A DNA stretch of 26,061 bases from a virus. The stretch is taken from positions 1 through 26,061 of the IMG/VR virus record IMGVR_UViG_3300046011_000954; one strand, written 5' to 3'. Of this stretch, positions 1 to 26,061 are shown piece after piece. The first letter of the stretch is position 1. Each line of letters opens with the position of its first letter. The notes beneath the pieces are model-generated. The model had not been told where the DNA came from. It made no database searches and worked only from the letters and a program-made list of their open reading frames with translations. The translations under genes and the position numbers were made by a program.

Positions 1-777
1 TTTGATAATCAATCTTACAGAGATACTTTTCAATACGGTTACGGCGACCATACTTACACAGTACCAAGTACTTTCCAAACTGGTGATAGAGTTTATCAAT
101 TACCATATGCTCAAACAGTAGTAAGAGATAATATAGCACCGTTTGTAAGACCTAGAATAGTATCGGTTCAGAATGGAATACAAAAACCGTTTAAAGGGAA
201 ACCTAGAAACTATGTTTGGAATGGTTTGAAGTCAGGAAGTTGGAGATTAACAGATACAGATGGAGTTAGCTACACAGATAAAACTTCTTATCCTTGCGTT
301 CATCATTTTGATAATTACCAAGCTCCTAGCTTCGACTTAAATTGGGGTTTACCTATTCAATTAGGATATACAAATAATGTAGTTACAACGGATAACCTTC
401 ATAGAAGATACCACGAAAGATTTATAAAAGAGATTACGGGAAAAGATTCTAAAATTGTAGAGTTATATGTAAAGCTAAATTCAAATCATATTACTAACTT
501 AGACTTCTCAAAGTCAATAATGTGGAACGGTGTATTATACAGATTAAATGAGGTGAGAGATTTTGACGAAAATATGACAACATCAACACAAGTAGAATTA
601 GTGAGAATTATTGAAGCTAAAAACATTGAGGGTGAAATAAGTTACCACGATTTCGTTGAGAATTGGAGAGATAACGAAGATAATACTATAAGTCCTAACG
701 GTGTTGGTACAGATGCTTTCTTAATTAGTGGTGGTTTAAATGAAAATTCAGAATACAGTAATATAATAATAGGTTAA
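1..777 (+). CDS. Phage tail structural protein, C-terminal part (runs in from left edge)
   Basis: The frame is open from base 1 to the TAA at 775-777, so this is the last 258 codons of a longer gene; an internal TTG at 226 is not a credible start. The C-terminal part has a pattern I associate with large tail or baseplate proteins of Bacteroidota phages: a 'LYVKLNSNHITNLDF' strand region followed by 'WNGVLYRLNEVRDF' and 'TQVELVRIIEA', the form in which such proteins end before a fibre or tape-measure gene. Its place directly before the tape measure gene supports a tail role. The exact part (baseplate hub, tip or side protein) cannot be told from this fragment. Recognition rests on remembered family patterns, not a search. 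Confidence 0.6.
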   Translation, partial: FDNQSYRDTFQYGYGDHTYTVPSTFQTGDRVYQLPYAQTVVRDNIAPFVRPRIVSVQNGIQKPFKGKPRNYVWNGLKSGSWRLTDTDGVSYTDKTSYPCVHHFDNYQAPSFDLNWGLPIQLGYTNNVVTTDNLHRRYHERFIKEITGKDSKIVELYVKLNSNHITNLDFSKSIMWNGVLYRLNEVRDFDENMTTSTQVELVRIIEAKNIEGEISYHDFVENWRDNEDNTISPNGVGTDAFLISGGLNENSEYSNIIIG

Positions 778-778
778 T

Positions 779-1279
779 ATGTGCGATAAAAGTGTAAGAA
801 TGATAATTAAGCAAGGTAGTGGTGTTCCAACTATCCCAACGAGTGCCGACCACCGTAATGGTGATTGGATAGCTACTGACATTTATCAGGGTGAAATGTA
901 TCTAGACACAGATACTGGATTGTTTTATACTAGAAATGGTAGTGGAATTGTTTCTAACGGTACAACGACAAGCAAGATTTATAAAGCTATTATTAATCAA
1001 ACAAGTACAAACGACCCATTAGAAACTTATTTAATACAAAATTCAATAGGTACATTAACTTGGTCTAGAGTTTCAACGGGTTACTATAAAGTTGCTAGCG
1101 TTGGGTTATTCACGGTAGACCAAACATTTTTTTACCAACCTTCTCCAAAAGATTCGGGTATTGAAATAGTTATAAGACAACAAAATGATAGCGAAATAAG
1201 AATATACACATATACGGGTGGAGTTTTAACAGATGGACTATTAACTAAGGCAAATATACAAATAGAAGTTTATGGATAA
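779..1279 (+). CDS. Small phage structural protein, probably tail or fibre associated
   Basis: 166 residues, beginning one base after the preceding stop (TAATATG) and overlapping the tape measure gene by 8 nt, so it sits inside the tail operon. The segment around residues 22-50 (HRNGDWIATDIYQGEMYLDTD, then GLFYTRNGSG) is a motif I recall from small structural proteins next to tail genes in Bacteroidota phages. The remainder is rich in Thr, Ser, Ile and Tyr, as expected for beta structure. No transmembrane segment or catalytic motif is visible. A decoration, tip or fibre-base protein is the likeliest role, but this is inferred from context. Confidence 0.5.
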   Translation: MCDKSVRMIIKQGSGVPTIPTSADHRNGDWIATDIYQGEMYLDTDTGLFYTRNGSGIVSNGTTTSKIYKAIINQTSTNDPLETYLIQNSIGTLTWSRVSTGYYKVASVGLFTVDQTFFYQPSPKDSGIEIVIRQQNDSEIRIYTYTGGVLTDGLLTKANIQIEVYG

Positions 1280-3491
1280 GGAAATAGTATTTAAGACCAA
1301 AGTAGATACGGGAAATACCGTTAAGGATATTGACAACGTAAGAAACTCAATTAAAAGTACAGAGGTAGAAGTAGAAAAGTTATCTAAGAAATACGGTGAA
1401 AACTCAAAGGAAGCAGACGACCAAAGAAAAATATTAGCTTCTCTTAATATCGAATATGCAAAACTAACTAAATCAACTACGGATTTAAACGCAAAGTTTG
1501 ACGATGTTTACGGTGGTATTCAACCATTAACGGGTAGACTTGGAGAATTAGAGGATAGGATGTATGAACTTGCTTTAGCTGGGCAAAAAAACACGCAAGA
1601 GTTTAAAGATTTACAGACTGAAGTAGTTAAATATAAAAAGACTATTGTTGATGTAGATACCTCAGTAGATAATTTAGCACAAAGAGGTAAACATTTACAA
1701 GGAGCTTTAGCTATTGGAACTGGTGTTGTGGCTGGATATGGAGCGGTACAAAGTGCGATGGCTTTAGTTGGTTCAGATTCTAAAGAACTTGAAAAAACAT
1801 TAGTAAAACTAACCGCAGTAACTACTCTATTAAATTCTGTAAATGAAATAAGAGCATTATTCGAGAAACAGAGTGCTATGATGGTTACACTAAACGCAGT
1901 TAAAACGGGTGTAATGACAGTAGCTCAATACGCTTATACTACCGCAGTTGGAACAACAACGGGAGCTATGAAACTACTTAGGTTGTCTATGTTGGCTATT
2001 CCTATCTTTGCTATTATAGCTGGAGTTATGGCTTTAGTTTCTGCTATGGATTTATTCGGAGAATCAACGGAAGAAGCAACTGCTAAACAAAAAGCATTCG
2101 ATGAAATGCAAGCTAAAAGTTTAAAGAAAGCACAAGACTATTTGACAAACGGTTTAAAATCTAAACAAGAAACACACGACAAGGAAATAGAGTTAATGAA
2201 GGCGAAAGGTGCTTCTAGTGATGAGATTTATAAAAAGGAGATGGCTATCTTAGAATCAACTAAAAAAGAACTAGAAAAACAACAAAAGTTCGGTATTAAG
2301 ATGAATAAAGAGCAATACAAACTTTATAAAGATACCATTCAAGCAAAGAAAGTTCTAGAAGCTACTCACCAAAAAGAACTAACAGACGAACAAGAGAAAG
2401 GCGCAGAAGAACAAAAAAAGAATTTTGAAAAAAGAAAAGCTGAAAGATTACAAAGTGAAAAAGATAAACAACAAAAACTTTTAGAACTTCAAAGATTAAC
2501 GCAAGATTTAATTAATACGAATATCGAGGATTCTGGACTTAGACAATTAGCACAATTAAGAACACAACACGAAAGAGAATATACCGACTTAATTGCTAAG
2601 TATGGTAAAAATCAAAAGTTAATTGATGAATTGACTGTAAAACAATTTAATGAAACACAAGCATTAAAAGATGATTTACAAAAACAAAGCGACGACAAAG
2701 ATAAGGCTAAATTAGAGAAAGAAAATATTAATCAAAAAGCTAGTTTAGAAGCTAAGATATTAAACCTTAGAGCTGACTTTGAAGCGGAACAAGGAGCGAA
2801 GATACAACTTGCTGATATGGAACTAGCACAAGCCTTGCAGAATAAGGAATTAACAGATGGAGAGATTGAGAAATTACACGCAGAACATAAAGCAAAAATA
2901 GATGCTATTAATGAAGATTCTAAAAACAAAGAGATAGAGAATCAAAAAGCAATTAGAGATGCTGGGTTTGAAATTGCGAATAATTCACTTTCTTCGATTC
3001 AATCATTAACAGATACTGTATTTAGTATTAAGCAATCAGGACTTAGAAAAGGAAGCGAGGAAGAGTTAAAGAGTGCTAAGAAACAATTTGAGATTAACAA
3101 ACAGATGCAAATAGCACAAGCTATTATTAACGGTGCGCAATCTGTAACTGCTATTTTGTCAGTACCTGACTTTACTATGGGTGTTGCTTCTGCTATTCGT
3201 ATAGCTTCTGCTGGATTGGCTACGGTTGCAACGATAGCGAAAATTTCAAGTACTAAGTTCGAGAGTAACTCGCCAACAAGTGTAGCACCACCAACACCTC
3301 CAAGTACAACAAACAATGCAACGAACAACCAACAAGGCAATGCAGTTAATATGAATGGTGGATTTACAAACACTATAAATGCAACGGATATGTCTACGGG
3401 TATCAAAGTAACGGTTGTAGATTCTGAAATAAAAGCGGTTATGGATAACAGTCAAAAAACAAACGTATTAAGCACAATCGGTGGAAATTAA
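1272..3491 (+). CDS. Tail tape measure protein
   Basis: 739 residues, the longest gene here. Tape measure proteins set tail length, occupy the tail lumen and help DNA enter the cell. Visible: a coiled-coil N-terminus; a segment at about 84-140 (IQPLTGRLGELEDRMYELAL, then QEFKDLQTEVVKYKKTIVDVD) typical of Bacteroidota phage tape measures; hydrophobic stretches near 146-165 and 236-258 (MLAIPIFAIIAGVMALVSAM), the latter a likely transmembrane helix; a long Lys/Glu/Gln-rich coiled coil from about 270 to 620; another Ala-rich hydrophobic patch near 640-665; and a Pro/Thr/Asn-rich linker near 668-690. The length would predict a tail of roughly 110 nm at the usual 1.5 Angstrom per residue, which is an inference. 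The start overlaps the upstream gene by 8 nt. Confidence 0.9.
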   Translation: MDKEIVFKTKVDTGNTVKDIDNVRNSIKSTEVEVEKLSKKYGENSKEADDQRKILASLNIEYAKLTKSTTDLNAKFDDVYGGIQPLTGRLGELEDRMYELALAGQKNTQEFKDLQTEVVKYKKTIVDVDTSVDNLAQRGKHLQGALAIGTGVVAGYGAVQSAMALVGSDSKELEKTLVKLTAVTTLLNSVNEIRALFEKQSAMMVTLNAVKTGVMTVAQYAYTTAVGTTTGAMKLLRLSMLAIPIFAIIAGVMALVSAMDLFGESTEEATAKQKAFDEMQAKSLKKAQDYLTNGLKSKQETHDKEIELMKAKGASSDEIYKKEMAILESTKKELEKQQKFGIKMNKEQYKLYKDTIQAKKVLEATHQKELTDEQEKGAEEQKKNFEKRKAERLQSEKDKQQKLLELQRLTQDLINTNIEDSGLRQLAQLRTQHEREYTDLIAKYGKNQKLIDELTVKQFNETQALKDDLQKQSDDKDKAKLEKENINQKASLEAKILNLRADFEAEQGAKIQLADMELAQALQNKELTDGEIEKLHAEHKAKIDAINEDSKNKEIENQKAIRDAGFEIANNSLSSIQSLTDTVFSIKQSGLRKGSEEELKSAKKQFEINKQMQIAQAIINGAQSVTAILSVPDFTMGVASAIRIASAGLATVATIAKISSTKFESNSPTSVAPPTPPSTTNNATNNQQGNAVNMNGGFTNTINATDMSTGIKVTVVDSEIKAVMDNSQKTNVLSTIGGN

Positions 3492-3499
3492 AAAAAAAT

Positions 3500-3513
3500 G
3501 TTATAATTTTAAC
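3500..3513. promoter_or_regulatory. 14-bp imperfect palindrome GTTA-N6-TAAC upstream of the protease gene
   Basis: GTTATAATTTTAAC lies in the 53-bp gap before the protease-scaffold gene. Closely similar 14-mers, GTTATTAATTTAAC (6126-6139) and GTTAAAAATTTAAC (10884-10897), lie in the other two intergenic gaps of the structural region. A regulator-binding site is possible. The AT-rich background makes chance similarity plausible, and the copy at 6126 is part of a terminator. Confidence 0.2.
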
Positions 3514-3532
3514 AAAGTATATAAATAATTAG

Positions 3533-3540
3533 TAATTTTA
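3533..3540 (+). promoter_or_regulatory. Probable -7 box of the head operon
   Basis: TAATTTTA, one base off the Bacteroidota TAnnTTTG box, ends 4 nt before the ATG at 3545. With the usual spacing the transcript would begin at or next to the A of the start codon. A TTTTAAC 19 bp upstream could stand in for the -33 element, but no TTTG is present. Confidence 0.35.
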
Positions 3541-3544
3541 ACAT

Positions 3545-4594
3545 ATGTTACCAACGTACAAACTAACAATTAATGATTCAGACGAAACTGGAGTAGACTA
3601 CAACGCTTTTGTAGATACTCCAGCACATCTTAAATCTTTCTTAGCTTTTAACAAGGCTATGCCTTACGAGTTCAAGGAAGAGCAACGAATCGTAACGGGT
3701 GTAATGATGTCGGCAAATACATTAATTTACCGTAATAGTCCCGACATTGGAGAACATCAAGTATTTTTTGATGTTCCAACGATTAAGCAAATAGTACTTA
3801 AATTCTTTAAAAATAGTTTCGGTAATAACGTAAACAGAATGCACGATAATAGAGATACTGTTAAGGGGGCTATTATGTTTGAAAGTTATTTAATAGACAA
3901 GGAGAAAGGTATCAATCCACCATTAGCATTTGCTAAACAAAATTTACAAGATGGTACTTGGATAGCTTCTTATAAAATTGAAGATAACCAATTATGGAAT
4001 GAGGTTAAAAGTGGAAAGTTTCAAGGTTTCTCAGTAGAGGGAATTTTTGAACGTATGCAAGTAAATTTAAAATCAAATAATAAACAAAAAATGAAAAGAG
4101 AAAAAGTAACATTAGCATCTTTCTTCAAGAAATACTTTGAAGCAGATGAAGTTGTTGCAGAAGTTGAGCTTTCATTTACTGATGTAACTGCAATTGATGG
4201 TACTGTACTATCGTATGAAGGTGAATTAGCAATTGATGTTCCAATCTTTGTAACAGATGCGGAGGGTAACAAATTACCAGCTCCCGAAGGTGATTACCAA
4301 GTAACAGATGCAGAAGGGAAAACTTTGGTTATTTCTGTAAATGCTAACGGTTTAATTGCTGAGTTTTCAACGGTAGAAGAAGAAGCAGAAGAAGTTGAAT
4401 CAGAAATGGATTCAGAGTTCGCTAAAGAAGTAGCAGAATTGATGAAGTCAGCATTCGCTAAAATTGAAGAATTAACAGAAGAAGTAAAAAAATTGAAAAC
4501 GGAAAAAGAAAGTAAGTTTTCAGCAGAAGCTAAATCAGGAGCAAATAAAGAAAGTAAGTTAACAATATCAGAAATGATTAAATTAAAAAAATAA
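3545..4594 (+). CDS. XkdF-type prohead serine protease fused to a scaffold-like tail
   Basis: 349 residues. Residues about 45-175 match the XkdF-like prohead protease family: RIVTGVMMSANTLIYR (48-63), then NRMHD with candidate catalytic His100, and GFSVEG with candidate nucleophile Ser163 and Glu165. This enzyme would cleave scaffold and capsid during maturation. Beyond about residue 180 comes a Lys-rich junction, a beta-rich segment at about 200-270 (DAEGNKLPAPEGDYQVTDAE region), and from about 275 a strongly acidic, helical coiled-coil region (EEEAEEVESEMD, then a KIEELTEEVKKLKTEKE stretch). The last part looks like a scaffold, so the protein is probably a self-cleaving protease-scaffold polyprotein. 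It is followed after 2 nt by the major capsid gene. Confidence 0.85.
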   Translation: MLPTYKLTINDSDETGVDYNAFVDTPAHLKSFLAFNKAMPYEFKEEQRIVTGVMMSANTLIYRNSPDIGEHQVFFDVPTIKQIVLKFFKNSFGNNVNRMHDNRDTVKGAIMFESYLIDKEKGINPPLAFAKQNLQDGTWIASYKIEDNQLWNEVKSGKFQGFSVEGIFERMQVNLKSNNKQKMKREKVTLASFFKKYFEADEVVAEVELSFTDVTAIDGTVLSYEGELAIDVPIFVTDAEGNKLPAPEGDYQVTDAEGKTLVISVNANGLIAEFSTVEEEAEEVESEMDSEFAKEVAELMKSAFAKIEELTEEVKKLKTEKESKFSAEAKSGANKESKLTISEMIKLKK

Positions 4595-4596
4595 CA

Positions 4597-5574
4597 ATGA
4601 GTAAATTAAAAAAACAATTAGCAGAAAAATTTGATTACAATGTAGGTTCAATCCCAGCTTGGACTGACAACACAATGCCTAATGTCGTAACTGACTTAAT
4701 CGAGAATTCAAACTTCTTATCTAAATTAACAGTTGAGGAAGGTGTTAAAGGAACTAAAGAAATCGCATTATTGAATGCTGATGTAGCTCTTCAAGCGAAA
4801 GTTGCTTGTACTCCTTCTCCTGATGGTTCTGTAATCTTCACAAAAGAAAACTTAACTACAGTTCCTTTGTATATGGGTATTGAGTTCTGTAATGAGGACT
4901 TAAACGGTAAAATGACACAAGTATTAAATACTTTAGGTCTTAAAAGACAAGACGGTCAATTACCAGCGGGATTGAATGAGATTTTAATGGCTTACTTGAT
5001 GAAACAAGCACAACGTAAAGCACAAAGATTGGTAATCTCAGGAGATACAACTTCTTTAGATGCTGAATTAGTGTTGATGAATGGTTTACGTCAAAGATTA
5101 GTTAATGATGTTGATGTATTAAAATACAATGCTACTGACGCAACTATCACTGCTTCTAACGCATATACACAAGCATACGGTGTTTACCAAACTATCCCAT
5201 CTGAATTGTTTGATAATGGTATGGAAGTAGCTATCTATACTGGTAGAACTGAAGCTCAACACATCATCGCACAATGGAATACTTCAAATCCTTATGATAG
5301 AATCGTAGCAACTGAAGAAGGAGCTTCTTTATCTTTCATTTTACCTCAAACTTCTGTTAAGGTTGTAACTTTACCTGAGTTAAACGGTAAATCTGAAATG
5401 TACGCTATTCCTTTATCATTGGTTTTCTTAGGTGTTGATTCTCCAGAGGATATGTCTTTTGATGTTAAATACAACGAATATACTGACCAATTAAAAGCAG
5501 AAGCTTCATTTAGATTAGGTATCGCTCACATTTGGGGACAATACTTCGTTAGATTACATTTATTAAATTCTTAA
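4597..5574 (+). CDS. Major capsid protein (HK97-fold type)
   Basis: 325 residues, starting 2 nt after the protease-scaffold stop. It lacks a signal peptide, membrane segment or enzymatic motif. Its size, its position directly after the protease-scaffold gene, and the pattern of an N-terminal helical segment followed by a mixed alpha/beta body ending in 'FRLGIAHIWGQYFVRL' fit the HK97-fold capsid proteins of Bacteroidota phages. Codon use stands out by eye: ATC for Ile, CGT for Arg and TCT for Ser are much commoner than in neighbouring genes, as expected for the most highly made virion protein. The head operon ends after the next gene at a strong terminator. Confidence 0.85.
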   Translation: MSKLKKQLAEKFDYNVGSIPAWTDNTMPNVVTDLIENSNFLSKLTVEEGVKGTKEIALLNADVALQAKVACTPSPDGSVIFTKENLTTVPLYMGIEFCNEDLNGKMTQVLNTLGLKRQDGQLPAGLNEILMAYLMKQAQRKAQRLVISGDTTSLDAELVLMNGLRQRLVNDVDVLKYNATDATITASNAYTQAYGVYQTIPSELFDNGMEVAIYTGRTEAQHIIAQWNTSNPYDRIVATEEGASLSFILPQTSVKVVTLPELNGKSEMYAIPLSLVFLGVDSPEDMSFDVKYNEYTDQLKAEASFRLGIAHIWGQYFVRLHLLNS

Positions 5575-5584
5575 TTTATAAACT

Positions 5585-6094
5585 ATGTGTGAAATACTAG
5601 AGGGTAAAAACTCAGTATGTGATTCAGTAGGTGGTGTGAAAAAAGTAGTCGGTTGGAACACAGCCGACGCTACCACTACCGAAGCGAATGGAACTATCTC
5701 AGCTCTTTCATTAACAAGTGGAAAATACGGACACGTTTTCTATATTGAAATGGAGACTGCAAAATTCAATGCTAACCGTATTGGAGATAGAAAAAACCAA
5801 TCAATCGCATACGAACAAAGCGGTACAATGTACTTAGCTGGAAATACTGCAACTGATATTGCTAATTTAGAAGCATTAGAAATTGCTAGAACTACTTTTG
5901 CGGTTCAGTTAAATGATGATACTTGGGAAGTTTTCTTTTTGAAAAACGGAGCTATGGTATCAGGTGTTAGAGATTCGGGACAAGCTTATGAGGATGCTAA
6001 CGGTAATACGTTGACATTATCAGGTAAAGAAAAGAATAGACCTTACAAAATTTCTAACTCTTTAATTACTGCAATTTTAGACCCAGTTTCTTAA
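5585..6094 (+). CDS. Probable major tail tube protein
   Basis: 169 residues, 10 nt after the capsid gene, sharing its promoter and terminator, so it should be made in comparably large amounts. The order of features (short N-terminal segment with Cys and 'DSVGGVKKVV', a central 'QSIAYEQSGTMYL', and a C-terminal 'ANGNTLTLSGKEKNRPYKI') resembles tail tube-like structural proteins I recall from Bacteroidota phages, where the last part reads as DxNGYTLTFxGxExxP. A separate tail sheath gene is not seen, which fits a siphovirus-like tail. An abundant capsid decoration protein is the main alternative. Confidence 0.6.
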   Translation: MCEILEGKNSVCDSVGGVKKVVGWNTADATTTEANGTISALSLTSGKYGHVFYIEMETAKFNANRIGDRKNQSIAYEQSGTMYLAGNTATDIANLEALEIARTTFAVQLNDDTWEVFFLKNGAMVSGVRDSGQAYEDANGNTLTLSGKEKNRPYKISNSLITAILDPVS

Positions 6095-6117
6095 TTTTAA
6101 ATAATTAATTAAATTTT

Positions 6118-6151
6118 AAAACCTTGTTATTAATTTAACAAGGTTTTTTTT
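6118..6151 (+). terminator. Intrinsic terminator of the head operon
   Basis: A perfect 9-bp stem, ACCTTGTTA (6121-6129) with TAACAAGGT (6136-6144), has loop TTAATT and ends in a run of eight T. Flanking A and T residues extend the stem by 3 bp. It lies 24 nt after the tail tube stop. The loop is identical to that of the terminator at 19065-19093. Confidence 0.9.
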
Positions 6152-6152
6152 G

Positions 6153-6160
6153 TAACTTTG
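6153..6160 (+). promoter_or_regulatory. Bacteroidota -7 box, possible leaderless start of the portal operon
   Basis: TAACTTTG is a perfect TAnnTTTG box placed just after the terminator T-run and ending 4 nt before the ATG at 6165. Transcription would start at or beside that ATG. I see no good TTTG 19-21 bp upstream, because that space is the terminator hairpin. Confidence 0.5.
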
Positions 6161-6164
6161 AACT

Positions 6165-6554
6165 ATGTCAATTATCATAACAAAAAATTCTTTAAACCAA
6201 ATAGCTTTAACTTTAACAGAGTTAGAAGATTCTAGTATAGATATTAATTGGTTATTTAGATTCGTACACGAACAAGGTAAGAGCGAAATATTAGTTTATC
6301 TAAGCGACTTAAATAGTTCATTTAGTAGATATAATCTATTTCACTTATTAGAGGGTACAGATGCGACATTTACAAAGCTAGGTGATTATATTTACGAAGT
6401 GTATCAAATGCCTGATGGCGGTAGTTTAGATTACTCACTTGGTTTAAGATGCGAGATTGGAAAAATGACAGTAAAAGATAGTATTATAGTTGTGCCTAAT
6501 TCATTTGAGCCAACAAAACAAGCAAATATTTATGGTGGAGAAACAATCAGCTAG
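6165..6554 (+). CDS. Conserved phage structural protein of unknown function
   Basis: 129 residues, first gene after the head-operon terminator, overlapping the portal gene by 23 nt. The pattern 'LTLTELE...INWLFRFVHE', 'SRYNLFHLLEG' and a late 'YIYEVYQMPDGGSLDYSLGLRCEIGKM' resembles a family of small beta-rich proteins found beside head and tail genes in Bacteroidota phages (YxYxVYE, then LD and a turn to VExG). No catalytic residues or membrane segment are seen. Its tight coupling to the portal gene suggests a neck or structural role, which is inference. Confidence 0.5.
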   Translation: MSIIITKNSLNQIALTLTELEDSSIDINWLFRFVHEQGKSEILVYLSDLNSSFSRYNLFHLLEGTDATFTKLGDYIYEVYQMPDGGSLDYSLGLRCEIGKMTVKDSIIVVPNSFEPTKQANIYGGETIS

Positions 6555-8406
6555 TTATAACGAGTTTAGAGAAGTACCTTTAATTGAACCGAGTGAAGTA
6601 GTAGCTCGTGAAGGTTGGGTTAAATGGGGAGCGGATAACCTTTATCCTCAGTTTTTATGGAGTTTATATTACGATAGCCCAATTAATGGGGGTGTAATTA
6701 ACTCAAAAGTTACTTATATTACTTCGGGTGGGTTAAAATATACTGGTTCTGAGAATTGGGACGAGATAAATAAGAACGGAAGGTCTAGATATACTATCGA
6801 AGAACTTGCAGAAATGTACGCATTAGACCAAGAAGTGGGAAATAGTTACTACATTCTTTGTAAATACGATAAGTTAAACGAAAGCTGGATGTTAGAACAC
6901 GTTCCATTCGAGTTAATTAGAACAAACGAAGCGGAAAATATCTACTATTATAGTGAAGATTGGAGTACTTCTAGACAAAATGACAAGACAAAATTTAAAA
7001 CATATACAAGTTTCTTCAATAGAACGAGTGAAACAACGGAATGTATATTATATGTTAAAGGTAAATCTAGACAATTTCAGTTAGAAAGTAAGAAATTAAC
7101 AAGTGGTTACTATCCTATTCCTTCATATAGTGGTGGTATTAATGCGATTTTAACAGATATAGAGATAAATTTCTTTAGATTGTCAGAGGTTTATAACGGT
7201 TATAAAGGTGGTGCGATACTTTCACTTAATAATGGTATCCCTGATTCAGACGAAGAAGAAGAAAGAATCGTTTCAGCTCTTAAACTAAATGCAACAGATA
7301 GAAGAAAGCAAGGTGGTATCGGTGTTGTGTTCTCAGATGGAACGGATAGGTCGCCAAGTGTTGTACAAGTAAACGGTAACGATTTAGATAAAAGATATTT
7401 AGCAACTGAAGAAGGTTTAATGCAGAAGATTATGATTAGTCATAGTGTTATCAATCCTAAATTGTTTAGTGTTATGCAGAATAATTCAATGTTTGATGCT
7501 AACCTATTATCAGACTTCGCTTTATTTAACGAAACATACGCAAAACGTAGACAGAAAAATATTACAGATTCAATTACATACGTTTTACAACAATTAAACG
7601 GTATAACTGGGACAGTTGAATATAATGAGTATAGAATTAGTTTAGAGCAACAAGTGGACGAAACAAATACTACTAGCAAGGCTTTAAATAGTATGTCTGC
7701 ATTAGTAGCTAACAAAGTTTTATCTAGTTTAACAAGTAATGAAATTAGAGCATTGGCTAAATTACCGCCTATTGAAGGTGGGGACGTTATACCTAGTGCA
7801 GTTCCTTCTACATTCGGTGCTGAAATTTCAACGGATGAAGTACTACAATATTTTACAAACTGTGGTACAAAAAAGCAAGGTGTTAAAATACTACATTCTG
7901 ACGAGTTTAAATTTAATTCGGATGATGATATTATAGAAAGTTTCTTTAAGGATTCATTCGCACAAGTTACAGAGGTGCAAGGTCGAATTATTACGATGTT
8001 ATCGAATGGTGAAAGCTATGACGCAATTGTAAAGGCTTTGAATATGAAGCCTATTGATGTGTCGAAAGAGATTCTAAAGTTACAGAATAGCGGTTATTTA
8101 GATGGTGGTGAGCCTACAAGCAAAGGACTTAAAGAAACTGCAACGAGAGAAAGTATATCAGTAGTTTATTCATACGAAAAAAGACCTGATGCTCCCGACC
8201 TGGTGAAAGGTGGTAAATCTAGACCATTTTGCGAAACATTGGTAAGTATGGATAAGGTTTACACTAGAAGCGAAATAGATAATATCAGTAGCGCAATAGG
8301 TCGTGATGTTTGGTATTATAGAGGTGGATGGTATCACAACCCTGACACAAATAAAAATACTCCAAGTTGTCGCCACTATTGGAAACAAAACGTAATAATT
8401 AAATAA
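6532..8406 (+). CDS. Portal protein with C-terminal winged-helix-like and Cys/His domains
   Basis: 624 residues from ATG 6532; a longer frame from TTG 6490 would add 14 residues overlapping the previous gene and is less likely. The N-terminus shows the portal signature of Bacteroidota phages: WGADNLYPQFLWSLYYDSP, then a NSKVTYITSGGL segment. The dodecameric portal sits at the capsid vertex and passes DNA. Residues about 480-550 (GRIITMLSNGESYDAIVKAL, then a KEILKLQNSGYLD wing) look like a winged helix. The last 75 residues (PDLVKGGKSRPFCETLVSMD, later YYRGGWY and PSCRHYW) form a Cys/His-containing domain that I recall at the end of minor head proteins in related phages. The portal stands downstream of the capsid gene, the reverse of the usual order. 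Confidence 0.85.
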   Translation: MVEKQSASYNEFREVPLIEPSEVVAREGWVKWGADNLYPQFLWSLYYDSPINGGVINSKVTYITSGGLKYTGSENWDEINKNGRSRYTIEELAEMYALDQEVGNSYYILCKYDKLNESWMLEHVPFELIRTNEAENIYYYSEDWSTSRQNDKTKFKTYTSFFNRTSETTECILYVKGKSRQFQLESKKLTSGYYPIPSYSGGINAILTDIEINFFRLSEVYNGYKGGAILSLNNGIPDSDEEEERIVSALKLNATDRRKQGGIGVVFSDGTDRSPSVVQVNGNDLDKRYLATEEGLMQKIMISHSVINPKLFSVMQNNSMFDANLLSDFALFNETYAKRRQKNITDSITYVLQQLNGITGTVEYNEYRISLEQQVDETNTTSKALNSMSALVANKVLSSLTSNEIRALAKLPPIEGGDVIPSAVPSTFGAEISTDEVLQYFTNCGTKKQGVKILHSDEFKFNSDDDIIESFFKDSFAQVTEVQGRIITMLSNGESYDAIVKALNMKPIDVSKEILKLQNSGYLDGGEPTSKGLKETATRESISVVYSYEKRPDAPDLVKGGKSRPFCETLVSMDKVYTRSEIDNISSAIGRDVWYYRGGWYHNPDTNKNTPSCRHYWKQNVIIK

Positions 8407-8407
8407 T

Positions 8408-8950
8408 ATGAGTAACGCTTTTTTAATTTCAGCATATAATCTAAAAGAACTATCCTTAATACATGGAAACGTAGAGGATAGTATCTTAACTCCTACAATT
8501 AGAATTGTACAAGATACGGTAATCGAGCCAATTATAGGGACATCATTATACACTAGACTATTAGAAGGTATTGACGCAGACGATTTAAACGCAGACGAAA
8601 TCCTTCTAATGGATAGTTATATTATTCCAGTCTTAGCTATGGGATGCAATTTAGAAGCAGTTAGTACAACTACTTACCAAATACGAAACAAAGCAACGGG
8701 AGTTACTAATGACGAGTGGTTAAAAGGTGCTAGTGAAACAGAGATTAATAGGATTCAAGACAATTTCAGAAAGAAGTTAGAACACTATCGACTAAAATTG
8801 ATTAATTACCTACAATTTAACTCAGGTAAGTATCCCGAATATAATGAATACTTTAGTTCTCCTAATGCCTTCTTTGATTGTTTGACATTTGGAACGGAAG
8901 GAATAGCACCTGACAGAGGTAGACCAAAAATTAATATATCGTTTAGATGA
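8408..8950 (+). CDS. Head-tail adaptor (gp6-like / DUF6712-type)
   Basis: 180 residues, one base after the portal stop. The N-terminal half follows the adaptor pattern: 'ISAYNLKELSLIHGNVEDS', then 'TIRIVQDTVIEPIIGTSLYT' with the invariant-looking 'I.p.IG..LY..L', then helices up to about residue 150. Such proteins form a ring under the portal and connect it to the tail. The position between portal and a tail-completion candidate is right for this job. The C-terminal third, with 'GKYPEYNEYFSS', varies in the family. The family name is given from memory of the pattern. Confidence 0.7.
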   Translation: MSNAFLISAYNLKELSLIHGNVEDSILTPTIRIVQDTVIEPIIGTSLYTRLLEGIDADDLNADEILLMDSYIIPVLAMGCNLEAVSTTTYQIRNKATGVTNDEWLKGASETEINRIQDNFRKKLEHYRLKLINYLQFNSGKYPEYNEYFSSPNAFFDCLTFGTEGIAPDRGRPKINISFR

Positions 8951-9573
8951 ATACTTCTTTAAATAGGTTAAATAAAGAGCTTAAAGCAATATCAGATAGT
9001 CATTTACAAATAAACGATTATCATTGGGGTGATTTTGTCGAAGCTATAAACGTTAAAAAGGTTCAATATCCTTTATGTTGTACGTTTGTGCAAGGGAATA
9101 GCTTTAATAAAAATGTTATTCCTTTACAGATTACAATAGTTATCGCTGATAAATACCTTAAAAATCAAAGAGGTGGTAACTTAAACGATGTAGAAAGTGA
9201 TACTTTGCAAATTGCTAGGGATTTCTATGAAGTTATAAATAAATCACCTAGATGGAATAATTTTGGACGTGTTGATAGTGCAAGTTGTAGCAAGTTTCTA
9301 AATAAAGGAGCTGATGAATGTGCTGGATGGATTTTAACGATTGGATTTACTCTTAGAGATTCTCAAAGCATTTGTGATTTACCGATACAAGGGTACGACT
9401 TTGAAAGTAGTTCATCAATGCAGTTATGTGCTGATGTAATTATAATTAACTCAGACAATACGTTTAGCTATGTAGCTTCTAGTGGTGAAACTTACATATT
9501 GCCTGACACAACATTTACAGTTAATGTGAATAGTGTATTTAAAGAAACCATTTCAATACCTACATTAGGATGA
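8947..9573 (+). CDS. Tail completion/terminator candidate with a C-terminal beta tag
   Basis: 208 residues, overlapping the adaptor stop by ATGA. Residues about 1-150 match a phage protein with the pattern 'HWGDFVEAINVKKVQYPLCC' then 'ITIVIADKYL', 'NDVESDTLQIARDFYEVIN' and 'AGWILTIGFTLRD', which I recall downstream of head-tail adaptors in Bacteroidota phages, in the place of the tail terminator. After about residue 158 comes a distinct short beta module (VIIINSDNTFSYVASSGETY, then ILPDTTFTV) of a kind often appended to structural proteins in these phages. Neighbours are the adaptor before and a spike protein after. Confidence 0.55.
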   Translation: MNTSLNRLNKELKAISDSHLQINDYHWGDFVEAINVKKVQYPLCCTFVQGNSFNKNVIPLQITIVIADKYLKNQRGGNLNDVESDTLQIARDFYEVINKSPRWNNFGRVDSASCSKFLNKGADECAGWILTIGFTLRDSQSICDLPIQGYDFESSSSMQLCADVIIINSDNTFSYVASSGETYILPDTTFTVNVNSVFKETISIPTLG

Positions 9574-10871
9574 AAAACTTTGTAAATCCTTTAGCTTTTA
9601 CCGATGAATTAACTACGTTAGCGAATAACGATACTATTTTAGTGCGCCAAACTAACAACAGTAAAAAGAACACAGAAATAAGCTATTCTAATTTAGTGTT
9701 AAGTATTGGCGGTGGAATAACGGATGATAATTTAATATTTATTAATCAAAAATCTGATTTACCAACTCCTTCGGGTGGTGTTATAACTTTAGCTGATAGT
9801 ATAACGTATTTCTTTACTGCAATAGTAGATTTAACTGGTGATAGAATTGTATGTGGTCAAAATACCGTTATACTCGGTTCATCTTCAGAAAACTGTTATA
9901 TTAAATCTACTGGTTTAAGTAGTTCGACTGCCTTAATTACTTCTAATTATTCACTACCTATTAGAAATATTTCATTCACACACGGTACAGTTTTTAATTT
10001 AGATGGTGATGGAGTTACTACCGCTTTAGATTGGTTCGGAATAAACTTTGTTAATTGCGCAACGGTTGGAACGATTAAAGACTATTCAAACTTTGTAATG
10101 GGAGATAGTGCTTTTCTTAATTCTGCAGGAATGACATTCAACGGAAGTATTGGAACAATCGCATTCGGAAACTGTTTGTTTGATTGTTCAACGGGTGGTA
10201 CTGCTATAATTTTACCAAGTACATTAACTGTTTCAAGACGATTCAGAATCATATACTCTTCATTTGTTACTTTGTCGGGTGAATCCTCTATAAATGTTTC
10301 AAGTTCAGCAACCATTGGAGATGAAAAGTACATTCTAGATACTGTCAATTTTGGAGGTGGTGGTACTTATATTAGTGGTGTAAATCAAACGTCGAATAAA
10401 ACACTATTTACTAATTGTGTTGGAATAGCGAATACAAGTACTAGAGGTTTCTATTATATGGTAAACAACACGACAGATACGCCTATTGGAGTGCCTAACG
10501 TAAATACTTGGGTTAAGGCTTTAGGTACAACAACCGCAGATTCAAATAATTCAAAATTTACACATTCAAATAATAGGCTAACATATACGGGAGCTTTTAA
10601 TACTTCTTTTTTAGTTAGTGTAAATACTGCGGTTAGAGCTGGTGCATCTAATCAAAATATTAGTATAGGAATAGCAAAGAATGGAAGTATATTAACCAAC
10701 TCAGAAATGACAATTAGAACTTCTACAAGTAATCAGGAACATCCTGGTTCTACTCAGTATCAAATTGATTTAGTTACAAACGATTATGTAGAGTTATTCG
10801 TAAAAAATAGTCAGCAAACGGATGTGAGAGTTTCAGATTTAAATTTTTCTGTTGTTAAAATACTAGTATAA
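9570..10871 (+). CDS. Tail spike/receptor-binding protein: beta-helix with C1q/TNF-like head
   Basis: 433 residues, overlapping the previous stop by ATGA. The N-terminal 45 residues (FTDELTTLANNDTILVRQTN) look like a virion-anchoring segment. Residues about 60-290 have the spaced Asn/Ile/Phe, Gly/Ser/Thr-rich rungs of a right-handed beta-helix (for example FGNCLFDCSTGGTAI). The last 125 residues (FTHSNNRLTYTGAFNTSFLV, SIGIAKNGSILTNSEM, YVELFVKNSQQTDVRVSDLN) match the jelly-roll C1q/TNF-like heads found at the ends of phage fibres. It probably binds a host surface glycan. No obvious lyase or hydrolase residues can be assigned by eye. Confidence 0.75.
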   Translation: MKNFVNPLAFTDELTTLANNDTILVRQTNNSKKNTEISYSNLVLSIGGGITDDNLIFINQKSDLPTPSGGVITLADSITYFFTAIVDLTGDRIVCGQNTVILGSSSENCYIKSTGLSSSTALITSNYSLPIRNISFTHGTVFNLDGDGVTTALDWFGINFVNCATVGTIKDYSNFVMGDSAFLNSAGMTFNGSIGTIAFGNCLFDCSTGGTAIILPSTLTVSRRFRIIYSSFVTLSGESSINVSSSATIGDEKYILDTVNFGGGGTYISGVNQTSNKTLFTNCVGIANTSTRGFYYMVNNTTDTPIGVPNVNTWVKALGTTTADSNNSKFTHSNNRLTYTGAFNTSFLVSVNTAVRAGASNQNISIGIAKNGSILTNSEMTIRTSTSNQEHPGSTQYQIDLVTNDYVELFVKNSQQTDVRVSDLNFSVVKILV

Positions 10872-10883
10872 AAATAATATAAT

Positions 10884-10897
10884 GTTAAAAATTTAAC
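10884..10897. promoter_or_regulatory. 14-bp palindrome GTTAAA-AA-TTTAAC abutting a -7 box
   Basis: GTTAAAAATTTAAC is a 6+6 inverted repeat with a 2-bp centre, directly adjoining the TAATTTTG box at 10898. Its centre is too short for an RNA hairpin, so a protein-binding site is likelier than a terminator. Similar 14-mers occur at 3500 and 6126. Low complexity limits confidence. Confidence 0.3.
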
Positions 10898-10905
10898 TAA
10901 TTTTG
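10898..10905 (+). promoter_or_regulatory. Bacteroidota -7 box, possible leaderless start of the fibre genes
   Basis: TAATTTTG fits TAnnTTTG and ends 4 nt before the ATG at 10910, the same geometry as at 6153 and 3533. No TTTG is present at the -33 distance. Confidence 0.4.
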
Positions 10906-10909
10906 TAAT

Positions 10910-11731
10910 ATGAGTACAATTAATATAAATGTTAGTAAAGCAGATATGGGATTAAACAACGTAGATAATACGTCCGATTTAAATAAACCTATATCAACTG
11001 CAACACAAACCGCTTTAGATAATAAAGTAGACAAAGTAACGGGTTCAAGACTTATTACAAGCTCAGAAGCTACTGCAATAGCAGACATAGCAAACAAAGC
11101 ACCCTTAGTTAGTCCGACATTTACTGGTACTGTTACACTACCTAGTGATACTGCTATCGGTACAGTTTCAGCTACTGAATTAAGCTATTTAGATGGTGTA
11201 GCAAGTAGCGTACAGAATCAATTAAATAACAAAGCAAATCTAAATACTTTAATCACTCCAGCAACTGCAACTAAAGTAACGTACGATGCAAAAGGAATGA
11301 TTTTGAGTGGTACAAATATAACTACTGCGGATGTTTCAGGATTGGGAACTTTAGCAACTCAATCTACTATACCCGTAGTTATTCAATTAGCTTGCTCAGA
11401 TGAAACAACTGCTATAACTGCTGGAACTGGAAAAGTAACTTTTAGAATGCCACACGCTATGACATTGACAGGAGTAAGAGCATCTTTAACAACCGCTCAA
11501 ACAAGTGGTAATATCTTTACGGTTGATATTAACGAAGGCGGTACAAGTGTTATTTCTACAAAGATTACTATTGATAACACAGAGAAAACAAGTACAACCG
11601 CAGTAACTGCTCCTGTAATATCAGATTCAAGTTTAGCAGATGATTCAGAGATAACTATTGATGTAGACCAAATAGGAGATGGAACTGCAAAAGGTTTAAA
11701 AATTACACTAATCGGAACTAGAACGGTATGA
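10910..11731 (+). CDS. Tail fibre protein
   Basis: 273 residues. The N-terminal 'GLNNVDNTSDLNKPISTATQ' is a classic phage fibre repeat motif, followed by 'KAPLVSPTFTGTVTLPSDTA' and 'ELSYLDGVASSVQNQLNNKA', all typical of trimeric fibre shafts. Residues about 153-273 (IPVVIQLACSDETTAITAGT, FRMPHAMTLTGVRASL, then VDINEGGTSV and ITIDVDQIGDGTAKGL) form a beta-sandwich domain seen at fibre C-termini in many phages. It probably contacts the host cell. It overlaps the next gene by 4 nt and may be transcribed both from the box at 10898 and by read-through from upstream. Confidence 0.85.
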   Translation: MSTININVSKADMGLNNVDNTSDLNKPISTATQTALDNKVDKVTGSRLITSSEATAIADIANKAPLVSPTFTGTVTLPSDTAIGTVSATELSYLDGVASSVQNQLNNKANLNTLITPATATKVTYDAKGMILSGTNITTADVSGLGTLATQSTIPVVIQLACSDETTAITAGTGKVTFRMPHAMTLTGVRASLTTAQTSGNIFTVDINEGGTSVISTKITIDNTEKTSTTAVTAPVISDSSLADDSEITIDVDQIGDGTAKGLKITLIGTRTV

Positions 11732-12504
11732 TTATAAATCCATATAGATTCGGACTAGGCTACACCGCTAGAACTACCGCTTTTGCAACTGCAACAGGTA
11801 TAACAGATGCGACTATTCTAGGTGCTTTAAACACGTTTGATTTAGGGTTAATATCTAACGGTTTAGACACTAAGATGAAGGCGGTTTATCCATTTGTGGG
11901 AGGAACAAGTTCAACTCATAAGTATAATTTTATTAATTCAGCAGACAGTAACTCAGCTTATAGATTGCTTTTTAGTGGTGGAATGACGCATAGTTCTAAT
12001 GGTGTTTTATTGGGTGGTACGAATGGGTATGCAGAAACATATATACAACCTAGTACTGCTCTTTCTTTAAATAATACACACGTTTCAGTTTATTCTAGGA
12101 CTAATAATTCAAGTGCGGTGTTTGATGTTTGCGCTTCAAATGCTTCAAACTATTCACCTGATATGGCTATCAATTACGGTGGTACTACTTATTTCCAAGT
12201 GAATCAGGCTTTCTCTTATTCTACTTATACAGATGGTAGTTCGTCAGGTATGAGGATAATAAATAGAACTTCTTCAACTACTGAAAAACTATTTAAAAAC
12301 AATAGCTTAGTAGCTACTATAACTAAATCTAGTTCTGGTTTATCTTCTGGTAATATTCATTTAGGTAGATTTCACGATGGTACTATTTGGTCAAATAGAC
12401 AATATGCTTTTATGTCGGTAGGTGATGGTTTAACAGATGCCGAAGCATTAGCTTTTTACAATTTAGTTCAAGATATGCAAACAACTTTAGCGAGAAATGT
12501 TTAG
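11728..12504 (+). CDS. Tail protein with lectin-like (LamG/ConA-like) fold
   Basis: 258 residues, start overlapping the fibre stop (ATGA). The N-terminal 'MIINPYRFG' is a common opening of small adhesin genes in Bacteroidota phages. Residues about 45-250 carry the pattern of a concanavalin A-like jelly roll: 'MKAVYPFVGGTSSTHKYNFI', 'HSSNGVLLGGTNGYAETYI', 'NNTHVSVYSRTNNSSAVFDV' and 'IHLGRFHDGTIWSNRQYAFM', ending with 'LTDAEALAFYNLVQDMQTTL', which commonly closes such domains. A role as a host-binding or carbohydrate-binding tip protein is likely. This makes three consecutive adhesin-like genes with different terminal folds. Confidence 0.7.
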   Translation: MIINPYRFGLGYTARTTAFATATGITDATILGALNTFDLGLISNGLDTKMKAVYPFVGGTSSTHKYNFINSADSNSAYRLLFSGGMTHSSNGVLLGGTNGYAETYIQPSTALSLNNTHVSVYSRTNNSSAVFDVCASNASNYSPDMAINYGGTTYFQVNQAFSYSTYTDGSSSGMRIINRTSSTTEKLFKNNSLVATITKSSSGLSSGNIHLGRFHDGTIWSNRQYAFMSVGDGLTDAEALAFYNLVQDMQTTLARNV

Positions 12505-12507
12505 GAT

Positions 12508-12741
12508 ATGATAGCAATAATAACAGAACAACAAAAAAATATTTTGGTAGGTAAAACTTATGACGGTGTTTGCTACTTCAATCCTATACAAGATTTAAAC
12601 GATAATTGGGTAATTAGTGAACAAGAGTATTACTACTGTTTAGGTTTATGGTATATTGACGAGCTACAAACAGAATTAAGTTTTATTACTAGTTTATCAT
12701 TATCGGAATATTTCCCTAAACCAATAACTCCAATAGTATGA
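12508..12741 (+). CDS. Small conserved phage protein linked to fibre genes
   Basis: 77 residues, 3 nt after the lectin-like gene and overlapping the next gene by ATGA. The segment 'VCYFNPIQDLNDNWVISEQE' matches a recurring motif (FNPIQDxxGNWxISxEE) of short proteins encoded beside tail fibre and structural genes in Bacteroidota phages. There is no membrane segment. A fibre-assembly chaperone or small virion protein would fit the position, but function is unknown. Confidence 0.5.
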   Translation: MIAIITEQQKNILVGKTYDGVCYFNPIQDLNDNWVISEQEYYYCLGLWYIDELQTELSFITSLSLSEYFPKPITPIV

Positions 12742-13049
12742 ACGAAACTGAAAAATTGATAGCTGGTTGGATTTTCGCAATAGCAATGGCTATAATTAGC
12801 GGATTTTTAAAAATGCTTCGTGATAAGAATAAAGAGTATGACGAGCAGATTTTAAAGTTCAACGAAAAGTATATAGGTTTAAAAGCTAACATTGAAGCTA
12901 TTGAACATAACATTAAAAGCGACAGAAGAAATATTTTAGACTTATTCAATTTGAAATTCGAGCAAATATTAAAAGAGTATACCGATATAAAAGAGGATTT
13001 TAAGGAAATTAAGAGCGATTTAAAACAATTAATAAACGAGAAAAAATGA
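12738..13049 (+). CDS. Holin-like membrane protein, one TM helix plus coiled coil
   Basis: 103 residues. One clear hydrophobic helix at about 7-25 (LIAGWIFAIAMAIISGFLKM) is followed by a long charged helical region (about 27-103) rich in Lys and Glu with heptad-like spacing. Membrane anchor plus cytoplasmic coiled coil, in a four-gene ATGA-linked cassette ending in an endolysin, supports a holin or holin-regulator role. The protein is not specific enough for a family name; a structural membrane-associated protein is the alternative. Confidence 0.5.
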   Translation: MNETEKLIAGWIFAIAMAIISGFLKMLRDKNKEYDEQILKFNEKYIGLKANIEAIEHNIKSDRRNILDLFNLKFEQILKEYTDIKEDFKEIKSDLKQLINEKK

Positions 13050-13234
13050 GAGAGATAAATAAACGATGGAAGTCAGAAACACCTAGATTCTTTAAGCAAC
13101 TTATTAAGGTTGGTATTGGTGTTGGTATTGTTGGCGGTGCGCTAGTTTCATTCCCTGCGACTGCAACAGTTGGTGCAATATTGGTAACGGTTGGTACTAC
13201 TATGAGTGCTATATCTAAGCTAACTAAACAATGA
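13046..13234 (+). CDS. Small holin-like membrane protein
   Basis: 62 residues starting within the previous stop (ATGA). A basic N-terminus (REINKRWKSETPRFFKQLIK) precedes two closely spaced hydrophobic stretches at about 21-37 (VGIGVGIVGGALVSFP) and 40-55 (TVGAILVTVGTTMSAI), both Gly/Ala/Thr-rich. That hairpin arrangement is typical of small phage holins. It is translationally coupled to the 28-residue peptide that follows. Either this or the preceding protein may be the actual holin. Confidence 0.5.
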   Translation: MREINKRWKSETPRFFKQLIKVGIGVGIVGGALVSFPATATVGAILVTVGTTMSAISKLTKQ

Positions 13235-13317
13235 TTGAGTTAATTACCATATTGATAGTGGTAATAGTTTTAACTAAATTTTACGAAGATGGACAAAATA
13301 ACCTTAGACCGAATTAA
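13231..13317 (+). CDS. 28-residue membrane peptide, overlaps holin-like gene and endolysin
   Basis: ATG at 13231 overlaps the previous stop as ATGA, and the frame ends at TAA 13315-13317, inside the endolysin gene (29-nt overlap). The peptide is MIELITILIVVIVLTKFYED followed by GQNNLRPN: one N-terminal transmembrane helix with almost no loop. Small membrane peptides of this style precede lysis enzymes in other Bacteroidota phages. It could be a lysis effector, or an untranslated bridge whose translation couples the endolysin start. Confidence 0.45.
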   Translation: MIELITILIVVIVLTKFYEDGQNNLRPN

Positions 13318-13753
13318 GACTATTCACCCAATTTTGAGAAGTGAATTAGAGAAAGACTATATAGAATGTAATAATCTATTACCAAAAGGTGTTAGGTTGC
13401 GTTTTGCGTACGTTTACAGAAGTATTGAAGAACAAAACAAGCTATACAACCAAAGACCAAAAGTAACAAACGCACGAGGCGGTCAATCAATCCACAATTA
13501 CGGTTTAGCTTTTGACATTGTTATACTTAAAGACAAAGACAATAACGGCACTTTTGAAACTGCTTCTTTCGATATTGATGAACATTGGATAAAAGTAACT
13601 AATTTCTTCAAGTCTAAAGGTTGGTCCTGGGGTGGTGATTGGAAGTCATTTAAAGATGCTCCACATTTTGAGAAAACTTTCGGTAATACTTGGAGAACTT
13701 TACAGAATAAAGAAATGTTTATAGATAATGGTTTAAAATATCCTAAATTGTAG
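13289..13753 (+). CDS. Endolysin, M15-family peptidase
   Basis: 154 residues. The zinc-site signature of M15 (VanY/L-alanyl-D-glutamate or D-Ala-D-Ala) peptidases is complete: 'YRSIEEQNKLYNQ' at about 43-55, SIHNYGLAFD (S-x-H-x6-D) at about 69-78, and GWSWGGDWKSFKDAPHFE with the third zinc ligand His near residue 129. It would cut the peptidoglycan peptide to lyse the cell. There is no signal peptide, so release through a holin from the preceding genes is expected. The ATG lies inside the small membrane peptide gene. A terminator follows after about 40 nt. Confidence 0.9.
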   Translation: MDKITLDRIKTIHPILRSELEKDYIECNNLLPKGVRLRFAYVYRSIEEQNKLYNQRPKVTNARGGQSIHNYGLAFDIVILKDKDNNGTFETASFDIDEHWIKVTNFFKSKGWSWGGDWKSFKDAPHFEKTFGNTWRTLQNKEMFIDNGLKYPKL

Positions 13754-13761
13754 TATCTTTG
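13754..13761 (+). promoter_or_regulatory. TAnnTTTG box directly after the endolysin stop
   Basis: TATCTTTG matches the -7 consensus exactly and begins one base after the endolysin stop codon, 33 bp before a terminator. A TTTA lies 18 bp upstream. If active, it would produce only a very short terminated RNA or read-through into the early operon; it may be chance. Confidence 0.2.
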
Positions 13762-13793
13762 ATTCATTCATAATTTTAGGTTTTTAGTTAATT

Positions 13794-13829
13794 AACAGAG
13801 TGTCATAAATGATGCTCTGTTTTTTTTTT
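13794..13829 (+). terminator. Intrinsic terminator at the end of the lysis cassette
   Basis: CAGAGTGTC (13796-13804) pairs with GATGCTCTG (13811-13819) with two G-U pairs, extended by AA/TT outside; the loop is ATAAAT and ten T follow. It separates late structural and lysis genes from the early operon. Confidence 0.9.
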
Positions 13830-13872
13830 GCAAAATAATTAATAAAAAGTACTTTTAATTCAAAAAGATTTG

Positions 13873-13880
13873 TATATTTG
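13873..13880 (+). promoter_or_regulatory. Early-operon promoter -7 box
   Basis: TATATTTG is a perfect TAnnTTTG box, 27 nt before the ATG at 13908, in the gap after the lysis terminator. The -33 region holds only a weak CTTTTA. The transcribed leader (CAGAAAGAAAC...) resembles that of the promoter at 16249. Confidence 0.65.
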
Positions 13881-13907
13881 CAGAAAGAAACACTAAAAAC
13901 AAAAATT

Positions 13908-14102
13908 ATGAAAGCAATTAAACAACAAATTTTAAAAGGTGAAGTTTTTGAAACATTTACTAATGATGGTGATGAGATTAGAGTATTTCACCACACAAGA
14001 TGGGGATTCGACGCATTCGTGTTAGAATTAAACGGAGAAATAATTGTTTCTGCAAAGAGATTCAATACAGTTTCAGTTAAACTAAATAAATTAACAAACT
14101 AA
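13908..14102 (+). CDS. Hypothetical early protein
   Basis: 64 residues from ATG 13908; a longer frame from TTG 13878 would start inside the -7 box, so it is rejected. First gene of the early operon, in the AAATTATG context shared by early genes. The sequence (EVFETFTNDGDEIRVFHHTR, then WGFDAFVLELNGEIIVSAK) suggests a small beta-rich fold. The DGDEIRVFHHTRWGFDAF part resembles the DGFEAFVVGE part of the first gene of the next early operon (16285) in being a short hydrophilic-beta protein, but I see no firm homology. Function unknown. Confidence 0.55.
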   Translation: MKAIKQQILKGEVFETFTNDGDEIRVFHHTRWGFDAFVLELNGEIIVSAKRFNTVSVKLNKLTN

Positions 14103-14108
14103 AAAATT

Positions 14109-14309
14109 ATGACAGATTTAGAACTTTTTGAAAAGTGGTGCGAGTTAGAAATAGAAGCACAAGAGGTAAGAAGAAATATTGAAATTTCTGAGAATGTTCC
14201 AAAATGGAAACAACTTCAAAGATTTGGAGATTCAAACGCACCTGATTGTTATAGTGCAATCAAAGTAATTAAATTATTCAAAGAACAACTTTTAAACCAA
14301 AAATTATGA
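14109..14309 (+). CDS. Hypothetical early protein, helical
   Basis: 66 residues, 6 nt after the preceding stop and overlapping the ERF gene by 4 nt (ATGA), so the three genes are co-translated. It is predicted to be mostly helical (LELFEKWCELEIEAQEVRRN) and soluble. The tight link to the annealing protein hints at a recombination-related accessory role, but nothing in the sequence states one. Confidence 0.55.
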   Translation: MTDLELFEKWCELEIEAQEVRRNIEISENVPKWKQLQRFGDSNAPDCYSAIKVIKLFKEQLLNQKL

Positions 14310-14812
14310 AAAATTACACGAAATTACTAGAAGCTAAGAGAGAAATTGGTAAAGCGACAAAAAACGCAACCAATCCACACTTTAAAAACAAATACGTTGA
14401 TATAAACGCATTAATTGATACAGTTGAACCGATACTATTATCTAAAGGTTTAATCTTATTACAACCTATTGAAGATGGTAAACAATACACTAGAATAATA
14501 GACGCAGAAGATGGTAGTTTTATTGAAAGTTATTTAACATTACCTTTAGGATTGACTGCCCAAGCTACTGGGTCGTGTTTGACGTATTATCGTAGATATA
14601 CTTTACAAAATCTATTATCTATGCAATCGCAAGATGATGATGGGCAACAAGCAAGTGCAGAAAAGCCTAAACAACTAATTAACGAAAAGCAATTTAATAA
14701 AATTTGTGAAAGGTTAGAAGCTGGAGAGATTGAGATTATAGGCAAAATAAAAGAATCATTTGTATTAACTGCACAACAAGAATTGGAGATTAACGAGATA
14801 TTAAATAAATAG
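14306..14812 (+). CDS. erf: ERF-family single-strand DNA annealing protein
   Basis: 168 residues. The ERF pattern is clear: 'KLLEAKREIGKATKNATNPH' then FKNKYVDINALIDTVEPIL, 'GLILLQPIEDGKQYTRI', 'SYLTLPLGLTAQATGSCLTY' and YRRYTLQNLLSMQSQDDDGQ. ERF proteins anneal complementary single strands in phage recombination and genome circularisation. The body ends near residue 120 at the 'DDDGQ' motif; a Lys/Glu-rich C-terminal part follows. The next gene, 5 nt downstream, is a helical protein that often travels with it. A RusA resolvase at 23110 could process the joint molecules. Confidence 0.9.
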   Translation: MKNYTKLLEAKREIGKATKNATNPHFKNKYVDINALIDTVEPILLSKGLILLQPIEDGKQYTRIIDAEDGSFIESYLTLPLGLTAQATGSCLTYYRRYTLQNLLSMQSQDDDGQQASAEKPKQLINEKQFNKICERLEAGEIEIIGKIKESFVLTAQQELEINEILNK

Positions 14813-14817
14813 AAATT

Positions 14818-15243
14818 ATGAATAACGAAATAACATTAAATGTCAGAAATTTTGATTCACTATTAGGTCAATTTATAGAGAATGTAGAATTAGGCAACTT
14901 TTCAGCAATCGAATGTTTAGGTAGATTTAAAGAGTTTGAAAATGCTTTAGTAAAGGCGAAAAAATGTATCGAAGAACAAGCTATCGATGAAGCTGAAAAG
15001 CACACAGAAAAGACTTTTAAATTAGGTGATTTTAAAGTAACTAAAGTAGAGGGTAGACGAATGATTGACTTTTCAGATATTGAGGAGTGGAGAATTGCTA
15101 AGGACAATTTAAAAGAGATTGAAGATAAATATAAGCAAGTTGCTTTAAGTGGTTTAACGAGCTTAGACGAAAGTACTGGAGAGATACTGCAACGTCCTAT
15201 AATTACGTTCAGCAAATCGTCTATATCAATTAGAAATGTATAA
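14818..15243 (+). CDS. Hypothetical protein coupled to ERF annealing protein
   Basis: 141 residues, 5 nt after the ERF gene. The middle is a charged helical region (LVKAKKCIEEQAIDEAEKHT), then 'FKLGDFKVTKVEGRRMIDFS' and an 'EEWRIAKDNLKEIEDKYKQV' helix, ending in a short beta strand. The order 'G-x-x-K-V-x-x-x-E-G-x-x-x-D-F-S' before a coiled coil is shared with a group of phage proteins located beside recombination genes in Bacteroidota phages. A role with ERF is likely by context; no catalytic motif is visible. Confidence 0.55.
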   Translation: MNNEITLNVRNFDSLLGQFIENVELGNFSAIECLGRFKEFENALVKAKKCIEEQAIDEAEKHTEKTFKLGDFKVTKVEGRRMIDFSDIEEWRIAKDNLKEIEDKYKQVALSGLTSLDESTGEILQRPIITFSKSSISIRNV

Positions 15244-15436
15244 GATATTAATTTTACCAAGTATAGGGATAGTGTTTATTCTATCCCTTAGAACTAAGAA
15301 AGAAAAAGAAACAATACCAGTATTTAGATATGAAGAAGAAACAAACATTAACGGAGATTCCACAAATTACCTACAATTCAGTAGGACGCCCGAAGATAAA
15401 CAATGCAAAAATGGTAAAAGCTTTGATACCTATTGA
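15236..15436 (+). CDS. Small membrane-anchored protein, overlaps both neighbours
   Basis: 66 residues, start overlapping the previous gene by 8 nt. A hydrophobic N-terminus (ILILPSIGIVFILSL) would form one transmembrane helix, followed by a hydrophilic tail. Its 3' half (15330-15436) overlaps a second frame that looks more protein-like, so the C-terminal part here may be constrained by that gene. Possibly real; the membrane segment with a basic flank is the best support. Confidence 0.4.
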   Translation: MYKILILPSIGIVFILSLRTKKEKETIPVFRYEEETNINGDSTNYLQFSRTPEDKQCKNGKSFDTY

Positions 15437-15482
15437 TAGGATTTGCGAGTTTAAGGAAGTGGTTAAGTCATTTCAGAAGTAG
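15330..15482 (+). CDS. Small basic protein encoded in an overlapping frame
   Basis: 50 residues, ATG 15330 to TAG 15480-15482, not in frame with the 15236 gene that it overlaps by 107 nt. The peptide reads MKKKQTLTEIPQITYNSVGR, then PKINNAKMVKALIPIDRICE and a final FKEVVKSFQK. The 'GRPK' turn and the helical 'ALIPIDRICEFKEVVKSFQ' end look like a small genuine phage protein, perhaps nucleic-acid binding. It fills an otherwise empty region up to the next gene. Its function is unknown. Confidence 0.5.
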   Translation: MKKKQTLTEIPQITYNSVGRPKINNAKMVKALIPIDRICEFKEVVKSFQK

Positions 15483-15486
15483 CTAC

Positions 15487-15499
15487 TAACGGCTAAATA
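15487..15499 (+). repeat. Leader repeat copy 1 (TAACGGCTAAATA)
   Basis: TAACGGCTAAATA lies 10 bp before the ATGGG start at 15509. A near-identical 13-mer (TAACGACTAAATA, one difference) lies 9 bp before the ATGGG start at 15827. It suggests that the leader was duplicated with the gene. Confidence 0.45.
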
Positions 15500-15508
15500 T
15501 AGATAATT

Positions 15509-15778
15509 ATGGGAATGAAAAGTGATACATACCAAACTAGAGTTTGTGGACATCATCCAGAAACTTGCACTTGCAGAGATTTAGACATTGCAATCAAATT
15601 AGAAGAAATAACTAGAGAAGAACGTGAATCTGAGTTAAAAAAATTGCGAGTAACCGATGTTAGTGGGCAAAGCGAACTGTTAGAGTCTTTTGTTAAGTTT
15701 GTTAATGAAAGGCAATTTAATAAGTTTCAAATATGTTTAGACGAAGTGGAGTTGTTTTTAGACTCTAATTGCACCTAA
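15509..15778 (+). CDS. Hypothetical protein, duplicated module copy 1, Cys/His-rich N-terminus
   Basis: 89 residues from the ATGGG start. Residues about 12-23 (CGHHPETCTC) form a compact Cys/His cluster that could bind a metal. The core ESELKKLRVTDVSGQSELL (about 40-58) is shared with the protein from 15827, and the underlying DNA is 54/56 identical. The C-terminal part (FVKFVNERQFNKFQICLDEV) is helical and unlike the second copy. Short proteins with a 'VTDVS' core followed by a helix are common in flavobacterial phages, function unknown. Confidence 0.55.
   Translation: MGMKSDTYQTRVCGHHPETCTCRDLDIAIKLEEITREERESELKKLRVTDVSGQSELLESFVKFVNERQFNKFQICLDEVELFLDSNCT
15626..15681 (+). repeat. 56-bp direct repeat, copy 1
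   Basis: From GAATCTGAGTT to GCGAACTGTT; identical to 15941-15996 except for two G/A changes. It lies within coding sequence and covers the LKKLRVTDVS core. Sequence on both sides has diverged completely. Confidence 0.9.
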
Positions 15779-15805
15779 CGGTTTTCGGCTACTCGTCAGA
15801 TTTTT

Positions 15806-15818
15806 TAACGACTAAATA
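15806..15818 (+). repeat. Leader repeat copy 2 (TAACGACTAAATA)
   Basis: Second copy of the leader 13-mer, ending 8 bp before the ATG at 15827. Just upstream (15776-15789) is another CTAACGG followed by CGGCTA, so the leader may itself be partly repeated. Confidence 0.4.
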
Positions 15819-15826
15819 AATATAAA

Positions 15827-16090
15827 ATGGGAAAAAGATTTACAGAAGGAATTGCATTTGATGGTACTGCAATATTAGATAATGGTAAACCGATCACAAT
15901 AACTGAAATATTAAATAACTTAAATCGACTTGACAAGGTAGAATCTAAGTTAAAAAAATTGCGAGTAACCGATGTTAGTAGGCAAAGCGAACTGTTGTTT
16001 GCATTCATAGCAGAAATTAAATCGGAGTTTGCAGACCAAAATTGGGATTACCTTGATTTCATTGCTGAAAGGGTAATAGGCAAACAATAG
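15827..16090 (+). CDS. Hypothetical protein, duplicated module copy 2
   Basis: 87 residues from an ATGGG start. The N-terminus (RFTEGIAFDGTAILDNGKPI) is unlike copy 1 and lacks its Cys/His cluster, while residues about 39-57 (ESKLKKLRVTDVSRQSELL) are almost identical to it. The end (FADQNWDYLDFIAERVIGKQ) is helical. The two genes look like a shared core with exchanged ends, as produced by recombination within the repeat. It is the last gene of this operon; a structured gap and terminator follow. Confidence 0.55.
   Translation: MGKRFTEGIAFDGTAILDNGKPITITEILNNLNRLDKVESKLKKLRVTDVSRQSELLFAFIAEIKSEFADQNWDYLDFIAERVIGKQ
15941..15996 (+). repeat. 56-bp direct repeat, copy 2
   Basis: Partner of 15626-15681, with differences only at an A/G after GAATCT and at the GTAGG/GTGGG position. 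Start-to-start spacing is 315 bp, a multiple of three, so recombination between copies would fuse the two genes in frame. Confidence 0.9.
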
Positions 16091-16108
16091 CTGCTAACTT
16101 ACTTATTG

Positions 16109-16153
16109 TCGCTATATTGCGTATTTAACACACAACGTATGTTGTATATGCGA
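16109..16153 (+). other. Structured intergenic element, two nested inverted repeats
   Basis: Inner hairpin ACAAC-GTAT-GTTGT (16132-16145) lies inside a pairing of TCGCTATA (16109-16116) with TATA-t-GCGA (16145-16153, one bulge; it shares base 16145 with the inner stem). It precedes the terminator at 16159. It may be an RNA structure or a protein-binding site; unassigned. Confidence 0.3.
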
Positions 16154-16158
16154 TACTC

Positions 16159-16194
16159 AAATAACCGTTCTAATATAGTTCGGTTATTTTTTTT
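16159..16194 (+). terminator. Intrinsic terminator between early operons
   Basis: AATAACCG pairs with CGGTTATT across a 13-nt loop (TTCTAATATAGTT), followed by a run of nine T ending at 16194. It closes the operon that began at 13873. Confidence 0.8.
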
Positions 16195-16225
16195 GTGAAT
16201 TATTTTAAAAATAATGTGAATAAAG

Positions 16226-16256
16226 TTTGTTTATGTAAAATATGTGTGTAACTTTG
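16226..16256 (+). promoter_or_regulatory. Second early promoter, both elements present
   Basis: TTTG (16226-16229), 19-bp spacer, then TAACTTTG (16249-16256): a complete Bacteroidota promoter, 28 nt before the ATG at 16285. It is among the best promoters in the window. Confidence 0.8.
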
Positions 16257-16284
16257 CAGAATACAAAACGAAATACTAAAAATT

Positions 16285-16545
16285 ATGATGAGTAACAAAT
16301 GGATAACGGCAAATGAGATTTACAAACCAACTATTAAACAAGTTGATAGAAGCAAAATGATTTACAGAACTTCAGATGGTTTTGAGGCATTTGTAGTAGG
16401 TGAATGCACTTATGAAAATGAAAATGACTGCTGGATAATTGAAGGAAATGGAGTTAAATCAAAAGTATGGAAACATACAACAAAAAATTCAATCAAAAGA
16501 GTTTCTGCAGATTATGAATTAAAGAAATTTAATAGTTCAATATAA
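16285..16545 (+). CDS. Hypothetical early protein
   Basis: 86 residues, start in the AAAAATTATG context (a second ATG follows at 16288). First gene after the promoter at 16249. The sequence (TDGFEAFVVGECTYENENDC-like core, WIIEGNGVKSKVWKHTTKNS) suggests a small beta-rich protein. No known domain is recognised. It shares the 'DGFEAFV' flavour with the first gene of the preceding operon (13908), but that may be coincidence. Confidence 0.5.
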   Translation: MMSNKWITANEIYKPTIKQVDRSKMIYRTSDGFEAFVVGECTYENENDCWIIEGNGVKSKVWKHTTKNSIKRVSADYELKKFNSSI

Positions 16546-16724
16546 TGAATGCTAAAAAATATTTAAAAAGTAAAAAAATTAATAATACTAAATATATAAT
16601 TAATTCAGATGATGAAAAAATATATTTAGATAAATTATTAAATGAGTATGCAGAAATATGTGAATTTAAAAGAATTTTAATACAACAAAACAAAAATTTT
16701 CAAGAAAGTAAAAATAGATTTTAA
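16545..16724 (+). CDS. Small hypothetical protein, Lys/Asn-rich
   Basis: 59 residues, ATG sharing one base with the preceding stop (TAATG). MNAKKYLKSKKINNTKYIIN, then a helical stretch (DEKIYLDKLLNEYAEICEFK) and a basic, Gln/Asn-rich end. The stop-start overlap and the absence of any other frame here support it. The helix may dimerise; function unknown. Confidence 0.5.
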   Translation: MNAKKYLKSKKINNTKYIINSDDEKIYLDKLLNEYAEICEFKRILIQQNKNFQESKNRF

Positions 16725-16744
16725 ACAACTAAAAACAAATTATT

Positions 16745-16900
16745 ATGAAAACATTAAGAATCGCTCGCACAGTATTACCAAAAGACAAACCCGAAAATTT
16801 CAATCAATGGTCGATGTATTTCTTCGGATTATATGCTGTAGAATTGGCGAAAGTAAAAAAGGGATGGGATAAAAATAGTTACACACCAAAAATTAAATAA
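16745..16900 (+). CDS. Small hypothetical protein
   Basis: 51 residues from an AATTATTATG start, ending 2 nt before the next gene. MKTLRIARTVLPKDKPENFN, then WSMYFFGLYAVELAKVKKGW and a basic tail. Codon pattern and start context match neighbouring genes. A central aromatic stretch (WSMYFFGLYAV) could be a buried helix; it is probably too short and mixed for a membrane span. No function is evident. Confidence 0.5.
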   Translation: MKTLRIARTVLPKDKPENFNQWSMYFFGLYAVELAKVKKGWDKNSYTPKIK

Positions 16901-16902
16901 TT

Positions 16903-17328
16903 ATGAAAAACTTACAAATGTTGAAAGATTTAGGTTTAGAACTTAATATCTTACAAGCTATAAGATTTAACAAAAAGATAGAGTTTGATTTAGATGGTTT
17001 AGATAAGTTTGTAGACGATGTTCTAAACTACGAACCAGTTGAGGAAGTAGAAACGGAGCAAACACCAATTAAACTACTAGATTTGATTGATTTGTATGGA
17101 CTTAAAGGACGAAGCAGAAAACAGATGCTAGTTTATAATAGAATGGTTTTAGCTAACTATCTAAAAGAAAATACAACAATGACATTGCAATTTATCGGTA
17201 GCTTCTTTGATTTACAACACGATACTATTATTTACTATTTAGCACAGTATAATAGATTGAAAACGGATAAGTACTTCAAAGAATGTACACAGAATTTAAG
17301 AAACGATTTAAGAAATATCAAACTGTAA
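16903..17328 (+). CDS. DnaA domain IV-like DNA-binding protein (no ATPase domain)
   Basis: 141 residues. The C-terminal half (about 72-125), GRSRKQMLVYNRMVLANYLK followed by 'TTMTLQFIGSFFDLQHDTII' and YYLAQY, follows the DnaA C-terminal helix-turn-helix: the basic entry helix, the 'S/T-L-x-x-I-G-x-x-F' element and the 'x-H-x-T-x-x-Y/H' signature. The N-terminal half is acidic and unrecognised, and no AAA+ motif is present. Such truncated DnaA-like proteins occur in phages and could bind DnaA boxes or act as repressors. It is in an accessory operon, away from the replication genes. Confidence 0.65.
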   Translation: MKNLQMLKDLGLELNILQAIRFNKKIEFDLDGLDKFVDDVLNYEPVEEVETEQTPIKLLDLIDLYGLKGRSRKQMLVYNRMVLANYLKENTTMTLQFIGSFFDLQHDTIIYYLAQYNRLKTDKYFKECTQNLRNDLRNIKL

Positions 17329-17342
17329 AAACAAAAACAATT

Positions 17343-17789
17343 ATGAAAAAGAACATTTTAACATTAGGAGCTTTAATATTAGCTAACGTATCATTAGCAC
17401 AATGGACGAATAAAAACATTAATAACGGATTTGACGAACCGTATAAAATATGTCATACAAAAGAAAATAATAAAGCAGTTTTGAAACTTGAAAATGTAGA
17501 TGGTGAAGTAGCTTTTTATTTACAAGGTGGTTACTTTTGCGATGATTATTTAAATGTAGATATTTCATTAATGGTAAATGGTATTTGGAAAAGGTACTCA
17601 GTTACTGGAGAGAAAAGCACAGATAGTAAAGCAGTCTTTTTAATTAACGATTTAACAAATAGTGAAATGGTTATAGACTTCTTAAATTCAACTTCAATAA
17701 AATTAAGAGTAAATGAAACATATTGCGAAACTGAGTATTATCAATTCAATATGTCAGGAAGTACATCAGCATATAATTTTATTAAATAA
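17343..17789 (+). CDS. Exported protein with Sec signal peptide, unknown function
   Basis: 148 residues from ATG 17343 (ACAATTATG); an in-frame ATG at 17283 would overlap the previous gene and put 20 charged residues before the signal, so it is rejected. The first 19 residues are a textbook signal peptide: KKN, a hydrophobic core (ILTLGALILANVSLA) and a plausible signal peptidase I site after Ala19. The mature part is beta-rich with three Cys and several Asn/Thr/Tyr-rich strands, and has no catalytic motif that I recognise. Export of an early phage product suggests action at the envelope, for example blocking superinfection. Confidence 0.6.
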   Translation: MKKNILTLGALILANVSLAQWTNKNINNGFDEPYKICHTKENNKAVLKLENVDGEVAFYLQGGYFCDDYLNVDISLMVNGIWKRYSVTGEKSTDSKAVFLINDLTNSEMVIDFLNSTSIKLRVNETYCETEYYQFNMSGSTSAYNFIK

Positions 17790-17797
17790 TTAAGATT

Positions 17798-18124
17798 ATG
17801 AAAGACGTAAAACAAATCAAATACAAAAGACAGTTAGCGAGAGAGTACAGAAAACAGTTATACTTGTCAGACAAACATAGTTTCGACGTAAAAGCGTGTG
17901 TAGTTGCGGGATGCCTACCTGTATTTATTGAGTACTTAGAAGAACTTAATAAAGTATTTCCCGAACATTATACTAAAGAAGTTATTAAGGTGCTTAATCA
18001 GAATATAAACAGTATATTCTACAAATGTCCCGAAGATGAAAAAGTAGAAGTAGCAGAGCAAATGAATAAGATTACACTATCATTTGAAGAATGGATTGAA
18101 AATAATTTTAAAGATGCAGAATAA
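17798..18124 (+). CDS. Hypothetical helical protein
   Basis: 108 residues, 8 nt after the exported protein, AGATTATG start. Strongly basic N-terminus (KYKRQLAREYRKQLYLSDKH), then helices with two Cys and an acidic C-terminus. No recognised domain. The basic start could bind nucleic acid, an inference only. It ends 1 nt before the next gene. Confidence 0.5.
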   Translation: MKDVKQIKYKRQLAREYRKQLYLSDKHSFDVKACVVAGCLPVFIEYLEELNKVFPEHYTKEVIKVLNQNINSIFYKCPEDEKVEVAEQMNKITLSFEEWIENNFKDAE

Positions 18125-18125
18125 T

Positions 18126-18350
18126 ATGGAAGATTTAAGTAGAGAGATTCGCTTCAAATGTTTTTTACATAGCGAAGGAAACAACAAGCACCGTAAACTA
18201 GTAACGTTTTACAAATCAATTAAGAGCATTAAACACGATGCCTATGGTAATTACATTCGCTCAATGGTTACTATGAAGCATAATAAACGTGAGCTATTCG
18301 GTTTCAACATTACCAATTTTAAAAGTAAATACATTAACGATGAAGAATAA
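18126..18350 (+). CDS. Small basic hypothetical protein
   Basis: 74 residues from ATG 18126; a longer frame from TTG 18084 lies inside the previous gene. It is rich in Lys, Arg and His (HSEGNNKHRKLVTFYKSIKS), with a probable small alpha/beta fold. It overlaps the methyltransferase start by 11 nt and is translated with it. Function unknown. Confidence 0.5.
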   Translation: MEDLSREIRFKCFLHSEGNNKHRKLVTFYKSIKSIKHDAYGNYIRSMVTMKHNKRELFGFNITNFKSKYINDEE

Positions 18351-18999
18351 AGCAGAACTAACAATAACAAACGAGGATAATATGCAGTTAATGGCTCGTT
18401 ACCCTGATAACTATTTTGATTTAGCTATTGTAGACCCGCCTTATGGTATAAATATGGATGGTGGAAACATTGGTGGAAACAACGCAACTAAAGCGACTAA
18501 CTACACAAAAAAGAATTGGGATATTTCCGCACCTAATGAAGATTATTTTATTGAATTAAAAAGAGTTTCAAAAAATGTTATTATTTGGGGTGCAAATCAT
18601 TTTATAGAAAACATACCTAAATCAAATAGCAGTTGTTGGATTGTATGGGATAAGGAAAATAGTGGTAATTTTGCAGATTGTGAGTTAGCTTATACAAGTT
18701 TTAATACTGCAGTTAGAATGTTTTCTTTTAGATGGAATGGGATGCTACAAGGTAATATGAAAAACAAAGAAATTCGTATTCATCCAACACAAAAACCTGC
18801 AGCACTTTATAAATGGATATTAGATAAATACGCAAAACAAGGCGATAAAATACTTGATACACATTTAGGGAGTGGAAGTATTGCTATTGCGTGCCACGAT
18901 TACGGATTCGACTTAACAGCTTGTGAGTTGGATAAAGAATATTTTGACAAAGCTATGGAGCGAATTAATAACCACAGAAAACAATTAACTATGTTCTAA
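18340..18999 (+). CDS. DNA methyltransferase (adenine-N6 or cytosine-N4), DPPY type
   Basis: 219 residues from ATG 18340; a GTG at 18289 would extend it into the previous gene. Catalytic motif IV is DPPY (32-35). IHPTQKP (147-153) is the usual conserved element before motif I, and the SAM-binding motif I is DTHLGSGS (173-180) near the C-terminus. DPPY before the glycine-rich motif places it in the beta-like order. There is no restriction endonuclease beside it, so it is an orphan enzyme, probably protecting phage DNA or marking it for replication. Target sequence cannot be read from the protein. It is the last gene before the terminator at 19065. Confidence 0.9.
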   Translation: MKNKAELTITNEDNMQLMARYPDNYFDLAIVDPPYGINMDGGNIGGNNATKATNYTKKNWDISAPNEDYFIELKRVSKNVIIWGANHFIENIPKSNSSCWIVWDKENSGNFADCELAYTSFNTAVRMFSFRWNGMLQGNMKNKEIRIHPTQKPAALYKWILDKYAKQGDKILDTHLGSGSIAIACHDYGFDLTACELDKEYFDKAMERINNHRKQLTMF

Positions 19000-19064
19000 T
19001 TGCGTATTGTTCGGATTAGAATAAAAAAATAAAACTTTTCTTATTTCCTTTATATTAAGTTTTG

Positions 19065-19093
19065 ACCTCGTTATTAATTTAGCGAGGTTTTTT
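19065..19093 (+). terminator. Intrinsic terminator after the methyltransferase gene
   Basis: ACCTCGTTA (19065-19073) pairs with TAGCGAGGT (19080-19088, one G-U pair) around loop TTAATT, then six T. It shares loop and stem plan with the head-operon terminator at 6118. Confidence 0.85.
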
Positions 19094-19133
19094 AATTTAA
19101 ATGATTAATTTCGTTTAAGATAATTAAAAGACT

Positions 19134-20303
19134 ATGATAGAGAATATTGAACGGATAATGGAGCTTTACAGTTCCAACAATAACAAGCGAGAAACTGGAA
19201 GGGTAATTTGCAAGGAAAATAACTTAGTTTGGACTGAAAACATTCAACGAAACATATCGAAGCTAATCAGTAGGAGAGTAGATAAAGGAATACTTGCAGA
19301 GTGCGAAACGGTTGGAATAGATATTGACAAGGTTAAGCATTATTGGTACAAGGGTAAAAACTATTCGATTAATGTTAAGGGTGAAGAAAACAACGATAAG
19401 GATTTAGACTTTGACAAAGTTATTTCTGAGTGTATGCAATCATACAATAAACAACCATTAATAAAACTTAACACTAAATCAGAAACAATAGACCGTTTAG
19501 TTTATACCGATGTGCATACTGGAATGGATGCTTCTAGAGGTGGTTTATCATTGTACCCAGTTGAATGGAACGGTGAAATGTTGTTAGAAAATATCAAACT
19601 AATGGCTGAATTTACCATTAAAAATAAACAATCAGATATTCTTTACATAGATGAATTAGGCGATTATATGGACGGTTGGGATGGTGAAACAACTAGAGGT
19701 GGGCATAAACTACCACAAAATATGAGTAACGAAATTGCGTTTGATTTTGGTTTAAAAGCTAAAGTTTTATTAGTTGATATTCTACAAAGTGAATTTAAAC
19801 ATATAATTTGTAATAATATTTGTGAAGATAATCATTCTGGAGCATTCGGTTATGTAGTTAATTCTGCATTTAAAAGTGTTATAGAGCATAAATACAATAA
19901 TGTTGAGATAATCAATCATAGAAAATTTTTAAACTTCTACAAGATACAAGACAGAATGATAGTTTTAACTCATGGAAAAGATGCACGAAACTTGAAATTC
20001 GGATTTAAACCACAATTAGACCCACGACAAATAGAAAAGATAGACCAATTTTTAAAGAATTATAGCATTTACAACAACTGTAAATACATAACTTTCTCAA
20101 AAGGTGATAGCCATCAATGTTTATTCGATATGTGTTCTAGTGATGATTTTGACTATTTCAATTATCCAGCTCTTTCACCTAGTTCAGAATGGGTTCAAAC
20201 GAATTTTAAGAGAGGTAGGCGAGGTTTTGTTTTAGAACATATCAAAGATAATGGAGCTAGGGTAGTGGTAGAGCCTTATTTTTTTAGTAAATTAGAATAT
20301 TAA
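19134..20303 (+). CDS. Calcineurin-like metallophosphoesterase with N-terminal DNA-binding-like domain
   Basis: 389 residues. Metal-site residues of the family follow in order: DVH (Asp126, His128), GDYMD (Asp177, Asp180), DNH (Asn233, His234), LTHGK (His280) and GDSH (His327). The protein would hydrolyse phosphomono- or diesters, possibly DNA, RNA or nucleotides. Residues 1-70 (MELYSSNNNKRETGRVICKE, then QRNISKLISRRV) look like a helix-turn-helix or winged-helix domain, so it may act on nucleic acid. Similar enzymes are common in Bacteroidota phages. It is followed after 9 nt by a small conserved protein and preceded by a terminator. Confidence 0.75.
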   Translation: MIENIERIMELYSSNNNKRETGRVICKENNLVWTENIQRNISKLISRRVDKGILAECETVGIDIDKVKHYWYKGKNYSINVKGEENNDKDLDFDKVISECMQSYNKQPLIKLNTKSETIDRLVYTDVHTGMDASRGGLSLYPVEWNGEMLLENIKLMAEFTIKNKQSDILYIDELGDYMDGWDGETTRGGHKLPQNMSNEIAFDFGLKAKVLLVDILQSEFKHIICNNICEDNHSGAFGYVVNSAFKSVIEHKYNNVEIINHRKFLNFYKIQDRMIVLTHGKDARNLKFGFKPQLDPRQIEKIDQFLKNYSIYNNCKYITFSKGDSHQCLFDMCSSDDFDYFNYPALSPSSEWVQTNFKRGRRGFVLEHIKDNGARVVVEPYFFSKLEY

Positions 20304-20312
20304 CCTTAAAAT

Positions 20313-20528
20313 ATGGGAAAGATAATACTAGAGTTCGACAGTATCGAAGAGCAAGACGAAGCGAGAAGCGCTATTGATGGAACGAAATGGAAAAATGTAA
20401 TTTGGGAACTAGAACAACATTACAGAGGTGTATATAAGTACTCAGAAGTTGGTAGCGAGATTGATGAAGCGGAACGAGTGAGGGAGAAAATTAGAGAAAT
20501 TTTAGAAAATAATGAGTTGATTTTGTAA
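20313..20528 (+). CDS. Small conserved phage protein
   Basis: 71 residues. The pattern 'FDSIEEQDEARSAIDGTKWK' then 'IWELEQHYRGVYKYSE' matches a small family widespread in phages (EADEARIAINGxKWxxxLWxLDQxLRxxxKY), generally helical, function unknown. It is co-transcribed with the phosphoesterase. Its 3' end contains the TTTG of the downstream promoter at 20522. Confidence 0.6.
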   Translation: MGKIILEFDSIEEQDEARSAIDGTKWKNVIWELEQHYRGVYKYSEVGSEIDEAERVREKIREILENNELIL

Positions 20529-20554
20529 ATATTAAAAAATAATAGTTATATTTG
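20522..20554 (+). promoter_or_regulatory. Promoter of the structured RNA and replication operon
   Basis: TTTG (20522-20525), 21-bp spacer, then TATATTTG (20547-20554), a full Bacteroidota promoter. Transcription should start near A20558, 2 nt before the first hairpin of the RNA. Confidence 0.8.
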
Positions 20555-20557
20555 TAC

Positions 20558-20654
20558 ACGAAGCGTAGGAAACTTCCAAAGAAATTTAATAACAACAACA
20601 AATAAAGTCAAGTTCAAAAGGTAATCCTACGCACCTTTTAGCTTGGCTTTTTTG
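20558..20654 (+). ncRNA. Structured leader or small RNA with complementary hairpin loops, terminator-like 3' end
   Basis: Hairpin 1: GAAG (20560-20563) with CTTC (20573-20576), loop CGTAGGAAA. An A-rich single-stranded stretch of about 27 nt follows. Hairpin 2: AAAGTCAAG (20604-20612) with CTTGGCTTT (20642-20650), an internal loop TTC/AG, then AAAAGGT (20616-20622) with ACCTTTT (20633-20639), and a 10-nt loop AATCCTACGC, followed by T through 20653. Bases 20563-20570 (GCGTAGGA) are perfectly complementary to 20625-20632 (TCCTACGC), joining the two loops; pairing at G20563 would compete with hairpin 1. The second hairpin plus T-run looks like an intrinsic terminator ahead of the next gene, so this could be a terminated small RNA or an attenuator. 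I cannot assign an Rfam family. Confidence 0.6.
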
Positions 20655-20675
20655 TTGGAAATAATTTTATTTATT

Positions 20676-20885
20676 ATGATTTACAAATTTAATGATTATG
20701 AAAGAGGAACTACTTTAGAAGTTCAATTGTACAATGAGGATAATCAACCACCTCAAGATGATGAGTATGTAGAAATTCAATTATGTAATGAATCTACTGA
20801 GGAGTTAATAACAATTGATTTAAGTAAAAAACAACTATTTAAATTAATTGGAGCATTACACTGTATTCAAAAAGAAATGAAATAG
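20676..20885 (+). CDS. Small acidic hypothetical protein, first gene of replication operon
   Basis: 69 residues from ATG 20676 in the TTTATTATG context; a TTG at 20643 would start inside the terminator-like hairpin. It is acidic (YNEDNQPPQDDEYVEIQLCN) with a helical end (LSKKQLFKLIGALHCIQKEM). It lies 22 nt after the T-run of the structured RNA, so its translation depends on read-through of that hairpin. Function unknown. Confidence 0.55.
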   Translation: MIYKFNDYERGTTLEVQLYNEDNQPPQDDEYVEIQLCNESTEELITIDLSKKQLFKLIGALHCIQKEMK

Positions 20886-20887
20886 TT

Positions 20888-21607
20888 ATGAGTGGTTGGA
20901 TAAAATTACATCGCTCTATAACTGAGCATTGGTTATACACTGAAAATAGAAAGTTTTCTAAGTTTGAAGCTTGGAATGATATTTTACTAACTGTTAATTA
21001 CGCACCTGCTAAAACAATTATTAAAGGAAAAATAATACATATAAATAGAGGCGAAAGTATTTTATCCCTTGAAAGTTGGGGTAAAAAATGGAATTGGGAC
21101 AAATCATCTGTTAAAAGATTTTTAGAATTACTAAAAAAAGATGAAATGATTGAGTTAAAAAACGAAACGGTTACGACACGGTTAATCGTTTGTAAATATG
21201 ACACTTATCAATCAAAAGAAAGCGAAGTTGAAACACAAGTGCAACGCAGACGAAACGCAGGTGAAACGCAGACGAAACCAATTAAAGAAGAAAAAGAAAG
21301 TAAAGAAGAAAAAAGAAATAAATCTTTTGATATATTTTGGAATATTTACGATAAAAAAGTTGATACAAAAAGATGCAGAGAAAAATTTTTAAAATTAACA
21401 GATGATGAAGTTTCTATAATTCTAAATGTTGTTAAAAAATATGTTGATTCAAAAACAGATAAACAATTCCTTAAAAATCCTTTAACTTGGTTAAATGGTA
21501 AATGTTGGAATGATTCAATAATTAATTCTGTAGAAACAAAAATTAGTTGTGAAGATGAATATATGATGAATGTAATGAAACAAGTTAACGCAAATAAATT
21601 ATTATGA
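20888..21607 (+). CDS. O-like replication initiator with winged-helix N-domain
   Basis: 239 residues. Residues 1-115 follow the pattern of phage replication proteins: SGWIKLHRSITEHWLYTENR, FSKFEAWNDILLTVNY, GKIIHINRGESILSLESWGK and KSSVKRFLELLKKDEMIELK, the last being a winged helix. A charged, low-complexity linker (about 115-145) is encoded by 11-bp tandem repeats and A/T-rich DNA. The C-terminal part (SFDIFWNIYDKKVDTKRCRE, FLKNPLTWLNGKCWND) matches the replication-protein tail that contacts the helicase. It overlaps the helicase gene by 4 nt. Role: bind the origin within its own gene and load the helicase, as lambda O and P do. Confidence 0.8.
   Translation: MSGWIKLHRSITEHWLYTENRKFSKFEAWNDILLTVNYAPAKTIIKGKIIHINRGESILSLESWGKKWNWDKSSVKRFLELLKKDEMIELKNETVTTRLIVCKYDTYQSKESEVETQVQRRRNAGETQTKPIKEEKESKEEKRNKSFDIFWNIYDKKVDTKRCREKFLKLTDDEVSIILNVVKKYVDSKTDKQFLKNPLTWLNGKCWNDSIINSVETKISCEDEYMMNVMKQVNANKLL
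21228..21282 (+). repeat. 11-bp iterons inside the initiator gene
   Basis: Five consecutive 11-bp units begin at 21228, 21239, 21250, 21261 and 21272, consensus (G/A)(T/C)GAAACGCAG; the middle three are close to perfect and alternate GT and AC at their start. Eleven is not a multiple of three, so the protein is not repeated. This points to selection on DNA, as for initiator-binding iterons spaced at about one helical turn. Confidence 0.8.
21228..21345. other. Candidate phage replication origin
   Basis: The iterons (21228-21282) are followed by an A/G-rich, then A/T-rich tract (21283-21345) that should melt easily. Iterons plus A/T-rich tract within the initiator gene is the lambda ori plan. 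This is an inference from layout. Confidence 0.55.
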
Positions 21608-22521
21608 TATTAGAATCAGGACATAGTACAAACTATTTAAATGATTATTTAGATGGTAAAATTCAATTTGGTAAAGGAATAGGTTGTTACCTAGACGATC
21701 ATTTGACTTGGAAAACAGGACAGTTAAATATTATACTAGGACACGATAACGTAGGTAAAACATATTTTATGGAATGGTACTTTTTAGCTTTAGCTACTCA
21801 GCACGATTTAACATTCACTTTATTTATGGATGAAAATTATCAAGGCAAGGTAATGAGAGATTTAATTCAAATGTATTCAGGTAAACCTTTTAAAGACTTA
21901 ACACCTTCAGAATTGAGAAAGGGAGAAATTAAAATGGAACATTATTTTAAGTTTGTAGATAATCAAAAAAGATATACACCTGATGAATTGTTAAATGTTT
22001 TTAATAGTTCAAATACAGATAACTATCTTATAGACCCTTTTAACGGTTTAAAAACTGCTATGAGTTATTCAAGTAATTACGATGTATTAAACGATTTGAA
22101 ACATTTTACTAAATCAGGAAAAACAATTTATGTAAACACGCATCCTAGTTCCGCAAGTGGTAGACGTTCCGCAATTTATCCTGAAAAACATTCGTGGGCT
22201 GGACACGTTATGCCTCCATTAAAAAGTGATATTGAAGGTGGAAAAGCATTCGCAAATAAAGCTGATGATTTTATTGTAATTCACAGAATGACACAACATC
22301 CTGAAATGTGGAATCAAACAATGTGTGAAGTTGTAAAGATAAAAGACACCGATACGGGTGGTATGCCTACTAAATTAAATACACCAGTGTTATTAGATTA
22401 TAATAAAGGTTTAGGTTTTAGAGTTGGTGGAGTTGATTGTATCAAACGAAAGAATATAATCTTAGAAAATGAAACTGAAGGAATGAAACCAAATACTAAC
22501 TTTGACAATTTACCTTTCTAA
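21604..22521 (+). CDS. DnaB-type replicative helicase (RecA-like core)
   Basis: 305 residues, overlapping the initiator stop. Walker A GHDNVGKT (46-53), a catalytic-Glu candidate in MDEN (near 77), Walker B YLIDP (141-145), and the NTHPSS sensor region (about 178-183) followed by AGHVMPPLKSDIEGGKAFAN and 'ADDFIVIHR' are characteristic of the DnaB/Twinkle RecA core. The N-terminal domain of full DnaB is lacking, as in many phage helicases. It should unwind the fork after loading by the O-like protein. The last residues, FDNLPF, resemble the SSB C-terminal tip. Confidence 0.85.
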   Translation: MILESGHSTNYLNDYLDGKIQFGKGIGCYLDDHLTWKTGQLNIILGHDNVGKTYFMEWYFLALATQHDLTFTLFMDENYQGKVMRDLIQMYSGKPFKDLTPSELRKGEIKMEHYFKFVDNQKRYTPDELLNVFNSSNTDNYLIDPFNGLKTAMSYSSNYDVLNDLKHFTKSGKTIYVNTHPSSASGRRSAIYPEKHSWAGHVMPPLKSDIEGGKAFANKADDFIVIHRMTQHPEMWNQTMCEVVKIKDTDTGGMPTKLNTPVLLDYNKGLGFRVGGVDCIKRKNIILENETEGMKPNTNFDNLPF

Positions 22522-22808
22522 TGGATAAAATAGACTTAAAAATAGGAATTTCAAAAACAAATCTAATGCTAACTATTAGTAAAATGATTGTTAAGGCTAA
22601 TTTAAAAGCTCCTAACGACATTAAAAGAGTTGGACTACTCGAAATATCAGAAGATTTAAAATACTGTTTAGAAACGATTAAAACACTAGAAAAAGAATTG
22701 ATAAGCTCTAGACAAAGAAATTTTGATTTAGAAAGGTTGTGGATGTATGCACAAAAAGAAGTTAGCGAACAAATAAAGAAAAACGAAGAATTAATAAAAT
22801 TGATATAA
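22521..22808 (+). CDS. Hypothetical coiled-coil protein
   Basis: 95 residues, start overlapping the helicase stop by one base. It is helical throughout, with a heptad-rich second half (LKYCLETIKTLEKELISSRQ, then RLWMYAQKEVSEQIKKNEEL). Dimerisation is likely; no function assigned. It belongs to the replication operon by position. Confidence 0.5.
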   Translation: MDKIDLKIGISKTNLMLTISKMIVKANLKAPNDIKRVGLLEISEDLKYCLETIKTLEKELISSRQRNFDLERLWMYAQKEVSEQIKKNEELIKLI

Positions 22809-22810
22809 TT

Positions 22811-23110
22811 ATGAACGCAAAGATTAAAGACAAAGTAAAAAGCATTTTAGAATTAGTTCCTTCAACAAGGGATAACGATAGCGAACTGATTTCGATATTT
22901 TGGGAGCAAGAGCTAGGACACGAAATGATAAATTTATCAGCAGAAAGATTTTTAACTATGTTTGCACATTCAAACGTATTGACGAATGCAGAAACGATAA
23001 GAAGAACTCGACAAAAAATTCAAGAGCAAAATGAAGATTTAAGAGGTTTAAAGTTTAAGGTTAGAAAGGTTTTAGCTGAAGAAGTAAGAAAAACTATAAA
23101 AGATTTATAA
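22811..23110 (+). CDS. Conserved phage protein of unknown function
   Basis: 99 residues, ATAATTATG start, overlapping the RusA gene by 1 nt. Pattern 'VPSTRDNDSELISIFWEQEL' and 'NVLTNAETIRRTRQKIQEQN' then 'EDLRGLKFKVRK' matches a family of small helical proteins encoded beside phage replication genes (L-R-D-S-D-x-x-L-I-x-x-x-W, SPETIRRxRRKLQE). The 'SIRR.R.KLQ' helix may be part of a helix-turn-helix. Function not known to me. Confidence 0.6.
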   Translation: MNAKIKDKVKSILELVPSTRDNDSELISIFWEQELGHEMINLSAERFLTMFAHSNVLTNAETIRRTRQKIQEQNEDLRGLKFKVRKVLAEEVRKTIKDL

Positions 23111-23436
23111 TGGAAAAGATTAATATAAAAGCATTATCGGTTAATAGTTGTTATCAAGGGAAAAGATTTAAGAACCAAGTACACAAAGATTATGTTAGAG
23201 AGGTTTTAAGCCAGTTACCAATTAAATATATCGGTCGACCACCGTACAAACTAATCTTAGAATTTGGCTTATCTTCTAAACTTCAAGATTTGGATAACTG
23301 TATAAAAGTATTTCAAGATTGTTTGACAGTAAAGTACGATTTTAATGATAGAGATATTTACGAAATACAAGCTACTAAATTAAATGTTGAAAAGGGTAAC
23401 GAATTTATTAAATTCAATATTGTAGAATTAAAATAA
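23110..23436 (+). CDS. rusA: RusA-family Holliday junction resolvase
   Basis: 108 residues. The N-terminus 'LSVNSCYQGKRFKNQVHKDY', 'GRPPYKLILEFGLSSKLQD' and LDNCIKVFQDCLTVKYDFND, then RDIYEIQATKLNVEKGNEFI, follow the RusA pattern: the Asp pair in D-L-D-N and the Asp of 'FNDRDI' are the expected metal-binding residues. It would resolve joint molecules made by ERF-mediated annealing and replication before packaging. Length is typical for the family. It ends the operon before the promoter at 23420. Confidence 0.9.
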   Translation: MEKINIKALSVNSCYQGKRFKNQVHKDYVREVLSQLPIKYIGRPPYKLILEFGLSSKLQDLDNCIKVFQDCLTVKYDFNDRDIYEIQATKLNVEKGNEFIKFNIVELK

Positions 23437-23449
23437 TTGTCTATATTTG
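23420..23449 (+). promoter_or_regulatory. Promoter of the mazG-to-terminase operon
   Basis: TTG (23420-23422), 19-bp spacer, TATATTTG (23442-23449), 21 nt before ATG 23471. The -7 box overlaps nothing; the -33 element lies within the end of the resolvase gene. Confidence 0.7.
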
Positions 23450-23470
23450 CAAACGTAAAACTTAAATATT

Positions 23471-23755
23471 ATGATTGAAAATATTTTAGAATGGGCGGAA
23501 CAAAGAAATTTGCTCCAAGAAGAAAACCAAACAAAGCAATTTATTAAACTAACTGAGGAAGTTGGAGAGTTAGCAAATGCTATTTTGAAGTCAAATAAAG
23601 CAGAGCAAATAGATGCAATAGGTGATATTCAAGTGGTGCTAATTATACTTTGTAAACAACTAGGTTTGAATTATGAAGATTGTTTAGCGAGTGCTTACGG
23701 AGTGATTAAAAATAGAACTGGGAAAACAGTAAACGGAACATTTATAAAAGATTAA
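23471..23755 (+). CDS. MazG-like nucleotide pyrophosphohydrolase
   Basis: 94 residues. The all-alpha NTP pyrophosphohydrolase motif is present: EEVGELANAI (about 29-38, E-E-x-x-E) and DAIGDIQVVL (D-x-x-x-D) near 48-57, flanked by helices. It should cleave NTPs or dNTPs to monophosphates and pyrophosphate; in phages such enzymes tune nucleotide pools or lower (p)ppGpp-type alarm signals. Single-domain, shorter than bacterial MazG. First gene after a strong promoter, 2 nt from the OB-fold gene. Confidence 0.8.
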   Translation: MIENILEWAEQRNLLQEENQTKQFIKLTEEVGELANAILKSNKAEQIDAIGDIQVVLIILCKQLGLNYEDCLASAYGVIKNRTGKTVNGTFIKD

Positions 23756-23757
23756 TT

Positions 23758-24033
23758 ATGAAAATTACAGGAAGTTTAAAAGTTAAAAACGATACTATCC
23801 AAGTATCAGAAGCATTCTCAAAACGTGAATTTGTTTTAACGGTTGTAGATGGTGCGTTCTCGAATGATATTTTAATTCAGCTAACAAAAGATAAGTGTGC
23901 ATTGATTGATGCGTTTAACATTTGTGATATGTTGGAAGTGGAGATTAATTTGTCAGGTAAATGTTGGATAAATCCTCAAGGTGAAGAAAAATATTTTAAC
24001 TCGCTTAATGCATGGAAGATAACGAAGCTATAA
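23758..24033 (+). CDS. OB-fold protein of DUF3127 type, candidate phage SSB
   Basis: 91 residues, TTAATTATG start. Opening 'MKITGSLKVKNDTIQVSEAF' then 'KREFVLTVVD', a middle 'LIQLTKDKCALIDAF' and closing 'EVEINLSGKCWINPQGEEKY' and FNSLNAWKI match DUF3127-type proteins, small OB-folds that I expect to bind single strands (pattern: M-x-I-T-G, K-R-E-F-V, W-K-I). The window holds no other candidate SSB, so this is a natural choice. The C-terminus lacks an acidic tip, whereas the helicase has one. It overlaps the next small gene by 22 nt. Confidence 0.6.
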   Translation: MKITGSLKVKNDTIQVSEAFSKREFVLTVVDGAFSNDILIQLTKDKCALIDAFNICDMLEVEINLSGKCWINPQGEEKYFNSLNAWKITKL

Positions 24034-24152
24034 TACTATTCAACTTCTTCATGTGGTTTCGTGAAAACGGTGAAAAGCATATTGATAAGTCAATAGAGAA
24101 AATGATTTTAATTTATTTAAATGAAAGAGCAAATAATAATAGCAGAAAGTAA
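24012..24152 (+). CDS. 46-residue hypothetical protein overlapping both neighbours
   Basis: ATG 24012 to TAA 24150-24152, overlapping the OB-fold gene by 22 nt and the following gene by 32 nt, so the region would otherwise be an 87-bp gap. The peptide MEDNEAIILFNFFMWFRENG, EKHIDKSIEKMILIYLNERA, NNNSRK looks genuine: the WFRENGE and EKMILIYLNE pattern recurs in small flavobacterial phage proteins. No function known. Confidence 0.5.
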   Translation: MEDNEAIILFNFFMWFRENGEKHIDKSIEKMILIYLNERANNNSRK

Positions 24153-24546
24153 AACTACTCCATTGAGAATTAGAGTTGATTACACAGACAAACACATTAC
24201 TAGGGGTACAGTACTTCGAGGTGATGCGTTCAACAGAATAGGTGATGTTAATTATTGGAGTACATCGACGTTAAACATTATTACGGATGAGCATAAGGTT
24301 AAGACAGACCCAATAGTGAACCAGGTTGTTGAAAGTTTTCAGAATCGTTCTAGAATAGGCATAAAAAAATACGGTACTACTTTAGAAGAAAATAACACAG
24401 ATGATTTTTTAGAACATTTACAACAAGAACTAATGGATGCTACTTTGTACATTCAGAAGTTGAAAAGTCAATCTAAGGAAATGAGTGAAATGGAAATGAT
24501 TGAATCGTTATTAGCTAAAGGTTATATTATTTCTAAGGAATGCTAA
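24121..24546 (+). CDS. Phage protein with MazG-like/nucleotide-hydrolase-like C-terminus
   Basis: 141 residues. The N-terminal 60 residues (DYTDKHITRGTVLRGDAFNR) are not recognised. The region at about 68-112, 'VVESFQNRSRIGIKKYGTTL' followed by HLQQELMDATLYIQKL, matches small phage proteins of the all-alpha MazG-like group (pattern R-x-x-I-G-x-x-K-Y-G-x-x-L, then E-x-x-D). Only one E-x-x-x-D pair is clear, so catalytic activity is uncertain. It may act on nucleotides alongside the gene at 23471. Confidence 0.5.
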   Translation: MKEQIIIAESKTTPLRIRVDYTDKHITRGTVLRGDAFNRIGDVNYWSTSTLNIITDEHKVKTDPIVNQVVESFQNRSRIGIKKYGTTLEENNTDDFLEHLQQELMDATLYIQKLKSQSKEMSEMEMIESLLAKGYIISKEC

Positions 24547-24728
24547 ACTATAAAGAAAAATTGTTAAATTTACAAAACCGTATGGGAGTATTAACTCCTA
24601 TCGGTTATGTTGAGAATTTACATCGTACAGTTAGACTATTTGACGAGAATAAACCCGAAGATAACAGATGCTTGAAAGAACTTTATACACACTATGATTC
24701 GCTCAAAACTAGAAGTAAGAGAAGATAA
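24540..24728 (+). CDS. Small hypothetical protein
   Basis: 62 residues, overlapping both neighbours (7 nt with the previous gene, 35 nt with the next). Basic, mostly helical, with 'LLNLQNRMGVLTPIGYVENL' and a Lys/Arg-rich end. It lies in a run of tightly overlapping small genes; the overlaps support translation. Function unknown. Confidence 0.45.
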   Translation: MLNYKEKLLNLQNRMGVLTPIGYVENLHRTVRLFDENKPEDNRCLKELYTHYDSLKTRSKRR

Positions 24729-24912
24729 GATTAAAAAACATATCCCTGATGCTATATTCAAGGATGGTGTTTTAATATCTCCGTTACCAACTGTAAAGTT
24801 CGGACATAGGATAAGGACGGAAGTAGAATTTATTGAGATGGTTTTTGTTAAGTACGATTTTAAGACTGTTGTAGAAGCAATGAAGAATAAAAAAATAACT
24901 TTGAATTTATGA
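24694..24912 (+). CDS. Small hypothetical protein
   Basis: 72 residues, overlapping the previous gene by 35 nt and the next by ATGA. Basic N-terminus (IRSKLEVREDKIKKHIPDAI), then a helical region (FVKYDFKTVVEAMKNKKITL). No recognised domain; the position before a membrane protein gives no functional hint. Confidence 0.45.
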   Translation: MIRSKLEVREDKIKKHIPDAIFKDGVLISPLPTVKFGHRIRTEVEFIEMVFVKYDFKTVVEAMKNKKITLNL

Positions 24913-25148
24913 ACACAATTATAATATCTTTTTTTACTAGCTTAGTTTTACTTCGTGAGCTTTCATTAGCTTACAGAGTTAAGTCAATGCTTAAGCTAGA
25001 CCAATTCACACCGATTAAAGTTTTAGATTGCTTCCCTTGCTTCACGTTTTGGGTTTCAATTATTACTTTATTTTTCACACAAGACAATATTATTTATTCA
25101 CTAGCTATATTTATACTAGCTACAATTTACGATAAAATATGGAATTAA
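24909..25148 (+). CDS. Small membrane protein with CxxC motif
   Basis: 79 residues with hydrophobic stretches at about 2-16 (TIIISFFTSLVLLRE), 45-57 (FTFWVSIITLFFTQ) and 60-75 (NIIYSLAIFILATIYD). A short loop carries DCFPCFTFW (C-x-x-C before an aromatic patch), a motif I recall from small membrane proteins upstream of terminase genes in Bacteroidota phages. The CxxC could bind metal or act in redox chemistry. It overlaps both neighbours. Function unknown. Confidence 0.55.
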   Translation: MNTIIISFFTSLVLLRELSLAYRVKSMLKLDQFTPIKVLDCFPCFTFWVSIITLFFTQDNIIYSLAIFILATIYDKIWN

Positions 25149-25504
25149 ACATTAACGGTAAAAACTCGTTAGACATTCTTAGAGATAAGATACTAGCGAA
25201 CAATATTAAATGGGATAAGGAAGAACAAATCCATTTACAAACAATCTATCAAGCTATTACTGGTAAGGTACTTTCTTTAAATTGTAACGGTTGTTGGTTA
25301 CTTGCTTGTAACATCATTCGTAATTATATTAATTACTACGAAACTAAGCCAACTAAAGAGATTTTAAAGACAGAGATAGTATTTGCATCGAATCCTATTA
25401 ATTCGTATACTGTAAAGCAGTTAAAAGCGTTATTGAAAGAGAAACATATCGCAATCCCTCACAATGCTTCTAGAAGTGTTTTAATTGAATTGATTAATGG
25501 GTAA
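25139..25504 (+). CDS. Protein with C-terminal SAP/HeH-like DNA-binding motif
   Basis: 121 residues, overlapping both neighbours. The C-terminal 35 residues (NSYTVKQLKALLKEKHIAIP, then HNASRSVLIELI) resemble a SAP or HeH/LEM-type helix-extended-helix: L-x-x-L-L-x-x-x, a P, then L-I-E-L-I. The N-terminal part has 'NCNGCWLLACNIIRNYI', a pattern in small phage proteins near packaging genes. Directly upstream of the terminase small subunit, so a packaging or DNA-end role is possible. No catalytic residues are apparent. Confidence 0.55.
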   Translation: MELNINGKNSLDILRDKILANNIKWDKEEQIHLQTIYQAITGKVLSLNCNGCWLLACNIIRNYINYYETKPTKEILKTEIVFASNPINSYTVKQLKALLKEKHIAIPHNASRSVLIELING

Positions 25505-25901
25505 TTTTAAATCTGACGACTTTATAAATAACATTAATGATTATGCTGATGCGTATATCAAAGAATGTTTATCACACACAAAAGAAGTAGTTTCGGGTAG
25601 TGGTAAAGTTATTGAAGTTAGAGATAGACACATTCCTACAATTGAATATTTTCTTAATATTTGGTTACCTTTATTGAAGCTGGATACTATTGTTAAGTCT
25701 ACTTATTATGCTTGGTTAAAGTCAGAAGACGAGATTAAATCGAACGCTATAAAAAGAGTAGATGAGTTATTTAAGGCGCTTGCAAGAGACATAGTAGCCA
25801 ATGAAGGTAAAGGTATCTTCTACGCAAAGAATCGTTTAGGGATGCACGATAAACAACACATCGAGAATAAAACAGTAGATAAGTTTTCTTTCGACAATTA
25901 A
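25497..25901 (+). CDS. terS: Terminase small subunit
   Basis: 134 residues, immediately before the large terminase frame. Helical, with 'HIPTIEYFLNIWLPLLKLDT' and 'YAWLKSEDEIKSNAIKRVDE' as putative helix-turn-helix pieces. The C-terminus 'GKGIFYAKNRLGMHDKQHIE' followed by NKTVDKFSFDN matches the end of small terminases in Bacteroidota phages (KxIFxxKNxLGMxDKQ). It would bind the packaging site and regulate the large subunit. Its stop codon lies 20 nt inside the large-subunit frame. Confidence 0.75.
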   Translation: MGNFKSDDFINNINDYADAYIKECLSHTKEVVSGSGKVIEVRDRHIPTIEYFLNIWLPLLKLDTIVKSTYYAWLKSEDEIKSNAIKRVDELFKALARDIVANEGKGIFYAKNRLGMHDKQHIENKTVDKFSFDN

Positions 25902-26061
25902 AGGATATAAACCTCACGAGAAACAAAAGTTAATACATTCTGCAATTAATAACGAAGATTATAAATACTATATTCTTAATATTGGTAGGCAGTTCGGTAA
26001 AACTATGTTAGGTATTAATCAGATGCTTTATTGGGCTATCAATCACAAAGGTAGCTCAATA
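25879..26061 (+). CDS. terL: Terminase large subunit, N-terminal part (runs off right edge); unusual start
   Basis: The frame opens after TAG 25876-25878 and stays open to the window end. The peptide from the second ATT-encoded residue reads KGYKPHEKQKLIHSAINNED, then YKYYILNIGRQFGKTMLGIN: the typical start of phage large terminases, with Walker A-like GRQFGKT. It is the packaging ATPase and nuclease. No ATG, GTG or TTG lies between 25879 and this core; the first codons are ATA AGT TTT CTT TCG ACA ATT. Start at ATA 25879 gives a normal-looking N-terminus; ATT 25897 is the alternative, as is a +1 frameshift from the small subunit. Confidence 0.75.
   Translation, partial: MSFLSTIKGYKPHEKQKLIHSAINNEDYKYYILNIGRQFGKTMLGINQMLYWAINHKGSSI

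Follow-up and report, generated by a model that had tools for sequence, protein, structure and literature searches.

What might a leader accomplish when the loops of its two hairpins can pair with each other and when it stands directly ahead of the replication genes of a phage? This question is raised by the stretch of DNA analyzed here in its entirety (termed the window), a 26-kb phage contig of 26,061 nucleotides whose replication proteins resemble those of flavobacterial phages. Comparison with related phages places the leader within an RNA family that is widespread among flavobacterial phages, is located before their replication genes and apparently has no name. The family provides a clear case of a kissing helix with strong covariation; its loop-loop codes, of which nature has supplied dozens, may yield many mutually orthogonal attenuators for a phylum in which few tools are available. 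It also makes the timing of replication in these phages directly testable, cultured carriers being usable for this purpose; and, if leaders do in fact recognize their own kind (a reading considered below), then virulent phages would possess a form of RNA incompatibility that lacks an antisense gene.

Anatomy of the leader and the genes behind it

The elements that the original prediction had listed from the sequence alone--a full promoter, a 5' hairpin, an A-rich spacer, a two-part 3' hairpin and a T-run--are all found (Table 1), and the eight-base complementarity that it reported between the loops is exact. The promoter, TTTG-N21-TATATTTG (i.e., TTTG-N21-TAnnTTTG), is the sole match of such spacing in the window, where about 0.5 would be expected by chance; the Bacteroidetes consensus is TAnnTTTG/TTTG (PMC2483708, PMC7366714), and nearly all members of the leader family are preceded by TATATTTG. 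Both of the predicted hairpins are present, but the 5' stem of the window, with its 4 bp, is weak by itself and the energy model favours a 3-bp variant; this stem is invariant in one class of relatives (type A) and covaries in another (type B). The 3' hairpin, whose 10-nt loop is AATCCTACGC (20623-20632), was rightly described as terminator-like, and its T-run is followed by the ATG of the gene at 20676; it is missed by a simple terminator scan because its loop exceeds 8 nt. Each of the two core 8-mers occurs only once in the window, and the leader RNA folds 3.9 SD better than shuffled sequences. In the fold of the window phage the tail TTTGTTG has an alternative pairing with CAACAAA at 20596-20602. 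Across the family the predicted RNA has a median length of 91 nt (range 79-96).

Table 1. Features of the leader and of the genes that follow it (window coordinates)
Feature	Position	Strand	Basis
Bacteroidetes-type promoter: -33 TTTG, -7 TATATTTG, spacer 21	20522..20554	+	sequence
5' hairpin GAAG[CGTAGGAAA]CTTC, at predicted transcript start	20560..20576	+	sequence
Loop core 1, GCGTAGGA, which kisses core 2	20563..20570	+	fully complementary to 20625-20632; relatives show compensatory changes
A-rich unpaired spacer	20577..20603	+	sequence and fold; length differs between relatives
Two-part terminator-like hairpin	20604..20650	+	fold z -3.9; family arms G-U:A-C 98:7
Loop core 2, TCCTACGC, inside terminator-like loop	20625..20632	+	exact complement of core 1; compensatory changes in relatives
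T-run (six T) of terminator-like hairpin	20648..20653	+	sequence
First gene: 69-aa product, function unknown, beta4-alpha fold predicted	20676..20885	+	ORF list (there from upstream TTG); alignment A3
DnaD-like helicase loader / replication initiation gene	20888..21607	+	PHROG 2514, E 2e-28
Replicative helicase-like gene	21604..22521	+	PHROG 18375 DNA primase/helicase, E 1e-19

The 69-aa product of the first gene (AlphaFold2 mean pLDDT 86.5) has no Pfam or PHROG match, and a Foldseek search returned no informative solved relative, but only phage proteins of unknown function; similar predicted proteins occur in Cellulophaga phages phi10:1 and phi18:3. Many relatives share a first-gene family of 60-80 aa, which falls into MIYKF... 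and MAVKLxF... groups (alignment A3). Overall, the downstream genes differ among relatives and, as named by inspection, comprise this small protein family, replication initiators, primases, and HNH or GIY-YIG-like endonucleases. Certain HNH/NUMOD endonuclease-like genes have a kissing leader and a code of their own (L053 1097, L013 7171, L345 and L279 1469).

That the original prediction knew of no named family with this layout agrees with the searches performed: Rfam 15 yields no match in the window at the gathering cut-off and, for the leader at E ≤ 10, only three chance-level matches; searches of the open-access literature retrieved no description of such a kissing-loop phage leader; and a BLAST comparison of the leader with named phages gave chance matches only.

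Covariation of the two loops

Relatives were collected through the helicase protein, that is, blind to the leader. Of 31 contigs found, 26 retain upstream DNA (L009, L014, L017, L021 and L030 are truncated ahead of the leader, or probably so), and all 26 contain a leader whose two cores, of 6-9 nt, are complementary. Although one relative (L002) hardly differs from the window and two others (L010 and L012) are alike, this set includes about 17 different codes--for example, GCGTAGGA, GCGTCGGA, GCTTGGAC, GCTCGAC, GGTCTCAC and GCTCTCAC, and further GCTCCTAC, CATCCTAC, CTTCTGAC, CGTCTCAC and GTCAGCAA--every one of which is complementary to its partner. Hence, to the question whether both loops change together, which had been proposed as a check, the relatives answer that they do, and on these leaders the prediction survives the refuting condition set for it, namely loop changes that break complementarity without compensation.

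An unbiased test used a pattern consisting only of the promoter and the 5' hairpin, with no complementarity required. A complement of at least 8 nt accompanies 48 of 118 viral matches, with a bimodal distribution, versus 1 of 118 matches in bacterial-genome contigs, the one complement there being 9 nt long. Among those viral matches that have a T-run but a complement shorter than 7 nt, just one (L320) looks like a real leader, and it keeps all eight pairs, one of them as G-U. In the scan of bacterial genomes no family member was recognized among the 119 matches listed. Many contigs of the first pattern scan were coding-sequence coincidences and were excluded. These include a group (L054, L055, L057, L059 and others) in which GCGTAGGA and TCCTACGC lie 54 nt apart within a conserved, probably coding stretch whose flanking sequence is different; this group does not belong to the family.

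The leaders fall onto two scaffolds. The type A alignment (26 rows, including the window) has the form GAA[core]A(A)CTTC followed by GGT[NN core']ACC, and the type B alignment (40 rows) the form GTT-C[core]AYWATAG followed by a hairpin with [AA core']. In type B, double changes occur at 6 of the 8 pairs of the loop-loop helix and at 3 of the 5 pairs of the 5' stem, so that the suggested covariance analysis of homologous leaders favours the predicted pairing; when the register is slid, only 25-44% of cells remain paired, versus 98% in the true register. RNAalifold picked the loop-loop helix unprompted in both alignments, though it is unable to draw both hairpins and the kiss together. Several qualifications apply: the A1/A2 leaders were selected by exact complement, which makes their near-100% pairing (but neither the variety of their pairs nor the outcome of the unbiased tests) a matter of construction; motif-search parameters were set after examples had been seen; model E-values are rough; and metagenomic contigs may contain assembly errors. 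Nevertheless, because the core pairs covary among relatives, a chance origin of the complementarity is excluded; by the same evidence the leader structure is shown by covariation, and the leader satisfies the definition of a kissing-loop RNA, namely complementary loops kept by compensatory change.

Does selection act on RNA, or on a DNA element of the same symmetry? The two 8-mers might be half-sites for a phage-specific regulator and have no RNA function, since a single protein binding both copies would likewise yield co-varying inverted repeats. For a DNA inverted repeat, equal numbers of G-U and A-C transition mismatches are expected; on the transcribed strand, however, the arms of hairpin 2 contain across the family 98 G-U versus 7 A-C mismatches (p = 6e-22), with the proviso that a short apical stretch had been selected with G-U allowed. 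Moreover, each 8-mer sits in a stem-closed hairpin loop, the 5' stem of type B covaries as well, and the strand is fixed by T-run and promoter. The half-site explanation can thus be given almost no credence; the mismatch asymmetry shows that selection is on the RNA rather than on a DNA inverted repeat.

Turnover of the code and proposed mode of action

Two leaders (L375 and L272) agree at 83 of 83 flank positions, but two of their core pairs are different, which amounts to four bases, all compensated; their neighbourhoods are 80-89% identical where alignable, and their downstream genes are different. Another two (L023 and L025) differ at 2 of 85 flank positions and also at two core pairs. Among leaders that were not gathered by code, core divergence equals or exceeds that of the flanks at most distances; in the bin with the most pairs the values are 0.37 for the core, 0.23 for the flanks and 0.09 for the neighbouring loop tail. 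This suggests diversifying selection on the code, but does not prove it because the flanks are themselves constrained. The GC content of the core is kept at 4-6 of 8; a tuned core stability was considered and rejected, the spread being no more than a fixed GC content yields. Whole leaders are exchanged as well: one phage (L003) is 92-94% identical to two others (L004 and L005) along the initiator-helicase stretch, and the swapped region lies 650-985 nt before the helicase, between conserved neighbours. Because leader type and first gene differ between phages that are otherwise so similar, leader and first small gene evidently travel as a cassette.

The 93 leaders compared are oriented like the genes that they precede, and the next ATG mostly comes 35-70 nt past core 2. 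This is the layout of a transcription attenuator--a terminator-like hairpin in a coding-strand 5' leader before an open reading frame--, a T-run of at least four having been a criterion in the search for relatives. Because a replication operon that stands behind a terminator depends on read-through, the most likely reading is that of a transcription attenuator in which the loop-loop kiss sets the terminator; we consider this probable, though far from assured, the control of termination being inferred without RNA data. Transcription would start at the 5' hairpin of a leader of roughly 80-96 nt; the loop of core 1 would pair over about 8 bp (core duplex energy about -10 to -15 kcal/mol) with core 2 in the intrinsic-terminator-like loop, creating a kissing complex; core 1 would capture newly transcribed core 2 while the terminator still lacks its 3' arm; and the kiss would tune how often transcription ends there, with release of a short RNA, and how often it continues into the replication genes. 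In folds of the growing window transcript, core 1 with core 2 is the best pairing at lengths of 77-85 nt, and the terminator prevails once 89 nt are reached. (These are equilibrium, pseudoknot-free folds, which give a nested core helix and not the kiss itself.) According to this model, core pairing can precede terminator closure; the sign of its effect is not readable from sequence. Pairing need not block the terminator, since core 2 belongs to its loop and not to its stem. The original guesses, namely that loop contact sets termination or that the RNA acts in trans, fit this anatomy and, with no transcript or termination data, remain inferences.

That leader molecules act on one another is conceivable, although this is unproven and has no direct support. 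Past the leader, the minus-strand element TAnnTTTG, which would mark an antisense promoter, occurs in 7 of 93 cases versus 9.6 expected, and thus is not enriched; core 8-mers beyond the leader, which would mark a second complementary site, number 4 versus 7.9 expected in 20 phage genomes. With neither a conserved antisense promoter nor a further core site, any trans effect inside the phage must be leader-leader. As a weaker inference, released leaders of the same code might compete in trans for nascent loops. A released leader would then act only on nascent leaders of its own code, limiting the replication genes of its own phage and of co-infecting phages that share the code; a rare code would escape, leading to diversification, and the code, as a self-recognition label, would change continually. 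We regard this proposal as tentative and rather doubtful.

The attenuator must be weighed against a merely structural kiss, which would lock the ends of the short RNA or 5' UTR and render it nuclease-resistant while its code drifted neutrally, any effect on the terminator being incidental. Complementarity that is strict with letters almost freely chosen, the steady GC content of the core, and the location of the 5' hairpin at the predicted transcript start all accord with this. That it nonetheless seems unlikely follows from the turnover described above, in which the core diverges at least as much as the flanks at most distances though each change takes two mutations, and in which leaders without any flank change differ at two core pairs, and from the read-through that a terminator immediately ahead of the replication operon requires. 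Quite improbable, in our estimation, is a small RNA that targets other mRNAs in trans, with read-through secondary: core 8-mers elsewhere do not exceed chance, the codes vary between relatives as a conserved seed for a host target would not, and the pre-gene position is nearly constant. Still, promoter and terminator would free an RNA of about 90 nt, and dual small/messenger RNAs with a comparable layout are on record: from one promoter, IsrK of prophage Gifsy-1 yields both a short terminated RNA and a read-through messenger (PMC4825925). IsrK differs in having no kissing code family and in belonging to another host phylum.

The put RNA of phage HK022, which consists of two hairpins behind an early phage promoter and acts in cis on transcription, offers another model: the leader might be an antitermination RNA that modifies RNA polymerase, with the kiss as part of its fold. 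Two hairpins right behind the promoter of a replication operon, mostly one copy per genome, and conserved features outside the core (for example, hairpin 2 has a tandem G-A internal loop in 43 of 52 type-B leaders, as matched by a loose regular expression) are compatible with this idea. However, the 3' hairpin is itself terminator-like and its loop is occupied by the kiss, and types A and B have little sequence in common for a polymerase to read; the idea strikes us as very improbable. Unlike the leader, put is not known to have a loop-loop code or an internal terminator. Purine riboswitches also couple intramolecular kissing loops to a terminator, but their loops lie in the ligand pocket and are conserved in sequence, whereas one loop of the phage leader is the terminator loop and its letters vary widely.

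Closer to an attenuator of the proposed kind are RNAs that control phage or plasmid operons. The c4 antisense RNA of P1/P7 is a short RNA from the leader of an antirepressor operon. In P4, complementary leader segments including the CI RNA stop transcription before replication genes (PMC4825925). P4 CI resembles the present family in being a short RNA from the leader of a replication operon, with complementary stretches in one leader giving specificity. It differs in that it is processed, has its pairing partners (seqA and seqC) outside itself and functions in lysogeny, whereas the phage leader has both partners in one RNA, the second within the terminator loop. As to premature termination before replication genes, the leader has, by sequence, a terminator-like hairpin with a T-run in the corresponding place. 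Two other features of P4 CI or c4 do not recur here: an outside target is not supported by the core 8-mer counts given above, and a temperate lifestyle is not supported either, as no PF00589 integrase was found in the 31 contigs, some of which are fragments. The antisense attenuators of pT181 and pIP501 are alike in that loop-loop recognition decides termination before a replication gene, and altering the recognition hairpin in pT181 chimeras produced orthogonal attenuator pairs (PMC3753616). The leader, by contrast, comes without an antisense gene, as the minus-strand promoter counts indicate. We view the P4 CI and pT181 parallels as precedents, P4 CI being the nearest one for halting transcription ahead of replication genes through complementary leader segments, and claim no membership in either system.

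Distribution and cultured carriers

The 30 related contigs and the window mostly have one copy of the leader, and sometimes two or three (39 candidates versus 5 in reversed sequence). Where a genome has two convincing copies, their codes are different (G003, G005, G019 and L008). A type-B model without the loop-loop pairing, applied to 301 Flavobacteriaceae genomes, identified a single member, which has a new 10-nt code (AGCCTTCGAC) and is located on the contig numbered C164 of its assembly; a second match (L584) overlaps an apparent tRNA and was rejected. With one member in 301 such genomes, the family is phage-borne.

Because BLAST of the leader is uninformative, cultured carriers were reached via neighbouring proteins. 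The leader was not found in phages 6H or P2559S, nor in the examined parts of Panino and Arctus_1. Like anatomy before replication genes occurs in Cellulophaga phages phi19:3 and phi13:2, in Olleya phage Harreka_1, in Flavobacterium phages elemoA, elemoC, sniff9-2, hemulen6-1 and 11b, and in Polaribacter phage P12002L. Baltic Flavobacterium phages isolated as plaques, including lillamy9-1, are called virulent (PMC7077304). The leader of lillamy9-1 has, by eye, a mirror form, with AA-GTGAGACG in loop 1 and CGTCTCAC-ACTAC in loop 2. Such a mirror kiss, in which a loop of the AA-GTGAGA type is 5' and one of the TCTCAC type is in the terminator hairpin, is seen in lillamy9-1 (L565/L572), elemoA (L563) and L546 (G031 at 24884). 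The hexamer pair TCTCAC/GTGAGA recurs on different scaffolds for no known reason.
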